A program made the position numbers and the translations under genes. A DNA stretch of 64,000 nucleotides from Proteinivorax hydrogeniformans (lineage in GTDB: Bacteria > Bacillota > Proteinivoracia > Proteinivoracales > Proteinivoracaceae): NCBI RefSeq assembly GCF_040515995.1, contig NZ_CP159485.1, positions 186,001-250,000 of the forward strand, in the 5' to 3' direction. Under the pieces are notes generated by a model. It ran no database searches, had not been told where the DNA came from, and saw nothing but the letters and a program-made list of their open reading frames with translations. Shown here in pieces: positions 1-64,000 of this stretch. How positions within the stretch are numbered: the stretch's first letter is position 1; the number at the start of each line of letters is the position of its first letter.

Positions 1-416
1 AAAAGCAGTTTAGAAACTACTTTAAAGAAGCTAATAGACTACCAGGAGTTACTGGTGATAACTTACTTCAACTTCTAGAGCAAAGATTAGACAACGTTGT
101 TTTCCGTCTAGGTTTTGCAGCTTCTAGAGTGGAAGCTAGACAACTAGTTAACCACGGACATTTTTTAGTAAATGGCAAGAAAGTTAACATTCCTTCGTAC
201 CAAGTCCAGTCTGGAGATGTTATTGAGGTTAAAGAGAAAAGCAAAAATTCTCCTAGATTCAAGGAAATCAAGGAAATCGCTGCTACTCAAAACACCGTAG
301 CATGGTTAGAGAGGGACGTTGAGTCACTTTCAGGTAAAGTTGTAGCTGCTCCTAAGCGGGAAGACATCGATATGCCAATCGAAGAACACTTAATTGTAGA
401 GCTTTACTCTAGATAA
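1..416 (+). CDS. rpsD: 30S ribosomal protein S4, 5' end missing
   Basis: This is the C-terminal part of ribosomal protein S4, a 16S rRNA-binding protein that starts assembly of the small subunit. The frame is open from base 3 to the TAA at 414-416, and the true start lies before the window. The segment holds the S4 RNA-binding domain, visible as [31 protein letters not shown] and the end LIVELYSR. It lies 60 bp before rpoA, the usual alpha-operon order in Firmicutes. The ATG at 129 is internal and is not the start. Identification is secure. Confidence 0.97.
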
Positions 417-476
417 GCTTAGTTAACTAGCAGCCCTCGAAAACTCCATATTTAATGAGAAAGGGAGGGTATAAAC

Positions 477-1424
477 TTGATAGAAATTGAAAAACCCACA
501 ATTGAATGCAAGAAAATTTCTGAAGACAATACCTATGGTGAATTTGTCGTAGAACCTTTAGAGAGGGGATACGGACATACATTAGGCAACTCTTTAAGAA
601 GAATTTTGATATCTTCTTTACCAGGCGCTGCTGTCACCAGTGTCAAAATTGAAGGAGTCCCCCATGAGTTCTCCACAATTAACGGTTTAAAAGAGGATAC
701 AACGGAGGTTGTGCTAAATCTTAAAGAACTTAGTCTTAAGATTCATAGTCAACAACCAAAAACGTTGCAGTTAAACTATGAAGGTTCTGGGGTAATCACA
801 GCGGGAGACATCACCGCTGACAGCGATGTAGAAATACTAAACCCAGACCATGTAATAGCTCATGCATCGGAAGGTACAAACCTAGCCATGGAGATTAACG
901 TAGCACCAGGGAGAGGCTATGTTCCTGCAGAGAAAAATGACATTGGCGATCAGCCTATCGGAGTAATAGCTGTTGACTCAATTTTTACTCCAATTAAAAA
1001 AGTTAAGTACTCTGTAGAAGATACACGAGTTGGTCAAATAACTAACTTTGATAAGTTGACCCTTGAGGTTTTAACCGATGGCAGTATCAGACCAGATGAA
1101 GCAATCAGTCTTGCTGCTAAAATCATGAATGAACATTTAGAGCTTTTTATCGATCTAACCCACACTGTAAGTGACATTGAGGTCATGGTGGAGAAAGAAG
1201 AAGATGAAAAGGAAAAAGTTTTCGAAATGCCAATCGAAGACCTAGAGTTCTCCGTTAGATCCTATAACTGTTTGAAACGAGCTGGTATCAACTATGTTGA
1301 GGAGCTAGTTCAAAAAAGTGAAGGCGACATGATGAAGGTTAGAAACCTTGGTAGGAAATCCTTAGAAGAAGTACACAAAAAACTTCAAGAACTAGGACTA
1401 TCCCTAAGAGAAGAGGATGAATAA
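477..1424 (+). CDS. rpoA: DNA-directed RNA polymerase subunit alpha
   Basis: RNA polymerase alpha subunit, 315 residues, normal family length. The N-terminal assembly domain shows [20 protein letters not shown] near residues 32-51. The C-terminal domain (about residues 250-312), which contacts UP elements and activators, shows [16 protein letters not shown] and [11 protein letters not shown]. The start is a TTG at 477, seven bases after an AGGGAGGG ribosome site; the next in-frame ATG lies far inside the gene. It sits between rpsD and rplQ, only 15 bp before the latter, so the three are co-transcribed. Confidence 0.98.
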
Positions 1425-1439
1425 AGGAGGGGATATTAG

Positions 1440-1778
1440 ATGGCACACAGCAAGTTTGGACGTACAACAAACCAAAGAAGAGCTTTATTACGAGGCTTAA
1501 CTACGTCTCTACTTAAAGAAGGAAGAATTACTACTACCGAAACCAAGGCTAAGAACATTCGTCCTTTAGTAGAGAAAATGATAACTCTTGGGAAACGTGG
1601 CGACCTACACGCTAGAAGACAAGCAGCAGCTTTTATTCTAGAAAAAGAAGTAGTAGCCAATCTGTTTAATGATATAGCTCCTAAATACGCCGAAAGAAAC
1701 GGTGGTTACACTAGGATTGTAAAAATTGGTCCTAGAAAAGGAGACGCAGCAGAACAAGTAATTATAGAGCTAGTTTAA
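1440..1778 (+). CDS. rplQ: 50S ribosomal protein L17
   Basis: Ribosomal protein L17, 112 residues, normal bacterial length. The N-terminus carries the family signature [15 protein letters not shown]-like sequence (here [15 protein letters not shown]) and [11 protein letters not shown]; the C-terminus ends VIIELV. The ATG follows an AAAGGAGGGG ribosome site. L17 lies at the end of the ribosomal alpha operon; a strong hairpin terminator follows before the ECF transporter genes. Confidence 0.98.
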
Positions 1779-1792
1779 CTAAAAGCTAAGTT

Positions 1793-1865
1793 GACAGGAC
1801 ATGGGGCAGTTAACGGTTATAATCGGAAACGGTTATAACCGATAACTGTTTTAGCCTGTCTTTTT
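1793..1865 (+). terminator. Rho-independent terminator after rplQ
   Basis: A long hairpin: outer arms GACAGG (1793-1798) and CCTGTC (1855-1860), inner arms CAGTTAACGGTTAT and ATAACCGATAACTG with one mismatch, followed by TTTTT. It separates rplQ from ecfA1. Confidence 0.85.
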
Positions 1866-1912
1866 AAATATTATGTAGCCAACTAAAATGGCTCCCAAAA
1901 GGGAGGTTAACC

Positions 1913-2743
1913 ATGGAACAAATAATACAAATCGAAAAATTATATCACTACTACAACAAAGACTCAGAAGATAAAGTCACTGCATTAAATGGAGTGTCTC
2001 TAACTATAGAGCAGGGAGAATTTGTCGTAATCATAGGCCATAATGGCTCTGGCAAATCAACCCTTGCAAAGCATTTAAACGGAATATTAGAACCCTCTAG
2101 TGGCTCGGTCACTATAGAGGGCGAAAAACTTACCAACGACAACTATTGGGACATAAGGCAAAAGGTAGGTCTAGTATTTCAAAACCCTGATAATCAGATA
2201 ATCGCCACAATGGTCGAAGAAGATGTTGCTTTTGGCCCTGAAAACTTAGGTCTTGATCAAGAAACTATTATTCAAAGAGTAGACGAATCACTTAAGCAAG
2301 TAGGTATGGAACGTTATCGCAACCACGCCCCTCACTTGCTATCTGGTGGACAAAAGCAAAGGATCGCCATAGCAGGAGTGCTAGCTATGCGTCCAAAATG
2401 TCTTGTATTAGACGAACCTACAGCAATGTTAGATCCAAAAGGCCGCAGAGAAGTTATGCAGACTGTAAAAAACTTAAATAAAAATGAGAAAATAACCGTC
2501 CTTCATATAACACATCACATGGACGAGGCTGCGTTAGCTGACCGAGTAATAGTGATGGAAAATGGCAACATAGTTATGGAAGGAAAGCCTAGGGAAATTT
2601 TTAGCCAGGTAGACAAGCTTCGTAACTTAAGTTTAGATGTCCCAATAGCTACAGAACTAGCCTATGACCTTAATAAAGAGGGATACGCTGTCCCAAATGA
2701 CATCACAACAATAGACGAGTTGGTGAACTATTTATGTCCATAG
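1913..2743 (+). CDS. ecfA1: Energy-coupling factor transporter ATPase EcfA1
   Basis: ATPase subunit of an energy-coupling-factor (vitamin/metal) transporter, 276 residues. ABC motifs are intact: Walker [10 protein letters not shown] at residues 42-50, signature LSGGQKQR near 143-150, Walker [10 protein letters not shown], and an H-loop in ITHHMDEA. The Q-loop region reads VFQNPDNQ, typical of EcfA1. The ATG follows GGGAGG. The last 10 bases overlap ecfA2, which implies translational coupling. The encoded A1-A2-T module is shared by several S components; one candidate S component is seen at 41.3 kb. Confidence 0.95.
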
Positions 2744-3588
2744 AAATCAAAAACTTAAGTCATATCTACTCACCCAATACACCCTTTGAAGTGAAAGCTT
2801 TAGACAATGTAAACACGACGATATCCCATGGCGAATTTTTAGGAGTTATCGGTCATACAGGTTCTGGTAAGTCCACCTTAATCCAGCATTTAAACGGCCT
2901 GCTAAAGCCAACAAGAGGAACAATCACCGTAGACGGCCTTGACCTTACATCTTCCAACACCAAGCTAAGAGAGGTGCGAAAAAAAGTTGGCCTTGTTTTT
3001 CAGTACCCTGAACACCAACTATTTGAAGAAAACGTATCTTTGGACGTAGCCTTTGGACCTAAAAACCTCGGAGTAACAGAAGCTGAAGCGATCGAACGGG
3101 CTAAAAAAGCTCTACATTGGGTAAACCTTGACTATGAACAAGTTAAAAATCGCTCACCTTTTGAACTTTCTGGAGGCCAAATGCGAAGAGTTGCTTTGGC
3201 AGGAGTGCTAGCTATGGAGCCTAAATATCTAATCTTAGATGAACCCACTGCCGGTTTAGATCCAAAAGGAAGAGAGGAGATTTTAGGCAAAGTAAAGCAG
3301 CTACACAAAGAACTAAATCTAACAATTATTTTGGTATCTCACAGCATGGACGAGATAGGAAAACTAGTGGACAGAATAATTGTGATGGATAAATCAAAGA
3401 TTTTTATCGACGATACACCCAAGCAAGTTTTTGCCAAAAGGAAAGAGCTAATAAACCTAGGGCTCGGGGTGCCAGAAGTCACAAACCTAGCTGTAAAACT
3501 GCATCAAAAAGGCATAGACATCGACCCATCTATATACACAACCAAAGACATAAAAAAAGAACTACGTAAGCTTTTAGGGGGTGCCTAA
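2734..3588 (+). CDS. ecfA2: Energy-coupling factor transporter ATPase EcfA2
   Basis: Second ATPase of the ECF module, 284 residues. Walker [10 protein letters not shown] lies at residues 40-48, the Q-loop is [12 protein letters not shown] (EcfA2-like), the signature LSGGQMRR and Walker [10 protein letters not shown] follow, and the H-loop is in VSHSMDEI. The start overlaps the end of ecfA1 by 10 bp. It pairs with EcfA1 on the cytoplasmic side of EcfT. All catalytic motifs are present. Confidence 0.95.
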
Positions 3589-3589
3589 T

Positions 3590-4396
3590 GTGAGTATTCT
3601 TAAAAACATAACTATAGGTCAATACTACCCTGGTAGATCTTATGTTCATAATCTTGACCCCCGTTTAAAACTGATGGCAACTCTTACCCTAATTGTAGCA
3701 CTATTTTTTGTCGACACCTTTATAGGCTATATACCAATGATAGTCCTACTATTTTTAACAGTAAAATCATCTAAGATTCCTGTTAAAATGGTGCTAAAAG
3801 GTCTAAAACCTTTGTGGTTTTTAATTACTTTTACTTTAGTTTTACACATATTTTTTACATCAGGTGGAAGAACCCTTTTTTCTATCTGGAGAATCACTAT
3901 AGAAAGTGCTGGTGTATATCAAGGGTTTTTTATGGCCAGTCGCCTCGCCCTATTAGTTATTAACACTTCTATTTTAACGTTAACAACCTCACCAATCGCC
4001 TTAACTGATGCCATCGAAAGCTTGCTCTTTCCCTTTCGTAAAATAGGCGTGCCTGCCCATGAGCTTGCTATGATGATGACTATAGCACTTCGATTTATTC
4101 CCACCTTGCTCGAAGAAACAGATAAAATAATGAAAGCTCAAATGGCTAGGGGTGCTGACTTTGAAAGCGGAAATATCCTTAAAAGAGCCAAGGCTTTAGT
4201 GCCGCTATTAGTTCCACTTTTTATCAGCGCCTTTAGAAGAGCTGATGACTTGGCAATGGCTATGGAATCAAGATGCTACCGTGGTGGCGAAGGTAGGACA
4301 AAAATGAAAGCTTTAAAAGCAACAGCAAAGGATTATTATCCTTTCGTAGGTGCAATCCTATTACTAATCCTTATAATAATAATCCCGTTCTTTTAG
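3590..4396 (+). CDS. ecfT: Energy-coupling factor transporter transmembrane protein EcfT
   Basis: Membrane scaffold subunit of the ECF transporter, about 268 residues with five or six hydrophobic segments. The family signature LDPRLKL lies near the N-terminus, and the coupling region shows MARGADF (the A-R-G box) and AMESRCYRGG. I place the start at GTG 3590 because an AGGGGG ribosome site lies about 8 bases before it; a GTG at 3581 is in frame but overlaps that site. It begins one base after the ecfA2 stop. Confidence 0.93.
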   Translation: MSILKNITIGQYYPGRSYVHNLDPRLKLMATLTLIVALFFVDTFIGYIPMIVLLFLTVKSSKIPVKMVLKGLKPLWFLITFTLVLHIFFTSGGRTLFSIWRITIESAGVYQGFFMASRLALLVINTSILTLTTSPIALTDAIESLLFPFRKIGVPAHELAMMMTIALRFIPTLLEETDKIMKAQMARGADFESGNILKRAKALVPLLVPLFISAFRRADDLAMAMESRCYRGGEGRTKMKALKATAKDYYPFVGAILLLILIIIIPFF

Positions 4397-4405
4397 GTGG
4401 TGCTG

Positions 4406-5149
4406 ATGTATAATACTAAACTAGTCATCGAGTATGACGGAACTAATTATAATGGTTTTCAAATACAGAGCAAAACTAAAAACCAAACTATTCAAGGACA
4501 CCTTGAGAGAGTTATCCACACCCTATATGGAGAAAAGATAAAAAGCATAATATGCAGCAGGACAGATAAGGGAGTACACGCTAAAGGCCAGGTAATAAAC
4601 TTTCATCACAGCAAAGATAAGTTCGAAAACTACACTTTAATAAAGGCGATGAATGCAAACCTACCCTTAGATATAAGGGTGCTTGACGCTGAAATAGTGG
4701 ACTTAAACTTTCATAGCAGATATCATGCTAAGGGCAAGACATACAGTTATTTGATAGACAATTCAGTTGCTCATCGCCCCTTGTGGATGAAATACTCTCA
4801 TCACATACCTCACCCTTTAGATGTAAAAGCCATGCAAAAAGCATCAACCTATCTTTTAGGAACCCACGACTTTACCTCTTTTAAAGGCAGAAAAGGTGTT
4901 ACCAAATCACCAATTAGAACTCTTTATAACATCGACACAAACGCAAAAGACAGGTACATTACTTTCACAATAGAAGGTAACGGATTTTTGTACAACATGG
5001 TAAGGATAATCGTAGGAACACTAATTATAGTAGGCAGGGGTCAACTCCAGTCACATGAGGTTTATGAGATATTAAAACAAAAAGATAGGTCTTTTGCAGG
5101 ACCTACAGCACCAGCACATGGTCTAATACTAGAAAAAGTTTATTACTAG
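4406..5149 (+). CDS. truA: tRNA pseudouridine(38-40) synthase TruA
   Basis: TruA converts uridines 38-40 of the tRNA anticodon arm to pseudouridine. The protein shows the N-terminal IEYDGTNYNGFQIQ and the catalytic aspartate in SRTDKGVHAKGQ. Later conserved parts are SYLIDN, DFTSFKG and GNGFLYNMVRIIVGT. I choose ATG 4406, five bases after AGGTGG; two GTG codons at 4397/4400 are in frame but fall on the ribosome site. It follows ecfT by 9 bp and precedes rplM, the standard Firmicutes order. Confidence 0.96.
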   Translation: MYNTKLVIEYDGTNYNGFQIQSKTKNQTIQGHLERVIHTLYGEKIKSIICSRTDKGVHAKGQVINFHHSKDKFENYTLIKAMNANLPLDIRVLDAEIVDLNFHSRYHAKGKTYSYLIDNSVAHRPLWMKYSHHIPHPLDVKAMQKASTYLLGTHDFTSFKGRKGVTKSPIRTLYNIDTNAKDRYITFTIEGNGFLYNMVRIIVGTLIIVGRGQLQSHEVYEILKQKDRSFAGPTAPAHGLILEKVYY

Positions 5150-5161
5150 GGGCTAGGATAC

Positions 5162-5190
5162 TTGACATTAAAAAAGAATTATACTAAAAT
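5162..5190 (+). promoter_or_regulatory. SigA-type promoter for rplM-rpsI
   Basis: TTGACA (5162-5167), a 17-bp spacer and TAAAAT (5185-5190), just after truA. It would start transcription near 5197, giving a ~70-nt leader ahead of rplM. Confidence 0.6.
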
Positions 5191-5196
5191 TATTAG

Positions 5197-5268
5197 AGTA
5201 TGTATAATTCCATTAGCCCCGGAATTACTCATATCATATCGAAGTTAAAATCAAGGAGGGAAACACCC
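5197..5268 (+). promoter_or_regulatory. Probable L13 ribosomal-protein leader
   Basis: The short untranslated leader of rplM-rpsI contains a perfect 7-bp hairpin, TAATTCC (5205-5211) and GGAATTA (5221-5227), with a 9-base loop, followed by the rplM ribosome site. Firmicutes commonly carry an autoregulatory L13 leader at this place. Position and hairpin fit that; I could not test a covariance model. Confidence 0.45.
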
Positions 5269-5721
5269 ATGCGTACAACCTTCATGGCAAAAGCCAACGA
5301 AGTTGAAAGAAAATGGTACATTGTTGACGCTGAAGGTCAAACCCTAGGTAGATTAGCTAGTGAAGTTGCTAGCATCCTAAGGGGTAAACATAAAGCTATT
5401 TACACTCCAAACGTTGACACTGGAGATTTTGTAGTTATTATCAACGCTGACAAAGCAGTTTTAACAGGTAAGAAACTAGAGCAAAAAATTTATTACAAGC
5501 ACTCTCAATTCCCAGGTGGCCTTAAAAAGACTACTGCTGGCCAAATGATGGATGAGAAACCAGAAAGAGCACTATACCTTGCTGTTAAAGGCATGCTACC
5601 TCATAACAAACTAGGTAGTGCTATGCTTAAAAAGCTAAGAGTATACAGGGGTCAAGAACACCCCCACGAAGCCCAAATGCCAGTTGAGTGGCAATTACGT
5701 GGAAGTAGAAAGGGGGAATAG
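5269..5721 (+). CDS. rplM: 50S ribosomal protein L13
   Basis: Ribosomal protein L13, 150 residues. Conserved parts are [35 protein letters not shown] and [12 protein letters not shown]. The start is ATG 5269, eight bases after AAGGAGGG; the frame is open further upstream (to 5200) but that stretch is the leader hairpin and not protein. The rpsI gene begins 3 bp after the stop. Confidence 0.97.
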
Positions 5722-5724
5722 CAG

Positions 5725-6120
5725 ATGGCAAAAGTACAATTTTTAGGAACCGGACGTCGTAAAAAGTCAGTTGCTAGAGTTAGATTAATTCCTGGCGAAG
5801 GAAAAATCATGATCAACAATAGAGATATGGACGCTTACTTTGGAGGACTAGATACATTAAAACTTATCGTAAAACAGCCTCTAGAAGCTACTGAGCTACT
5901 AGGTAAGTATGATGTATTCGTAAACGTTGACGGTGGTGGAATTTCTGGCCAAGCTGGTGCTATCCGTCATGGTGTGGCAAGAGCTCTACTTAATGCAGCT
6001 CCAGAAACCAGACCAACTCTTAAAAAAGCAGGCTTCTTAACAAGGGACCCAAGAATGGTAGAGAGAAAGAAATACGGCTTGAAAAAAGCTCGTCGTGCTC
6101 CACAATTCTCCAAGCGTTAA
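5725..6120 (+). CDS. rpsI: 30S ribosomal protein S9
   Basis: Ribosomal protein S9, 131 residues, whose tail reaches into the P-site. The N-terminus reads [16 protein letters not shown]; the middle shows [19 protein letters not shown]; the C-terminus carries the signature [17 protein letters not shown]. It is the second gene of the rplM-rpsI operon and is followed by a perfect terminator. Confidence 0.98.
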
Positions 6121-6135
6121 GAAAATCTTATCCAC

Positions 6136-6170
6136 AAAACTTCTGTGTATATTACACAGAAGTTTTTTTT
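6136..6170 (+). terminator. Rho-independent terminator after rpsI
   Basis: Perfect 14-bp stem (6136-6149 with 6153-6166), 3-base loop and a run of T. The 150 bp from here to cwlD are AT-rich with no other feature that I can support. Confidence 0.93.
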
Positions 6171-6320
6171 ATACCCTACTTTACATCCGTAAACTACTAT
6201 TTATCCACAAACTACCCACAAAATGAACAGCCAACTATTTAATAGAAATAAAAACGATCTTCACCACATAAAATAAAATTAAGGTAGTCCACATCTACAT
6301 ACAGGAAGGAGAAAATATAT

Positions 6321-7034
6321 ATGAGATTTGTCATTTATAACCCCAAAGCCATAGCAAAGAGAATATCAGTAGTTATATCTGCATTATTACTACTTTTAAT
6401 AATATCGTTTACTGTAGATATCCCTACGATATCCCCAGCTGTGGGGTCAAATTCTATAAACAAAAGTACAATCGGTATTGATGCTGGGCACGGAGGCTAC
6501 GATGCCGGTGCCAACATAGATGGCGTGCTAGAAAAGGATATAAATCTAAACATTGCTTTAAAGCTAGAAGAAGTACTTTTAGCTAATGGCTATAACGTGG
6601 TTATGACTAGGAGAGAAGATAAGGATTTTTTACAAGAAGTATCTGGCCCCAAAAAGAAGCAGGACTTTGCAAACAGAAAAAAAATTCTAACCGCTCAACC
6701 TGTGGATATAATAGTTAGTATTCATGTAAATAGCTTTCCATCCTCTAAATGGAGTGGAGCTCAAGTATTTTATGACAGAGAAAACCCAGAAGGAAAAAAG
6801 CTAGCCCAGTCTATCCAAGATAGCATAATAGAGACATTACAAAATACCAATAGAGATATAGCTACCCAAGACCATTTTATAACCCGCGAGTTTGAACAAC
6901 CATCAGTAATTGTAGAAACAGGCTTTATAAGTAATCCACAAGAAAGAAAAAATTTAGAAGATCCTAATTATCAGTACAAGCTGGTATGGGCTATTTACAG
7001 TGGGATAATGAACTATCAGAAAAGCTTAAAATAA
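6321..7034 (+). CDS. cwlD: N-acetylmuramoyl-L-alanine amidase CwlD
   Basis: Cell-wall amidase of the Amidase_3 family, 237 residues. A single N-terminal hydrophobic segment (about residues 15-33) directs it across the membrane. Zinc-site motifs are GIDAGHGGYDAGA (about 51-63), the second glutamate in VLEKDIN, VSIHVNS and the catalytic glutamate in VIVETGFISN. CwlD in spore formers makes muramic delta-lactam of the cortex; this is the family role and suggests, but does not prove, sporulation here. The position after rpsI is typical for Clostridia and Bacilli. Confidence 0.9.
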   Translation: MRFVIYNPKAIAKRISVVISALLLLLIISFTVDIPTISPAVGSNSINKSTIGIDAGHGGYDAGANIDGVLEKDINLNIALKLEEVLLANGYNVVMTRREDKDFLQEVSGPKKKQDFANRKKILTAQPVDIIVSIHVNSFPSSKWSGAQVFYDRENPEGKKLAQSIQDSIIETLQNTNRDIATQDHFITREFEQPSVIVETGFISNPQERKNLEDPNYQYKLVWAIYSGIMNYQKSLK

Positions 7035-7115
7035 TACTTTTAAAACTAAAAGAGGCTGTGACATCTCTAGCCAAAACCTCCTGCCTAAGCTATAATCATA
7101 GTGGGGGTGATTTAA

Positions 7116-8654
7116 GTGGATACAAAACTATTTGCTAAATATGTGCCTTACACCATAACGTCCGCCAAAGGAGATGTTATTTACTCCTCTCCTGCTATTG
7201 AACAGGTTTCTACAAAGTATAACCAATCTACATATGCATACCAGCTACCCGAGGGTAAAGTACTAACAATCTACACCTCAGAAGGAATAGACGATGTAAT
7301 AAAACACAATATAAAACAAATCCTAGACTCCATAAATGAAGGAATACATATAGTTAACGCACAAGGAGAAACAATATTTTATAACCCAATGATGGCTGAG
7401 ATGGAAGGGATAGGAGCACATGAAGTGTTAAATAAAAAGGTGTTAGCAATGTTTCCCTCCCTTACTCCAGAAACTAGCACTATCCATAAGGTGCTTAAAA
7501 GTAAAGAAGCGATGTATGACCAATTACAAAGCTATACAAACTATAAAGGCCGGGGCATCACAACTATAAACTCTACCTTCCCTTTATATAACTCAGATGA
7601 ATTTGTGGGAGTGCTAGAGGTATCAAAAAACATCACAAGACTAAAAGAACTGTCAGAAAAGGTTATTGACCTTCAACAAAAGCTCTACCCGTCAAACGGT
7701 TCTAAAAAAAAGAAAAAAAGGTGGTACACATTTGACGATATTGTAGGTGAGGAGAAAAGCTTTAAAGAAACCATTGAACATGCTAAAAAAGCGGCAGGAT
7801 CTAATTCCCATGTGCTAATTTACGGTGAGACAGGCACTGGAAAAGAACTGTTTGCCCAAAGCATTCATTCCGAAAGCAGTAGAAAAACCAAACCCTTTAT
7901 CGCCCAAAACTGTGCAGCGTTACCAGAAGGACTATTAGAAGGTATACTCTTTGGCACAGTAAGGGGAAGTTTTACAGGAGCTACCGATAGACCCGGACTA
8001 TTTGAGCAAGCTAACGGAGGAACCCTTTTACTAGATGAGCTTAACTCCATGGGTTTTGATCTTCAGGCAAAGCTTTTGAGAGTCCTGCAAGACGGCAAAA
8101 TAAGGCCGGTTGGCGCCACAAAAGAAATAGATGTAGATGTCCGGATAATAGCTACCACCAACGGCGACCCTCACCAAAGCATATTAGAAAAAAAAATCAG
8201 GGAAGACCTTTACTATAGATTAGCAGTAGTTAATATAGAAATCCCTCCTCTAAGACATCGCAAAAAAGACATACCTGTGTTAACCCAGCATTTTCTACAA
8301 AAATATCAGCAAAAGTTTGGGCTAACCAATCTGCATATAGAAAGCGATGTAGAAGAAACTCTGCTCCACTATGGCTGGCCAGGTAATGTTCGAGAACTAG
8401 AACATATAATAGAGGGAGCAGTAAATCTAATTGATGAAGATAACACAATAAAGACTATACACCTGCCAAAATTTTTGCAGGGTAGCTGGTCCACTCTACA
8501 GCAGTCAACGCTACCAAAACAAGTTGCAGATTTTGAAAAAAACATCATATCCCAAGCTTACTATGCTTGTAATAGAAATATCAGCAAGACTGCCCAGAAA
8601 CTAGGTGTTTCGCGGCAAAGTTTACAATACAAAATAAAAAAATATGGAGTATAA
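7116..8654 (+). CDS. RocR-like sigma-54-dependent transcriptional activator
   Basis: Enhancer-binding protein, 512 residues. A PAS-like sensor lies around residues 65-175 (NEGIHIVNAQGETIFYNP). The AAA+ domain follows with Walker A GETGTGKE, the sigma-54 contact loop as GSFTGA (usual form GAFTGA), Walker B GTLLLDELN and the arginine-finger region. The C-terminus is a Fis-type helix-turn-helix, ISKTAQKLGVSRQSLQYKI. The segment FGTVRGSFTGATDRPGLFEQ closely resembles RocR, the arginine/ornithine activator of Bacillus. It starts at GTG 7116 after GGGGGTGA. The next operon, for ornithine oxidation, has a sigma-54 promoter, so this is its probable regulator. Confidence 0.88.
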   Translation: MDTKLFAKYVPYTITSAKGDVIYSSPAIEQVSTKYNQSTYAYQLPEGKVLTIYTSEGIDDVIKHNIKQILDSINEGIHIVNAQGETIFYNPMMAEMEGIGAHEVLNKKVLAMFPSLTPETSTIHKVLKSKEAMYDQLQSYTNYKGRGITTINSTFPLYNSDEFVGVLEVSKNITRLKELSEKVIDLQQKLYPSNGSKKKKKRWYTFDDIVGEEKSFKETIEHAKKAAGSNSHVLIYGETGTGKELFAQSIHSESSRKTKPFIAQNCAALPEGLLEGILFGTVRGSFTGATDRPGLFEQANGGTLLLDELNSMGFDLQAKLLRVLQDGKIRPVGATKEIDVDVRIIATTNGDPHQSILEKKIREDLYYRLAVVNIEIPPLRHRKKDIPVLTQHFLQKYQQKFGLTNLHIESDVEETLLHYGWPGNVRELEHIIEGAVNLIDEDNTIKTIHLPKFLQGSWSTLQQSTLPKQVADFEKNIISQAYYACNRNISKTAQKLGVSRQSLQYKIKKYGV

Positions 8655-8686
8655 TTTGCACCTTAACTTAGGTGCAAATTTTTTTT
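8653..8686 (+). terminator. Terminator after the sigma-54 activator gene
   Basis: Perfect 10-bp stem AATTTGCACC (8653-8662) and GGTGCAAATT (8671-8680), 8-base loop, then TTTTTT. It insulates the activator gene from the ornithine operon. Confidence 0.9.
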
Positions 8687-8697
8687 ACACCCAAATA

Positions 8698-8711
8698 GCA
8701 AAATATTTTGC
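8698..8711. promoter_or_regulatory. Candidate upstream activator site (14-bp palindrome)
   Basis: GCAAAATATTTTGC is a perfect palindrome 82 bp before the -24 element of the ord promoter. Distance and dyad symmetry are what a sigma-54 activator with a Fis-type domain would use. From memory it resembles RocR sites of Bacillus; this was not checked against data. Confidence 0.6.
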
Positions 8712-8792
8712 GTTTTAACTATTTTTATAATGTAACAAGAATAAAATAGCTTGAGAAACCTATATTAATAGGGATTGCTAATATACTTAAAT

Positions 8793-8808
8793 TTGGCATA
8801 CATTTTGC
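8793..8808 (+). promoter_or_regulatory. Sigma-54 (-24/-12) promoter of the ornithine operon
   Basis: TTGGCAT (8793-8799) and TTGC (8805-8808) have exactly 10 bases between the invariant GG and GC. The site lies about 40 bp before the start of ord. It matches the TGGCAC-N5-TTGC consensus at all but one of the strongly conserved bases. Confidence 0.85.
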
Positions 8809-8850
8809 ATAATATTAAAACAAATACAAATATAAAAGGAGTGGGAATTT

Positions 8851-9882
8851 ATGACAGTTAAAGTTATGCACTGGGGTTTAGGAGCCATGGGAGGACAAAT
8901 GGCAGAACTTATAGCCACAAAAAAAGGTATTACTTCGGTGGGGGCTATTGATTTAGACCCTAATAAAGTAGGCAAGCCTTTAGGAGAGATTTTTGAGGGA
9001 CAAACTAACGACGTTAAAGTAAGTGATGATGCCAAAAAAGTACTCAGTGAAGAAGCAGATATCGTGATAATTGCAACCGGCTCATTTACAGAGGAAGTAT
9101 ATCCTTTAGTAGAGCAAGCTTTAAACAGCAAGAAAAATGTAATCTGTATCGCAGAAGAAATGGCATTTCCAGCACAGCAGCAGCCAAAGCTGGCAAAACA
9201 ACTTGATGAGCTAGCTAAGGAAAACAATGTAACTCTTTTAGGAACAGGTATTAACCCAGGTTTTGTGTTAGACCTACAGATTATTGCTCTTACAGGTGTA
9301 TGCTACGATGTTCAAAAAATTGAGGCAGCTAGAGTCAATGACCTATCGCCATTTGGACCGACTGTTATGAAGACCCAAGGCGTAGGAACATCAGTTGAAG
9401 AGTTTAACAAGGGTATCGAAGATGGAAGCATAGTTGGACATGTTGGTTTCCCAGAATCTATGGCCATGGTAGCTAAGTCGCTAGGCTGGGAGCTAGACGA
9501 AATTAAAGAAACCAAAGAGCCAATAATCTCAAACACCCATAGAAAGACAAAATATGTGGAAGTTCAACCAGGTATGGTAGCTGGCTGCAAACATATAGCT
9601 TATGGAATCAAAGATGGCGAAACAGTTATCAAAATGGAGCATCCTCAACAAGTTTTACCAGAAACGGAAGGAATTGACACAGGTGATTACATCAATATAT
9701 TCGGAACACCAGAAGTAAGCATGGCAATCAAACCAGAAATTCCTGGTGGAATTGGAACGGTATCTGTGGCAGTAAACTCAATAGCTAACGTTATAAACGC
9801 AGAGGCAGGACTTGTGACAATGGCAGATCTTCCTGTGCCAGCGGCAATTATGGGAGATATCAAAGATAGACTAAAAAAGTAG
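8851..9882 (+). CDS. ord: 2,4-diaminopentanoate dehydrogenase
   Basis: Oxidatively deaminates (2R,4S)-2,4-diaminopentanoate at C4 to 2-amino-4-oxopentanoate with NAD(P)+, the third step of ornithine oxidation. The 343-residue protein has a dihydrodipicolinate-reductase-like Rossmann fold: HWGLGAMGGQMAEL at the N-terminus, then VGAIDLDPNKVGK and IVIIATGSF. The middle shows LLGTGINPGFVLDLQ. The ATG follows AAAGGAG. It is the first gene behind the sigma-54 promoter, and ortA begins 13 bp after it. Fit to the Clostridium sticklandii pathway order makes the call firm. Confidence 0.93.
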   Translation: MTVKVMHWGLGAMGGQMAELIATKKGITSVGAIDLDPNKVGKPLGEIFEGQTNDVKVSDDAKKVLSEEADIVIIATGSFTEEVYPLVEQALNSKKNVICIAEEMAFPAQQQPKLAKQLDELAKENNVTLLGTGINPGFVLDLQIIALTGVCYDVQKIEAARVNDLSPFGPTVMKTQGVGTSVEEFNKGIEDGSIVGHVGFPESMAMVAKSLGWELDEIKETKEPIISNTHRKTKYVEVQPGMVAGCKHIAYGIKDGETVIKMEHPQQVLPETEGIDTGDYINIFGTPEVSMAIKPEIPGGIGTVSVAVNSIANVINAEAGLVTMADLPVPAAIMGDIKDRLKK

Positions 9883-9895
9883 GAGGTGGCCTGTA

Positions 9896-10213
9896 GTGTC
9901 TGTAACCTACCCAAAAGGAAGTTTCGTAGAAATACAAAGTGAGATTTTACCTCCGGGCAAAAGGGCTGACCACCTCCCGGAGGACACAAAAGCAACACCA
10001 CTTACTATGAAGGTCAAAGGATTTCTACAAAAGCCAGGCAAAGAAGGGGAAACTGTACAAGTAAAAACAGTTATCGGTAGAATGCATCAAGGTGTTTTGG
10101 TAAATCCAAACCCAAGGCATACCCATGACTTCGGCGACATAGTAGAAGAGCTTTTTGAAGTTCAACAAAGCTTTAAAGACTTTCTAAAAGAAGGTGGTGA
10201 TAGCAATGAATAA
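9896..10213 (+). CDS. ortA: 2-amino-4-ketopentanoate thiolase, alpha subunit
   Basis: Small subunit (105 residues) of the thiolase that cleaves 2-amino-4-ketopentanoate with CoA to acetyl-CoA and alanine. It starts at GTG 9896 behind AGGAGGTGG. Recognisable OrtA features are EILPPGKRADHLPEDTK and GRMHQGVLVNPNPRHTHDFGD. The end overlaps the ortB start by 8 bp, so the two subunits are translationally coupled. There is no domain with a known fold by eye; the call rests on family resemblance and gene order. Confidence 0.9.
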   Translation: MSVTYPKGSFVEIQSEILPPGKRADHLPEDTKATPLTMKVKGFLQKPGKEGETVQVKTVIGRMHQGVLVNPNPRHTHDFGDIVEELFEVQQSFKDFLKEGGDSNE

Positions 10214-11609
10214 TAGCTATAACGCCGTTATGAGCAGAAGAAATCAAATTATGAAAAAAGCCATCGGGTTAGACTACAGCCAGTTTCAACTATCAGATAT
10301 AGCCTTTGATTATGAAAAAATGATGACTCATGGCGAATACAGCATAGACCGCATTGCCGAAATACAAAAAAGTCAAGGGGTAGGCAATACCCCCCTATAC
10401 GAACTAAAAAACTTTACGGAAATTGCCCGAAAGTTAGCGCCGGCAGGCAAAGGAGCACGAATCTTTGTAAAAGATGAAGCGGCAAACCCTTCTGGAAGCT
10501 TTAAAGATAGAAGAGCAGCTGTTTCTGTATATCACGCCAAAAAGCACGGATACAAAGGTGTCATAGCTGCAACTTCCGGTAACTATGGAGCGGCAGTAGC
10601 ATCGCAAGCAGCTATGCAGATGCTAGATTGTATCATTGTACAAGAGGCCTTTGACTCAAATGGTGTTTACCAGCCAGAGATAATGGAAAAGGGAAGAGCA
10701 TGTGAAACATACGGAGCTGAAGTAATCCAGCTGTCAGTAGGACCTGAACTTTTCTATGTGTTTCTAAAAACACTAGAGGAAACAGGATACTTTAACGCAT
10801 CGCTATATTCTCCCTTTGGAATAGCAGGTATTGAAACGCTAGGACTAGAAATTGCAGAGCAATGTAAAGAAATTGCAGGTAAAGCCCCTAGCAAAGTTAT
10901 TGTTACTCACGCCGGTGGAGGCAACTTAACTGGCACAGCAAGGGGACTACAAAAAGCAGGTTGTACGAACACCGAAATTATTGGTGCCTCTATCGACCTA
11001 GCAGGGCTGCATATGGCCAGTGATAATGACTTTAACAGAAAATCATTCACAACAGGTCATACAGGCTTTAGCGTACCATTTACAACTTGGCCTGATAGAG
11101 CAGATGTCCCTAAAAATGCAGCAAGACCTCTAAGATACTTAGACCGCTTTGTAACAGTATCTCAAGGTGAGGCATTCTACGTAACTGAGATGCTAGCTAA
11201 GCTAGAAGGTATGGAACGAGGACCAGCTGGCAACACGTCCTTAGCAGCAGCTATAAAAATAGCTCAAGAAATGGACCAAGATGAAGTGCTAGTAGTACAG
11301 GAAACAGAATATACAGGAGCGGGAAAACATATAAATGCTCAGCTTTCCTTTGCAAAGGAAAACGGCATAAAAATCCAGCACGGAGACCCAGCGGAAAATG
11401 TGCCAGGTGAAAATATCATATTCCCAAAAGACCCATCCCTGATAAAAGTAAAAGAACATAGCATAGACAAACTTAGAAACACATATTTGAAAAATATTAA
11501 AAAGAACTTTGACATAACTGACCTAAAAGATGTTGACTGGAAGTTCTTAGAACAAGAACTAAACTGCACTAAGTCTCACATAAAAAACTTGTTGGGAAGG
11601 GAGAGTTAA
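10206..11609 (+). CDS. ortB: 2-amino-4-ketopentanoate thiolase, beta subunit (PLP)
   Basis: Catalytic PLP subunit of the thiolase, about 467 residues, fold type II (threonine-synthase-like). The Schiff-base lysine is in NPSGSFKDRRA, and the phosphate-binding glycine-rich loop is THAGGGNLTGTA. I choose ATG 10206, seven bases after GGTGG; GTG codons at 10194 and 10197 are in frame but overlap the ribosome site. It overlaps ortA and is followed 4 bp later by oraS. Product: acetyl-CoA plus alanine. Confidence 0.94.
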   Translation: MNNSYNAVMSRRNQIMKKAIGLDYSQFQLSDIAFDYEKMMTHGEYSIDRIAEIQKSQGVGNTPLYELKNFTEIARKLAPAGKGARIFVKDEAANPSGSFKDRRAAVSVYHAKKHGYKGVIAATSGNYGAAVASQAAMQMLDCIIVQEAFDSNGVYQPEIMEKGRACETYGAEVIQLSVGPELFYVFLKTLEETGYFNASLYSPFGIAGIETLGLEIAEQCKEIAGKAPSKVIVTHAGGGNLTGTARGLQKAGCTNTEIIGASIDLAGLHMASDNDFNRKSFTTGHTGFSVPFTTWPDRADVPKNAARPLRYLDRFVTVSQGEAFYVTEMLAKLEGMERGPAGNTSLAAAIKIAQEMDQDEVLVVQETEYTGAGKHINAQLSFAKENGIKIQHGDPAENVPGENIIFPKDPSLIKVKEHSIDKLRNTYLKNIKKNFDITDLKDVDWKFLEQELNCTKSHIKNLLGRES

Positions 11610-11613
11610 ATTT

Positions 11614-11979
11614 ATGGAAAGAAAAGATAACTATCAAGAAAAAAGAGAACACTTAAAAGACTTGACAAATGAACAACTAGATAAAAGGTTTTGGGATCTT
11701 TTAGAAAAAGTTGCAGATCCTTTGGTAGACTTAGCTTCAAAAAATACCTCACCTGCGGTAGAAAGGTCTGTACTTTTGCGTATGGGTTTTTCTTCTCTCG
11801 ATAGCAAAGCTATAGTGGAAAAGGTCTATGACGAAGGCTTACTAAAAAAAGGTGCCGGAAACGTAGTACTTAAACTAGCCCAAAAGCATGACGTAGACTA
11901 TAAAAAAGCCGGAGAAATGATTATCGAAAATGAAAATGCAATCAAAGAAGCTAGAGAGTTATTTGGAGGTGTAAAATAA
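11614..11979 (+). CDS. oraS: D-ornithine 4,5-aminomutase, small subunit
   Basis: Alpha (small) subunit of the B12- and PLP-dependent D-ornithine 4,5-aminomutase; 121 residues, the family length. It is a highly charged, mostly helical protein with no cofactor motif of its own; the conserved part includes LVDLASKNTSPAVERSVLLR and the tail AGEMIIENENAIKEARELF. Its last base is the first base of the oraE start codon (TAATG), so translation is coupled. It forms the heterotetramer with OraE. Confidence 0.93.
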   Translation: MERKDNYQEKREHLKDLTNEQLDKRFWDLLEKVADPLVDLASKNTSPAVERSVLLRMGFSSLDSKAIVEKVYDEGLLKKGAGNVVLKLAQKHDVDYKKAGEMIIENENAIKEARELFGGVK

Positions 11980-14162
11980 TGTCTAAGATCGAAGAAAAAT
12001 TAGATGTTAAAGAGATTTTAAAGGGCCTAGATAGTTACAAGCCCCGTCGCAAAGGCTGGACTTGGCGTAAAAAAGCCGAAGGAATTAAAATGGGACCTTT
12101 TGAATACAAAGATGTTTCAGAGCCTCTAGAAAATAGCTACGGACTTCCTTCTTCAAAATACTTTGGCCATATAGACCCACAACCAGATTGCGTTATAACT
12201 TCAGAAATTGCTTCTGGTCGGTTCGAAGATGACATTCGTCGGATGCGCATGGCTGCATGGCATGGAGCAGACCACATCATGGTTATAAGAACAGCCGGAC
12301 AAAGTCACTATGACGGATTGATTGAAGGAACCCCAGAAGGAATTGGTGGGGTGCCAATTACTAGAAAACAAGTTAGAGCATCTAGAAAAGCTTTAGATAT
12401 GATTGAAGACGAAGTTGGCCGTCCGATAAACCTTCACTCCTATGTCAGCGGTGTAGCAGGACCAGATATCGCTGTGCTGTTTGCTGAAGAAGGTATAAAC
12501 GGAGCCCATCAAGACCCTCAGTATAACGTGCTTTATAGAAATGTTAACATGCAGCGTTCATTTGTAGATGCAGCTGTAGCTAAAAAGGTAATGGCCTCTG
12601 TCGATATGCTTCAGATAGATGGCGCTCATAACGCCAACGCAACAGCTAGAGAAGCGTGGAAGGTTATGCCAGAGCTTATGGTACAACACGGAATAAACTC
12701 AATGTTCTCCATGAAAGTTGGCATGGATAAAGAAAACATCTCACTTTCTACAGTGCCACCAACTGCACCACCTGCACCGTGTATGGACCTAGACCTTCCT
12801 TATGCAGTTGCACTAAGACAGCTATTTAAAGACTTTAAAATGCGTGCACAAATGAATACAAAATATATGGAATCTGATACCAGAGAAGCTACAGTAACTC
12901 ACACACTAAACCTACTTATATCAAAACTAACTAGCGTGGATATCCAAAGTACGATAACTCCAGACGAAGGAAGGAACGTTCCATGGCACTATAATAGCGT
13001 TCACGCTGTAAACACAGCAAAGCAAGCTCTTATAGGAATGGATAGATTAAAAGACATAGTACAGCTTAAACCTGATGGCCCGCTTTGGGATAAGGTTAGA
13101 GAACTAAAAGAAAGAGCAATCCTATTCTTAGAAGAAATAGTAGAGGCAGGAGGATACTTCAACGCCGTAGAGGAAGGTTTCTTTGTGGACAGCGGACAGT
13201 ATCCAGAGCGAAATGACGATGGCATTGTTAGAAAGTCTGACGGTGGCGTAGGCGCGGGAACTATAGTAGAACGGGACGAAGACTACTTCGCTCCAGTATG
13301 TCATCACTTCGGTGAAAATAACCTACCAGAAGGCATAGAAAACCCATGCGACCCTATCGAGGGATGTACACTGTGTAACCCAGATAAGATTGTTTACATC
13401 GACGAGCTAGATGAGGAAGATAACGCTCAAGTACGTATGGACTCCAAAAAAGATCATCGCCAAAAAGGCCTTCTATCACCAGAGGTAGAATGGTATGCTG
13501 ACGGATACGTAAGCATGAACTTATTTATACCAACCTCTGAGCGAGTAGCAGAGTATGCCGGCATGGAGATGGCTAAAAAAATGGGCTTAACTGATGTTGA
13601 GGTTATTCACAAGCAGGCTATGCACCCATCAGAGGGAACCCTAGTTGAGATAAAGGGAAGATTAGATGTAGCTATTAATCCAGATGAGTTAAACATACCA
13701 GAAAAAATCCCTACTTTATCAGATGATGAAATCAGAGAAGATATCAAAAAGAAACCAATGAAAGTAGTGGCAGCTACCGTTGGAGAAGATGAGCATTCAG
13801 TTGGTATGAGAGAAATTATCGACATAAAACATGGCGGTATAGAAGGCTATGGAATCGAAGCTCATTATCTAGGAACGTCAGTACCAATTAGCAAATGTGT
13901 TGATGCTGCATTAGAAATTGGTGCAGATGCCATATTAATATCCACAATTATAACTCATGCAGACATTCATCGTATCAACATGTCTCGTCTTGACCAGCTT
14001 TGCAAAGAAAAAGGAGTACGTGACAAGTTGATTTTAGCAGCTGGTGGAACTCAAGTAACAAATGATATAGCTGTGGAGGAAGGCCTAGACGCTGGATTCG
14101 GAAGAGGAACAAGCGGAGCTGATGTAGCGTCCTTCCTAGTTAAAAAAAGAAGAGAAATGTAA
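11979..14162 (+). CDS. oraE: D-ornithine 4,5-aminomutase, large subunit
   Basis: Large subunit (727 residues) that moves the terminal amino group of D-ornithine to C4, giving 2,4-diaminopentanoate, by adenosylcobalamin radical chemistry with PLP. An N-terminal TIM-barrel part is followed by a C-terminal B12 domain. The base-off B12 motif D-x-H-x-x-G appears as DEHSVG with His at residue 606. A lysine in DIKHGG lies at residue 617, 11 residues later, the same spacing as the His618/Lys629 pair of the characterised C. sticklandii enzyme, whose lysine holds PLP. All key residues seem intact. Confidence 0.96.
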   Translation: MSKIEEKLDVKEILKGLDSYKPRRKGWTWRKKAEGIKMGPFEYKDVSEPLENSYGLPSSKYFGHIDPQPDCVITSEIASGRFEDDIRRMRMAAWHGADHIMVIRTAGQSHYDGLIEGTPEGIGGVPITRKQVRASRKALDMIEDEVGRPINLHSYVSGVAGPDIAVLFAEEGINGAHQDPQYNVLYRNVNMQRSFVDAAVAKKVMASVDMLQIDGAHNANATAREAWKVMPELMVQHGINSMFSMKVGMDKENISLSTVPPTAPPAPCMDLDLPYAVALRQLFKDFKMRAQMNTKYMESDTREATVTHTLNLLISKLTSVDIQSTITPDEGRNVPWHYNSVHAVNTAKQALIGMDRLKDIVQLKPDGPLWDKVRELKERAILFLEEIVEAGGYFNAVEEGFFVDSGQYPERNDDGIVRKSDGGVGAGTIVERDEDYFAPVCHHFGENNLPEGIENPCDPIEGCTLCNPDKIVYIDELDEEDNAQVRMDSKKDHRQKGLLSPEVEWYADGYVSMNLFIPTSERVAEYAGMEMAKKMGLTDVEVIHKQAMHPSEGTLVEIKGRLDVAINPDELNIPEKIPTLSDDEIREDIKKKPMKVVAATVGEDEHSVGMREIIDIKHGGIEGYGIEAHYLGTSVPISKCVDAALEIGADAILISTIITHADIHRINMSRLDQLCKEKGVRDKLILAAGGTQVTNDIAVEEGLDAGFGRGTSGADVASFLVKKRREM

Positions 14163-14185
14163 TTTAAAAAAGGGGGAGTAACGGT

Positions 14186-15541
14186 ATGAAATTAGACTTA
14201 ATAGTTGCAGAGATCGGAAGCACCACCACTGTTGTTAACGGATTTACAGGCTTGAACTCCCCCAATCCTACTTTAGTGGGACAGGGGCAAGGTCCAACGA
14301 CTGTGGAGCAAGGAGATGTTACTCAAGGTTTAGAAATGGCCATTTCTAACTTAGCTAAAAAAGCCGGCGTTAAAGATGTTAAATATCATGACATGCTAGC
14401 TACTAGCAGCGCTGCTGGTGGTTTAAAGATGACCGTTCATGGTCTAGTATACGATATGACCGCAAGGGCAGCTAAAGAGGCTGCTTTGGGGGCAGGAGCT
14501 GTTATTAAAGACATTACTAACGGAAAGCTTAAAGATCGGGATATAGCTAGGATTCAAAAAATTAACCCTAACATAATTCTACTAGCTGGCGGTGTAGATT
14601 TCGGCGAAGAAGAGACCACCTTAGAAAATGCTTACTCACTAAGCAAGCTACCCTTAGATGTTCCGTTTATATATGGCGGAAACAAAAAGTTGACAGAAGA
14701 GATAGTTGAAGTCTTTGAAAAAGAAGGCAAAACTATCCGTCCGATAGAAAATGTGTATCCAGCCATAGACCAACTAAACATCGAACCAGCAAGGAGAATA
14801 ATACAGGAAATATTTGAGCAGCATATCACCAAAGGCCCTGGCATGAGCAATATCAGGCAGATGGTAAACTCTAAAATTGTCCCAACACCGGGAGCGGTAA
14901 TGATGGGAGCCAAAGCCCTTTACGAAGAGATTGGTGACCTAATGGTAGTAGATGTTGGGGGAGCAACCACCGACGTTCACTCTGTTACAGAAGGTTCAGA
15001 GGAACTAAGTCGTTTTAGAGTATCTCCTGAGCCGTTTGCAAAAAGGACAGTAGAAGGCGACTTAGGAGTGTATGTTAACAGCCAGAATATAGTTGAAATG
15101 ATAGGGCAAGGCAAAGTAAGCGAATTAGCGGGTATTAATGAAGATGATCTAGAGAAAAACATCTTGCCAATCCCCGAAAATCAAAATCAAAGAAAGCTGT
15201 CTTCAATTCTTACTGAAAAAGCGGCCTGTGTAGCTGTTAACCGTCATGTAGGCAAGCTAAAAACACTTTACGGTCCTAGCGGTCGTTATAAAGTAGTGGA
15301 AGGCAAAGATTTAACTCAGGTTAAATGGATAATTGGAACAGGTGGCGCACTTACTAGACTTTCTGGCGGCACACAAACACTCAAAAAAGTTAAGCTCAAC
15401 GTAAAAGGAGACCTCCTATTACCAAAAGAAGGAGCTAAACCACTTTTAGATAACGATTATAACCTTGGGGTTTTAGGGGTTATGTCCGCTAAATATCCAA
15501 AGGAAAGTATCCAACTTATGAAAAAGAGCTTAAAGCTCTAA
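14186..15541 (+). CDS. GlmL/MutL-family protein linked to ornithine aminomutase
   Basis: A 451-residue member of the GlmL/MutL family (not the mismatch-repair MutL), usually encoded beside B12-dependent mutases and thought to act as a chaperone or reactivase. It has an actin/Hsp70-like ATPase pattern: AEIGSTTTVVNGF at the N-terminus, LLAGGVDFGEEET, VVDVGGATTDVHS and a late glycine segment IGTGGALTRLSGG. It lies 23 bp after oraE and 18 bp before orr. In the known ornithine cluster the equivalent gene is called or-4. Its partner here is most likely OraSE. Confidence 0.88.
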   Translation: MKLDLIVAEIGSTTTVVNGFTGLNSPNPTLVGQGQGPTTVEQGDVTQGLEMAISNLAKKAGVKDVKYHDMLATSSAAGGLKMTVHGLVYDMTARAAKEAALGAGAVIKDITNGKLKDRDIARIQKINPNIILLAGGVDFGEEETTLENAYSLSKLPLDVPFIYGGNKKLTEEIVEVFEKEGKTIRPIENVYPAIDQLNIEPARRIIQEIFEQHITKGPGMSNIRQMVNSKIVPTPGAVMMGAKALYEEIGDLMVVDVGGATTDVHSVTEGSEELSRFRVSPEPFAKRTVEGDLGVYVNSQNIVEMIGQGKVSELAGINEDDLEKNILPIPENQNQRKLSSILTEKAACVAVNRHVGKLKTLYGPSGRYKVVEGKDLTQVKWIIGTGGALTRLSGGTQTLKKVKLNVKGDLLLPKEGAKPLLDNDYNLGVLGVMSAKYPKESIQLMKKSLKL

Positions 15542-15559
15542 AAAGGTGGTGTTAATTCT

Positions 15560-16618
15560 ATGTACCCACAGATTGAGATTGATTTAAACAAGATTTCAGA
15601 TAATGCTAAAGTTATGTTAGAAAAGTGTAAAGAACATGGCATTTATCCATGTGCTGTAACTAAAGTAACTTGTGCCGACGAACAAACAGCTGCAGCTTTG
15701 ATTAAAAGCGGTTTCAATCAGCTAGCTGACTCTAGAGTGGAAAATATCATAAAACTTAAAGAAGCTTTTGGCGACAAGATCGAAACACTGCTTTTAAGGC
15801 TTCCTATGCTTTCAGACTGCCATCGTGTTGTTAAGTATTGTGACATCAGTTTAAACTCAGAACTTTCCACGATAAAAGAGCTAAACAAGCATGCAAAAGA
15901 GCAAGGTAAAACCCATAAAATCATCATCATGGTGGACTTAGGAGATCTTAGAGAAGGTATTTGGCCCAGCGATGTTTTAGAGCTAAAAGAGCAGGTAAAA
16001 AAGCTAAAGAATATAGAAGTTTTAGGTTTAGGGACAAACTTAACTTGCTACGGCGGTGTTATACCAACTAACAAAAACCTTAAAAAGCTAATTGAATTAA
16101 AAGAAAGTTGGGAACAAGATGGTCAACAAAGCCTAAAAATAATATCAGGTGGCAACTCTTCTTCAATAAACATCATGACCTCTAAGGAAATACCAGAAGG
16201 AGTTAACCACCTAAGATTAGGAGAAAGTCTGTTTTTAGGTAGAGAAACTGTAGCTAGAAACCATATTGAAAACACCCACCTTGATGTTTTTAAAGTTAAG
16301 GCGGAAATAATCGAGGTAAAAAAGAAACCATCGGTTCCTATTGGAACAATAGGCCAAGATGCGTTTGGAGAGACACCAACCTTTGAAGATAAAGGCGAAC
16401 ACCTTAGAGCGATAGCTGCCATTGGTCGCCAGGATATAGCCCTATCTATGGAACCCACTTCAAAGAACATTAAAATCATAGGCGGCAGTAGCGATCACCT
16501 TCTTTTAGAAGCAGAAAATGTAGATATAAAAGTCGGAGATATAGTGGAATTTGTACCGGAGTATGGAGCTTTGCTAGCAGCTATGACATCTCCATACGTT
16601 AGAAAGATTTATAAATAA
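15560..16618 (+). CDS. orr: Ornithine racemase
   Basis: PLP-dependent amino-acid racemase of the alanine-racemase N-terminal fold, 352 residues, supplying D-ornithine for OraSE. The PLP lysine is in CAVTKVTCADE near residue 36. Other conserved parts are LADSRVENI, IIMVDLGDLREGI and ISGGNSSSINIM. The protein ends after the segment EFVPEYGALLAAM, typical of Orr/YhfX-like proteins. Placement directly after oraE and the GlmL-like gene makes ornithine the probable substrate. Confidence 0.92.
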   Translation: MYPQIEIDLNKISDNAKVMLEKCKEHGIYPCAVTKVTCADEQTAAALIKSGFNQLADSRVENIIKLKEAFGDKIETLLLRLPMLSDCHRVVKYCDISLNSELSTIKELNKHAKEQGKTHKIIIMVDLGDLREGIWPSDVLELKEQVKKLKNIEVLGLGTNLTCYGGVIPTNKNLKKLIELKESWEQDGQQSLKIISGGNSSSINIMTSKEIPEGVNHLRLGESLFLGRETVARNHIENTHLDVFKVKAEIIEVKKKPSVPIGTIGQDAFGETPTFEDKGEHLRAIAAIGRQDIALSMEPTSKNIKIIGGSSDHLLLEAENVDIKVGDIVEFVPEYGALLAAMTSPYVRKIYK

Positions 16619-16646
16619 AAATAAAATAAACAAATGAGGTGAAGAT

Positions 16647-17582
16647 ATGGGAAAATTTGTAGTAATTGCCTTAGGCGGTAACGCCATCTTGCAACCAAAG
16701 CAAAAGGGCACCGCTGATACCCAATATCAAAATATTTACGCAACCTGTGAGCACATAGCAACATTGTTAAAATCAGGCTACAAAGTGTTGCTAACCCACG
16801 GAAATGGTCCACAGGTAGGCAATATTTTACTTCAACAAGATGAGGCAAAAGATGTAGTAAGCCCAATGCCATTAGATGTATGTGGCTCTATGAGTCAAGG
16901 ATTCATTGGCTATATGTTCCAAAGAGCGATGAGAAATGTGCTAAAGAAAAATAACATGGATAAAGAAGTAACCACATTAGTTACTCAAGTAAAAGTAGAT
17001 AAAAATGACCCAGCTTTTGAAAATCCAACTAAGCCTATCGGACCGTTTTATACTGAAGACGAAGCAAAAGAGCTCATGACTAAAGGTTATGATATGATAG
17101 AAGATAGCGGACGTGGCTGGCGCCGAGTGGTGCCATCTCCAAATCCCATTGGAGTTATGGAAGAAAAAAGCATATTACAGCTTATCGAAAACGATAACTT
17201 AGTAATTGCATCAGGTGGCGGCGGAATTCCCGTTGTAGAAGGTGAAACTTTAGAAGGAATAGAAGCGGTAATAGATAAAGATCTAGCCGGACAAAAACTT
17301 GCTATGGATGTAAAAGCTGACTCCTTTGTAATCCTTACAGATGTTGATTATGTCTTTATTAACTACAACACACCACAGCAAGAGAAGCTAGGCAAAATTA
17401 CCGTAGCAGAAATTGAAAAACTTGTAGAAGAAGGACATTTTAAAGCTGGCAGCATGGGACCAAAAGTAGAAGCAGCAATAAAATTTGCAAAAGCTACTGG
17501 GCAGCCAGCTATCATAGCATCACTAAATAGCGTGCTAGATGCACTAGAGCATAAATCAGGGACGATAATAGTTCCAGAATAA
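16647..17582 (+). CDS. arcC: Carbamate kinase
   Basis: Catalyses carbamoyl phosphate plus ADP to ATP, CO2 and ammonia, the energy-yielding step of the arginine deiminase route. The 311-residue protein shows [12 protein letters not shown] at the N-terminus, [47 protein letters not shown] and the end [13 protein letters not shown]. It lies between orr and argF in the same direction with gaps of about 20-28 bp, so it is read with the ornithine operon. Confidence 0.97.
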
Positions 17583-17602
17583 ATCAAAGGGAGGAATTTA
17601 AA

Positions 17603-18595
17603 ATGGCTTTAAACTTAAAAGGAAGACATCTATTAACACTAAAGGACTTTACACCTCAAGAAATTCAGTACCTACTAGATCTTGCAAAGGACTTAAAAAC
17701 CAAAAAAAGATTAGGAATTAAGGAAAAATCTCTAGAAGGTAAAAACATCTGTTTGTTATTCCAAAAAACTTCCACTAGAACAAGATGTGCTTTTGAGGTT
17801 GCAGCTTTAGACGAAGGAGCTCATGTAACCTTCTTAGGTGCTAATGACTCACAAATGGGCAAAAAGGAATCCCTAGAAGACACCGCCAAGGTTCTAGGCA
17901 GATACTATGACGGTATAGAGTACAGAGGATTTGAGCAAAAAGTTGTCGATCTACTTGCTGAGCATGCTGGTGTACCAGTATGGAATGGACTTACTGATTT
18001 ATACCACCCAACCCAAATTCTAGCTGACTTACTTACAATAATGGAGCATGTAGATAAGCCGCTAAGCGAAGTTAAGTTTGCTTATCTAGGTGATGCTAGA
18101 AACAACATGGGTAACTCACTTATGATTGGTGCTGCAAAAATGGGTATGGACTTTAGAGCAGTTGCTCCAAAAGAGTTATTCCCAGCTGAAGACCTTGTAT
18201 CTGAAATGAGAGAGCTTTCCGATGAAACTGGCGCAAAAATTACACTAACAGAAGATATTGCTGAAGGTGTTAAAGATGCTGACGTAATCTATACTGACGT
18301 ATGGGTATCTATGGGAGAAGAAGACCAGTTTGAGCAGCGTATCAAGCAGTTATCTCCATATCAAGTAAATATGGACATGATTAAAAAGACTAACAACCCA
18401 AATGTAATTTTCATGCATTGCCTGCCAGCTTTCCACGACACCGAAACCGTTGTAGGAAAAGAAATTGCAGAGAAATTTGATATCAAAGAAATGGAAGTTA
18501 CAGACGAGGTGTTTAGAAGTAAGCACTCTGTGGTATTTGATGAAGCAGAAAACAGAATGCATACAATAAAAGCTGTAATGGTCGCAACCTTATAA
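17603..18595 (+). CDS. argF: Ornithine carbamoyltransferase (catabolic by context)
   Basis: Interconverts ornithine plus carbamoyl phosphate and citrulline; 330 residues. The carbamoyl-phosphate loop reads [12 protein letters not shown], the ornithine site MHCLPAFHD, and the HPTQ motif is in YHPTQILAD. In this position, behind carbamate kinase and with arcA next, it probably runs as the catabolic enzyme (ArcB). The sequence alone does not separate ArcB from anabolic ArgF. It is followed by a terminator. Confidence 0.95.
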
Positions 18596-18600
18596 AAAAT

Positions 18601-18635
18601 AAAAGTTGAGGGTAACAAAATTATCCTCAACTTTT
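18601..18635 (+). terminator. Terminator at the end of the ornithine/arc operon
   Basis: 11-bp stem AAAAGTTGAGG (18601-18611) and CCTCAACTTTT (18625-18635), starting just after argF. The T run is short (four), so read-through into arcA is possible. Confidence 0.75.
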
Positions 18636-18643
18636 AAACTTAA

Positions 18644-18696
18644 TTGACAACAAAAGATATAACAATAATTTACTAAGCAGTCTACTATGTAGTAGA
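18644..18696 (+). promoter_or_regulatory. arcA upstream region: weak promoter and 16-bp palindrome
   Basis: A TTGACA lies at 18644-18649, with only a weak -10 candidate (TAATTT, 16 bp later). Downstream, TCTACTA-TG-TAGTAGA (18681-18696) is a perfect dyad just before the arcA ribosome site. It could be an operator or an RNA hairpin that affects translation. Confidence 0.4.
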
Positions 18697-18724
18697 GGAA
18701 AAAAGAGTTATGGGGGAATATAAA

Positions 18725-19930
18725 ATGGCAGTAAATTCTGATATAGGCAAATTAAAAAAGGTTATTGTACACAGACCGGGGCAGGAGCTTGAGTATCTGG
18801 CGCCCCTATATTTAGAGGAACTTTTGTTTGATGAAATCCCTTGGCTGGAAAGAGCCCAAGAGGAACATGACTTATTTGTCAAAGAAATGCATAAAAATGG
18901 CACGCAAGTAATTTATATAACCGACTTGATTAAAGATGTGCTGATGGACGAAACCGTCAAAAGAAGCTTTATCGAAGAGCAGCTAAAACTTAGTCATATC
19001 GGCAATCAGCTCACCAAAGAAAAGGTAATAGAGCATCTGATGGAGCAAAACCCTGAATATGTTGCCAAAAACCTTATAAGAGGTTTTAAAAGAGGCTTCG
19101 TTAAGGAGCTAAAGGAGCCAGATTCGTTAGCTGATATAATCGAATCACCGTTCCCATTTTATCTATCACCTCTTCCAAGTATGTACTTCACTAGAGATCA
19201 AGGCATAACAATGGGTGATAAAATATTAATAAGCTCCATGAATAATGATTCAAGACGTAGAGAGACCCTTTATACCAAGTATGCAGTAAACCATCACCCT
19301 CTATTTTCCAACATAGAACCTCTTATGGAGGACAGATTGCCGGCGGGTCTAGAAGGTGGGGACTTGATAGTAGCCTCTGAAGACCTTTTAATTATCGGTC
19401 TTAGTGAAAGAACCACAGAACAAGCCATCGAAGCACTTTCAAAAGAACTTCTTATAGACAATCCTCGCTTTAAAGAAATACTTGTAATTCAAATACCATC
19501 TAAAAGAGCATACATGCACCTTGACACAGTCTTTAACATGATTGACTATGACAAGTTTGTAATGTACCCAGGCATAAAAGATAACACTTATACCTATCGT
19601 CTAACTGCAGGAAAAGACGGACAAGTTAAGGCAGTAAAAGCGGGAGACTTAAACGAAGCCCTATCAACCTCCCTTAAACGACCTGTTAACATAATCTATT
19701 CGGGAGGAAACGACCCAATAACAGCAGCTAGAGAGCAGTGGAGTGATAGCACGAACACCTTAGCATTAGCACCTGGTAAAGTGCTAGCCTATAATCGAAA
19801 TACAGTTACCAATGCAAAGCTTAGGCGAGAAGGTATTGAGGTTGTCGAATTTGAAGGGTCCGAGTTAGTACGTGGGCGTGGAGGTTCTAGATGTATGTCA
19901 ATGCCGATTGAAAGAGAGCCACTTAAATAG
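18725..19930 (+). CDS. arcA: Arginine deiminase
   Basis: Hydrolyses arginine to citrulline and ammonia, first step of the ADI pathway; about 401 residues. Motifs are IGKLKKVIVHRPGQELE at the N-terminus, the substrate loop PLPSMYFTRDQG, catalytic residues in GLEGGDLIV and MHLDTVFNMID, and the active cysteine in GRGGSRCMSMPI near the end. I prefer ATG 18725 (six bases after GGGGGAA) to ATG 18710, which lacks a good ribosome site. It is a separate unit flanked by terminators. Confidence 0.96.
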   Translation: MAVNSDIGKLKKVIVHRPGQELEYLAPLYLEELLFDEIPWLERAQEEHDLFVKEMHKNGTQVIYITDLIKDVLMDETVKRSFIEEQLKLSHIGNQLTKEKVIEHLMEQNPEYVAKNLIRGFKRGFVKELKEPDSLADIIESPFPFYLSPLPSMYFTRDQGITMGDKILISSMNNDSRRRETLYTKYAVNHHPLFSNIEPLMEDRLPAGLEGGDLIVASEDLLIIGLSERTTEQAIEALSKELLIDNPRFKEILVIQIPSKRAYMHLDTVFNMIDYDKFVMYPGIKDNTYTYRLTAGKDGQVKAVKAGDLNEALSTSLKRPVNIIYSGGNDPITAAREQWSDSTNTLALAPGKVLAYNRNTVTNAKLRREGIEVVEFEGSELVRGRGGSRCMSMPIEREPLK

Positions 19931-19936
19931 ATTATT

Positions 19937-19968
19937 AAAAAAGCTAGTCCAAATGGATTAGCTTTTTT
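19937..19968 (+). terminator. Terminator after arcA
   Basis: 14-bp stem (19937-19950 with 19955-19968) with one G-T pair, 4-base loop, ending in TTTTTT. Confidence 0.9.
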
Positions 19969-20095
19969 AATATTTTAAAAAAATGGCCTATAAAAACTTT
20001 AGGTTTTGTAATATAATTAAAACATGAGCAATTATTACGCTGATTTGGTAATGTAAAAGTCATATCAAGTTGATTTAAAAATGGGGGGAATTTGT

Positions 20096-21703
20096 GTGAT
20101 AAAGAAAATTCTAGCAATCACAGTACTTCTGTTATTTTCAATTCCGGGCCTTGCCTTAGCAGAAGAAACCATGTTTTGGCCAGATGGATGGAGTTACTTT
20201 GATAGTGTGGGTAGTTTCCATAGAAGTTTCGGTGAAATGGATATTGTTCAAAAAGACGATCAGATATACTTTTTGACCCTTTCGGAGGAAAGAGACCATA
20301 ACGTAAAACTTTCTCTACAGCAGTTTGACCTAACTGAACAACAAGTGGTGTCAACAGGCCCAACACTAAATACAAATAACAGAAACATCGAAGAACTATC
20401 CTTTGATAAAAAAGGGGATACTTTCTATATCAGCTGGATGACTGGCGCAAACGATTTGTATTATGCAACAATGACAGAAAGTGGAGAGGTTTCAGATCCA
20501 AAGCACATATATTCTGGGGACAGGGCGATGTACTCCATGAAATCATTTAATATTAATGACAAACAATACTACCTTTGGCGCGAGGTATATGATGGATCTG
20601 CTAATATTTTAAGTGGACACCTAGATGAAGACGGTAACCTAAGTATGTTTGAAGGGGTTTTTCTAGGTAATGATAACACAAACTACGTAAAAGACGTATA
20701 TACAACTTCAGATAAAGCTGAGATTCTCTGGGTAAGTGATCAAACCCTAGATGGGTGGGGGCAAATAAACCTATTCTACACTATATATGATGGTGAAACA
20801 GTAGAAACTATACAGCTGCATGAATATGTTGGCATAAGCCCAGGTACTCCAAAGTTTGTTTCGGTGGGAGATGAGCTAAAGGTAGCTTGGAGACAAACGA
20901 TAAGTATGCGATCAGGGGTGGAGGCTCTAAATCTTATAAGCCTAGAAGAAGGTGCACAGCCTAGACAAATTTTCAGCGGGCCTACTTTTAATAACTTTGA
21001 CATAATAGAAACGAAGGACCAAAACCTAAAGTTAGTATTAGAAGTAAACCTTGGCTATGAACGAGAAATTTACTCTGCAAACGTAGACTTACAAGCTGAA
21101 GAACAAAACTTCCAAAGGCTAACATACGACTCTAGATTTTTTTGGACACCTAAACTAGTTCAGCACGATGGTTATCAAACAGTTTTATTTGCCGGTAGCG
21201 AAAGGCAAGATTTAGAGATATTTGCTATGAACAATAAATTTACAGATGAGCCATCTATGTGGAGGCAGCTTGGACTTAACGAAGATGGACCACTGTTTTC
21301 AGGATTTTACTTTGTGTTTAGAAACTTTATGTTTGCAGGTCTTTATACCATCGTATCTATACTACCTCTAATTGTAACTACAGCAATTATACTTACTTGT
21401 AGAAAATACGGCGTTTTCAATAAAGAAGGTCGTAGAACCGTTATTATTCAAATGATTTTCGGTTTTACCGTCCTTGCACTTTTTAGAGAGGCAAGGTGGG
21501 CCTATTTCTTTGAAAGGTTAGATGTATTTTTTGATCCTAGCTATACCTTTTATACCTTTGTAGCAACATCTATTCTGGTACTACTACCGGTCCATCTATC
21601 ATCTATGTGGAAAGAGGACACAGGGATACCACTATCTTTAGCTTTGTTCATCTTTATAGATCAGCTGTTTATATCTCTACCAACTATTGTTTGGTATCAG
21701 TAA
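20096..21703 (+). CDS. Exported protein of unknown function with C-terminal membrane domain
   Basis: I do not recognise a named family. From GTG 20096 (six bases after GGGGGGAA; an in-frame ATG at 20081 overlaps that site) the 535-residue protein begins with a clear signal peptide ending about ALA-EE. Residues 25-390 look like repeated beta strands with recurring W/Y and 'YIDGETV'-type turns, which could be a beta-propeller. The last ~140 residues hold four hydrophobic segments (FMFAGLYTIVSILPLIVTTA is the first). The gene precedes a two-TM protein by 19 bp. Topology suggests an outside sensor domain anchored in the membrane, but function is unknown. Confidence 0.7.
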   Translation: MIKKILAITVLLLFSIPGLALAEETMFWPDGWSYFDSVGSFHRSFGEMDIVQKDDQIYFLTLSEERDHNVKLSLQQFDLTEQQVVSTGPTLNTNNRNIEELSFDKKGDTFYISWMTGANDLYYATMTESGEVSDPKHIYSGDRAMYSMKSFNINDKQYYLWREVYDGSANILSGHLDEDGNLSMFEGVFLGNDNTNYVKDVYTTSDKAEILWVSDQTLDGWGQINLFYTIYDGETVETIQLHEYVGISPGTPKFVSVGDELKVAWRQTISMRSGVEALNLISLEEGAQPRQIFSGPTFNNFDIIETKDQNLKLVLEVNLGYEREIYSANVDLQAEEQNFQRLTYDSRFFWTPKLVQHDGYQTVLFAGSERQDLEIFAMNNKFTDEPSMWRQLGLNEDGPLFSGFYFVFRNFMFAGLYTIVSILPLIVTTAIILTCRKYGVFNKEGRRTVIIQMIFGFTVLALFREARWAYFFERLDVFFDPSYTFYTFVATSILVLLPVHLSSMWKEDTGIPLSLALFIFIDQLFISLPTIVWYQ

Positions 21704-21722
21704 AAGTTAAGGAGGGTGTAAT

Positions 21723-21935
21723 TTGGAGCTTATTTTTTTAGGAGTTGTAACCCTAGCAGTGGTGGGTACTATTTTTTGGATATGGGCCTTAATAGACATC
21801 GCTAAAACCCCCGCAGACGACTTTAGATACGAAAATGACAAACTAGTATGGCTTTTGATTGTGATTTTCGCATCATCTCTCGGCGCATTAATTTACCTTT
21901 TTGTTGGCAGAAAGCAACGTAAGTTTTTATATTAA
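21723..21935 (+). CDS. Small membrane protein with PLDc_N-like domain
   Basis: A 70-residue protein with two membrane helices. The C-terminal part, KLVWLLIVIFASSLGALIYL followed by FVGRKQ, is typical of the PLDc_N (phospholipase D nuclease N-terminal-like) family, which has no enzyme residues of its own. It starts at TTG 21723 after AAGGAGGG. It likely forms an operon with the exported protein before it. A terminator follows at once. Confidence 0.75.
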   Translation: MELIFLGVVTLAVVGTIFWIWALIDIAKTPADDFRYENDKLVWLLIVIFASSLGALIYLFVGRKQRKFLY

Positions 21936-21936
21936 T

Positions 21937-21982
21937 CTAAAACTCAGCTAGGATTGATCTTAGCTGAGTTTTAGCATCTTTT
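21937..21982 (+). terminator. Terminator after the 21.7-kb gene pair
   Basis: Perfect 14-bp stem, 21937-21950 with 21961-21974, 10-base loop, followed by CATCTTTTT. Confidence 0.85.
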
Positions 21983-22080
21983 TATAAATAATTTACCTAT
22001 TAGACAAAATTCGTCAAAATTTAACCTATGAGGTTTACAAGATATATTATATAATAAGGTTATGGAAAGGGGACTAAAGA

Positions 22081-22359
22081 ATGATAAAACAAAAAGAGTT
22101 TCCCGATACCTCTCCAAGCCTTGCCTTTATGATGTCTTTATTTTTGCCAACTTCAGGACAATTTTACAACAAACAATATTTTAAGGGAATAATAGCTATA
22201 GCGGTTCTTTTGTTAGCAATCAATTATAATCACAACTCATGGTTAATATATATAATATATTTGACGTTGGCTTTAGATTCTTTTTTAACTTCTAGGCGCT
22301 TTAGAACCCTTAATAAAGAAATTTTGTTTGTATATATAAGCGAAAAAGATAGGAAATAA
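22081..22359 (+). CDS. Small hypothetical membrane protein
   Basis: A 92-residue protein with a ribosome site (GGAAAGGGG) before ATG 22081. Two hydrophobic stretches follow the motif FLPTSGQFYNKQYFKG, which resembles the 'PGxGQxYxGxxxxG' turn of TM2-type small membrane proteins. The end is basic and charged (ISEKDRK). It lies alone between a terminator and the cdaA operon. The function is unknown. Confidence 0.6.
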   Translation: MIKQKEFPDTSPSLAFMMSLFLPTSGQFYNKQYFKGIIAIAVLLLAINYNHNSWLIYIIYLTLALDSFLTSRRFRTLNKEILFVYISEKDRK

Positions 22360-22417
22360 ATATTGAGCTTTAATATAGAAAAAGCTGCTATATTAAGTTT
22401 TGGAGGTTTTTAATAGT

Positions 22418-23224
22418 ATGTGGCAATATATAACGACAGTCTTTCAACAGTTTAGAGTCTGGGATATAGTAGATATAGCTATAGTAGCCTTTGCCATATA
22501 TAAGCTTACTATGCTTATCCGAGGTACTAGAGCAGTGCAGCTAATTAAAGGGCTAGCTGTTCTATTGATTGCTACGTTACTAAGTGACTGGCTAGGGCTA
22601 AATACCATTAACTTTTTGTTAAACCAAGTGCTAACCGTAGGCTTTGTTGCCTTGCCAATAATTTTCTATCCAGAGCTTAGAAGAGCTCTAGAACAGCTAG
22701 GCAGGGGCAAGTTTTTCAAAACAAGTTACATACAACCCGAACAGCTAGAAGGTGCTATAGATGAGGTGGTAGAGTCAGTGCTATATATGGCAAAAAGAAA
22801 AAGAGGTGCACTGATAGTCTGGGAACAAGAAACAGGCCTAACCGAGCATGCAGAATCAGGCATCGAAATCGATGCCAAAGCTACAGCCCAGTTACTTAAT
22901 AATATCTTCTATGATAAAGCCCCGTTACATGATGGGGCAGTAATAATAAGGGGAGATAGGATAGTTGCAGCTAGCTGTTACCTACCCTTAAGTGATAACT
23001 CAAAAATAAGCGCAGAACTAGGCACAAGGCATAGGGCCGGACTTGGAATATCTGAACAAAGTGACTCTATAGTTATAATCGTTTCTGAAGAAACGGGTGC
23101 TATTTCATTAGCCAAAAATGGAAAACTAACCCGTTACCTTGATGAAAAAACTATAAGCGAAATGTTAAATTCACAGCTACAGAAAAATAATCAAAAACAA
23201 ACTAATATCTTCCCTTGGAGGTAG
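22418..23224 (+). CDS. cdaA: Diadenylate cyclase CdaA
   Basis: Makes the second messenger cyclic di-AMP from two ATP. The 268-residue protein has three N-terminal membrane helices (about residues 15-85) and a DAC domain with the catalytic HDGAVII and GTRHRAG motifs. I choose ATG 22418; GGAGG lies 11 bases before it, and the TTG at 22400 lies before the ribosome site. The gene is followed by cdaR and glmM, the conserved Firmicutes order. c-di-AMP controls potassium and osmolyte uptake, and GlmM can inhibit CdaA. Confidence 0.96.
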   Translation: MWQYITTVFQQFRVWDIVDIAIVAFAIYKLTMLIRGTRAVQLIKGLAVLLIATLLSDWLGLNTINFLLNQVLTVGFVALPIIFYPELRRALEQLGRGKFFKTSYIQPEQLEGAIDEVVESVLYMAKRKRGALIVWEQETGLTEHAESGIEIDAKATAQLLNNIFYDKAPLHDGAVIIRGDRIVAASCYLPLSDNSKISAELGTRHRAGLGISEQSDSIVIIVSEETGAISLAKNGKLTRYLDEKTISEMLNSQLQKNNQKQTNIFPWR

Positions 23225-23230
23225 TATAAA

Positions 23231-24139
23231 ATGTTTAAAAAGTACAGCAGGAATATGGGGATAAGAGGTATTTCCATACTTTTGGCGTTAGTGCTTTGGC
23301 TGTTTGTGATTGGACAAATTGATGCAGGCACACCTCCAGAATACACCCGAACCATACCAAGTATGCCATTGGAAATGGTAGGAACTCAGCCTGAGTTTAA
23401 CTATAGTTTGTATCCTTCTTCAGTAGATGTTGTAATTGAGGGAAGTCAGCAAATTATCGGAGAACAAGATGCATTAAGTCCCGAGCTTACCGTAGAGGTT
23501 GCCAACTTAAGCCCAGGTGTGCATAACATAGAAGTTAGCTCTAGGATAGCGGGAGGTAACATCAGGTCCATTTCTCCACGTTGGGTAACCGTTGTAGTGG
23601 AGGAAGTAATCACCCATCAAATGGATATTTCTGTAAAATCTGATGGTGAGTCACCTTTAGGTGAGCTAGAGGAGCTTGAGCTAGAAGTTACTGACGTTAC
23701 CATAGAAGGGCCAATGAATAATGTGGAAAGAGTAACTGAAGTAGTAGCATTAGTCGACCTATCCCAAATTCAGCAAAGCCAAATTGTAGATGTGCCACTT
23801 CGGGCATTAAACATATACGGTGAAAGGGTTCAAGGAGTGTCACTATCACCGTCAAGTGTAGCAGTAAATGTCACTTTAGATTCGACATTACAACAATCTC
23901 AGCAAGATATAGAAGTTGAAAATCCACCAGAGGATTACGAATATGAAATTAGCCCTTCAAGGGTTGTTGTACAGTCAGTTGATGAAGAAAACCTAGAAGA
24001 CATTACTGCTTTTGTAGATTTGCAAGACTTAGATCCAGGAGAACATAAGCTAGAGGTGCAAATTAGCTCGCCTAACGACATAGACATAGATGAGCTAATT
24101 ATTCAGCCTGAAAATATAAAGGCAACTATAATTGATTAA
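23231..24139 (+). CDS. cdaR: CdaA regulator CdaR (YbbR-domain protein)
   Basis: A 302-residue protein with one N-terminal membrane anchor (ISILLALVLWLFVIGQ) and three to four extracytoplasmic YbbR repeats, visible as spaced segments such as SVDVVIEGSQ, DVTIEGPMNNV and SRVVVQSVDE. It regulates CdaA in the membrane. It starts six bases after the cdaA stop region and ends 11 bp before glmM. Confidence 0.93.
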   Translation: MFKKYSRNMGIRGISILLALVLWLFVIGQIDAGTPPEYTRTIPSMPLEMVGTQPEFNYSLYPSSVDVVIEGSQQIIGEQDALSPELTVEVANLSPGVHNIEVSSRIAGGNIRSISPRWVTVVVEEVITHQMDISVKSDGESPLGELEELELEVTDVTIEGPMNNVERVTEVVALVDLSQIQQSQIVDVPLRALNIYGERVQGVSLSPSSVAVNVTLDSTLQQSQQDIEVENPPEDYEYEISPSRVVVQSVDEENLEDITAFVDLQDLDPGEHKLEVQISSPNDIDIDELIIQPENIKATIID

Positions 24140-24150
24140 GGAGTGGAATA

Positions 24151-25491
24151 ATGGGAAAACTTTTTGGAACTGATGGAATTAGGGGAATAGCAAACAAAAA
24201 ATTAACACCTCAACTAGCCTTTGATATGGCGAGATATGTTGGAAGCTACTTTGGTGAAAAAATTGAAGAAAAACAAAGGGTGTTAATTGGTAAAGATACA
24301 AGAATTTCTGGTGATATGCTAACGGCAGCCCTAGCTGCTGGTTTTAATTCAGTAGGCATCGACGTAGTTGATTTAGGAGTTGTCACAACCCCTACTGTAG
24401 CCTACCTTACAAAAGAAACAAACGCCCAGCTAGGTGTAATGATATCTGCTTCTCATAATCCAATGGAGGATAATGGGATTAAGTTCTTTTCATCTAATGG
24501 ATATAAGCTTTCTGATGATGTAGAGATAGAGATTGAAAAACGTTACTTTGAAAAAGAAGAACTGCCTGAGATCATAGGCGAAGAAGTAGGAATATCAGTT
24601 AAAGATAGCTCCATGGTTTCAAAATATTTAGAGCACTTACTATCAGCAGTCTCTGTCGATTTTTCTGGGCTAAAGATTGTACTTGATTGTGCAAATGGTG
24701 CAAGCTTCGAGCTAGCCCCTAAGCTTTTCAAAAGCCTAGAAGCAGATACGGTAGTAATTAACGACAACCCCGATGGAACAAACATCAACAAAAACTGCGG
24801 CTCCACTGACATTACAAAACTTTCTAATGCAGTTAAAGAAAATAAAGCTGATCTAGGCCTAGCTTTTGATGGAGATGCCGATCGGCTGATAGCTGTAGAT
24901 GAAAACGGTGACGAGGTAGACGGAGATAACATTATGGCTATATGTGCTGCAGCTATGAAAGAAAAAGGGGAACTCAAAAAAGACACATTAGTCGCCACTG
25001 TAATGAGTAACTTAGGCTTTGAACTAGCTTTAAGCGAAAATAAAATAAATCTTAAACGAACAAAAGTAGGAGATAGATATGTTTTAGAAGCTATGCAGAA
25101 AAAAGGCTATAACCTAGGAGGAGAACAATCGGGACACATCATCTTTTTAGACTATGGCACAACCGGAGACGGCCTGCTTTCAGCGATTAAGCTTGTAGAA
25201 ACCTTAAAGCTAAAAAAAGCAAAACTATCTCAAGCCAAAACCCTAATGAAAAAGCTCCCTCAAGTTCTTATTAACACAAAAGTAGGAGATAAAACAAAAC
25301 TAGACACATCACAAAAAGTGTCAGATAAAATATCTCAAATAGAAGAAAAGTTAGGCCAAGAAGGCAGAGTGCTAGTTCGAGCCTCTGGAACAGAAGAACT
25401 GATAAGAGTAATGCTAGAAGGAAAAGACCAACAAAAGATCCAAGCTTTAGCGGAAGAAATTATTGGTGTCATTAAGCAAGAACTATCATAA
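24151..25491 (+). CDS. glmM: Phosphoglucosamine mutase
   Basis: Interconverts glucosamine-6-phosphate and glucosamine-1-phosphate for cell-wall UDP-GlcNAc. The 446-residue protein carries FGTDGIRG at the N-terminus, the phosphoserine loop ISASHNPMEDNG with Ser at residue 101, the metal loop FDGDADRL, the sugar loop GGEQSGHI and the phosphate loop RASGTEELIRV. It closes the cdaA-cdaR-glmM operon. glmS lies next after a repeat-rich gap. Confidence 0.97.
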   Translation: MGKLFGTDGIRGIANKKLTPQLAFDMARYVGSYFGEKIEEKQRVLIGKDTRISGDMLTAALAAGFNSVGIDVVDLGVVTTPTVAYLTKETNAQLGVMISASHNPMEDNGIKFFSSNGYKLSDDVEIEIEKRYFEKEELPEIIGEEVGISVKDSSMVSKYLEHLLSAVSVDFSGLKIVLDCANGASFELAPKLFKSLEADTVVINDNPDGTNINKNCGSTDITKLSNAVKENKADLGLAFDGDADRLIAVDENGDEVDGDNIMAICAAAMKEKGELKKDTLVATVMSNLGFELALSENKINLKRTKVGDRYVLEAMQKKGYNLGGEQSGHIIFLDYGTTGDGLLSAIKLVETLKLKKAKLSQAKTLMKKLPQVLINTKVGDKTKLDTSQKVSDKISQIEEKLGQEGRVLVRASGTEELIRVMLEGKDQQKIQALAEEIIGVIKQELS

Positions 25492-25503
25492 AATAATGAT
25501 AGG

Positions 25504-25631
25504 CCAGACCGCTTATAAGCGCTTATCTTCGTTGTTGCAGTTTCCGGCCCAGACCAGTCACGTATTAATTATACGCTCCCGCCCTGCGCCAGCTTCTGCG
25601 CCTAGAATCTAAGCACTTCTAAGCGGTCTGG
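25504..25631. repeat. Structured ~130-bp repeat, copy A
   Basis: First of four copies of a foldable element (others 28172, 28781, 28906). Outer arms CCAGACCGCTTATAAGC and the end CTTCTAAGCGGTCTGG pair. The apex CGTAT-taatt-ATACG is a hairpin shared by all copies, flanked by CTCCCG. The middle arms GCAG..GGC and GCC..CTGC pair with an internal bulge. It begins 12 bp after glmM, so it could be transcribed with it. No protein is encoded. Confidence 0.8.
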
Positions 25632-25644
25632 TGGGGTCGTTAAG

Positions 25645-25732
25645 AACAATAGTTGAACAATAGTTAAGCAGTAGATGAACGATAGTTAAACAATAGTGGA
25701 GCAGTAGTTAAGCAATAGTGGAGCGGTAGGAC
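25645..25732. repeat. 11-bp tandem repeat, array 1 (8 units)
   Basis: Eight abutting 11-base units, consensus A-R-C-A-R-T-A-G-T-K-R (for example AGCAATAGTGG, AACAATAGTTA). The stretch starts just after repeat copy A. A second array of nine units lies at 25812. Period is close to one DNA turn. Confidence 0.85.
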
Positions 25733-25739
25733 ATTGTAA

Positions 25740-25768
25740 GGGGGCACAGTGCTCCAGCAGAACTCATT
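25740..25768 (+). repeat. REP-like palindrome, copy 1
   Basis: A shortened form of the repeat with core CACAGTGCTCCAGCAGAACT. Full copies at 28389 and 29101 carry GGAGCACT-ac-AGTGCTCC followed by AGCAGAACTTATT. This copy has lost part of the left arm. Confidence 0.65.
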
Positions 25769-25811
25769 GGCATAAACCGAAAAAAGACAACAATCAGTCG
25801 TTGTATAATCG

Positions 25812-25910
25812 AACGATGGATAAGCAATAGTGGAACGATACTTAAGCAATAGTGGAGCAGTAGTTTAACGGTAGTGGAGCAGTAGTTAAGCAATAGTAAA
25901 GCGGTAGTCC
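25812..25910. repeat. 11-bp tandem repeat, array 2 (9 units)
   Basis: Nine 11-base units of the same consensus as array 1, for example AGCAATAGTGG at 25823 and 25845 and AGCAGTAGTTA at 25878. The 79 bp between the arrays hold a REP-like palindrome and unrelated sequence. Confidence 0.85.
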
Positions 25911-26151
25911 CTTGTAGGGGGCGACCACTGTGTTGTCCATCATAAAATCAGAGGCCCAAACATTGTCAATTGTCCATTGTAAATTGTAAATTCGCTTGTA
26001 ACTACCCCAAAATATCCCACCTACTGTTTATCCCTGTCTAACTGACCAACTGTCTGCTGTTCAACTAAATCACTAAAAAGGAGGTGATAAAAGAGCCAGG
26101 CGAAAAAACAAAAAGGAGGGGAACAAACACAAATCAGAAAAACGAAAAAAA
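25911..26151. other. Non-coding stretch before the glmS ribozyme
   Basis: AT-rich DNA with short repeats (ATTGTCAATTGTCCATTGTAAATTG near 25962 in parts) and two Shine-Dalgarno-like blocks at 26077-26084 and 26114-26120 that have no convincing gene behind them. The glmS promoter must lie here or upstream; I could not fix it. Confidence 0.4.
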
Positions 26152-26290
26152 GCGCCAGGACTTTGTTTATACAAAGTTGACGAGGAGAAGGTTTATCGAG
26201 GAATCGGCGGATGCCTTCCGGTCTGTCACGACCGTTAATAAAATCTTTAAACCCTTAAGGTGACTTAAGATACAAAGAGATTTTAGGTGA
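26152..26290 (+). ncRNA. glmS glucosamine-6-phosphate-activated ribozyme
   Basis: The sequence contains the conserved glmS ribozyme blocks in order: AGCGCC at 26151, GTTGACGAGGAGAAGGTTTA near 26177, ATCGGCGGATGCCTTCCGG near 26203, and the P4-type part AATCTTT..CTTAAGGTGACTTAAG..AAAGAGATT. Self-cleavage is expected between A26151 and G26152. With glucosamine-6-phosphate bound, the RNA cuts itself and glmS mRNA is degraded. The ribozyme ends about 60 bp before the glmS start codon. Confidence 0.95.
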
Positions 26291-26351
26291 CATTAAATTG
26301 AAAAACAACGATAAGAATATAAATAAAAGGTACCAAGGAGGAAATATATTT

Positions 26352-28166
26352 ATGTGTGGTATTGTAGGATATATCGGCCCTAAAAAGGCCTCAGAAATAT
26401 TAGTAGATGGATTAGCAAAACTTGAATACAGAGGTTATGATTCCGCAGGGATCGCAGTGCTAGAAGGCGGCAAAGTAGTTATGGACAAAAAAGAAGGCCG
26501 CCTCAAAAAGTTAGCAGATATTGTGGAGGGTAAATTTTCAGCTAACGTTGGAATTGGACACACCCGTTGGGCAACCCACGGCAAGCCTTCTGACGAAAAC
26601 AGCCATCCACACTTTGACTGCAGCAAAAAAATTGCTGTAGTTCATAATGGGATTATCGAAAACTTCCACCAGTTAAAAGAAGAACTAAAAGAAGATGGTC
26701 ATCAGTTTGATTCAGAAACAGATACCGAGGTAATTCCTCATCTAATCGAAGAATATTATAACGGAGATATGCTTGAAGCACTACAAAAGACTATTAAGCG
26801 CTTAGATGGCTCTTATGCTTTGGTAGTCATAAATCAAGACAAACCAGAAGAAATCTTTTGTGCTAGAAAAGATAGCCCTCTAGTTATAGGCGTAGGGCAA
26901 GGGGAAAACTTTGTCGCTTCCGACATACCTGCCATAATACAACATACAAAAGAAACCATAATCTTAGATGATGGAGAAATCGCCAAGATAACAAAAGACG
27001 CTGTCGAAATCATGGATTTACCGGGAAATAATGTGGAAAAAGAAATCTTAAAGGTAGATTGGGACGCTGATTCTGCGGAAAAAGAAGGATTCGATCATTT
27101 TATGTTAAAAGAAATCTACGAACAACCAACTGCCCTAAGAAACACCCTAAAAGACAAATTTGAAGGTGACAAAGTTAATCTTCCAGACTTAAATATAGAT
27201 AGCGAGTACCTTAAAGGGGTTAACAAGATAGCTATAGTAGCGTGTGGGACTGCCTGGCATGCCGGCCTTGTAGGAAAGCATCTTTTTGAAACCTTATTAA
27301 GAATTCCTGTAGAAATCGATATAGCTTCAGAGTTTCGCTATAGAAATCCACTTGTAGATGAAAAAACCCTCGTTATAGTAGTAAGTCAATCAGGGGAAAC
27401 TGCAGATACCTTAGCAGCAATGAGAGACTCTCAGAAAAAAGGTGCCAAAGTACTTGCAGTAACAAACAACAAAGGAAGTTCCATAGCCAGGGAATCAGAG
27501 TTTATCTTTCACACAATAGCAGGTCCAGAGATTGCAGTAGCATCGACAAAAGCCTACACCACCCAACTTATGGGCTTTTATCTAATAACACTATACTTTG
27601 GCCAACTACTAGGCAAAGAAATGCCAAAAGAACTTTACGATGGATTAAAAGAAATTCCAGTGCTAGCTGACAAAGTTCTCCAAAACACAAAAGACCAGCT
27701 AGATAAAATAACCGCACCTTTTGACGGTTGGGATAACTCCTTTTTCATAGGAAGAGGAATGGACTGGTACGTAAGCCAAGAAGGTTCGCTAAAACTTAAA
27801 GAAATATCATATATCCATGCCGAAGCATATGCAGCTGGAGAGCTAAAGCACGGCACTCTAGCCCTTATAGAGCAAGACATCCCAGTTGTTGCAGTGGCAA
27901 CGCAGCAAGACATCTACGATAAAACAGTAAGCAACATTAAAGAAGTAAAGGCAAGAGGCGGGTACGTCATAGCAGTAGTGCAAGAAGGGGACGAAGACAT
28001 AACCCATTCCGTAGATGAGGTAATAAAAATACCAAAAGTACCATCCCTACTAACTCCAATACTATCGGTAATCCCACTACAACTGCTATCCTACAAAGAA
28101 GCAGTTAAAAGAGGCCAGGATGTTGATAAGCCGAGGAATTTAGCGAAGTCAGTAACAGTAGAATAA
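26352..28166 (+). CDS. glmS: Glutamine-fructose-6-phosphate aminotransferase (isomerizing)
   Basis: Makes glucosamine-6-phosphate from fructose-6-phosphate and glutamine; 604 residues. The start at ATG 26352 (10 bases after AAGGAGG) puts the nucleophile Cys directly after Met, as MCGIVGYIG, which the N-terminal glutaminase needs. The frame is open further upstream to 26298 but that is ribozyme/leader. Glutaminase motifs HTRWATHG and the two SIS sugar-isomerase domains (VACGTAWHAG, VSQSGETADT, STKAYTTQ) are intact, as is the end KPRNLAKSVTVE. The ribozyme leader gives feedback control. Confidence 0.98.
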   Translation: MCGIVGYIGPKKASEILVDGLAKLEYRGYDSAGIAVLEGGKVVMDKKEGRLKKLADIVEGKFSANVGIGHTRWATHGKPSDENSHPHFDCSKKIAVVHNGIIENFHQLKEELKEDGHQFDSETDTEVIPHLIEEYYNGDMLEALQKTIKRLDGSYALVVINQDKPEEIFCARKDSPLVIGVGQGENFVASDIPAIIQHTKETIILDDGEIAKITKDAVEIMDLPGNNVEKEILKVDWDADSAEKEGFDHFMLKEIYEQPTALRNTLKDKFEGDKVNLPDLNIDSEYLKGVNKIAIVACGTAWHAGLVGKHLFETLLRIPVEIDIASEFRYRNPLVDEKTLVIVVSQSGETADTLAAMRDSQKKGAKVLAVTNNKGSSIARESEFIFHTIAGPEIAVASTKAYTTQLMGFYLITLYFGQLLGKEMPKELYDGLKEIPVLADKVLQNTKDQLDKITAPFDGWDNSFFIGRGMDWYVSQEGSLKLKEISYIHAEAYAAGELKHGTLALIEQDIPVVAVATQQDIYDKTVSNIKEVKARGGYVIAVVQEGDEDITHSVDEVIKIPKVPSLLTPILSVIPLQLLSYKEAVKRGQDVDKPRNLAKSVTVE

Positions 28167-28171
28167 GCGTG

Positions 28172-28297
28172 CCAGAGCGCTTATAAGCACTCATCTCCTT
28201 TGTTGCCCAACACTCAGAATGTCCTCACGTATTACTTATACGCTCCGGGATTCTGAGTGTCGGGCGCCGCGGATCTAAGCACTTCTAAGCACTCTGG
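28172..28297. repeat. Structured ~130-bp repeat, copy B
   Basis: Outer arms CCAGAGCGCTTATAAGCAC and CTTCTAAGCACTCTGG, apex CGTAT-tactt-ATACG. The middle stem (ACACTCAGAAT with ATTCTGAGTGT) is perfect but has a different sequence from that in copies A and C. It begins five bases after the glmS stop. Confidence 0.85.
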
Positions 28298-28327
28298 TGG
28301 GGTCGAAATACACGAAAACCAAATGAT

Positions 28328-28362
28328 AAAAAGGATGTTTCCTCATGGAAACATCCTTTTTT
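28328..28362 (+). terminator. Terminator of glmS
   Basis: Perfect 15-bp stem, 28328-28342 with 28347-28361, 4-base loop TCAT, ending in T run. A second copy with loop TTAT lies in the duplicated block near 29038-29073. Confidence 0.85.
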
Positions 28363-28388
28363 CGTTACCCTTGAACTTGACCTTGTAC

Positions 28389-28420
28389 GGGAGCACTACA
28401 GTGCTCCAGCAGAACTTATT
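28389..28420 (+). repeat. REP-like palindrome, copy 2
   Basis: GGAGCACT-ac-AGTGCTCC palindrome followed by AGCAGAACTTATT. Part of the duplicated block. Confidence 0.8.
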
Positions 28421-28555
28421 CCAATAAACCCAATAACCCCAAAATTAGAAAGCCAAAACAACACCAAACCACCATACGCCTTATAATTTGTGCTGCTCCT
28501 ACTGTCTCCCAATAAAAAAGTTTGTTCAAAGATAAAAAAGATTGTTCAAAACAAT

Positions 28556-28620
28556 CTGTCGGTTATCCACAGAAGACGGCAGGGGTTTATTATTAAAGTT
28601 ATAGAGATAAAAGATATTGA
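28556..28620 (+). repeat. Repeat shared with 29984-30039
   Basis: CTGTCGGTTATCCAC..AGAAGACGGCAGG and the following TTAAAGTTATAGAGATAAA recur at 29984-30039, where a 12-base insertion splits the first part. The 28502-28780 stretch has no credible gene; a 62-codon open frame at 28490 has no homology that I can see. Confidence 0.75.
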
Positions 28621-28780
28621 AAATCCCTATCGAAAAAAGCTGTTATGCCCTGCTGTTATAGTATTTATACAACTTTAACTTTAATAATAAAAGCAAAAAA
28701 TATCGAAGACCATATCGAAAAAAACCTATAGAAAAATATGTCGAATTTTGGCGATGACGAACAAACTTTATTATTAATAG

Positions 28781-28900
28781 ACACCATCTTCGCTGTTGCA
28801 CAGACTGCCCCAGACCAGTCACGTATTAAAAGATACGCTCCCGCCCTGTGGCAGTCTGTGCGCCTAGAATCTGTGCACTTTTGAGCAACCTGGGCGGGTC
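28781..28900. repeat. Structured ~130-bp repeat, copy C
   Basis: Keeps the apex (CGTAT-taaaag-ATACG) and flanks CCAGACCAGTCA and GCTCCCG, and has a perfect 12-bp middle stem GCACAGACTGCC with GGCAGTCTGTGC. The left outer arm is mostly lost. Confidence 0.8.
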
Positions 28901-28905
28901 GTAAG

Positions 28906-29212
28906 AAGCACCCATCTCCTTTGTTGCCAAAAACACAGAATATCCTCACGTATTACTTATACGCTCCGGGATTCTGAGTGTCGGGCGCCGCGGATCTAAC
29001 CACTTCTAAGCACTCTGGTGGGGTTGAAACCCAAATGATAAAAAGGATGTTTCCTTATGGAAACATCCTTTTTTCGTTACCCTTGAACTTGACCTTGTAC
29101 GGGAGCACTACAGTGCTCCAGCAGAACTTATTCCAATAAACCCAATAACCCCAAAATTAGAAAGCCAAAACAACACCAAACCACCATACGCCTTATAATT
29201 TGTGCTGCTCCT
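28906..29212. repeat. ~310-bp direct duplication, second copy, with structured repeat copy D
   Basis: Second copy of 28185-28501. Its structured repeat part (28906-29027) matches copy B closely, but the left middle arm has changed (ACACAGAAT in place of ACACTCAGAAT), which weakens the stem. It holds a second terminator hairpin at about 29038-29073 and REP copy 3. Confidence 0.9.
29101..29132 (+). repeat. REP-like palindrome, copy 3
   Basis: Same 32 bases as copy 2, within the duplicated block, about 180 bp before the transposase remnant. Confidence 0.8.
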
Positions 29213-29314
29213 AACTGTAAAGTATCCATTTATAACAACAATTGCTTTAAATCTTCTCTTGAACCAAACAAAAAATTCTGATATCTTCTAACTAAAAAGG
29301 GGGACAGAAATGAG

Positions 29315-29812
29315 ATGACAGACCCCATACCAAAAAGAAAACGAAACCGGCTAAAATACTACGACTACAGCCAGCCCGGTGCATACTTTATAACCTTCTG
29401 CACAAAAAACAAATAAAACTTACTATGGCAATCCAACAAACCGTTGGACAACCAACCTCTACCACTATCGCAAATAGGAAAAATCACCGACACCGCCATA
29501 GATAAGATCCCTCAATTTTACCCAGATATCGACGTGGAAAACTATGTAATAATGCCAAACCATGTGCATTTATTGCTAACCATAAAAGAAAACGGGAGCA
29601 GACACTGCTCCACTACAAAACCAAAACAAAATCAAAAAATACCCATGTTTGTCAAACACCTAAAAGAACATGTAACAAGGCAACTAGGTAGATCAATATG
29701 GCAAAGATCCTACCACGACCACGTCATAAGAAATGAACAAAAATACCAATAAATATACGACTACATCCAAGCAAACCCACAAAACTGGCAAAAAGACTGC
29801 TACTTTAAATAG
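29315..29812 (+). pseudogene. REP-associated tyrosine transposase (Y1_Tnp), two in-frame stops
   Basis: One reading frame from ATG 29315 to TAG 29812 shows the whole family pattern: KRKRNRLKYYDYSQPGAYFI at the N-terminus, the HUH motif in MPNHVHLLL, LGRSIWQRSYHDHVIRNEQK and the end DYIQANPQNWQKDC. It is broken by TAA codons at 29414-29416 and 29750-29752, with no frameshift. Both stops fall where a lysine or glutamate is common in relatives (AAA or GAA to TAA is one change). About 165 codons, normal for the family. It is most likely inactive. Confidence 0.85.
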
Positions 29813-29835
29813 AACAATAGTTAAGGTAGGGGATA

Positions 29836-29863
29836 TCACTACAGTGCTCCAGCAGAACTTATT
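29836..29863 (+). repeat. REP-like palindrome, copy 4
   Basis: TCACTACAGTGCTCCAGCAG and AACTTATT, 24 bp after the transposase remnant; the left arm is shortened. Confidence 0.75.
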
Positions 29864-29983
29864 CAAAAAACACAACCAATATGTAAATTCAAAAATACAA
29901 TGTGACCAAATGTAGGGATAGTTTTGTCCCCCTCCTCAAAAAAAGCAGATAAAACACAAATCCCTGTCGAATTCTGTCGGTTA

Positions 29984-30262
29984 TCCACATTTTAATCCAC
30001 AGAAGACGGCAGGGTTTTTATTAAAGTTATAGAGATAAAGATTTGATCGAAAAAGCCTAGTGAAAAAAATCTTTTAAACCCTTGTTGGCCGCGAAAACGT
30101 ATAAACTAGTTACCTGCTGGTTCGGAAAGAAAATGGACTAACTATATTTTTAAAAAGTGCTAGTAATCACTCATTCCAGACCCAGCATCACATCTAGTTT
30201 CAATTGTCCAAATCTCAGACCAAGCTAAATAAGCAAATATCGACGTTTTCGTGGCCAACTAG
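29984..30262. repeat. Repeat-filled gap between the RAYT element and the HypE-like gene
   Basis: Three pieces lie here: the copy of the 28556 repeat (29984-30039); TTGGCCGCGAAAACGTATAA at 30085; and its inverted, slightly changed partner at 30244-30260. The part 30174-30262 also matches 49306-49389 (shared TTCCAGACCCAGCA, AATAAGCAAAT and ACGTTTTCG-GGCCAACT). No gene is visible in 29813-30315. Confidence 0.7.
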
Positions 30263-30315
30263 TGTTTTGACTTAGTTCCTTTCATAAATTTAGATACACA
30301 TTAGGATTTCTAATT

Positions 30316-31302
30316 TTATTTTACTACCTTATATAACTCATCTGAATCAGGGGGATCTAACCTTAAAGCTTCATCATCCTTTACTACAACTCTATCCTTT
30401 TCTGTAATTTTACCTATTACCGTTGCATCTATTTTCTCACTTCTTAAGGAGTCTAATAATAGTTTTACTTTGTCTTCGGAAATAGTCATTATCATTACTC
30501 CACTAGAAATTAGCCTAAAAGGATCAATTGAAAAAACCTCGCAAATTGTTTTAGTTTCCTTTTTAAGCAAAATTTTATCTAAGAAAACCTCAATTCCTAA
30601 CTGAGAAGCTTCTGCTAACTCCCAGAGAGCTCCTAAAATGCCACCTTCAGTAACGTCGTGCATACTACTTGTTCCTAGCTTACCAGCAATGACACCTTCT
30701 TTTACTACGCTGATATCTTTTGCAAAAGACTGGGCATTTTTGATCTCATCAGCTGTTAAAGTAGATTTTAATTTTTCTTCTAGATCACTTGAAATAATAG
30801 ATGCTCCTTCAAGACCAGCATGTTTAGTCATAATAACGGCATCTCCAACCTGAGCGCCTTTACTTAAGATTACCTTATCTTTTAATTGTCGCCCAATTGC
30901 TGTGCCGCTAATTACCATTTGATTTACCGCAGCAGTTATCTCTGTATGACCACCTAATATTTCAACATTTATAGACGAGGCAGCTTCGTTAGCATCAGCC
31001 ATAACCTTAGCTAAATCATCTTCAGTTGTACCTGGTGGGGCCAAAACAGTTAACATTATCCCTAAAGGCTCCACTCCGTTTGATGCGATGTCGTTGCAAT
31101 TAATATGTACTGCCAAACTTCCGATATCACTAGTTGTTCCTGTGATTGGGTCTGTGCTTAACACGGCGTTATAATCACCGAAATCAACAACAGAACAATC
31201 TTCGCCAATACCAGGCCTAACCAAGACTTCAGGTCTCTGAGTAGTTATGTTTGAGTATATAATTCTTTTTAAAACATCACTTGGTATCTTCCCTATTTTC
31301 AT
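30316..31302 (-). CDS. AIR synthase-related protein (HypE-like)
   Basis: ATP-binding protein of the AIR-synthase/HypE/SelD superfamily, 328 residues. Superfamily parts are GIGEDCSVVDFGD, STDPITGT, INCNDIASNGVEP, GGHTEIT and a C-terminal half with MHDVTEGGILGALWE. It lacks the C-terminal PRIC-type cysteine of true HypE and the N-terminal Cys/Sec of SelD, so neither name fits exactly. Start: ATG 31302 after AAGGAGTG; the open frame extends to 31419 but passes through a terminator. It lies downstream of a small ACT-like gene in the same direction. Confidence 0.8.
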   Translation of the reverse strand: MKIGKIPSDVLKRIIYSNITTQRPEVLVRPGIGEDCSVVDFGDYNAVLSTDPITGTTSDIGSLAVHINCNDIASNGVEPLGIMLTVLAPPGTTEDDLAKVMADANEAASSINVEILGGHTEITAAVNQMVISGTAIGRQLKDKVILSKGAQVGDAVIMTKHAGLEGASIISSDLEEKLKSTLTADEIKNAQSFAKDISVVKEGVIAGKLGTSSMHDVTEGGILGALWELAEASQLGIEVFLDKILLKKETKTICEVFSIDPFRLISSGVMIMTISEDKVKLLLDSLRSEKIDATVIGKITEKDRVVVKDDEALRLDPPDSDELYKVVK

Positions 31303-31395
31303 AGCGGTCACTCCTTCTTTACAACTAACAGTATTATAACACACCCCTAAAATAGCTAAAAGAAATGACCTAAAAAAGAGAAAATGGTAGAAATT

Positions 31396-31423
31396 AAGGA
31401 TGCTCCCATCAGGGAGCATCCTT
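31396..31423 (-). terminator. Hairpin between the ACT-like and HypE-like genes
   Basis: Perfect 12-bp stem AAGGATGCTCCC with GGGAGCATCCTT and loop ATCA. On the minus strand TTAATTT follows, so it would end the upstream gene or allow partial read-through into the HypE-like gene. Confidence 0.65.
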
Positions 31424-31474
31424 TTCCTTATATTAGCATTTAAGCATAAAAAGGCATCTTAAAGCATTAAGCTA

Positions 31475-31729
31475 CTAGTCATCGCTTGAAAGCTCGATGT
31501 TTTTAGCTTTAACTCCTTCGACTTTGTTTAAACTACCTTCCAGTGCTTGTATCTTTTCACGGTCTCCTTTAAGCTCCAAAATAATAAGTCCTTCATCAGA
31601 ACATGCCTCGCCGCCTCCATTTAGGCCTAGCCGAGTTTTGATAATGCAACCTGATTCAGTTAACAACTCTTGAACCCTGATGGCACTACTTTTACGGTTA
31701 TTCACAAGTACTGTCATAACGTTATACAT
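31475..31729 (-). CDS. Small ACT-like protein, TM1266 (iron-only hydrogenase regulator)-like
   Basis: An 84-residue protein starting at ATG 31729 after GGAGGTG; an in-frame ATG/GTG 18 bases earlier lies before the ribosome site. The pattern VNNRKSSAIRVQELLTESG, then GLIILELKGDREKI and LNKVEGVKAK, fits the small ACT-fold proteins named 'iron-only hydrogenase system regulator'. The role is not established. A [FeFe] hydrogenase is encoded 8 kb away on the other strand. Confidence 0.55.
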   Translation of the reverse strand: MYNVMTVLVNNRKSSAIRVQELLTESGCIIKTRLGLNGGGEACSDEGLIILELKGDREKIQALEGSLNKVEGVKAKNIELSSDD

Positions 31730-31975
31730 TTTATCCACACCTCCCAATTGTTTATAAACTTATTTTATCATAATTAACAGAATCTTCAATGATGTTGTGC
31801 GTTTTTTTACAAATTTTAAAAAACTATATAAAATTCTTTTTGCAAATAAGTTGAAAAAATGATATAAAGAGCTTTAATACTTTTTGCATGTAAGACTACG
31901 CTTAAATATAGAAAGGTAATTCAGTAAAGATATGCCTTACTAACTTTATCCTTATATAAAAATGGAGGGAAACCG

Positions 31976-32701
31976 ATGAAAATAATAGGAATAGATTGTG
32001 CGACAAAACCACAGAAAACAGGGCTGGCTCTAGGTCATTACGAAGGCGGCACACTAACATTAAAAGATGCGACTTTAGGCTCCACTAAAACACCAATATC
32101 CCAAACGATATATAAGTGGATAAATCCAGACGATAAAGTGTTGCTTGCAGTAGATGCTCCGTTAGGGTGGCCGCAAAACCTAGGGGCAACCCTGACGGAG
32201 CACATGGCTGGAGAAGCTTTAGAGATCGATTCAAACGATCTATTTCGAAGAGAGACAGACAAATTCATAAAGAGAAAAATAAACAAACAGCCGTTAGATG
32301 TAGGAGCAGATAGAATAGCTAGAACCGCCCATTGGGCTTTGGCACTTCTTGACGAACTAAGAAGCTTAACTAACCAAAACATAGAGCTAGCGTTAAGCCA
32401 TCAAAAACTAGCGCAAATATCAGCGATAGAGGTATACCCTTCAGCTACATTAAGCCAACGGGAAATTAAAAGTACAGGTTATAAGGATAAAAAGGGAGAG
32501 GATTTTAGACAAGCTATTGTTAAGGAACTTTCTAGACAAGTTGATATATCCTTAAGTAAAGAACTGCTAATAAAAGAAGATGACGTGCTTGATAGCGCAA
32601 TCTGCCTATTAGCTGCAAAGGACTTTTTAGATGGTAAAGTATTTTATCCTGAAGATATAGAACTAGCGAAAAAAGAAGGGTGGATATGGGTTAGAAAATA
32701 A
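31976..32701 (+). CDS. DUF429 family protein
   Basis: A 241-residue protein of the DUF429 family, with an RNase H-like fold predicted for relatives. Motifs: IGIDCATKPQKTGLALG at the N-terminus and LAVDAPLGWPQNLG in the middle, and LLDELR. The acid residues of the first strand are present. The function is unknown. ATG 31976 follows GGAGGGAAACC. The 228 bp before it are very AT-rich and hold no other feature that I can support. Confidence 0.8.
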   Translation: MKIIGIDCATKPQKTGLALGHYEGGTLTLKDATLGSTKTPISQTIYKWINPDDKVLLAVDAPLGWPQNLGATLTEHMAGEALEIDSNDLFRRETDKFIKRKINKQPLDVGADRIARTAHWALALLDELRSLTNQNIELALSHQKLAQISAIEVYPSATLSQREIKSTGYKDKKGEDFRQAIVKELSRQVDISLSKELLIKEDDVLDSAICLLAAKDFLDGKVFYPEDIELAKKEGWIWVRK

Positions 32702-32785
32702 AGTCTTTAATAATCTATAAAAAAAAGGAAATGTTCATCTTTAAAAGAATAGGGTATATAAACAAGACTTTTAGGAGGGATGAAC

Positions 32786-33424
32786 ATGGAGTTAGCTAAG
32801 CAAACACAAAAATCTTTCATATTTTGTATTATAGGTTTGGCACTTATTAGCTACCGTGCTATCAGTAGTATCTTAGGTTCATTACATACTTTTCTTAGCT
32901 TTGGATTATCACTTGATTTTTGGATGCTAAACCATTTTATAGTTATGCCAGTCTTTTACTTGCTTTTTGCCTTTGTTTTTCTTACAATGTTCTTCGGTAT
33001 GGTTAATGTAATCAACAAAGATCAGTTTTTCGCTGCTTTTAAATCTTTGGCTTTAGGAATGTTGTTAATTACTCTTATAGTTGGTATGTTGCAGGCGCTT
33101 GGATATTTGAGGTTTGTTTTCCTAGGTGGCGATATTGAGATTAGGCAAATTGCGGTGTTTTCAATTCAGATATTTTCCCAGTTATTCATAGCACTAGCAG
33201 TTACCTCAAGGGCCTTTAAAAACATGCGATATCTTTTTGAACCGTTATTTGGTTTGGCCTTGGCTTTTAATGTACTGATGATATTTATCATAATTATACC
33301 TGGCTATTTTTATGGGGATGGGTTTATAGGTATTAGAGCGATAGTACCACATATACTTTACATCATAACCTGGATATGCTTTTATTTTTCCAGCCAGTGG
33401 GTTTTAGAACATGGGGAGAGCTAA
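32786..33424 (+). CDS. Hypothetical membrane protein with six helices
   Basis: About 212 residues, almost entirely hydrophobic, with six predicted helices (for example FIFCIIGLALISY, FYLLFAFVFLTMFFGMVN, MFIIIIPGYF). No motif links it to a known family. I choose ATG 32786 (six bases after AGGAGGG) over ATG 32780, which overlaps the site. Neighbours do not give a role. Confidence 0.6.
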   Translation: MELAKQTQKSFIFCIIGLALISYRAISSILGSLHTFLSFGLSLDFWMLNHFIVMPVFYLLFAFVFLTMFFGMVNVINKDQFFAAFKSLALGMLLITLIVGMLQALGYLRFVFLGGDIEIRQIAVFSIQIFSQLFIALAVTSRAFKNMRYLFEPLFGLALAFNVLMIFIIIIPGYFYGDGFIGIRAIVPHILYIITWICFYFSSQWVLEHGES

Positions 33425-33601
33425 CAAATAAAAAATACGAATAATAGCAGAAAGCAAACATAAGTTTTAAAAGATAAAAACTCAAAAATTAGTGTCGAAT
33501 AAAGTAATATCTATTAATTAAAGGAGGAATCTTTTCCCTTTTAGTCGAAATTATAAAGTTATGATAAACTAAACTTAATGAAATGGAAAGGGGGATTAAC
33601 T

Positions 33602-33943
33602 GTGAATTGTCCTAATTGCGGAAAAGAGATTCATGAAAAGGCAGTTATCTGTATACATTGTGGAGTTAAAACAGAAGAAAACGTTTTAGAGTCTACAAAC
33701 GATCAAGCTCCTCAAAAGAGCAATGGAGTGGGGATAACAGGATTTGTTCTTGCTTTGGTTTCGCTTTTTTTACCTATACCGGGAATCGATATCTTTATAG
33801 GGTTTATAGCTTTAATTCTGTCTATAGTTGGCATGGTAGGAAACAGAGCTAACAAAGGCTTTGCTATTGCAGGCTTGGTAATTTCTATCTTTGCTATCTT
33901 TGGTGGCATTTTGCTTTGGTCATTGTTTTTTTTAGGTTTTTAA
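33602..33943 (+). CDS. Zinc-ribbon membrane protein (DUF4190-like)
   Basis: A 113-residue protein from GTG 33602 after AAAGGGGG. The N-terminal zinc ribbon is CPNCGKEIHEKAVICIHCG, a CxxC pair repeated. Two hydrophobic helices follow, GFVLALVSLFLPIPG and FAIAGLVISIFAIFGGIL, in the manner of DUF4190. It is the first of three neighbouring small membrane genes on the same strand, two of them with zinc ribbons. Confidence 0.75.
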   Translation: MNCPNCGKEIHEKAVICIHCGVKTEENVLESTNDQAPQKSNGVGITGFVLALVSLFLPIPGIDIFIGFIALILSIVGMVGNRANKGFAIAGLVISIFAIFGGILLWSLFFLGF

Positions 33944-33968
33944 TAGTATAAAGAAAAGAGGTGCTATT

Positions 33969-34421
33969 ATGTTTTGTCGAAACTGTGCATCTGAGTTAAG
34001 CGAAAAAGCAGAAGTTTGTATGTCCTGTGGTTTAAGACCGTTAAGTGAAAGCAAGTATTGCCAAGAATGTGGGGCAGAAACCAGCGAAAAACAAGAAATA
34101 TGTGTTAAATGTGGTTGCCGTGTACACAAGGCAGCGGCGACAGGATTTAACATCGACAGTAATGAGATAATCTATCCATCAAATCCACCTAAAAGTCCTG
34201 CCACAGCGACGCTTATAAGCTGTTTTGTGCCTGGAGTAGGCCAGGTTTACTTAGGACAGACCGCAAAAGGTCTAGTTTGCTTAGCTGCCACCTTTGCCTT
34301 ATCAACTTTCACTGCTGGTATCGGTTATTTTCCGATATGGATTGCCATGATGGTAGACGCTAACCTTATTGGCAAAAAGCTAGAAAGAGGTCAAAGCGTA
34401 CGCCAGTGGGAGTTTTTTTAA
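33969..34421 (+). CDS. Zinc-ribbon and TM2-domain protein
   Basis: A 150-residue protein with three CxxC-type zinc-ribbon units (FCRNCASELS, VCMSCGL, YCQECGAE, ICVKCGCRV) in residues 1-57, then two membrane helices with the TM2-like turn VPGVGQVYLGQTAKG. ATG 33969 follows AAGAGGTG. Probable membrane-bound adaptor; function unknown. It lies 25 bp after the previous zinc-ribbon gene. Confidence 0.75.
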   Translation: MFCRNCASELSEKAEVCMSCGLRPLSESKYCQECGAETSEKQEICVKCGCRVHKAAATGFNIDSNEIIYPSNPPKSPATATLISCFVPGVGQVYLGQTAKGLVCLAATFALSTFTAGIGYFPIWIAMMVDANLIGKKLERGQSVRQWEFF

Positions 34422-34433
34422 GGGGGAAGGTAT

Positions 34434-34910
34434 GTGCTTGATTTATGGCCCCGATTTTTACTAAAATATATTCCTGTTAAGGAAAAAAAGTATTTTTGCT
34501 ACTCTCTAACAGCAATCTGTGTGAGTCTAGTAGGCTTATTGTATAACACTAACTTTTGGCACCAAAGTCATCTTTTTTCAACAGGATATTCTGCTATCGG
34601 TAGCTTTAGAGAAGTTGTTCACATAGGAAGATGCCCCCTTTGCGGAGGGACACGATCCTTTTTAAGTCTTTTATCTGGGGACGTTATCAAAGCGCTCCAC
34701 TATAACATTTTTGGAACCTTTCTATTTGCAATCATATATGGACTACTACCTTTTAGAATTGCTTTAGCTTTAGGGTTTAACAGCTTAATCTTAAACAAAA
34801 CAAAAATTTTAGATAGATGGCTAGAAAATAATTTTTTATACCTTTTAGCAATAATATTTTTTGTCCAGGTTTTACTAGATAGGCTAGGTGTTTTTGTGTG
34901 GAAAGGATAA
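34434..34910 (+). CDS. DUF2752 family membrane protein
   Basis: A 158-residue protein starting at GTG 34434. The DUF2752 signature CPLCGGTRSF is followed by LLSGDVIKALHYNIFGTFLF, and three to four helices are predicted. Its C-x-x-C-G-x-T-R motif may bind metal; function is unknown. It follows the zinc-ribbon/TM2 gene by 12 bp, a common neighbour pair in Firmicutes. Confidence 0.8.
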   Translation: MLDLWPRFLLKYIPVKEKKYFCYSLTAICVSLVGLLYNTNFWHQSHLFSTGYSAIGSFREVVHIGRCPLCGGTRSFLSLLSGDVIKALHYNIFGTFLFAIIYGLLPFRIALALGFNSLILNKTKILDRWLENNFLYLLAIIFFVQVLLDRLGVFVWKG

Positions 34911-34920
34911 ACTTAAACTA

Positions 34921-34964
34921 AATAAAAAACTGCTCCGACCATTAGCTGGGGGCAGTTTTTTATT
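34921..34964. terminator. Bidirectional terminator
   Basis: AATAAAAAACTGCTCC pairs with GGGGCAGTTTTTTATT (one G-T pair). With A and T runs on the two sides it can end both the DUF2752 gene and the convergent fetB gene. Confidence 0.85.
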
Positions 34965-34967
34965 TAC

Positions 34968-35756
34968 CTAATCTTCTTTTAGAACTAACTGACTTTGCTC
35001 ATTAAAAAATGTTTTATATCCAAAATGCAAAAACAAAATTACAGTCAGCGAGACACTTCCTACTATGCCAAGCATAATCGCTATTTGATATTTTATTGAA
35101 AGAACCGGGGACACTCCTGATAAAATCTGACCAGTCATCATGCCCGGCAAAAATACGATGCCCATCCCAACCATGGAGTTTATCGTAGGCAAGATAGCGG
35201 AGTCAAAGGCATTATCCACGATTTCCTTAGAGGCCAGCTTTGGCGTCGCTCCTAGCATTAGGGCTGATTCGACAAGGTGTTTTTGCTTTTTCATACCATC
35301 TACAAGACGGGTTACACCAAGGGAAATTCCTGTCATAGAATTTCCAATCAGCATGCCAGCAATAGGTATAAAATATCTCGGGTCATACCAAGGTGAAATG
35401 TTAATTACTATAAACAAAAAATAACAAAGGCTAGATAAAGTTCCAAAAAGCATAGAAAGCGCAATGATTTTCTTAAGCTGTCTCGAAAGTCTATCCTTAC
35501 TTCTTTTGAATATATTATGGATAGCAAAAGATTCCATAACCACTATCACCAATATCGTATAAAAGGGGTTTACGTTATCAAACAAAAAGACCAAAATATA
35601 CCCCACAAGGACAAGCTGTATAGTCATCCTAACAGATGATATGAGAATTTCCCTCTCTCTAGATATTCCTCTGGCCTTAACAATGACAAGTAGAATTAAC
35701 ACAAAAACATAGGCGGCAGCCATCTGCCACAACGAAAGCTCTACAACACCATCCAT
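34968..35756 (-). CDS. fetB: FetB-like ABC transporter permease (UPF0014)
   Basis: Permease of the UPF0014/FetB family, 262 residues, about seven helices. Family parts include ARGISREREILISSVRMTIQ, GMLIGNSMTGISLGVTRL, ALMLGATPKLA and MVGMGIVFLPGMMTGQILSG. E. coli FetAB exports iron, so iron or another metal is the likely substrate; this is by family. The permease follows its ATPase (fetA) in the same operon with a 3-base gap. Confidence 0.88.
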   Translation of the reverse strand: MDGVVELSLWQMAAAYVFVLILLVIVKARGISREREILISSVRMTIQLVLVGYILVFLFDNVNPFYTILVIVVMESFAIHNIFKRSKDRLSRQLKKIIALSMLFGTLSSLCYFLFIVINISPWYDPRYFIPIAGMLIGNSMTGISLGVTRLVDGMKKQKHLVESALMLGATPKLASKEIVDNAFDSAILPTINSMVGMGIVFLPGMMTGQILSGVSPVLSIKYQIAIMLGIVGSVSLTVILFLHFGYKTFFNEQSQLVLKED

Positions 35757-35759
35757 AAC

Positions 35760-36398
35760 TTATCTAACCTCCTTGTCAATAACAGCGCCGTCCTTAATTT
35801 TTATAATTTCATCAGCAAAATCAGTGGCCATTTTTTTCGAATGGGTGACCATAACAAGACTTTTTTCATTTTTAAGGGTGTATCTTACCAGCTCATTAAT
35901 AATCAATTGTTCAGTATCCTCATCTAATGCAGAGGAAGGTTCATCAAGCAGCAAAACTTCCGGCTCCATCAATATTACCCTTGCCAATGCAACCCGCTGT
36001 TTTTCGCCTCCAGATAGACTCTCTGCTTCATCATCTAACTTTTTGTTGAGGTTAACAAGTTTTAAAACCTGCTTAAGCTCAACTTTTGAAGCAAGCTTTT
36101 TTCCAGAAAACTTTAAGCCGATGAGTAAATTATCTTCAACACTGCCCTCAAAAATAGCGGGACTTTGAGGCAGCATTACTACCTGCCTACGAATCTCAAC
36201 AGGGTCAATACCTGCTATATCTTTTTCATGATACAAAATTTGCCCCACATCACAACTAATCATTTTATTTAACAACTTTAATAAAGTGGTCTTACCACTG
36301 CCGCTTTCCCCGACGATACAAGTTACTTTACCAGCAGCAATATCAAGCCTATCGACATCTATAATGTCTTTAAATTTCACACCCTTAAGTGTAAACAC
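35760..36398 (-). CDS. fetA: FetA-like ABC transporter ATPase
   Basis: ATPase partner of FetB, 212 residues. Walker A GESGSGKTT, Q-loop MLPQSP, signature LSGGEKQR and Walker B VLLLDEPSSALD are present, with H-loop VTHSKK. I choose GTG 36398, about nine bases after an AGGGGGG site; the frame is open to 36503 but the extra residues do not look like the family. It is divergent from nhaC. Confidence 0.85.
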   Translation of the reverse strand: MFTLKGVKFKDIIDVDRLDIAAGKVTCIVGESGSGKTTLLKLLNKMISCDVGQILYHEKDIAGIDPVEIRRQVVMLPQSPAIFEGSVEDNLLIGLKFSGKKLASKVELKQVLKLVNLNKKLDDEAESLSGGEKQRVALARVILMEPEVLLLDEPSSALDEDTEQLIINELVRYTLKNEKSLVMVTHSKKMATDFADEIIKIKDGAVIDKEVR

Positions 36399-36559
36399 AG
36401 GGTTTTCCCCCCTCTTTTTTAAAAAATAGTTTTTTCCATTATAATACATAGTATTTTCCAATACAATAAAGAACTTTAAACTTACTTCGTTTACATCTAG
36501 CATTGTACAATATTAAATTGACATATATAATTAAGTTATAACCAACAAAGGAGATAGCA

Positions 36560-37939
36560 ATGAATAGAGAAATTAGATTGCCTGAGATAATGACAGTTTT
36601 GTCCATAACGTTTTTAGGGATAGCAGCAGGAATAATAGTTTTTAATACAGCTTTAATAGGCCTAGTCCTTGGAATCTTTGTGGCAATGGTAGTTTGTAAA
36701 AAAAACGGCTATACACTATTACAACTTTGGCAAATGATTAAAATAGGTGCAGGAAGTGCCAAGGTAATACTTACGATAATGTCACTAATTGGCATGCTTT
36801 CAGCATCATGGATGCTAAGCGGAACCATAGCAGCTATGATGAACTTAGGGTTTGACTATTTAACTCGAATGAACGCCTTATTAGCATTTTTTGTAATAAC
36901 TAGCATTATTTCATTGATTTTAGGGACTTCAATTGGTTCTATAAGTGTTATAGGTATACCTTTTATGGAAATTGGTAACACCATAGGAATTCCCCTCCCC
37001 CTTATAGCCGGAGCTATAATATCCGGGGCATATGTAGGCGACAGAACCTCCCCAATATCTAGCAGTGTCAACTTAACAGCGGCGATGACAAACACCCAAG
37101 TAATGGATAACATTAAAATTATGCTGAAAACCCTTTGGCCAGTATACTTAGCCTGTATGGCTTTTTATTTTGTGCTAGGAAGAGAATACACCCTATTAGA
37201 GGATTCTATTTATCACATTACTACCATTCAAACTATGCTGGATCAACACTATACTATTAGTTGGTATACTTACCTACCGCCTATATTACTAATGGGATTT
37301 GCGCTACTTCGGTTTCCTATACTTTATTGTATATTAGTGGGGATATTTTCAAGTGTGGTAATTACACTTTCAACAACGGACATCGGCGGTATAGAAATTT
37401 TAAAGACTCTTATCTTTGGATATACCCCAGAAAATGTTAGCTTAAATAACATAATATCCGGTGGTGGATGGCTCTCCATGATAGACGTAATTCTCATCAT
37501 ACTTTTTTCCACAGCCTTAAACGGAATTTTAGAACATACAAAAATGATTGAACCTCTGATAGACATTTTTGTCAAAAAGATTAAAACCGCTAGAGAGCTA
37601 GTGTTAAAAACATCTGTTCTTTGCGTCATAATAAATGCCATCACCTGTAACCAAAGCCTTTCTATAATAATTCCTGGAAAGTTTTTAAAAACTGAGTATC
37701 AAAAGAAAGGTTTAAGCAAAAATCATCTATCACGGACAATAGCAGATAGCGGTGTAGTTACTGTTCCATTGCTGCCGTGGAATGTAAACGCCCTAGCTAT
37801 TGTAGCTATATTAGGGGTTGGCACACTAAGCTACACACCTTACGCATTACTATGCTACCTTTTACCTATAGTAACGGTGGCATATGGCTACTTAAAACCA
37901 GTCAACAATCAAATAAGAAATAACGCCCACCTAACCTAG
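36560..37939 (+). CDS. nhaC: Na+/H+ antiporter, NhaC family
   Basis: A 459-residue secondary transporter with about 11-12 helices. NhaC-type features are GTSIGSISVIGIPFMEIGN, GAIISGAYVGDRTSPISSSV and the late TIADSGVVTVPLLPWNVNA. It exchanges sodium for protons, or in some homologues amino acids such as arginine/ornithine or malate/lactate; sequence alone cannot decide. It would fit a sodium-rich, alkaline habitat. A terminator overlaps its stop. Confidence 0.88.
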   Translation: MNREIRLPEIMTVLSITFLGIAAGIIVFNTALIGLVLGIFVAMVVCKKNGYTLLQLWQMIKIGAGSAKVILTIMSLIGMLSASWMLSGTIAAMMNLGFDYLTRMNALLAFFVITSIISLILGTSIGSISVIGIPFMEIGNTIGIPLPLIAGAIISGAYVGDRTSPISSSVNLTAAMTNTQVMDNIKIMLKTLWPVYLACMAFYFVLGREYTLLEDSIYHITTIQTMLDQHYTISWYTYLPPILLMGFALLRFPILYCILVGIFSSVVITLSTTDIGGIEILKTLIFGYTPENVSLNNIISGGGWLSMIDVILIILFSTALNGILEHTKMIEPLIDIFVKKIKTARELVLKTSVLCVIINAITCNQSLSIIIPGKFLKTEYQKKGLSKNHLSRTIADSGVVTVPLLPWNVNALAIVAILGVGTLSYTPYALLCYLLPIVTVAYGYLKPVNNQIRNNAHLT

Positions 37940-37961
37940 GATAGATGGGCGTTAATATTTT
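37921..37961 (+). terminator. Terminator overlapping the nhaC stop codon
   Basis: Stem TAACGCCCA (37921-37929) with TGGGCGTTA (37946-37954), then ATATTTT. The nhaC stop codon lies in the loop. Confidence 0.75.
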
Positions 37962-37966
37962 GAATC

Positions 37967-38017
37967 TTGACAATACATTTTGGGTAGAATATAATTAAAC
38001 TATAATGGCATATGCCA
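37967..38017 (+). promoter_or_regulatory. Consensus promoter with palindromic operator
   Basis: TTGACA (37967-37972), exactly 17 bp, TATAAT (37990-37995): a full consensus SigA promoter. The perfect 12-bp palindrome TGGCATATGCCA lies at 38006-38017, over or just past the expected start of transcription. One of the two DNA-binding proteins of the operon that follows may bind it. Confidence 0.8.
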
Positions 38018-38041
38018 AATATGAATAAGGAGTGATTTTCT

Positions 38042-38425
38042 GTGAAAATAGCTGTTGCTAGTGAGAAAGGTGTTGTTAGTGCACATTTTAATAACTGTCA
38101 GGAGTTTACTATCTTTAAAACTCAAGGTAAAGATATAATAAAAAAAATACCATTTAAAAGTTACGAAAATAAAACTAAGGACCTGCCTGATTATATCATA
38201 GGGCAAGGAGTCGATGTTGTAATAGCAGGTTGTTTAGGTGAGACTTGTCACAAAACATTCTATGAAAACGATATTAAATTAGTAGCAGGTGTTAAAGGTG
38301 ATATTGACGAAGTAGTAAAAAGTTATTTAAAAGGGCAGCTGAAACCAGTAGAAGTAACACATAGCCATCAACATACTCAAAAAGGCACCTGCTGTAGCAA
38401 ACATCAAAGAGATAACTGCTGCTAA
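38042..38425 (+). CDS. NifX/NifB-like (dinitrogenase cofactor family) protein with metal-rich tail
   Basis: A 127-residue protein of the Nitro_FeMo-Co (NifX/NafY/NifB C-terminal) fold: KIAVASEKGVVSAHFNNCQEF and VIAGCLGETCHKTF. The tail has many His and Cys residues (HSHQHTQKGTCC, NCC), suggesting metal binding. GTG 38042 follows AAGGAG. No nitrogenase genes are near, so the role is probably in metal or Fe-S handling. The stop overlaps the Fur-type gene start by one base. Confidence 0.8.
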   Translation: MKIAVASEKGVVSAHFNNCQEFTIFKTQGKDIIKKIPFKSYENKTKDLPDYIIGQGVDVVIAGCLGETCHKTFYENDIKLVAGVKGDIDEVVKSYLKGQLKPVEVTHSHQHTQKGTCCSKHQRDNCC

Positions 38426-38898
38426 TGAATACCAAATTTGATATCGAAAGTGACAAGGGTAATAAAACTTCTGCAATAAGGGATATAATGGAAGACAGCG
38501 GATACAAGTTAACTGAACAGAGACAGATTATTGCAGATTATTTTTTAAAGTCTGCGGAGCATTTAAATGCAAAAGACATTTATAATGATCTTAAAGGACT
38601 TAATATAGGTTTGGCTACTATATATAGGACGGTAAATATATTAAAGGAAATCGGCGTTCTAAAAGAAGTAGTTGTAGATAAATTAAGTTATTATGAACTT
38701 AAAATTTATACACAAAAACCAAGCCATATACACTTTAAGTGTGCTAAGTGTAATGATATAATTGATATAAGTAAAAATACCGAAAAATACTTGCAATTGA
38801 TTCAGACATTAAAAAATGAACAAGAGGTAACTATCTGGGATATCAATACCACGTTAACTGGCATATGCAAAAACTGCAGGGAGGGAGATAATGCCTAG
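38425..38898 (+). CDS. Fur-family metal-dependent regulator
   Basis: A 157-residue Fur-family repressor. The winged helix contains YKLTEQRQIIADYFLKSAEH and GLATIYRTVNILKEIGV, and the dimer domain shows the structural zinc cysteines FKCAKCND and CKNC. It cannot be called Fur, PerR, Zur or other by eye. It sits between a NifX-like and a DUF134 gene with overlapping ends, so it is part of one operon. Confidence 0.88.
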   Translation: MNTKFDIESDKGNKTSAIRDIMEDSGYKLTEQRQIIADYFLKSAEHLNAKDIYNDLKGLNIGLATIYRTVNILKEIGVLKEVVVDKLSYYELKIYTQKPSHIHFKCAKCNDIIDISKNTEKYLQLIQTLKNEQEVTIWDINTTLTGICKNCREGDNA

Positions 38899-39301
38899 AC
38901 CAATAAAGTGTAGAAAAGTAGAGTTTTTTCCTAAACAAACACTTTTTAAGCCAGCTGGAAAAAAAGGATGCACAATGGAGCAAATAACAGTTAAGGTAGA
39001 AGAGCTAGAAGCTATGCGCCTTAAGGATATTGAAGGATTAAATCAGAATGAGTGTGCTATCAAAATGGGAGTTTCTAGACAAACTTTCCAAAACATTATC
39101 GATAGCGCAAGAAATAAAGTGGCCATTGCGTTAACTGAGGGCAAAGCAATCAATATCAGTGGGGGTAACTACATCTCGAGTGAATGTAAGTTTCAATGCG
39201 CAAAATGTGGCGAACTAGTAGAAAGCAAAGATAAACACTGCACTTTATGTAAATCCAGCGATATACTCTGTAACAGAAAAAGTAAAAAGTGTCATAAATA
39301 A
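38891..39301 (+). CDS. DUF134 (UPF0251) DNA-binding protein
   Basis: A 136-residue DUF134 protein. It has MPRPIKCRKVEFFP at the N-terminus, VKVEELEAMRLKDIEGLNQN and a sigma-factor-like helix-turn-helix ECAIKMGVSRQTFQNIIDSA. The C-terminal part is a zinc ribbon (CAKCGELV, HCTLCKS). It overlaps the Fur-type gene by 8 bp. DUF134 genes often lie next to NifX-like genes; regulatory role inferred. Confidence 0.88.
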   Translation: MPRPIKCRKVEFFPKQTLFKPAGKKGCTMEQITVKVEELEAMRLKDIEGLNQNECAIKMGVSRQTFQNIIDSARNKVAIALTEGKAINISGGNYISSECKFQCAKCGELVESKDKHCTLCKSSDILCNRKSKKCHK

Positions 39302-39512
39302 TACAGTACTTAAATAAAATATCAAACATTTTGAAACTATCCCTAGAACAAAAAAAGCAAATATGTTAATATGGTAACTAAGGATTACGTGAATGTGAAA
39401 ACTATAACATACTTATTTAATGCACCATAAGTGAAGCTAAAAAGTCATGCAATCCTTTTACAAACTTAAGTAATTTTAATTAAATTATGATAAAAATGGG
39501 AGGGAGTAAGCG

Positions 39513-41249
39513 ATGGAAAAAGTACAATTAACCATTGATGGCATCAAGGTGGAGGCTAAACAAGGGGAATCAGTGCTATCAGCAGCAAAAAGAGCTGATA
39601 TCCACATACCGACATTGTGTTATCTAAAAGAAACAAATGAGATAGGGGCTTGTAGGCTTTGTATTGTTGATATAGAAGGGCAGCGAAACTTACAACCTGC
39701 ATGTGTTTTCCCAGTATCTGATGGTATGAATGTAAAAACAAGCACTAACCAGTTAAGGAAGGCTAGGAAAAACATTCTAAAACTGTTGCTATCAAACCAT
39801 GATCGAGAATGCTTGAGCTGCTTTAGAAATAAGTCTTGTGAGCTTCAAGATTTAGCAGAGGAGTTTAATATCGATAAAGTTCCTTTTGAAAGTAATCGAG
39901 AAAGCCACACTTACGATGATAACTCACCTTCAGTTGTAAGAGATACCAGTAAATGTGTTCTTTGCGGCAGGTGTATATCTGTTTGTAGAGACGTTCAAAA
40001 GACCGATGTTTTAGATTTCACCAACAGAGGGATAGACACTCAAGTAACTCCAGCTTTTAATGCTAGTCTGACAGAAACAAACTGTATCAGCTGTGGGCAA
40101 TGTATTATGGCTTGCCCGGTAGGAGCTTTAAAGGAAAAAGAGGATATGCAAAAAGTTTGGGATGCCATAGAAGACGATGATATCCACGTGGTTGTGCAAA
40201 CAGCGCCCGCTATAAGAACTGCTCTTGGCGAAGAGTTTGGTTTGCCGATCGGAACCAGGGTAACTGGGAAAATGGTAACTGCTCTAAGGAGAATGGGCTT
40301 TTCTAAGGTTTTCGACACAAACTTTGCAGCAGACCTCACTATCATGGAAGAAGGTTATGAGTTATTAAATCGCTTAGAATCGGGAGAAAACCTTCCACTT
40401 ATAACTTCTTGCTCTCCAGGGTGGATCAACTACTGTGAGATTATGGCTCCTAAATTTATCGATAATCTATCTAGTTGTAAATCACCTCACCAAATGTTTG
40501 GAGCTATAGTAAAGACTTACTATGCTGAAAAAAATAACATCGATCCAAACAAAATCTTTGTGGCATCAGTTATGCCTTGTACAGCTAAAAAGAGTGAGGC
40601 CGCAAGAGAGGAAAACCAGGTAAATGGTTTAAGAGATGTGGACGCTGTTATTACGACAAGAGAGTTAGCTAAGATGATTAAACAGTCAGGTATAGACTTT
40701 AACAAGCTTAGCGACGGTGAGTTTGATAACCCACTAGGAGAATACAGCGGTGCTGCAGCTATCTTTGGAGCAACTGGTGGAGTTATGGAAGCAGCTCTAA
40801 GAACAGTTGCTGATGTTATCGAAGAAAAAGATATGGACCCTGTTGAATATAAAGAAGTTAGAGGAATAAAAGGTGTAAAAGAAGCGACTGTTAATCTAGG
40901 CGGTAAAGAAATTAACATAGCTGTTGCCCATGGCACTAAAATGGCCCAAGAGCTTTTAGACAAAATTGATGCCGGGGAAAAACAGTATCATTTTGTTGAA
41001 GTTATGGGTTGTAGCGGCGGATGTGTAACAGGTGGTGGACAGCCTCACGTTCCGTCAAAAATTACAGACATTGACGTGCGAGTGGAAAGAGCAAAAGTGC
41101 TTTATAAAGAAGATACCATTCAGAAAGTAAGAAAATCCCATGAAAACCCATTTATCCAAAAACTATACAAGGAGTTTTTAGAAGCTCCAAACAGCGAAAA
41201 AGCTCATAAGCTACTTCATACTCATTTTGCTCCTAGATCAAAAGGTTAA
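39513..41249 (+). CDS. hydA: [FeFe] hydrogenase (NADH/ferredoxin type, group A)
   Basis: A 578-residue iron-only hydrogenase. Order of domains: [2Fe-2S] ferredoxin (residues ~1-78, CYLKETNEIGACRLC), His/Cys [4Fe-4S] region (~80-117), 2x[4Fe-4S] ferredoxin (CVLCGRCISVCRDV and CISCGQCIMACPVG), H-cluster domain with L1 TSCSPGW, L2 MPCTAKKSE and L3 EVMGCSGGCVTGGGQ, then the small-subunit-like tail. All cluster ligands are visible. It would dispose of fermentation electrons as H2. No HydB/HydC partner or maturase is in the window. An ECF S-like gene follows by 60 bp. Confidence 0.96.
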   Translation: MEKVQLTIDGIKVEAKQGESVLSAAKRADIHIPTLCYLKETNEIGACRLCIVDIEGQRNLQPACVFPVSDGMNVKTSTNQLRKARKNILKLLLSNHDRECLSCFRNKSCELQDLAEEFNIDKVPFESNRESHTYDDNSPSVVRDTSKCVLCGRCISVCRDVQKTDVLDFTNRGIDTQVTPAFNASLTETNCISCGQCIMACPVGALKEKEDMQKVWDAIEDDDIHVVVQTAPAIRTALGEEFGLPIGTRVTGKMVTALRRMGFSKVFDTNFAADLTIMEEGYELLNRLESGENLPLITSCSPGWINYCEIMAPKFIDNLSSCKSPHQMFGAIVKTYYAEKNNIDPNKIFVASVMPCTAKKSEAAREENQVNGLRDVDAVITTRELAKMIKQSGIDFNKLSDGEFDNPLGEYSGAAAIFGATGGVMEAALRTVADVIEEKDMDPVEYKEVRGIKGVKEATVNLGGKEINIAVAHGTKMAQELLDKIDAGEKQYHFVEVMGCSGGCVTGGGQPHVPSKITDIDVRVERAKVLYKEDTIQKVRKSHENPFIQKLYKEFLEAPNSEKAHKLLHTHFAPRSKG

Positions 41250-41308
41250 AAAATTGCACTAAGTGCAATTGATGAAATAGCAACTAGCGAGGAGTAAGGA
41301 GGAAAAAC

Positions 41309-41854
41309 ATGCAAAAACAACAGGCTAAAAAGCAGTTCACCATAAAGTATTTGTCTAGAACAGCTTTGCTTTTAGCGCTTGCGCTAGTTTTTCAAATCGG
41401 TTTTAGTCAGTTTGCCCAACCCGTTGTAGGTCCTTTAGTAAATATGACTTTATTCTTAGCGACTATTACGGTAGGGACTATGTATGCAATCATAGTGGGA
41501 AGCCTTACGCCTCTGATTGCGTTCATGATAGGGATAATGCCGTTATTTCCTGTAGTATTTTTTATAATGATCGGAAATATAATTTTAGTAACTTTGTTCA
41601 GTCTTGTTCAAAAGTTTTCTAAAACCAATAAAGACATAATCAAACAATCAATAGGGGTTATCTGTGGGGCTGTAGGAAAATTTGTTTTCCTAGCCATATC
41701 GGTAAGATATTTTGTTACGCTATTTATAGAACAAGTTCCACCTCATTTGGTGGAAATGCTTACTTTGCCACAGCTATATACAGCACTAATCGGCGGAGCT
41801 TTGGCACTATTTATAGCAAAAAGAATCCAACCCTATTTAAACAAAATAAAATAA
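41309..41854 (+). CDS. ECF transporter S component-like membrane protein
   Basis: A 181-residue protein with about five or six helices, N-terminus TIKYLSRTALLLALALVFQI, typical of ECF substrate-binding (S) components. Later parts are VGPLVNMTLFLATITVG and GIMPLFPVVFFIMIGN. It may use the EcfA1A2T module encoded at 1.9-4.4 kb. Substrate unknown. It follows the hydrogenase on the same strand and ends at a terminator. Confidence 0.75.
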   Translation: MQKQQAKKQFTIKYLSRTALLLALALVFQIGFSQFAQPVVGPLVNMTLFLATITVGTMYAIIVGSLTPLIAFMIGIMPLFPVVFFIMIGNIILVTLFSLVQKFSKTNKDIIKQSIGVICGAVGKFVFLAISVRYFVTLFIEQVPPHLVEMLTLPQLYTALIGGALALFIAKRIQPYLNKIK

Positions 41855-41862
41855 AATATTCT

Positions 41863-41904
41863 AAGGCAGGCTGTCAATTAACTTTGACAGCCTGCCTTAT
41901 TTTT
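41863..41904 (+). terminator. Terminator after the S component gene
   Basis: Perfect 15-bp stem, 41863-41877 with 41884-41898, 6-base loop, followed by ATTTTT. Confidence 0.93.
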
Positions 41905-41939
41905 GCCACCTACCCTCTTGGGAGACAGAAAAAATCCAG

Positions 41940-41967
41940 TTGACAAAAATTAAAGGCATGTTATCGT
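41940..41967 (+). promoter_or_regulatory. SigA-type promoter for the CGGC gene
   Basis: TTGACA (41940-41945), 16 bp, TATCGT (41962-41967), about 40 bp before the ATG. Confidence 0.45.
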
Positions 41968-42005
41968 GTTAGGTGGGTAAATAGCACAAATAGGAGGAAG
42001 ATACA

Positions 42006-42338
42006 ATGAAAGTTGGTCTAATTAGATGCCAGCAAACAGAGGATATGTGTCCAGCTACTACATGTTTTAAGGTTATGAACTCCAAAAAGGCAGCTTTTGA
42101 AAAAGTAGCAGAGGATATAAAGTTAGTAGGAGTTAACACCTGCGGTGGCTGCCCAGGTAAAAAGGCAGTAACAAGGGCAAAGGAGATGGTAAAAAGAGGA
42201 GCAGACACCATAGTTTTTGCCTCATGTATAAATAAAGGAACTCCTATAGGTTTTAAATGTCCCCACGGGGAGCAAATGATAACAGCGACAGCTAAAAAGC
42301 TAGGAGAAGAAATAAAGATTTTAGACTATAGCCATTAA
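42006..42338 (+). CDS. CGGC domain protein
   Basis: A 110-residue protein of the CGGC family, thought to bind metal. It has MKVGLIRCQQTEDMCPATTC at the N-terminus, the name motif NTCGGCPGKK and FASCINKG. Seven cysteines are grouped as in relatives. ATG 42006 follows TAGGAGGAAG. It stands alone between terminators. The function is unproven. Confidence 0.85.
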   Translation: MKVGLIRCQQTEDMCPATTCFKVMNSKKAAFEKVAEDIKLVGVNTCGGCPGKKAVTRAKEMVKRGADTIVFASCINKGTPIGFKCPHGEQMITATAKKLGEEIKILDYSH

Positions 42339-42342
42339 TCTG

Positions 42343-42382
42343 AGACTCATTACGTATAAACAATGCGTAATGAGTCTTTCTC
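42343..42382 (+). terminator. Terminator after the CGGC gene
   Basis: 12-bp stem AGACTCATTACG with CGTAATGAGTCT, followed by TTCTCTT. Confidence 0.8.
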
Positions 42383-42557
42383 TTACCTACTTATTCCATA
42401 AACAATTACTCAAAACACCGGAATTGATTAAAATCTCCTTTTTATGTCAAAAATATATGGTATATGGCTATGTGTGAGGCAAAACTGGCTGTATAAACAT
42501 AAGCTGGCCGCACTGTGACAAAATAAAAAGCGGTGGCTATAAAAAGGAGTGTAGATT

Positions 42558-43391
42558 ATGGAAAGTATCAAGCGAACTTTCTTTATGGGAGTTATGATAG
42601 TCTTGATATTGTCTATAGCTAACGTACAATTTTTCAATCTTATTTATGCACAGGAAGTTACAAACTATGAAGGCACAACAAAAGCATTTGAAAAAACAGC
42701 AAGCTTAGAAAGTCAACTGCAAAGACTCCTAGACGAGTCCAGTCAATATATTAAATACCTAGACCAAGTATATGAGGACCAATACGATAAAGACTTAAAA
42801 TTAGTGTACAACCACATAACATATTCAGATAGGCTTGTTGCCCGAAATGACAACTTTCTAAAAAATAGCACAAAAGCTGTATCTGCTAATCATGGGGCGG
42901 CAAATCTAAACCTAACAAATCGTTCCGCTATAACAGCATATGAAATTGACAACTTCATTCTAAAGGGAACTCCACTTGAAGGTTTGGGATCAGCATTTAT
43001 CCAAGCTGAAATTGAGCATGGAGTAAATGCATTCTTCCTATTGGCGCTAGCAGTTCACGAAAGCGGATGGGGTAGATCTGATATAGCTAGAGACAAGAAC
43101 AACTTATTTGGTTATGGAGCATATGATAAAAACCCGTACAAATACGCAAGAGCCTTCTCAACCAAAGAAGAAGGCATTGACACAGTAGCTCGCCACCTAG
43201 CTAGAAACTATCTAACGCCAGGGGCTCGTTATTACTCAGGTGGATTTACCCTAAAACATGTAAATAATAGATATGCTAGCGACCCACACTGGCACTTAAA
43301 AATTGCCAGGTCTATGGATCGCTTCAATCAGGATATAATCAACAGGCAAAATACTAGCTACCATGAAACACTTTATAAGCAGGGAGAGTAG
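42558..43391 (+). CDS. Exported glucosaminidase-family cell-wall hydrolase
   Basis: A 277-residue protein with an N-terminal signal/anchor (MGVMIVLILSIANVQFF) and a C-terminal Glucosaminidase domain: FLLALAVHESGWGRSDIARD with the catalytic glutamate in HESGWG, NNLFGYGAYD and the end HWHLKIARSM. Residues 40-100 are probably coiled coil. ATG 42558 follows AAAAAGGAG. The next gene begins 4 bp after its stop. Expected to cut peptidoglycan glycan strands. Confidence 0.88.
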   Translation: MESIKRTFFMGVMIVLILSIANVQFFNLIYAQEVTNYEGTTKAFEKTASLESQLQRLLDESSQYIKYLDQVYEDQYDKDLKLVYNHITYSDRLVARNDNFLKNSTKAVSANHGAANLNLTNRSAITAYEIDNFILKGTPLEGLGSAFIQAEIEHGVNAFFLLALAVHESGWGRSDIARDKNNLFGYGAYDKNPYKYARAFSTKEEGIDTVARHLARNYLTPGARYYSGGFTLKHVNNRYASDPHWHLKIARSMDRFNQDIINRQNTSYHETLYKQGE

Positions 43392-43395
43392 ATTT

Positions 43396-43731
43396 ATGAA
43401 AGAAGAACTTAACATAGTCATAGTGCCAAACGCAAACGAAAAGACTAGAAGTTTTAAAGTTAGCTATAACATTATCAAGTACTTTATATCTGCTATGGTT
43501 TTGCTTTTTATATTCCTTTCATTTACCTTAGCTTTGTACACCTACGAGTATAAAGCATTACAAGCAAAAGCAGAGCAAGGGGAGAGGTTTGCAGAAATAA
43601 ACGAGCAGCAAAAAGTTGAAATATCACAGTTAAATGAGATTATAGACAATTTGAAAAAAGATACTCAGATGCTAGAGCAAAATTTAAAGCACATAGCTGA
43701 TCTGAAGAAAAGAACTTCAAAAGAAGAGTAA
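43396..43731 (+). CDS. Membrane-anchored coiled-coil protein, like the N-terminus of M23 peptidases
   Basis: A 111-residue protein from ATG 43396 after AGGGAGAG. The N-terminus EELNIVIVPNANEKTRSFKV and one helix (FISAMVLLFIFLSFTLALY) look like the start of M23-family peptidases of Clostridia, and then a heptad-rich coiled coil follows. It ends where a peptidase domain would begin; a clean terminator follows, so it seems a natural short form. It may partner the glucosaminidase before it. Confidence 0.65.
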   Translation: MKEELNIVIVPNANEKTRSFKVSYNIIKYFISAMVLLFIFLSFTLALYTYEYKALQAKAEQGERFAEINEQQKVEISQLNEIIDNLKKDTQMLEQNLKHIADLKKRTSKEE

Positions 43732-43734
43732 ATA

Positions 43735-43767
43735 AAAAAAGAGAGAGCCAAAAGCTCTCTCTTTTTT
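43735..43767. terminator. Bidirectional terminator between convergent genes
   Basis: Perfect 14-bp stem AAAAAAGAGAGAGC with GCTCTCTCTTTTTT and loop CAAAA. Confidence 0.93.
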
Positions 43768-43772
43768 ATCTA

Positions 43773-44513
43773 CTAGCTAGTTCGCACGTGACTTCTATAA
43801 GCGTTGGGAGTCATATCTTTTTGAGCGCAAAAAACCCTGTTGAAATAAGATGGATCAGAAAAACCACACTCAGAGGATATTCGATAAATAGGATAATTAG
43901 TTGTTTCTAGTAGTTTGCAAGCATACTTTACTCTAACCTGTATAATGTATTCAGTAAAGGTTACTTCCATTTCCTTTTTAAAAACTTGGCTGAAATATTT
44001 AGGGCTCATAAATACATGCGAAGCTACCATCTCTAAGGTCAGTTTTTCTTTAAAATGCTCATCAATATAGTCTAGCGATTCCTCGATAAATTTCTTTTTG
44101 TTTTCGCTTGTTGTGCTACTTTCCACTATAGCATTTTGTTGCGGAGCTGCCTGAATTACCTTACGAAACACCTCTTTAAAAGTATCAGGCTTTACAGGTT
44201 TTAAAAGATATTCACTAACTTTAAGGTTTATAGCTTTTTGAGCATATGAAAAATCCGAGTAAGCGGACAAAATCATAATACTAGCATTAGGCAAAAAGTT
44301 TCTGATACCTTCTATAGCGGTCAAACCATCAACTTCCGAAATCATCAAATCCATAATTATAATATTAGGCTTATACTGCTTAGCAAGCTCTACCGCCTTA
44401 AGTCCGCTTTCGCAAGTAAGCACAGTATCATCTGGCAGAAGTTCTTTTTCAACAATGGATTTTAAAAACTCTTGCTCAAGTATTTCGTCTTCAACAATCA
44501 GTACGGTGTTCAT
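43773..44513 (-). CDS. Response regulator with AraC-type DNA-binding domain
   Basis: A 246-residue two-component regulator. The receiver domain has VLIVEDE with acid pair, the phosphorylated aspartate in IIIMDLMISEVDG, and the conserved K in YLLKPVKP. The C-terminal AraC helix-turn-helix pair runs from about residue 145 (MVASHVFMSPKYFSQVFKKE and SECGFSDPSYFNRVFCAQK). Start ATG 44513; it overlaps the kinase gene by 23 bp. Together they are the likely controller of the microcompartment operon, whose start lies 6 kb away. Confidence 0.9.
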   Translation of the reverse strand: MNTVLIVEDEILEQEFLKSIVEKELLPDDTVLTCESGLKAVELAKQYKPNIIIMDLMISEVDGLTAIEGIRNFLPNASIMILSAYSDFSYAQKAINLKVSEYLLKPVKPDTFKEVFRKVIQAAPQQNAIVESSTTSENKKKFIEESLDYIDEHFKEKLTLEMVASHVFMSPKYFSQVFKKEMEVTFTEYIIQVRVKYACKLLETTNYPIYRISSECGFSDPSYFNRVFCAQKDMTPNAYRSHVRTS

Positions 44514-45708
44514 CGCTAGCACCTCTCAATGGTTGGGGCGAGATTTGAATAACTATAGTAGTACCGCTATAATCGGACTTTTCGATCTCCAACCCATAAC
44601 ATTCTCCATAATATTGTTTTAAACGCTTGTTAGTACTTTGAAAACCTAGACCTTTTGGGTAATTTTTCTGTTGTATTTGCTCTAACACGTCTTTGGGGAA
44701 TCCATTGCCATTATCTGCAACAAAGATAGCTACCCCGTTTTTATTATTCTTAGCGTATATACTAATTTTTCCGCCATCGCGACTTTTACTAATTCCGTGG
44801 ATAATGGCATTTTCAACAATGGGTTGAATCACCATATTAGGGATCCTATAGGTTCTTATGTTCTCCGGGAGTTCGATATTATACTCTAATCGATTTTTAA
44901 AACGCATCTTTTGAATATATAGATATTTTTCAATGTTATCAATTTCAGAACCTATGGTGTGTAACTGATCATCCTGTTTTAAATTATACCTAAGCAAATC
45001 AGAAAGACAATAAATAAGCTCCTCAGTTGTATGGGAGTTTTCAAAATATGCGATACGCGCTATACAATTTAAAGTGTTAAACAAAAAATGAGGATTAATA
45101 ACCAAAGACATATTTTTAGCTTCTAAATCTATTATCTTTTTTTCTAATATCTCTTTTTCGATTGAAAGCCTTTCAACTTGAGGGTTAACCTCGTTGACAC
45201 TTTCCGCCAAATCCAAAGAAATATTATTAGCAATATGCCTACATAACTGCTCATGGATTTTTAATTTATTGGGTTCTAGCACTTTTAACGAAGCGATAGA
45301 CTTAGCTATAAACTCTAAATCCAAGTTTTTGCTATCTTTTAAAGACTGGACATCGATAGTATGCTTTTTATACTCTGACCCTTGTTGATATACTTGCATG
45401 CCAGCTACATACCCTAAAGTTTTTTCCTTCACTTTGATTGGTATAAGAATATTTTGAAGTCCATAACTACAAACAAAACTTCCCTCACAATCAGCACCTA
45501 GCTGATTTTTGTAATCAGGACAAGTCTGTCCCTTTTTTTCAAAACAGACATGGCTACAAAAGTCGGGGGGAGGAATAAGCTCATGCAAAAGCTCCCCGCT
45601 GGGGTCAACTAAAAACAAGGAAATATCTGATAAGGATAAAATACCACTGTAACGAGTATATAGTTTTGAAGAGATTAGCTTCCTAAGGGGATTTTCAACT
45701 TCACTCAT
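44491..45708 (-). CDS. PocR-domain sensor histidine kinase (LytS/YesM type)
   Basis: A soluble kinase of about 405 residues without membrane helices. N-terminal PocR-type sensor: SLFLVDPSGELLHELIPPP with four cysteines (FCSHVCFEKKGQTCPDY, DCEGSFVC). A coiled coil follows, then the His_kinase domain with NPHFLFNTLN and GIGFQS-type ATP region (DNGNGFPKDV, GLGFQSTNKRLK). PocR domains sense small molecules such as 1,2-propanediol in the known Pdu system. Start uncertain: ATG 45708 chosen, GTG 45720 possible. Confidence 0.88.
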   Translation of the reverse strand: MSEVENPLRKLISSKLYTRYSGILSLSDISLFLVDPSGELLHELIPPPDFCSHVCFEKKGQTCPDYKNQLGADCEGSFVCSYGLQNILIPIKVKEKTLGYVAGMQVYQQGSEYKKHTIDVQSLKDSKNLDLEFIAKSIASLKVLEPNKLKIHEQLCRHIANNISLDLAESVNEVNPQVERLSIEKEILEKKIIDLEAKNMSLVINPHFLFNTLNCIARIAYFENSHTTEELIYCLSDLLRYNLKQDDQLHTIGSEIDNIEKYLYIQKMRFKNRLEYNIELPENIRTYRIPNMVIQPIVENAIIHGISKSRDGGKISIYAKNNKNGVAIFVADNGNGFPKDVLEQIQQKNYPKGLGFQSTNKRLKQYYGECYGLEIEKSDYSGTTIVIQISPQPLRGASDEHRTDC

Positions 45709-45864
45709 TGGGCAACACACCCCATTTCATATCATAGACTAGATTATAATTAATATTAAAGCTCATATATTTATTTTTAATTCTAATATATAATAGCTAC
45801 AATGTAAACTGTTTAGTAACCCAAATGAAACATCCATTAATTCACAAAGGTTTAAAATATCCTA

Positions 45865-45902
45865 AAAAACACCCCTCAATTAGTTATTAGAGGGGTGTTT
45901 TT
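45865..45902 (-). terminator. Terminator of the alcohol dehydrogenase gene
   Basis: 12-bp stem AAACACCCCTC and GAGGGGTGTTT, with a T run on the minus strand, just after the dehydrogenase stop. Confidence 0.85.
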
Positions 45903-45905
45903 AAA

Positions 45906-47066
45906 CTAAAACCTAGAAGTGTGTCCAAAACATTTTTCTAAAATTTTAACAAGATCTTCTTTGCTTGGCTTTTTAGGATTAGTGGGAGTACATCTATCCT
46001 GCATCGCTGATTTTGCCATCTGCTCTAAAGCATTTTTAAAATCAGACTCCTCAATTCCAAGCGCCTTAATATTGTCTTCGATACCTAATCTTTTCTTTAG
46101 CTTGCGGACTGCATCTATGAAGTTAACTGCCCCTTCGCGCTTTGTCCTAGCAGGGAGCTGTAAAATCTTTGCAAGCTCTGCATATTTTTCAGTAGCGTAA
46201 TCATTAGCGCTACCACTTAAGTTAGCGTTATACTCCATTACCGCATTAAGCATAAGAGCGTTAGACCGTCCGTGAGAGATGTGAAAAGTGCCTCCAAAAG
46301 CATGGGCAAGACTGTGTGTAATACCAAGGCCTGTATTCGTAAAAGCCATACCCGCCATACATGAAGCATTTAGCACATGATCTCGTGCTTTTTCATTTTT
46401 TGTATCGATATATACTGCCTCGAGGTTTTCAAAAATCAACTTAATAGATTTTTCAGCGAGAGCATCGGTAAAGTCTGTTGACTCTGGTGAAACATAGGCC
46501 TCTATTGCATGAACTAAAACATCAATTCCAGTATCCACGGCTACATGTTTAGGCACATGTTGTATGCAAGTAGAATCTAAGATAGCTATATCCGGTGCAA
46601 GCTTTTCATCAATGACACAAATTTTCTCGCCCTCAGATGTGATAACGGAAAAGTCAGTAACCTCTGAACCAGTTCCGCTTGTAGATGGAATAGCTATAAA
46701 CTGCGGTCTGTCAGTATTAGCTCCTTGGACTTTCTCTACTTTCTCAGCAAAATATAATATACCTTTAGCAGTATCTATGGCGGACCCACCACCTAGCGCT
46801 ACGATTATATCGGCATCGCTCTCATTATAAAGTTTTAAACCTTCGGTGACGACTCCGACGTCAGGGTCTGGACGCACCCCGGTAAAAACTTTTGAGCTAA
46901 TATTAGCTTCGCTTAGGTAATCTATAGTTTTTTGCAAATAACCTAGCTTGTCCATAATTGAATCTGCCACAATAAATGCTTTAGACCCTTTTAGCTCCTT
47001 TAGAAGCTGTAAAGATTCAGTGTTGAAATATACCTTTGATTTTAAAATAAATTTATTTGTTTCTAT
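45906..47066 (-). CDS. Iron-containing alcohol dehydrogenase, probable AUA start
   Basis: Group III (iron) alcohol dehydrogenase, 386 residues if read from 47066. NAD site ALGGGSAIDTAKG, IPSTSGTGSEVTDF; iron ligands in DALAEKS..GLGITHSLAHAFGGTFHISHG region. Between the in-frame TAG at 47081-47079 and residue 33 there is no ATG, GTG or TTG, yet the codons read as a proper family N-terminus (NKFILKSKVYFNTESL). AGGAGG (47080-47075) stands 8 bases before an ATA at 47066. ATC 47069 and ATT 47072 are other options. Starting at GTG 46970 would cut off the first strand-helix unit. Probable role: acetaldehyde to ethanol. Confidence 0.85.
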   Translation of the reverse strand: METNKFILKSKVYFNTESLQLLKELKGSKAFIVADSIMDKLGYLQKTIDYLSEANISSKVFTGVRPDPDVGVVTEGLKLYNESDADIIVALGGGSAIDTAKGILYFAEKVEKVQGANTDRPQFIAIPSTSGTGSEVTDFSVITSEGEKICVIDEKLAPDIAILDSTCIQHVPKHVAVDTGIDVLVHAIEAYVSPESTDFTDALAEKSIKLIFENLEAVYIDTKNEKARDHVLNASCMAGMAFTNTGLGITHSLAHAFGGTFHISHGRSNALMLNAVMEYNANLSGSANDYATEKYAELAKILQLPARTKREGAVNFIDAVRKLKKRLGIEDNIKALGIEESDFKNALEQMAKSAMQDRCTPTNPKKPSKEDLVKILEKCFGHTSRF

Positions 47067-47205
47067 GATAATAACCTCCTAAAAAAGATTTGATAGTAAG
47101 TTAAAAAAATCACTAACATTTATACAATATAATAATAACATGTAAGCTATAAAGAGCATTGAAATTAGACCATAACGTTCTAGTACTTTTGTATTTTAGT
47201 AAAAG

Positions 47206-47245
47206 CAGATATTGTACACTATCACAAAATCTTGCACAATATCTG
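47206..47245. promoter_or_regulatory. Inverted repeat in the divergent region
   Basis: CAGATATTGTACA and TGCACAATATCTG (12 of 13 pairs match) with a 14-base gap, between the divergent dehydrogenase and kinase genes. Possible operator; no T run for a terminator. The rest of 47067-47441 is AT-rich without other features besides the promoter at 47319. Confidence 0.45.
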
Positions 47246-47318
47246 TCTTGTTAAGTAAAAAAACAAAAAAAGTCAATAAAAACAGTACTTTCAGGGCATG
47301 TAAAATTAATCCATCTTG

Positions 47319-47347
47319 TTGCTTATAAGTGATATTCTTGCTATAAT
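47319..47347 (+). promoter_or_regulatory. SigA-type promoter for the choline-kinase-like gene
   Basis: TTGCTT (47319-47324), 17 bp, TATAAT (47342-47347). About 95 bp before the ATG; the leader has a small GGAGCA..TGCTCC hairpin near 47404. Confidence 0.55.
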
Positions 47348-47441
47348 TGTATTCCAAAGGAACAAAAATTTAAGCTGTTTTAATACGTTTTTTATATAAA
47401 AAAGGGAGCAAGGATGCTCCTAATGAAAGTATGGTGGAACT

Positions 47442-48356
47442 ATGAAGATGGAAGGAATTATACAAGATAAGCTGCGACGCCTTTTCAATGATGATAGCAT
47501 CGTTTTTGATAAATCAAGATTTATAGGTGGAATGACTAACTATAACTACGTAATGGATATTAAAGGCACAGAATATGTAATCCGTAAACCTGGGGGCATG
47601 ACAGATAAAATGATCGACCGAAAAATAGAGAAGGTCAATAATAGCATAGCCTCAGAAGTAGGAATCAACTCCCAGTGCATTTACTTTGACGATGACACAG
47701 GAATTAAAATTAGCATCTATCTAAAAAACAGTAAAAATATTGCTGTTGCAAACCCAAACTCTCCAAAAAGCATAGCCTCGGTTTCGGAGACGATGAAAAA
47801 AATGCATCAAAGCCCCAAAAAGTTTCCTAATAAATTCGATGTCAAATCTGAACTACATAAATATGAGCAGATAGTTGAACAAATTAACGGAGCGCTTTTT
47901 TTCGATTATCACATTCTAAAAGAAAAACTATTTGCATTTATGGATGAGAATATAAAAAATACTATTTCTGTTCCCTGCCATAATGATACAGTGCCGGAAA
48001 ACTTTGTAATAGCCCAAAAAGGACAAACATATCTGATTGATTGGGAATACGCAGGAATGAATGACCCAAGCTGGGACGTAGCCTCATATATAATAGAATC
48101 TAAGCTCTCCCAACAGTCAATAGAACAACTTGTTTCAGATTACTATGGCGGTCTTTTTAATGAAGAGGAAGAGCTAAAAATCAAATGCTATATGTTAGCT
48201 CAAGATTTGCTATGGACTGTATGGGCGCTGATAAGGCACTATCACGGCGATGACTTTCTTGATTACTGTAATAATAGGTACGAGCGTTTTAGAAAAAATA
48301 TAGACCTGTTAACTTCTTCAACTAACTATCCCATCGAAGAGATGGTACATGTATAG
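47442..48356 (+). CDS. Choline/ethanolamine kinase-like phosphotransferase
   Basis: A 304-residue kinase of the choline-kinase/APH fold, closest in look to LicA. The catalytic loop is CHNDTVPENFV and the metal loop LIDWEYAGMNDPSWDVAS; the N-terminal part shows GGMTNYNYVMDI and EYVIRKPGG. It is expected to phosphorylate choline or a related amino alcohol, which fits the choline compartment 2-3 kb away, although a role in lipid or teichoic acid decoration is as likely. ATG 47442 chosen (ATG 47448 also possible). It has its own terminator. Confidence 0.75.
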   Translation: MKMEGIIQDKLRRLFNDDSIVFDKSRFIGGMTNYNYVMDIKGTEYVIRKPGGMTDKMIDRKIEKVNNSIASEVGINSQCIYFDDDTGIKISIYLKNSKNIAVANPNSPKSIASVSETMKKMHQSPKKFPNKFDVKSELHKYEQIVEQINGALFFDYHILKEKLFAFMDENIKNTISVPCHNDTVPENFVIAQKGQTYLIDWEYAGMNDPSWDVASYIIESKLSQQSIEQLVSDYYGGLFNEEEELKIKCYMLAQDLLWTVWALIRHYHGDDFLDYCNNRYERFRKNIDLLTSSTNYPIEEMVHV

Positions 48357-48359
48357 CGC

Positions 48360-48398
48360 AAAAGCCACATTATGCAAAAAGCATAAATGTGGCTTTTT
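48360..48398 (+). terminator. Terminator after the choline-kinase-like gene
   Basis: 16-bp stem with a bulge (AAAAGCCACATTATGC and GCATAAATGTGGCTTTTT), loop AAAAA. Confidence 0.88.
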
Positions 48399-48460
48399 GA
48401 TATAACAAGACGAGCTGGGACAGAAACTCATAAAATCGCCCGCACTAAAAGAGCACTAAT

Positions 48461-49116
48461 AGTGGTAATTAGTAATATGAGGTTGGAAGTGGGTAAAAAT
48501 CTACAATAACAAAGGAAAGCCTACATTCATCGCAGAGATATCTACAAGTCATCCTGAGCGACGCCGAAGGATCTAGCCCATAAGGGCGCAGGACCTATTT
48601 CAGAAACCCCACCCTCGAAGAGGCAGTGTGTCAATAGCGGCCATTGCTTTTAAACGTGTTTTCCTTCAAGGTTAGTTGGCCACGGTAAAGATTGCGAGTA
48701 GTGGTAATTAGTAATATGAGGTTGGAAGTGGGTAAAAATCTACCATAATAAATAGGTAAGACCTCATCCACCGCGTAGGTATTCGCAAAACGTCATCCTG
48801 AGCCACGCCCAAAGATCTAGCCCATAAGGGCGCAGGGCCTATTTCAGAAAACCACCCTCGAAGAGGCAGTGTGTCAATAGCGGCCATTGCTTTTAAACGT
48901 GTTTTCCTTCAAGGTTAGTTGGCCACGGTAAAGATTGCGAGTAGTGGTAATTAGTAATATGAGGTTGGAAGTGGGTAAAAATCTACCATGCTAAATAGGT
49001 AAGACCTCATGCACCGCGTAGGTATTCGCAAAACGGCATCCTCAGCCACGCCGAAAGATCTAGCCCATAAGGGCGCAGGACCTATTTCAGAAACCCCACC
49101 CTCGAAGAGGTAGTGG
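48461..49116. repeat. ~240-bp tandem repeat, 2.7 copies
   Basis: Unit starts AGTGGTAATTAGTAATATGA at 48461, 48700 and 48943 (periods 239 and 243). Each unit contains CATCCTGAG-GACGCC-AA-GATCT, GCCCATAAGGGC (a small hairpin), CCCTCGAAGAGG and ends with GGTTAGTTGGCCACGG. The third copy breaks off near 49116. The CATCCTGAGCG..GAAGGATCT part resembles intergenic repeats common in Clostridia. No gene is seen in 48399-49975. Confidence 0.9.
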
Positions 49117-49260
49117 TTGACCTCTGTGTCAACCATCCCATATGATTAACGCTTACCTTAAATTGGTTCTGCTTTAGGGTCAGCAGAAAGTTGGTTAGCA
49201 GAAAGCTGGCAAGGGTATTTGTAACCACTTCTATTAGTAATATTATTTTTATACCATAAT

Positions 49261-49290
49261 AACTTCTGCTGGAGCACTGTGGTGCTCCCT
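49261..49290 (-). repeat. REP-like palindrome, copy 5 (minus strand)
   Basis: Reverse complement of the 28-kb palindrome: GGAGCAC..GTGCTCC followed by AGCAGAAGTT. It lies 19 kb from the transposase remnant. Confidence 0.75.
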
Positions 49291-49305
49291 TACAAAACAT
49301 TTATT

Positions 49306-49389
49306 TCCAGACCCAGCAGAATTAGCAGATTTAGAGCATGCCCTTTGACCTAGCAGAATAAGCAAATTTATACGTTTTCGCGGCCAACT
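49306..49389. repeat. Repeat shared with 30174-30262
   Basis: Both copies share TTCCAGACCCAGCA, AATAAGCAAAT and ACGTTTTCG-GGCCAACT in order. TTTATACGTTTTCGCGGCCA (49367) is also the exact reverse complement of the sequence at 30086-30105. Confidence 0.7.
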
Positions 49390-49434
49390 GCTTTATTGTT
49401 TTCCTTCAAGGCCTAGTTGGCCAAGTTATTCAGT

Positions 49435-49482
49435 AAAAAACTATTCTGATCATCAAAGTCGATGGTCAGAATAGTTTTTTTA
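49435..49482 (+). terminator. Orphan terminator-like hairpin
   Basis: AAAAAACTATTCTGA pairs with TCAGAATAGTTTTTT, inner part CATC/GATG, followed by a T run. No gene ends here, so it could close a small RNA or be a relic. Confidence 0.7.
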
Positions 49483-49870
49483 TTTGTTTTAGCTATGCCC
49501 CTGACTCTTTTTTCATCCCTTAAATCCAATATGGAAAAAATACTACATTTAAATTTGTGGGTAGAAATTTTACAATTAAACAGTAGAAAAACGCAAAAAA
49601 ATGCTGCAAACCACTGCCCAACTACTGCTATCAAAAGGTTTGCAGTTAAAAACATTGTCGCACTATTCAAAAATAACACATGAGTAAAGTTCAAAAAGAT
49701 AACCAAAGTACAAGATTGTTAAAAAAAGTACAGGATACAATACAACGCAGAAGTTTGTATTGTACCATAGAAAAATGCTGCGCTCAGGTATAATGACATT
49801 AACAACTTAAAAGCGCTTAGTTGGTTACCAGAAAATCTTAGAAAATCCCCTATTTAATATTTCATTTGTT

Positions 49871-49920
49871 TAATAGTAGTTCAAATTTTATATTACGTCT
49901 AGGTAATAGAAAATTCAAAT
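49871..49920 (+). promoter_or_regulatory. Direct repeats ahead of the microcompartment operon
   Basis: TAATAG-n3-TTCAAAT (49871-49886) is repeated as TAATAG-n4-TTCAAAT (49904-49920), about 33 bp apart, some 55-100 bp before the transporter start. AraC-type regulators bind direct repeats on one helix face, so this is a candidate site for the response regulator at 43.8 kb. Confidence 0.5.
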
Positions 49921-49975
49921 CAATTTAAGTGCAAAAAATTGCATCTAAATTCCAACAAAAGAGAGGAGTTTGTTC

Positions 49976-51073
49976 ATGAAAAAGAAATCGACAGCGGCTG
50001 CAATTGCTGCAAAGGACAGATTGAAGGCAAGTTTCTTCAAAAAAGGAGTTACCATTGGTTTACTTTCAGGTCTTACTTACGGTTTATTTGCTGCATTTAT
50101 TACCTTAGCTATGCAAAGAGGAATTTGGGGTGACTGGTACGGAGACAACACTGCCGGCTTGTCAACATTTGCAATAGTATTCATCTTAGGAGCTCTAGGA
50201 ACAGCCCTTAACGACATATTAAGTGCTGTATGGGCATTTATCAACTGCGGTAGAAAAGGAAAAATCCAAGATTTCTTTAGAACTCTAAATACAGCACCAG
50301 GGCGTATGCTTATGCTAGCGGCTGTTATGGGTGGTCCGATAGCAAACGTTGCTTATATTATTGGTATCCAGTTAGCTGGATCAATAGCAATTCCAATTAC
50401 TGCTCTTTGCCCAGCAATCGGTGCTATCTTAGGTAGAGTTATATACAAACAAGAGTTAAACAAGCGTATGGCATTAGGAATCATCATCTGTGTTTCTGCA
50501 AGTGTCATAATCGGTAGTGTAGGTATTGGTGGAGATACAGGAGATAGCATAGTGCTAGGACTTGTTATCGCTTTTGTAGCTGCTCTTGGTTGGGGCCTTG
50601 AAGGTGTAATAGCAGGCTTTGGTTCTTCAATGGTTGACACTGAAATCAGTATTACTATCCGTCAGGTAACATCAGGTGTTGCTAACTTCTTAATCTTACT
50701 TCCTATTTTGGGACTTTTAGGTGGCGGCATTACACAACCATTTGTGCTTGCTGGACAAGCTTTTGCTAGTGGTTCCTCTATGATTTGGTTTGCAGTATCA
50801 GGCTTTTTCGCATTCATTTCATTTATGTGGTGGTATAAAGGTAACAGTATGACAGGCGCCGCTATGGGAATGGCAACAAACGGAACTTACTCATTCTTTG
50901 GTCCCCTAAGCTGTTGGGTGCTACTAGGGATAATCATGGGACAAGACGGTTGGAGCCTAACAGCTATAGAATGGTTTGCAGCTGTAACAATGGCAATCGG
51001 TATCTTTGTAATCGCAATGAATCCATTGGACTTATTTAAGAAAAAGGAGGAAGTGCTAGATGAAGCCGCTTAA
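49976..51073 (+). CDS. EamA/DMT-type transporter of the microcompartment operon
   Basis: A 365-residue membrane protein with about 10 helices in two EamA-like halves (for example LMLAAVMGGPIANVAYIIGI and PAIGAILGRVIYKQELNKRM, a DMT signature). ATG 49976 lies seven bases after AGAGGAG; TTG 49970 is in frame but less likely. As first gene of the operon it probably brings in the substrate, presumably choline, but substrate is not shown by the sequence. The end overlaps the next small gene by 14 bp. Confidence 0.8.
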   Translation: MKKKSTAAAIAAKDRLKASFFKKGVTIGLLSGLTYGLFAAFITLAMQRGIWGDWYGDNTAGLSTFAIVFILGALGTALNDILSAVWAFINCGRKGKIQDFFRTLNTAPGRMLMLAAVMGGPIANVAYIIGIQLAGSIAIPITALCPAIGAILGRVIYKQELNKRMALGIIICVSASVIIGSVGIGGDTGDSIVLGLVIAFVAALGWGLEGVIAGFGSSMVDTEISITIRQVTSGVANFLILLPILGLLGGGITQPFVLAGQAFASGSSMIWFAVSGFFAFISFMWWYKGNSMTGAAMGMATNGTYSFFGPLSCWVLLGIIMGQDGWSLTAIEWFAAVTMAIGIFVIAMNPLDLFKKKEEVLDEAA

Positions 51074-51326
51074 TTACGCTATTTTAAAACACTTTACAAA
51101 AGTAGAAGAAGCTTGTGCCAGCCACGTAGTGGAGGCGCTTAAGGATGAATACGGTGACTTTAAAGCCCTTAATGAAGAAGAGGTGCTAAATGCTCTAATG
51201 ACAGCTGAGGCAAACGGGTTATTAGAAGAGTCAAGATATGAACTAAGTGGATCGGGGAACGTTGTAATTTATTACCGCGCTCACCAAGAAGGATTAGACG
51301 CAATCAACAAATATATTCAAGACTAA
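51060..51326 (+). CDS. Small protein of unknown function in the microcompartment operon
   Basis: An 88-residue acidic protein whose start overlaps the transporter gene end and has its ribosome site (AGGAGG) within it. It looks like a small winged helix: helix NYAILKHFTKVEEACASHVV, helix NEEEVLNALMTAEANGLLEE, then a beta hairpin YELSGSGNVVIYYRA. It has no cysteine cluster or shell-protein motif. It might be a small regulator, or an adaptor for the transporter; I do not know its family. Confidence 0.7.
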   Translation: MKPLNYAILKHFTKVEEACASHVVEALKDEYGDFKALNEEEVLNALMTAEANGLLEESRYELSGSGNVVIYYRAHQEGLDAINKYIQD

Positions 51327-51385
51327 TACTAGACATTTTAAAAAAAGAAAATATCAAACACAATGTCTAAAGGGGTGAAAGTATT

Positions 51386-51685
51386 ATGAGATATCGTGGA
51401 GAAGAAGCATTAGGTCTTATCGAAACAATCGGAATGGTCCCTGCGCTAGAAGCAGCAGACAAGATGTTAAAAGCAGCTAACGTGGAGCTAGTAGCATATG
51501 AAAATATAGGCTCAACCCTAGTGACTATAATGATAAAAGGCGATATAGCTGCAGTAAAGGCCTCTGTAGAAGCTGGAGCTGAAGCAGCGGCTGCTATCGG
51601 AAAACTGACAGCACAACACACCATGCCACGCCCCATTAAGGAAGTTGGCGAAATAGTTTCGATATATGATGTCGATAAATATTAA
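51386..51685 (+). CDS. BMC-H shell protein
   Basis: Hexamer-forming shell protein, 99 residues, one BMC domain: EEALGLIETIGMVPALEAAD, MLKAANVELVAYENIG and KGDIAAVKASVEAGAEAA. Short C-terminal tail (IVSIYDVDKY). ATG 51386 follows AAGGGGTG. It would tile the facets of the compartment. Pore residues cannot be set with certainty by eye. Confidence 0.93.
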   Translation: MRYRGEEALGLIETIGMVPALEAADKMLKAANVELVAYENIGSTLVTIMIKGDIAAVKASVEAGAEAAAAIGKLTAQHTMPRPIKEVGEIVSIYDVDKY

Positions 51686-51714
51686 AGTGAATCAAATAAG
51701 GGGAGGGAAACTGT

Positions 51715-52017
51715 ATGAGCAGATATAATGCTTTAGGTTTGATAGAAACATTCGGTATAGTTTTTGTTTTAGAGGCAGCCGATGCAATGTGCAAATCTTC
51801 GGACGTTGAGCTTGTTGGCTTTGAGAATGTCGCTTCTGGTTACATTTCTGTGCTAGTTCAAGGTGATGTTGGAGCTTGTAAAGCTGCTGTAGAAGCAGGC
51901 GTAAAAGCTGTTGAAAACATGGGTTCAGAAGTTTATAGCTCCGTTGTTATTGCCAGCCCTCATCATGACCTCGAAAAAATTACGGCACGCTATTCCTTAG
52001 AAAATCTTAATCCTTAA
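51715..52017 (+). CDS. BMC-H shell protein
   Basis: Second hexameric shell protein, 100 residues: YNALGLIETFGIVFVLEAAD, VELVGFENVASGYISVLVQG and DVGACKAAVEAGVKAVENM. The C-terminal tail reads ASPHHDLEKIT, common in EutM/PduA-type proteins. ATG 51715 follows GGGGAGGG. It precedes cutC by 71 bp. Confidence 0.94.
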   Translation: MSRYNALGLIETFGIVFVLEAADAMCKSSDVELVGFENVASGYISVLVQGDVGACKAAVEAGVKAVENMGSEVYSSVVIASPHHDLEKITARYSLENLNP

Positions 52018-52088
52018 ACTATAAAACTGCTAAATGCATAGCTTTAAGCAGCAAAAATGGAATCAAAATATGAATGGAGGTATTTGTT

Positions 52089-54635
52089 TTGGATATTCGT
52101 GAATTTTCAACGAAGTTTGCAGAAGCAACAAAACACATGTCCGAAGAAGAACGCAACGCACTAATGAAAGTTTTTGAAGGCATTTCAAAGGACATTTCTC
52201 ATAAAGAAACAACTAACAACATGCAACCACAAACCCAAACAGAGCAACAAGGAATTCCTGATGGGATGACTGAACGTTTAAAAAAGTTAAAGGAGAACTA
52301 TTTTAAGTGGAAGCCAAGTATCAGCATCCATCGTGCTCGTGCAATCACCGAGATTGCTAAAGAAAACCCAGGTATGCCAAAAATTTTATTAAGAGCTAAA
52401 AGTTTCCGTCACAGCTGCGAAACAGCACCTTTAGTTATTCAAGATGATGAGCTAATCGTAGGAGCACCTTGTGGAGCTCCTAGAGCAGGCGCATTTTCAC
52501 CAGATATTGCGTGGCGCTGGTTGGAAAATGAGTTAGATACAGTATCGACACGTCCACAAGATCCTTTCTATCTTTCTGAAGAAGATAAAAAAGAGTTACA
52601 AGAAGACATTTTCCCGTTTTGGAAAGGTCAATCTGTTGATGAGTACTGTGAAGATCAATACCGTGAAGCTGGACTTTGGGAGCTGTCAGGAGAGTCTTTT
52701 GTTTCAGATTGTTCCTACCATCAATTAAATGGCGGTGGCGACTCTAACCCAGGGTATGACGTAATTTTAATGAAAAAAGGCATGATTGACATCCAAAATG
52801 AAGCAAAAGCCAAGTTAGAAGAATTAGAATACGAAAACCCTGAAGATATTGAAAAAATCTACTTCTATAAATCAATTATAGATACAACCGAAGGTGTTAT
52901 GGCTTACGCTAGACGCATGTCAGATTACGCAGCGGAGCTTGCAGCCAAAGAAACCAACCCTAAACGTAAAGCAGAGTTACAGAAAATATCAGAAATTAAC
53001 AGAAAAGTACCAGCTCACAAACCAGAAACATTCTGGGAAGCAGTTCAAGCTGTATGGACCATTGAATCTCTACTTGTTGTAGAGGAGAACCAAACAGGTA
53101 TGTCCATAGGTCGTGTTGACCAATACATGTACCCATTTTTTAAAGCTGATATTGAAAATGGAAGAATGACTGAGTGTGAAGCATTTGAACTAGCTGGTTG
53201 TATGCTAATTAAAATGTCTGAGATGATGTGGCTTACCAGTCAGGAAGCTTCAGAGTTTTTTGCAGGCTATCAACCTTTTGTTAATATGTGTGTTGGTGGT
53301 GTGACCAGAGAAGGACTTGATGCTACTAACGATTTAACTTATCTTCTAATGGATGCTGTAAGGCATGTTAAAATTTATCAACCTACGCTGGCTACCCGTA
53401 TCCATAGCCAATCACCTAAAAAGTATCTAAAGAAAATTGTAGACGTTGTTCGCTCTGGGATGGGCTTTCCAGCTTGTCACTTCGACGATGTTCACATAAA
53501 GATGATGTTAGCAAAGGGTGTTTCTATAGAAGATGCTCGTGACTACTGTCTAATGGGCTGCGTTGAGCCACAAAAGTCAGGTCGCTTATACCAATGGACA
53601 TCTACAGCTTATACTCAATGGCCTATCGCCATAGAACTAGCTATGAACAATGGAGTGCCACAGTGGTATGGCAAAAAAGTCACCCCGGACTTTGGTGACG
53701 TAGACCAGTACAAAACTTATGAAGAGTTTGACAACGCTGTTAAAGAGCAAATCAAATATATTACCAAACTAACCAGCGTGGCAACTGTGATCTCGCAACG
53801 AGTTCATAGAGACCTTGCTCCTAAGCCGCTAATGTCGATAATGTACGAAGGTTGTATGGAAAACGGCAAGGATGTATCCTCTGGCGGAGCTATGTATAAC
53901 TTCGGTCCTGGAGTTGTCTGGAGTGGACTAGCCACATACGTAGATTCAATGGCTGCCATTAAAAAGCTTGTATTCGATGAGAAAAAATACACTCTAAAAC
54001 AGTTAAACGAAGCTTTAAAAGCTGATTTTGCAGGCTGCGAACAACTTAGAAACGATTGCTTAAAAGCGCCAAAGTATGGTAACGACGAAGACTATGCAGA
54101 TCTAATCGCTGCTGACCTAGTTAACTTTACAGAGACAGAACACCGTAAATTTAGAACACTTTACTCTGTGTTATGTCATGGTACCCTGTCTATCTCTAAC
54201 AACACACCATTTGGTCAGCTAACCGGTGCCACTGCAAACGGTAGAAAAGCTTGGGCTCCACTATCTGATGGAATTAGTCCTTCCCAAGGGGCAGACTTTA
54301 AAGGACCTACAGCTATAATCAAATCTGTTTCCAAAATGGCGTGCGACAGCATGAACCTAGGTATGGTTCACAACTTCAAGCTAATGAGTGGGCTTTTAGA
54401 TACCCCAGAAGGCGAACAAGGAATCATCACACTGCTACGTACCGCTAACATGTTAGGTGTTGGAGAAATGCAGTTTAACTATCTAGATAACGAAACTCTA
54501 ATAGCAGCTCAGAAAAACCCTGAGCAATATAGAGACCTAATAGTTAGGGTTGCTGGATATAGTGCATTCTTTGTTGAGCTTTGTAAAGACGTGCAAGATG
54601 AAATAATCAGTAGAACTGTGCTTGACAAGTTTTAG
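52089..54635 (+). CDS. cutC: Choline trimethylamine-lyase (glycyl radical enzyme)
   Basis: Glycyl-radical enzyme that splits choline to trimethylamine and acetaldehyde inside the compartment; 848 residues (type I CutC is about 846). Catalytic residues: Cys491 and Glu493 in GCVEPQ, glycyl radical Gly823 in RVAGYSAFF, and the choline pocket Tyr210 and Asp218 in [12 protein letters not shown]. Each is exactly two positions later than in the Desulfovibrio enzyme (208, 216, 489, 491, 821). I choose TTG 52089, eight bases after GGAGG, giving [17 protein letters not shown] 52074 overlaps the ribosome site. The N-terminal amphipathic part may target the shell. Confidence 0.95.
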
Positions 54636-54649
54636 AAATAATAAATAAT

Positions 54650-54684
54650 GGTTTGGCTAGCCATCATAAACGGTTAGCCAAACC
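54650..54684 (+). promoter_or_regulatory. Hairpin between cutC and cutD
   Basis: Perfect 10-bp stem GGTTTGGCTA (54650-54659) with TAGCCAAACC (54675-54684), 15-base loop, no T run. It could mark mRNA processing or protect the cutC transcript. Confidence 0.65.
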
Positions 54685-54708
54685 AAACTAAACGGGAGAC
54701 TAGATATT

Positions 54709-55656
54709 ATGCATAACAACGCTAGTACCAATCAAGAAAAAGCATGGATATTTAACACTCAAAAATACAATATGTATGATGGTCCTGGTATTAGGACGTT
54801 AGTGTTTTTTAAAGGCTGTCCCCTGAGGTGTAAGTGGTGTTCCAACCCCGAGGGATTAGAACAAAAACACCAAATCATGTATAAAAGTGACTTGTGTACA
54901 AACTGTGGTGCTTGTGTTTCAGCCTGTCCCGTTGGGATTCATTCTATCAACAACGAAGGCAAACACGAAATAAATCGCAACATTGACTGTATAGGCTGCC
55001 GCAAATGCATGGACAGTTGTATCGAAGATGCTATCTCTGTAGTAGGAGAGAAAAAAACCGTAGATGAGCTATTAGAAATCATAGAAGAAGACGAAGCATT
55101 TTACACTATTTCTGGCGGTGGTGTCACCTTAGGTGGTGGCGAAGCTCTAATGCAGCCAGAGTTTGCACAAAAGCTATTAAAGACCTGTAAACAGGAGGGC
55201 ATAAATACAGCCGTTGAAACCTGTGGATATACAAAACCAGAATCAATTATGGAAGTTGCTAAGTTTACCGACTTATTCTTATATGACCTTAAACACATTG
55301 ACCCAGATAAGCACTTCCAATATACAAACGTGAAAAACGAAGTTATTTTAGAAAACCTAAAATCCCTTCTAAACAACGGTCACAACGTAAAAGTAAGAAT
55401 GCCGATGCTAAAAGGTGTAAACGATAGCGAATCTGAGATTCAAAGAGTTATAGACTTTTTAATGCCGTACCGTAACCATCAAAACTTTAAGGGAATCGAT
55501 CTACTTCCTTATCACAAAATGGGTGTAAATAAATACAACCAGCTAGATATGGATTACCAGATTAAAGGTGAGCTAGCCTTAAGTGAACAAGAGCTAGACA
55601 AAATAGAGTCTTTAATTAGTAGATATGACTTTCCAGTTTCGATAATAAGGCATTAG
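54709..55656 (+). CDS. cutD: Choline trimethylamine-lyase activating enzyme (radical SAM)
   Basis: Radical SAM activase that makes the glycyl radical on CutC; 315 residues. The SAM cluster motif CxxxCxxC is CPLRCKWC with cysteines 37, 41 and 44. An inserted ferredoxin-like part carries two more [4Fe-4S] sites (CTNCGACVSACPVG and CIGCRKCMDSC). Later parts GGGVTLGGGEALMQ and YDLKHIDPDKH are typical of this activase family. ATG 54709 follows GGGAG. Confidence 0.95.
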   Translation: MHNNASTNQEKAWIFNTQKYNMYDGPGIRTLVFFKGCPLRCKWCSNPEGLEQKHQIMYKSDLCTNCGACVSACPVGIHSINNEGKHEINRNIDCIGCRKCMDSCIEDAISVVGEKKTVDELLEIIEEDEAFYTISGGGVTLGGGEALMQPEFAQKLLKTCKQEGINTAVETCGYTKPESIMEVAKFTDLFLYDLKHIDPDKHFQYTNVKNEVILENLKSLLNNGHNVKVRMPMLKGVNDSESEIQRVIDFLMPYRNHQNFKGIDLLPYHKMGVNKYNQLDMDYQIKGELALSEQELDKIESLISRYDFPVSIIRH

Positions 55657-55691
55657 AAATAAATTTTTAACAAAGATTGTGGGGAATTATT

Positions 55692-56045
55692 ATGGGAGCT
55701 AATGGCGAAAATTCTATGCAAAGGGTTGTCCAAGAATCAGTACCTGGCAAACAAGTAACAATTGCCCATGTTATTGCTTCGCCAATGCAGGATATTTACG
55801 AACGCTTGGGGATTGATGACAAAGGGGCGATAGGAGTGCTAACTATCACACCTTATGAAGTGGCCATAATCGCAGCAGATATCGTAACAAAAAGTGCCGA
55901 TGTACAAATTGGTTTTTTAGATAGGTTTACTGGATCGCTAATAATTACCGGAGATGTTCAATCGGTGGAAACAGCACTTCATTCAGTAAGTGAAACGCTA
56001 CAGAATCTGCTAGGCTTTACCGTAGCCCCTATCACTAAGTCATGA
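55692..56045 (+). CDS. eutS: Shell protein EutS-like (permuted BMC domain)
   Basis: A 117-residue permuted-BMC shell protein. It matches EutS in QESVPGKQVTIAHVIASP, GAIGVLTITPYEVAIIAADI and ADVQIGFLDRFTGSLIITG, with the end TKS. I choose ATG 55692 (eight bases after GTGGGG). The stop overlaps the eutP start by 4 bp (ATGA). In ethanolamine compartments EutS forms bent hexamers at edges. Confidence 0.93.
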   Translation: MGANGENSMQRVVQESVPGKQVTIAHVIASPMQDIYERLGIDDKGAIGVLTITPYEVAIIAADIVTKSADVQIGFLDRFTGSLIITGDVQSVETALHSVSETLQNLLGFTVAPITKS

Positions 56046-56524
56046 GAAAAAAAAGAATCATGGTAGTAGGTCCTAGAAAAAGTGGCAAAACTACCCTAGT
56101 TAACGCCTTAAATGATTACAAGGGACCTCTTCGCAGAACTCAGGATGTAATATATGGAGAAAAAACCATAGATGTTCCTAGCTCTTATATCGAAAACGCA
56201 AGAATGTACAAATATATTATTGCCATGTCCCAAGATGCCTCTCACCTTATATTGCTAATTGATCAGTCTAACTGTCAAAACATATACCCACCTGGCTTTG
56301 CCAAACCATTTAAATGTCCTGTAATTGGTGTAATAACAAAAAGTGACTTGCAGCCTGAAAATGAAAGCCTGTGTTACAAGCAGTTTGAACAAATAGGTGT
56401 GAAAAAGCCCTATTTTAAGATTAGCTCTCCAGACTGCAACTCAATTGAGGAGCTAAAACAACACTTGTTTAACAAGGAAAGAAAAGGTGAACATTATGAA
56501 GTTTATAACCGAAAAGAAACTTAG
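56042..56524 (+). CDS. eutP: EutP/PduV-like small GTPase
   Basis: A 160-residue Ras-like protein. G1 loop GPRKSGKT at residues 10-17, DxxG region weak, and guanine-specific TKSD near 100. The middle segment DASHLILLIDQSN and the end SSPDCNSIEELKQHLF are as in EutP. Roles suggested for the family are compartment positioning or acetate kinase activity; neither is proven here. It overlaps both neighbours. Confidence 0.9.
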   Translation: MRKKRIMVVGPRKSGKTTLVNALNDYKGPLRRTQDVIYGEKTIDVPSSYIENARMYKYIIAMSQDASHLILLIDQSNCQNIYPPGFAKPFKCPVIGVITKSDLQPENESLCYKQFEQIGVKKPYFKISSPDCNSIEELKQHLFNKERKGEHYEVYNRKET

Positions 56525-57146
56525 AGATTTTTATATAAAGGACTCCTTGGACACCTTTGAACTAAGTGCTGGAGAAAGGCTTACACCAGGAGGACGTCAG
56601 TTTTTATTAGACCGGGGTATAAAAATAGTAGATCAATTTAGCAAAAGGAAGAAAAAAGCAAAACCAACGAAAAACGAAAAAACAGTTACAAAAACAAACC
56701 AAGATAAAATGTTGCACTTAAAGGTTAAGTCAGTCCAGGCGCTTTTTTTTCAAACAGCGCAAGAACTTTTAAATAAAGATGTTATTTTAGCTCAAAAAGT
56801 AATTGATTTAAGCAAACATCTACCACAGCTAAGTGATGACAAGGGAGACAAACCCCACTTATCCATTGATAACAAAGATTGTCCAGCAATTAACAAAGAT
56901 AATTTTTCCGACCATCTAGGCGACTGTATTGAAATTACAGAGTTTCATATACAACTAGAAAAAGGCAGGGAGATTATCGCTCTTCACAGGCTACGTTGTG
57001 CCCTTAGGGAGCTAGAGCAATACGCTCTAGAGTTGTTTGAAAATGGCGAGCAAAAGCAAGGGGTTATATGCAGCATAAATCAAATAACAAACACCTTATC
57101 CCAAACCATATGTTCAATCGTAGGAGGTACAAAATGTCAAAGATAA
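56496..57146 (+). CDS. EutT-like protein (cobalamin adenosyltransferase family), no CCxxC motif
   Basis: A 216-residue protein from ATG 56496 after AAAGGTG. The start KFITEKKLRDFYIKDSLDTF followed by LSAGERLTPGGRQFLLDRGI resembles EutT. A lysine-rich linker (residues ~52-70) precedes a helical half with EITEFHIQLEKGREIIALHR and LRCALRELEQYALEL. The H-x11-CCxxC metal motif of Salmonella EutT is absent, as in the metal-independent class. No B12 enzyme of the compartment is visible, so its role is unclear. Confidence 0.65.
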   Translation: MKFITEKKLRDFYIKDSLDTFELSAGERLTPGGRQFLLDRGIKIVDQFSKRKKKAKPTKNEKTVTKTNQDKMLHLKVKSVQALFFQTAQELLNKDVILAQKVIDLSKHLPQLSDDKGDKPHLSIDNKDCPAINKDNFSDHLGDCIEITEFHIQLEKGREIIALHRLRCALRELEQYALELFENGEQKQGVICSINQITNTLSQTICSIVGGTKCQR

Positions 57147-57979
57147 AATCAAATTATGAGCACTGTGATCAGCTGGTACAAGATTTTGAAAAAGTGGTAG
57201 AAAAGCCGATAAAAAGTAAAACCTCTGTATATTACACAGGAGTAGACCTAGGAACAGCTTGTGTTGTTCTATCAGTATTAGATGAAAATTATAAACCAGT
57301 AGCAGGAGCTTATAGATACGCAGATGTAGTTCGCGACGGTATGGTTGTTGACTATATCGGGGCGATAAAAATTGTAAAAGAGCTTAAAGAGCAGCTAGAA
57401 GAAAAGCTAGATACAGAGCTAATCTACGCTGCTGCAGCAATCCCCCCAGGCACAGACGCTTTAGACTCAGGAGCAGTTAAAAACGTAGTGATGGGCGCCG
57501 GATTTGAGCTAACAAACGTACTAGACGAACCAACTGCAGCTAACAAGGTTTTAAATATAGAAAATGGAGCGGTAGTTGACATCGGCGGTGGCACAACGGG
57601 GATTACCATCTTAAAAAATGGAGAAGTCATTCATGTCGCAGACGACTCCACAGGCGGTACCCACTTCTCTTTAGTGGTTTCTGGTTCATACAAGATGAGC
57701 TTTCAAGAGGCAGAAGTTTACAAAAGAAAATCAGAAAATCACAAAGAGCTACTTCCAGTGTTAAGACCAGTTGTTGAAAAAATCGCCTCCATAATAAATG
57801 AACATGTTAAAGATTTCGACGTAAACGAGATATATTTAGTAGGTGGAACATGTCGGTTAACCGGCATTGAACAAATCATAGAAAAAAAGACAGGGATTAC
57901 CACTCACAAACCCCAAAACCCAATGTTCGTAACTCCCTTAGGTATAGCTCTTAGCTGTACTCAAGAAGTCATAGAATAG
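57134..57979 (+). CDS. eutJ: EutJ chaperone-like protein
   Basis: An actin/Hsp70-fold protein, 281 residues, as in EutJ. Nucleotide-site parts are YYTGVDLGTACVVLS (about 33-47), DEPTAAN, VVDIGGGTTGITIL and YLVGGTCRLTGIEQI. ATG 57134 follows AGGAGG by six bases; longer reading to 57068 is in frame but lacks a ribosome site. It overlaps the EutT-like gene end by 13 bp. Proposed for the family: chaperone for compartment enzymes. Confidence 0.93.
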   Translation: MSKIKSNYEHCDQLVQDFEKVVEKPIKSKTSVYYTGVDLGTACVVLSVLDENYKPVAGAYRYADVVRDGMVVDYIGAIKIVKELKEQLEEKLDTELIYAAAAIPPGTDALDSGAVKNVVMGAGFELTNVLDEPTAANKVLNIENGAVVDIGGGTTGITILKNGEVIHVADDSTGGTHFSLVVSGSYKMSFQEAEVYKRKSENHKELLPVLRPVVEKIASIINEHVKDFDVNEIYLVGGTCRLTGIEQIIEKKTGITTHKPQNPMFVTPLGIALSCTQEVIE

Positions 57980-57988
57980 GTGAGCGCT

Positions 57989-58294
57989 ATGGAATTTAAA
58001 ATTATTAAATCACCTTCAAAAGGAACCATAGAGATTCTGGCAAGTAGATTAGGCCAAAAAGATATCAACTCCCTAAACAGCTCAGATGCCATTGGACTAG
58101 TGCAAGGTAGAATGATAGACATGATTTGTGCAGCTGACATAGCGGAAAAATCAAACGGAGTTTTGGTTTCAGATATAAGAGGAAGTTGTCCACAAAACAT
58201 GATAATGATAGCCATTTTTGGTGATACCGCCTCTGTCGAGTCAGCGGTTTCGGAAATTAAATGTAAAGTAGAAAAGGGGAAAATGATATGTTAA
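57989..58294 (+). CDS. Single BMC-domain shell protein, GrpU-like with pore cysteine
   Basis: A 101-residue BMC protein from ATG 57989 after AGGTGAG. An N-terminal extra strand/helix (EFKIIKSPSKGTIEILASRL) precedes SDAIGLVQGRMIDMICAADI and MIMIAIFGDTASVESAVSEI. The middle DIRGSCPQNM places a cysteine where PduT and GrpU shell proteins hold an Fe-S cluster at the pore. GrpU is the best guess; not certain. The end overlaps eutN by 7 bp. Confidence 0.75.
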   Translation: MEFKIIKSPSKGTIEILASRLGQKDINSLNSSDAIGLVQGRMIDMICAADIAEKSNGVLVSDIRGSCPQNMIMIAIFGDTASVESAVSEIKCKVEKGKMIC

Positions 58295-58548
58295 CTGCTA
58301 AGTTAGTTGATAGTATATGGGCAACTAGAAAGGCAGATTCATTAAACGGTTTTAAATTCATGCAGGCAGAAGTAATTGGTGGCAGCACAACGGGACAACG
58401 TCTAGTTGTAGTGGACACCATCGGTGCCGGTATTGGAGATAAAGTTATTGTTTGTACAGGATCAGCAGCGCGAAAATTATTAGGCAACGATGAAATCCCA
58501 GTAGACGCAGCTGTTGTAGGTATAATCGATGAAGATTGCAACGTGTGA
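58288..58548 (+). CDS. eutN: BMC-P vertex protein (EutN/CcmL family)
   Basis: An 86-residue pentamer-forming protein that caps the shell vertices. The pattern is AKLVDSIWATRKADSLNGFKF, GAGIGDKVIVCTGSAARKLL and PVDAAVVGIID, as in EutN/CcmL. One such gene per compartment locus is usual. It overlaps the GrpU-like gene before it. Confidence 0.94.
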   Translation: MLTAKLVDSIWATRKADSLNGFKFMQAEVIGGSTTGQRLVVVDTIGAGIGDKVIVCTGSAARKLLGNDEIPVDAAVVGIIDEDCNV

Positions 58549-58569
58549 TAATTGGCAGGGGGTATGTAT

Positions 58570-59898
58570 ATGAATCTTCTTGATAAGGTGCGAGAAGCTG
58601 GTGTCATCGGAGCAGGAGGAGCTGGTTTTCCCACCCATGTAAAACTTGAAACAAATGCTGACTACATTCTTTTAAACGCAGCTGAATGCGAACCGTTACT
58701 TCGTGTTGACCAACAACTTATGGAATTAAATACCGACGAAATACTGAAGGGATTCGAAGCAGCTGGAAGGTTTGTGGACGCAAAAAAAGCAATTATCGGA
58801 ATAAAGGAAAAGCACAAAAGCGTAACTTCAAAGCTTCAAGAGCGAATAAGCGCATTGCAACTACAAGACTATATAGAAATCAAAAAGATGCCAGACTTTT
58901 ACCCAGCCGGAGACGAGCAGGTACTAGTTTATGAGTTGACAAGTAGAATAGTGCCTGAAGGCGGCATACCCATCCAAGTAGGATGTGTGGTATTAAACTC
59001 CGAAACAGCGCTAAACATCTACAACGCTTCTCAGGGCACCTCAGTTACAGAAAAATATATTACAGTGACAGGTGATGTCCCCAACCCTCTAACAGTAAAG
59101 GTGCTAGTAGGAACTCCAATAATTGATGTGCTAAAGCTAAGCGGTATCGAAAAGTTTGATGACTATGCCGTAATTGACGGTGGACCTATGATGGGACCGA
59201 TCTTAGAAAATCTTGATGGGTATGTAACCAAGAAACACAAAGGATTTGTGATTCTAAAAAAAGACCATCATTTAATAAGAAAGAAATCCTTAAACCTAGA
59301 TACTGCAACAAAGGTTAACAAGTCTGCTTGTGAGCAGTGTCGTATGTGTACCGATATGTGTCCACGCTTTCTTCTTGGACATAGCATTGAGCCCCACAAA
59401 ATGATGAGAGCTATAAACTACGCCATAACAGATATAGAAGGTCAAAAGTCTGCTCAGCTTTGTTGTCAATGTAACCTATGTGAACTGTTTTCCTGCCAAG
59501 CAGGCCTGTACCCTAAGCTAGCAAACTTACACTACAAAGAAATGCTAGCAAAGTTAGGCGTAAGATATAAAAGTTCAAAAACAGAGTTTAGCACTCGCGC
59601 AATGCGGGAATATCGCAGGTTACCAAGCAAGCGGCTTATCATAAGACTAGGCCTAAATAAATTTGATAAATCAGCTCCGCTTACAAATAGCGAGCTAACA
59701 GCAAAAACCGTGGCGATTTCAACAAGGCAACATGTAGGAGCTCCAGCAGAGCCAGTTGTCTCCGTAGGAGATAAAGTAGATGCTGGTCAAACAATAGGAA
59801 AACCACCTGAAAACAGCCTAGGAGCTTATATCCATGCAAGCATCGCTGGAGAAATTGTTAAGATAGAAAAAGATTTGATAGTAATAAGGGGTGACTAA
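58570..59898 (+). CDS. PduS/RnfC-like electron-transfer flavo-iron-sulfur protein
   Basis: A 442-residue protein of the RnfC/PduS family. N-terminus VIGAGGAGFPTHVKL is the flavin/NADH part, an SLBB-type domain follows (GDVPNPLTVKVLVGTPI), then two [4Fe-4S] motifs CEQCRMCTDMCP and CCQCNLCELFSC, and a barrel-sandwich end (GDKVDAGQTIGKPP). I choose ATG 58570 seven bases after GGGGG; ATG 58564 is possible. In Pdu it passes electrons across the shell with PduT, whose homologue is next. Confidence 0.88.
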   Translation: MNLLDKVREAGVIGAGGAGFPTHVKLETNADYILLNAAECEPLLRVDQQLMELNTDEILKGFEAAGRFVDAKKAIIGIKEKHKSVTSKLQERISALQLQDYIEIKKMPDFYPAGDEQVLVYELTSRIVPEGGIPIQVGCVVLNSETALNIYNASQGTSVTEKYITVTGDVPNPLTVKVLVGTPIIDVLKLSGIEKFDDYAVIDGGPMMGPILENLDGYVTKKHKGFVILKKDHHLIRKKSLNLDTATKVNKSACEQCRMCTDMCPRFLLGHSIEPHKMMRAINYAITDIEGQKSAQLCCQCNLCELFSCQAGLYPKLANLHYKEMLAKLGVRYKSSKTEFSTRAMREYRRLPSKRLIIRLGLNKFDKSAPLTNSELTAKTVAISTRQHVGAPAEPVVSVGDKVDAGQTIGKPPENSLGAYIHASIAGEIVKIEKDLIVIRGD

Positions 59899-59899
59899 T

Positions 59900-60448
59900 A
59901 TGCCAAAAGCCATAGGAATGGTTGAGTTTACAAGCATTGCAAAAGGGATGTACGTAGCAGATCAAATGGTCAAAGTCTCTAATGTAGAGATAGTTACATC
60001 TGGCTCTGCTTGTCCTGGCAAATACAATGTGATTGTTCATGGAGACGTAGCTTCAGTCAATGATTCAGTAGAACTTGGTGAAAGCTTAGCTGAAGAATAT
60101 TTAGTTGATGCAATTATAATTCCTAATGTTGATTCAAAGATATTTCCTGCTTTAACAGGTGCAACAATGCCTGAAAGAGTTCAAGCTTTAGGAATTATAG
60201 AGTCGTTTTCTCAAGCAAATATGATTTATGCAGCTGATGCCATACTTAAGGTGGCAGATCTTGAGCCGATAGAAATTCGCTTAGGGAATGGTCTAGGTGG
60301 AAAATCATACTTTACATTCACAGGTGATGTGGCTGCGGTCCAAACTGGAATCGAAGCTGGCAAGGCAGCCTCTAAAGATCAAGGACTTCTCCTAAATGTA
60401 GAGGTAATACCTTCTCCATCTGAAGCTTTGGTAGCATCGTTATTTTAA
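59900..60448 (+). CDS. BMC-T shell protein, PduT-like with Fe-S cysteine
   Basis: A tandem-BMC (trimeric) shell protein, 182 residues. First half MPKAIGMVEFTSIAKGMYVAD with SGSACPGKYNVIVHG, where the cysteine matches the Fe-S ligand of PduT; second half RVQALGIIESFSQANMIYAAD and FTFTGDVAAVQTGIEAG. It starts one base after the PduS-like stop. Together they should form a conduit for electrons through the shell. Confidence 0.9.
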   Translation: MPKAIGMVEFTSIAKGMYVADQMVKVSNVEIVTSGSACPGKYNVIVHGDVASVNDSVELGESLAEEYLVDAIIIPNVDSKIFPALTGATMPERVQALGIIESFSQANMIYAADAILKVADLEPIEIRLGNGLGGKSYFTFTGDVAAVQTGIEAGKAASKDQGLLLNVEVIPSPSEALVASLF

Positions 60449-60490
60449 AATAGATTGGGTGCTAATTCTTTCTAAGAAAGGAGTGAAAAG

Positions 60491-61135
60491 ATGAAGAAGC
60501 TGATTCGTGCTAATGATGTGGAAGAAGCTGTGAGTAATGGTGTCAAAGAAATAGCTATAAAAACCAATACCATAATAACACCTTCCGCTAAAGACATAGC
60601 CCAAGCCAGTGGTGTAAAGTTTGTTACTCACACATCACAAAATAAAGAACTTACAAAGAGCGAATCTTCAAATTTCTGCCAAAACGGTTTAGACAGTGAA
60701 ATGGTGTATAACGTATTTAAAACGCTGATGGAAAAAGGAATGTTAGAGGAGTTATTAAATTCCCTTTCGGCTCCTAAAAAGTTCACCTCAGAAAGCGTCA
60801 ACGGTTTAAAAGTAATTCGTGGAAATACGGTAAAGTACGATACTGTAGACACTAACTGCCCTAACTCAAAGGTGTATTGTCAGGAGCTAATCAATAGCAA
60901 TGAGTCTAACTTAAGTGCAGGATTTTTAAAGATTGAACAGTCAAAGTATGACTTAAAGGTAAAGCAACAAGAAATTAACCACGTAATCGAAGGCAGCGTA
61001 ACAACAACCATTGATGGCAAGTCGCTAGCAGCAAATCCCGGTGATGTAATTTATATCCCATCTGGCTCACAAATTACTAGAGAATCTGATAACGCTAAGC
61101 TACTTTATGTCACCTATCCTGCTAGTAAATGCTAG
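60491..61135 (+). CDS. eutQ: EutQ-like cupin protein
   Basis: A 214-residue protein. The N-terminal part NTIITPSAKDIAQASGVKF is shared with EutQ and shell-associated proteins, and the C-terminal cupin shows EINHVIEGSVTTTIDGK and NPGDVIYIPSGSQI. Acetate kinase activity has been reported for Salmonella EutQ; whether this one has it is unknown. ATG 60491 follows AAAGGAGTG. Confidence 0.9.
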   Translation: MKKLIRANDVEEAVSNGVKEIAIKTNTIITPSAKDIAQASGVKFVTHTSQNKELTKSESSNFCQNGLDSEMVYNVFKTLMEKGMLEELLNSLSAPKKFTSESVNGLKVIRGNTVKYDTVDTNCPNSKVYCQELINSNESNLSAGFLKIEQSKYDLKVKQQEINHVIEGSVTTTIDGKSLAANPGDVIYIPSGSQITRESDNAKLLYVTYPASKC

Positions 61136-61153
61136 AGTGAAGGAGGGTTAAAA

Positions 61154-61795
61154 ATGCAAGCACTTGGATTTATCGAAACAAAAGGACTTATCATGGCCGT
61201 AGAAAGTGCGGACGCCATGGTAAAGGCAGCAAATGTGGAATTAGTAGAAAAAAATTATGTAGGAGGCGGCCTAGTTTATATCTCAGTATCTGGAGATGTA
61301 GGGGCAGTAAAGGCTGCGGTTGAGGCTGGAGTAGCATCTATTGAAAAAATAGATAAAAGCCTGCTTATCTCTCATCACGTAATACCTCGTCACCACGAAG
61401 AACTAAGTAACATAGTTGCCACAACAAAGAAAACACCAAAGCAAAAAAATGTTGTAGAGCCTAACCTTAAGAAAAAGGAACAAGCTAAAACTGAAGAAGT
61501 AACAAAGCCCCAAAAACCGGTAGACCCAAAACCAGAGCCCAAAGCTCAAAAATCTGAGGCTAAACCAAACACCCCAGAGTTGAAGTTGGACGGTTTAAAC
61601 AAAGAAACAGTAGACAAAGCAGTGTCAGACCATGGCATCGATAAAGCTATCAAAGCTCTTACAAAAGTTAAGGTTCCAGAGCTTAGAAAGCTAGCTAGAG
61701 AGTACAAAGACTTTGGCATTATAGGCAGAAACATATCCAAAGCAAACAAGAAGCTGCTTACAAAGGAATTTAAAAAATACTACAGCAAAAATTAA
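61154..61795 (+). CDS. BMC-H shell protein with Lys/Pro-rich linker and C-terminal SAP-like domain
   Basis: A 213-residue fusion. Residues 1-85 are a standard BMC domain (QALGFIETKGLIMAVESADA, GDVGAVKAAVEAGVASIEK). Residues ~95-140 are a low-complexity linker of K, P, E and Q. The last ~60 residues, with ALTKVKVPELRKLAREY and KANKKLLTKEFKKYY, look like a basic SAP/Rho-N type helical domain. It is comparable to PduK/EutK, which also add a C-terminal module. The tail probably faces the lumen and may bind cargo or nucleic acid. Confidence 0.85.
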   Translation: MQALGFIETKGLIMAVESADAMVKAANVELVEKNYVGGGLVYISVSGDVGAVKAAVEAGVASIEKIDKSLLISHHVIPRHHEELSNIVATTKKTPKQKNVVEPNLKKKEQAKTEEVTKPQKPVDPKPEPKAQKSEAKPNTPELKLDGLNKETVDKAVSDHGIDKAIKALTKVKVPELRKLAREYKDFGIIGRNISKANKKLLTKEFKKYYSKN

Positions 61796-61820
61796 ATAAT
61801 CTAACAATGGGGGGATAGAC

Positions 61821-63329
61821 TTGCAAAATCTAGATAAAGACTTACGTTCGGTACAAGAAGCAAGGGATCTTGCCAAACGTGGTAAGATAGCTACAGATCA
61901 AATTGCCGAATTTACCGAAGAACAAATAGACAAGATCTTATGCAACATGGTTAAAGTTGCAAAAGAGAACGCAGTTCGACTAGCGCGCATGGCGGTAGAA
62001 GAAACTGGTTTTGGTAAAGTTGAAGATAAAACTTACAAAAACCATATGGCATCAGTGTTACTATATGAAGCTATAAAGGACATGAAAACAGTCGGTGTAA
62101 TTAGCGAGGACCATAACAAGCAGGTGCTTGACATAGCTGAACCTATGGGACTACTAATGGGAATTGTTCCTTCAACTAACCCAACATCAACTGCTATCTA
62201 TAAATCAATGATAGCGATAAAATCCAGAAATGGAATTGTGTTTTCTCCACACCCTGCAGCTCTTAAGTGCACAAAAGAAGCGGTAGACTTAATGCACAAT
62301 GCAGCCGTAGAAGCTGGCGCTCCAGCTAACATTATCAGCACAATAGTAACACCATCTATCGAAGCAACAAATGAGCTGATGAAGCATGAGCATATTTCCA
62401 TGATCATCGCAACTGGTGGTCCAGGTATGGTTAAGGCTTCATATAGCGCAGGCAAACCTGCTCTAGGTGTTGGCGCTGGTAACTCACCAGCATATATCGA
62501 AAGAACTGCCAACATCCCAAAAGCAGTAAGTAACATTCTAGCAAGTAAAACATTTGACTATGGCACGATCTGTTCATCGGAACAGTCAATTATCGTAGAA
62601 GAGTGTAACCAAGCAGCAGTAGTTGCAGAGCTAAAAAAACAAGGCGCATACTTTATGACAGCAGAAGAAACCAAGAAAGTTTGCGGTCTGTTATTTAGAA
62701 ACGGTCACATCATGAACGCTAAATTTGTCGGCAGAAGCCCCCAAGTTATAGCGCAAGCTGCCCAAATTTCAATCCCTGAAAACACAAAAGTGTTAATCGG
62801 CGAGCAACAAGGTGTAGGAAAAGGTTACCCACTATCTTACGAAAAACTAACCTCAGTGTTAGCTTTCTATACAGTAAAAGATTGGGTTGAGGCGTGTGAA
62901 CTCAGCATTGAGCTTTTACAAAATGGTATTGGACATACCATGAGTATTCACACAGAGGATAGAGACAAGGTTATGAAGTTTGCCTCAAAACCAGCATCTC
63001 GTATCCTAGTAAATACAGGTGGAACTCAAGGATCTACAGGTGGTAGCACCGGTCTTTTACCAGCGTTTACTCTAGGGTGCGGTACATGGGGTGGAAGCTC
63101 AACCTCTGAAAACGTAAGCCCTGAGCACCTAATTAACATCAAAAGAGTTGCATATGGAATAAAAGAATGTAGCACATTAGCTTCTAGCGATTCTAGCTTT
63201 AACTATCCTGAGCTTAATAACGTAGCAAAAAGTAGCAACTGTTTTGCTAGCCCATCAATAGATACCGACAATGAAAAGGTTCTAAAGCTAGTAAATGAGC
63301 TAGTAAATGCTATGAAGGGAGTTAGCTAA
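61821..63329 (+). CDS. CoA-acylating aldehyde dehydrogenase (EutE/PduP-like)
   Basis: Converts acetaldehyde plus CoA and NAD+ to acetyl-CoA; 502 residues. Catalytic Cys251 in GTICSSEQS; NAD part IIATGGPGMVKA and ALGVGAGNSPAYIER. The N-terminus (DLRSVQEARDLAKRGKI) is an amphipathic encapsulation peptide. The C-terminal ~45 residues, with NEKVLKLVNELVNAMKG, form a second such helix after a linker. TTG 61821 follows GGGGGG; no better start is nearby. Confidence 0.93.
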   Translation: MQNLDKDLRSVQEARDLAKRGKIATDQIAEFTEEQIDKILCNMVKVAKENAVRLARMAVEETGFGKVEDKTYKNHMASVLLYEAIKDMKTVGVISEDHNKQVLDIAEPMGLLMGIVPSTNPTSTAIYKSMIAIKSRNGIVFSPHPAALKCTKEAVDLMHNAAVEAGAPANIISTIVTPSIEATNELMKHEHISMIIATGGPGMVKASYSAGKPALGVGAGNSPAYIERTANIPKAVSNILASKTFDYGTICSSEQSIIVEECNQAAVVAELKKQGAYFMTAEETKKVCGLLFRNGHIMNAKFVGRSPQVIAQAAQISIPENTKVLIGEQQGVGKGYPLSYEKLTSVLAFYTVKDWVEACELSIELLQNGIGHTMSIHTEDRDKVMKFASKPASRILVNTGGTQGSTGGSTGLLPAFTLGCGTWGGSSTSENVSPEHLINIKRVAYGIKECSTLASSDSSFNYPELNNVAKSSNCFASPSIDTDNEKVLKLVNELVNAMKGVS

Positions 63330-63330
63330 A

Positions 63331-63987
63331 ATGGATAATCAAGAAGCTGTCTTAAAGCTATTAGAGGCAGTACAAGCGATGTCCAGCGGCAAGGAAGATA
63401 AAAGCTTAATTCCAGTTGGAGTTTCTAACCGTCATGTACACCTATCCCAAAAAGATATGGACGCTTTGTTTGGACAACGGTACCAACTGACCAAACTGAA
63501 AGATTTATCCCAGCCAGGACAATATGCTTGCAAAGAAACAGTTACCATCTGCGGACCTAAAGGGGCCATCGAAAAGGTTAGAATCTTAGGCCCAGCCCGC
63601 AAAAAAACTCAAGTAGAAGTGCTAGCCTCAGATGGCTTTAAGCTGGGGGTTACACCACAGATAAAGTTATCAGGAGACTTGCAAAACACAGATGGCATAA
63701 CACTAGTTGGTCCGAAAGGATCAGTACAAATAGAAGAAGGCTTAATAGTAGCACAAAGGCATATTCACATGAGCTGTCAGGATGCACAAAACCTTGATGT
63801 TCAAGACGGTCAAATAGTGTCAATTGAGATTGAAGGTTTAAGAGGTGGCACTTATGATAATGTGGCCATCAGAGCAACCGAGAGTTCAGCGTTAGAGTGT
63901 CACTTAGACACAGAAGAAGCAAATTCTATGGGTATCAATTCTTTATCTAAAGTTAAAATAAAAAACAAAAATTTAGGAGGAATGTAA
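63331..63987 (+). CDS. pduL: Phosphate propanoyl/acetyltransferase PduL
   Basis: Turns acetyl-CoA into acetyl-phosphate and recycles CoA within the compartment; 218 residues. Zinc-site motifs GVSNRHVHLSQKD and AQRHIHMSCQDA are present, one in each half. The N-terminal helix EAVLKLLEAVQAMSSG is a likely encapsulation peptide. It starts two bases after the dehydrogenase stop. Confidence 0.94.
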   Translation: MDNQEAVLKLLEAVQAMSSGKEDKSLIPVGVSNRHVHLSQKDMDALFGQRYQLTKLKDLSQPGQYACKETVTICGPKGAIEKVRILGPARKKTQVEVLASDGFKLGVTPQIKLSGDLQNTDGITLVGPKGSVQIEEGLIVAQRHIHMSCQDAQNLDVQDGQIVSIEIEGLRGGTYDNVAIRATESSALECHLDTEEANSMGINSLSKVKIKNKNLGGM

Positions 63988-63988
63988 A

Positions 63989-64000
63989 ATGAAGTACGAT
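63989..64000 (+). CDS. Start of next gene in the compartment operon (partial)
   Basis: ATG 63989 with AGGAGG before it; only MKYD is in the window. BMC-H shell proteins often begin MKYDALG, and such a gene would fit here, but four residues cannot prove it. Confidence 0.5.

Follow-up and report, generated by a model that had tools for sequence, protein, structure and literature searches.

Evidence for a probable, conserved AUA start codon in a choline-microcompartment alcohol dehydrogenase gene of Proteinivorax hydrogeniformans

The window analyzed here, a 64,000-nt stretch of the Proteinivorax hydrogeniformans genome (contig NZ_CP159485.1, positions 186,001 to 250,000), contains a choline-utilization (cut) locus, the features of which are collected in Table 1. 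Besides CutC, CutD and an acetylating acetaldehyde dehydrogenase, the locus encodes EutP-, EutJ- and EutQ-like proteins and BMC-shell proteins. The gene under study lies on the minus strand, and both Pfam and NCBIfam identify its product as an iron-containing alcohol dehydrogenase (ADH) close to the ADH half of AdhE, with scores above the Pfam gathering score for PF25137 (211 bits, cut-off 27) as well as PF00465 (144 bits, cut-off 31.3). Four residues, D182, H186, H251 and H265, are invariant in the ADH alignment and compose the Asp/His/His/His set that we take, from family knowledge (FucO), to be the metal ligands. Because it is encoded together with CutC, CutD, the acetylating dehydrogenase and BMC shell proteins, we assign this ADH to the CutO type of a choline trimethylamine-lyase (CutC/CutD) microcompartment locus, with a predicted role in acetaldehyde reduction and a predicted encapsulation. 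In this genus and in Clostridiales, the ADH gene forms a separate unit that is divergent from a choline-kinase-like gene and is followed by the genes for a PocR kinase and an AraC regulator; in Desulforamulus-like species and in enterococci, it is found inside an operon with the order ALDH-ADH-CutC.

Table 1. Features of the ADH gene and the surrounding cut locus, in window coordinates
Feature	Position	Strand	Remarks
AraC-type response regulator	43773..44522	-	
PocR-domain LytS-type sensor histidine kinase	44491..45720	-	Synteny shared with the sister species and with Clostridiales
Intrinsic-terminator-like hairpin with T run	45864..45900	-	Directly 3' of the ADH gene; putative, read from sequence
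CutO-type iron-containing alcohol dehydrogenase CDS	45906..47066	-	386 aa, from the putative AUA start to the stop
ATA, putative start codon	47064..47066	-	Homologous to the ATG of Clostridiales orthologues
ATC, second-best candidate start	47067..47069	-	5 nt from the Shine-Dalgarno sequence; also kept in sister species
Shine-Dalgarno sequence AGGAGG	47075..47080	-	Overlaps the in-frame TAG; duplex -12.0 kcal/mol with an assumed 16S tail
Extended -10-like element TGTTATTAT	47132..47140	-	Predicted ADH-unit promoter; resembles TGNTATNAT in the majority of 11 species
Conserved upstream block ATACAAAAGTAC...TTCAAT	47158..47194	-	Candidate site for the adjacent AraC-type regulator, from alignment
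Inverted repeat CAGATATTGTGCA...TGTACAATATCTG	47206..47245	-	Candidate operator
Choline/ethanolamine-kinase-like gene	47442..48356	+	Divergent from ADH
EamA/DMT-family permease-like protein	49970..51073	+	PF00892 just under cut-off
CutC choline trimethylamine-lyase	52074..54635	+	TIGR04394 1651 bits, cut-off 1050
CutD activating enzyme	54709..55656	+	TIGR04395 537 bits, cut-off 360
Acetylating acetaldehyde dehydrogenase of the cut locus	61821..63329	+	TIGR02518 767 bits, cut-off 620

Within the genus, our comparison rests on two genomes, the second species (G001, hereafter the sister species) being represented by a single-contig genome. When the two loci are set side by side, the EamA-CutC-CutD block (from about 49685 of the window onward, compared with the sister sequence L057) shows 87% DNA identity, and CutC 98.6% protein identity, unlike the ADH, kinase and regulator, which reach only ~72%. 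This mosaic boundary near 49685 was probably created by recombination or transfer. We also observed a 41-bp intergenic sequence (window 49347-49387) that is present in the sister genome as three copies spaced ~455 bp apart, elsewhere and on the other strand (L057, 4002-4953).

The start of the ADH gene reads ...TTTTT TAG GAG GTT ATT ATC ATA GAA ACA AAT AAA TTT... on the minus strand, in a frame that stays open between 47078 and the stop at 45906. The first-pass annotation, which did not recognize the choline-utilization microcompartment context, had described a gene lacking a usual start codon between the in-frame TAG and GTG 46970 although preceded by AGGAGG, and re-reading of the frame bore this out: there is no ATG, GTG or TTG from the TAG (47081-47079) to GTG 46970, and CTG is absent too. 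The first usual start codon, GTG 46970, is thus found 36 codons into the open frame, whereas in the other genuine genes of the window the first start codon occurs at most 16 codons past the upstream stop, the ADH gene being the sole exception. The proposed 8-base spacing also proved correct, with AGGAGG (47080-47075) followed by TTATTATC and then by ATA 47066-47064, an arrangement that is singular in the window since only 1 of its 27 AGGAGG sites, counted on both strands, has an ATH codon at 8 nt. Apart from this ATA, the interval from the stop to the family N terminus has just two near-cognate codons, ATC and ATT, 5 and 2 nt from the Shine-Dalgarno (SD) sequence, respectively. As for the extent given to the feature, its end at 45906 stands while its upstream limit does not, position 47080 belonging to the SD sequence rather than to a coding sequence that begins at the ATA. 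The SD itself is of ordinary strength for the genome (its score is equaled or exceeded by 19 of 48 other genes), and we therefore rejected the idea that an unusually strong SD compensates for the start codon.

A broad search uncovered ADH orthologues that do bear an ATG; samples of the classes Bacilli and Clostridia yielded no further close ADH orthologues, and a single-sequence scan of genome contigs gave no matches. The nearest ATG-bearing orthologues, from Clostridiales (L159-L162), display GGAGG-8 nt-ATG-GAA where the window has GGAGG-8 nt-ATA-GAA. A conserved Phe is preceded by the ATG at a distance of four codons in Clostridiales, and by the ATA at four codons in the sister species and five in the window, which has one inserted codon. 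The ADH tree groups the two species together (100/99) within a larger clade (95/95) that contains the ATG-bearing Clostridiales. Since the nearest orthologues have ATG at the homologous codon and at the same SD spacing, the simplest account is a single ATG-to-ATA change before the two species split, and the same homology supports the rare AUA start that had been suggested for this gene. From these comparisons, we conclude that translation very probably begins with a codon other than AUG, AUA 47066 being the most probable one, where an ancestral ATG has changed, in a CutO-type gene that is under purifying selection. It is unlikely that the true start is instead AUC 47069 (or AUU 47072), which would leave the explanation otherwise unchanged. 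ATT, ATC and ATA are all near-cognate and all kept in the sister species, and in Caloramator and in L167 the ATG is followed by ATA-GAT, resembling ATC-ATA-GAT, but ATC and ATT are closer to the SD than the 7-8 nt seen in ATG orthologues, and codon-wise alignment pairs the ATC-ATG-GAA of Clostridiales with ATC-ATA-GAA in the window, placing the ancestral ATG at the ATA.

The sister species provides a strong comparison for the AUA start. Its ADH is 73% identical, the order of the genes around it is preserved, the leader sequence is AAGGGGGTAATTATC-ATA-GAT-AAC-ACG-TTT, and no usual start codon is present at the ADH start. The stretch ATTATCATAGA is identical in both species, and the SD duplex is again -12.0 kcal/mol. 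In two species, therefore, the gene combines the absence of a usual start with an AUH codon (AUA, AUU or AUC) at normal SD spacing, and the suggestion that ATG had been mutated to ATA in this strain falls, because the sister species carries the same ATTATC-ATA-GA. We also considered stop-codon readthrough from a 20-codon upstream frame (MLLLYCINVSDFFNLLSNLF, TAG) and rejected it, the corresponding frame in the sister species having TAG TGA and no such peptide.

Could the change from ATG to ATA be degenerative, the ADH gene being dead or dying and its weak start purposeless? Of 61,358 ancestral AUG starts, a single one was reported to have switched to AUU and not one to have become AUA (PMC5622118), so that a retained AUA is rare and changes of this kind are normally purged. 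Moreover, the sister species has the longer ADH branch (0.30 vs. 0.11), its gene evolving faster, which makes relaxed constraint possible. We nevertheless consider this explanation improbable, because a dead gene would not retain its full frame, metal-ligand residues, SD sequence and promoter blocks, all of which are kept across a synonymous distance that is saturated (pS 0.78 vs. pN 0.17 for the whole ADH).

Still less credible is a start at GTG 46970 or ATG 46955, with the upstream part untranslated, although GTG 46970 is the first usual start and the one that a gene finder limited to ATG, GTG and TTG would call. The residues ahead of GTG 46970 are conserved ADH family sequence, and a start there would therefore cost ~32 residues and cut into the first Rossmann strand. 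Codons 2-33 display a pS of 0.94 and a pN of 0.32 between the two species, and this segment is thus constrained as translated protein. In addition, the sister species has GTA in place of GTG 46970, no SD at a suitable distance can be read ahead of this GTG, and its use would leave the conserved SD at 47080 without a start. Finally, a sequencing or assembly error at 47064, which has nothing in its favor beyond the rarity of the codon, can be dismissed, since the same ATA is found in the separate single-contig genome of another species and the two genomes of the genus agree.

Upstream of the AUA start, the elements between 47132 and 47245 constitute a candidate operator for the PocR kinase/AraC regulator encoded next to the ADH gene. 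In an alignment of 11 species, the inverted repeat is conserved as TATTGTNCAA...TTGTACAAT, and the block at 47194-47158 is conserved as well. Transcription of the ADH gene is probably set by this adjacent two-component system, the sensor kinase and AraC-type regulator probably controlling the gene's own promoter. A 5' hairpin sequestering the SD, which a conserved block, AGTGATTTTTTT.ACTTAC, together with a single A-U to U-A change, had suggested, is unsupported, and the folding energy of the leader is no different from that of shuffled sequences (z -0.67 and -0.08).

A non-AUG start may also be found in more distant orthologues. None of the five Enterococcaceae orthologues found, nor the one from another Lactobacillales genome (L154-L158 and L171, 55-60% identical to the window ADH), has an ATG start. 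Instead, they display ATT, ATA, ATT, ATA, ATC and ATA, in that order, exactly 8 nt past a GAGG or GGAG and four codons before the same Phe. These six sequences form their own clade in the ADH tree (99/97), and the loss of AUG would therefore be separate from that in the genus, or older. It could be argued that these orthologues start at GTG and that the AUH codon is an internal Ile, since in every one of them an in-frame GTG shares bases with the SD (GAGGTG or GGAGTG). In L158 and L171, this GTG is part of a GTGA in which the ALDH gene ends, and in L171 an additional GTG immediately precedes the ATA. However, the GTG has no SD of its own, the existing SD would otherwise serve nothing, and the AUH codon sits exactly at the Met position of orthologues. 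On this comparison, we regard AUH initiation in the Lactobacillales orthologues as likely, so that the non-AUG start probably arose a second time in this gene, in enterococci.

How would translation from AUA 47066 proceed? The AGGAGG 8 nt upstream would position the ribosome on this codon, which would be decoded by the ordinary CAU initiator tRNA via a third-position mismatch. A special tRNA reading AUA through a UAU anticodon was rejected, as none is present among the tRNAs typed, which represent most, but not all, of 56 tRNA matches. The AUA start would be weak and, like other AUH starts, presumably disfavored by IF3, the factor that rejects such non-AUG codons (PMC5472188). The family lineage already uses AUH initiation, since the only start codons available near the strong SD of infC are of the ATT type in each of the five family genomes (L067-L071). 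In Staphylococcus aureus, AUA starts are experimentally supported for infC, ccpN and citZ, the non-canonical start of ccpN is conserved between S. aureus and Bacillus subtilis, and the AUA/AUU starts of ccpN, citZ and cvfC1 give ~10% of AUG output, ccpN reaching up to 30% in rich medium (PMC13009471). By analogy, a weak start would cap CutO translationally and restrain the reduction of acetaldehyde to ethanol relative to CutC and the acetylating dehydrogenase. The proposal that the AUA start lowers expression on purpose is one that we would extend to this gene because the start is retained across species, apparently recurs in Lactobacillales and belongs to a class that has been reported to lower output (PMC13009471). 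Initiation at AUA itself, a lowered yield, IF3 sensitivity and a selective purpose are thus what we infer. More tentatively, the choline-microcompartment ADH may have lost AUG at least two times, within this genus and before the enterococcal clade diversified, in favor of AUA, AUU or AUC at a fixed 8 nt, as selection would keep translation weak or coupled to IF3 or growth state, thereby holding back the ethanol branch compared with CutC and acetaldehyde dehydrogenase.

To our knowledge, conserved non-AUG starts in bacteria are few and belong mostly to regulatory or housekeeping genes (infC, pcnB, ccpN, sigR). Such starts are already known, in infC and ccpN and in S. aureus citZ, and what is new is the window ADH as a further example. 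Like the ADH, S. aureus ccpN and citZ have their AUA 3' of an SD at normal spacing (PMC13009471), but they encode a gluconeogenesis repressor and a strain-lineage citrate synthase, whereas the window gene encodes a putative microcompartment ADH, and its SD is ordinary in strength. With infC (AUU in Escherichia coli, AUA in S. aureus), the ADH gene shares a conserved AUH start with an SD; however, infC is autoregulated through IF3, a logic that has no counterpart in the ADH. Streptomyces sigR is likewise a single gene with a non-canonical start, which lowers its yield, but the codon is GTC rather than AUA, it sets a sigma/anti-sigma stoichiometry and it was shown to be repressed by IF3 (PMC5472188). 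In gene content, the closest parallel is the CutO of the GRM2 choline microcompartments of Klebsiella, an ADH that is also encoded with CutC/CutD, an aldehyde dehydrogenase and BMC shell genes (PMC6971018), although the window ADH stands apart as a divergent unit that has a PocR kinase/AraC regulator to itself, and has a non-AUG start. In practical terms, gene finders limited to ATG, GTG and TTG would shorten the window ADH by 32 residues. More broadly, a metabolic enzyme whose AUA start is retained in more than one species, and whose orthologues in a second lineage follow the same pattern, would lend itself naturally to testing whether start-codon strength sets the stoichiometry of microcompartment enzymes.
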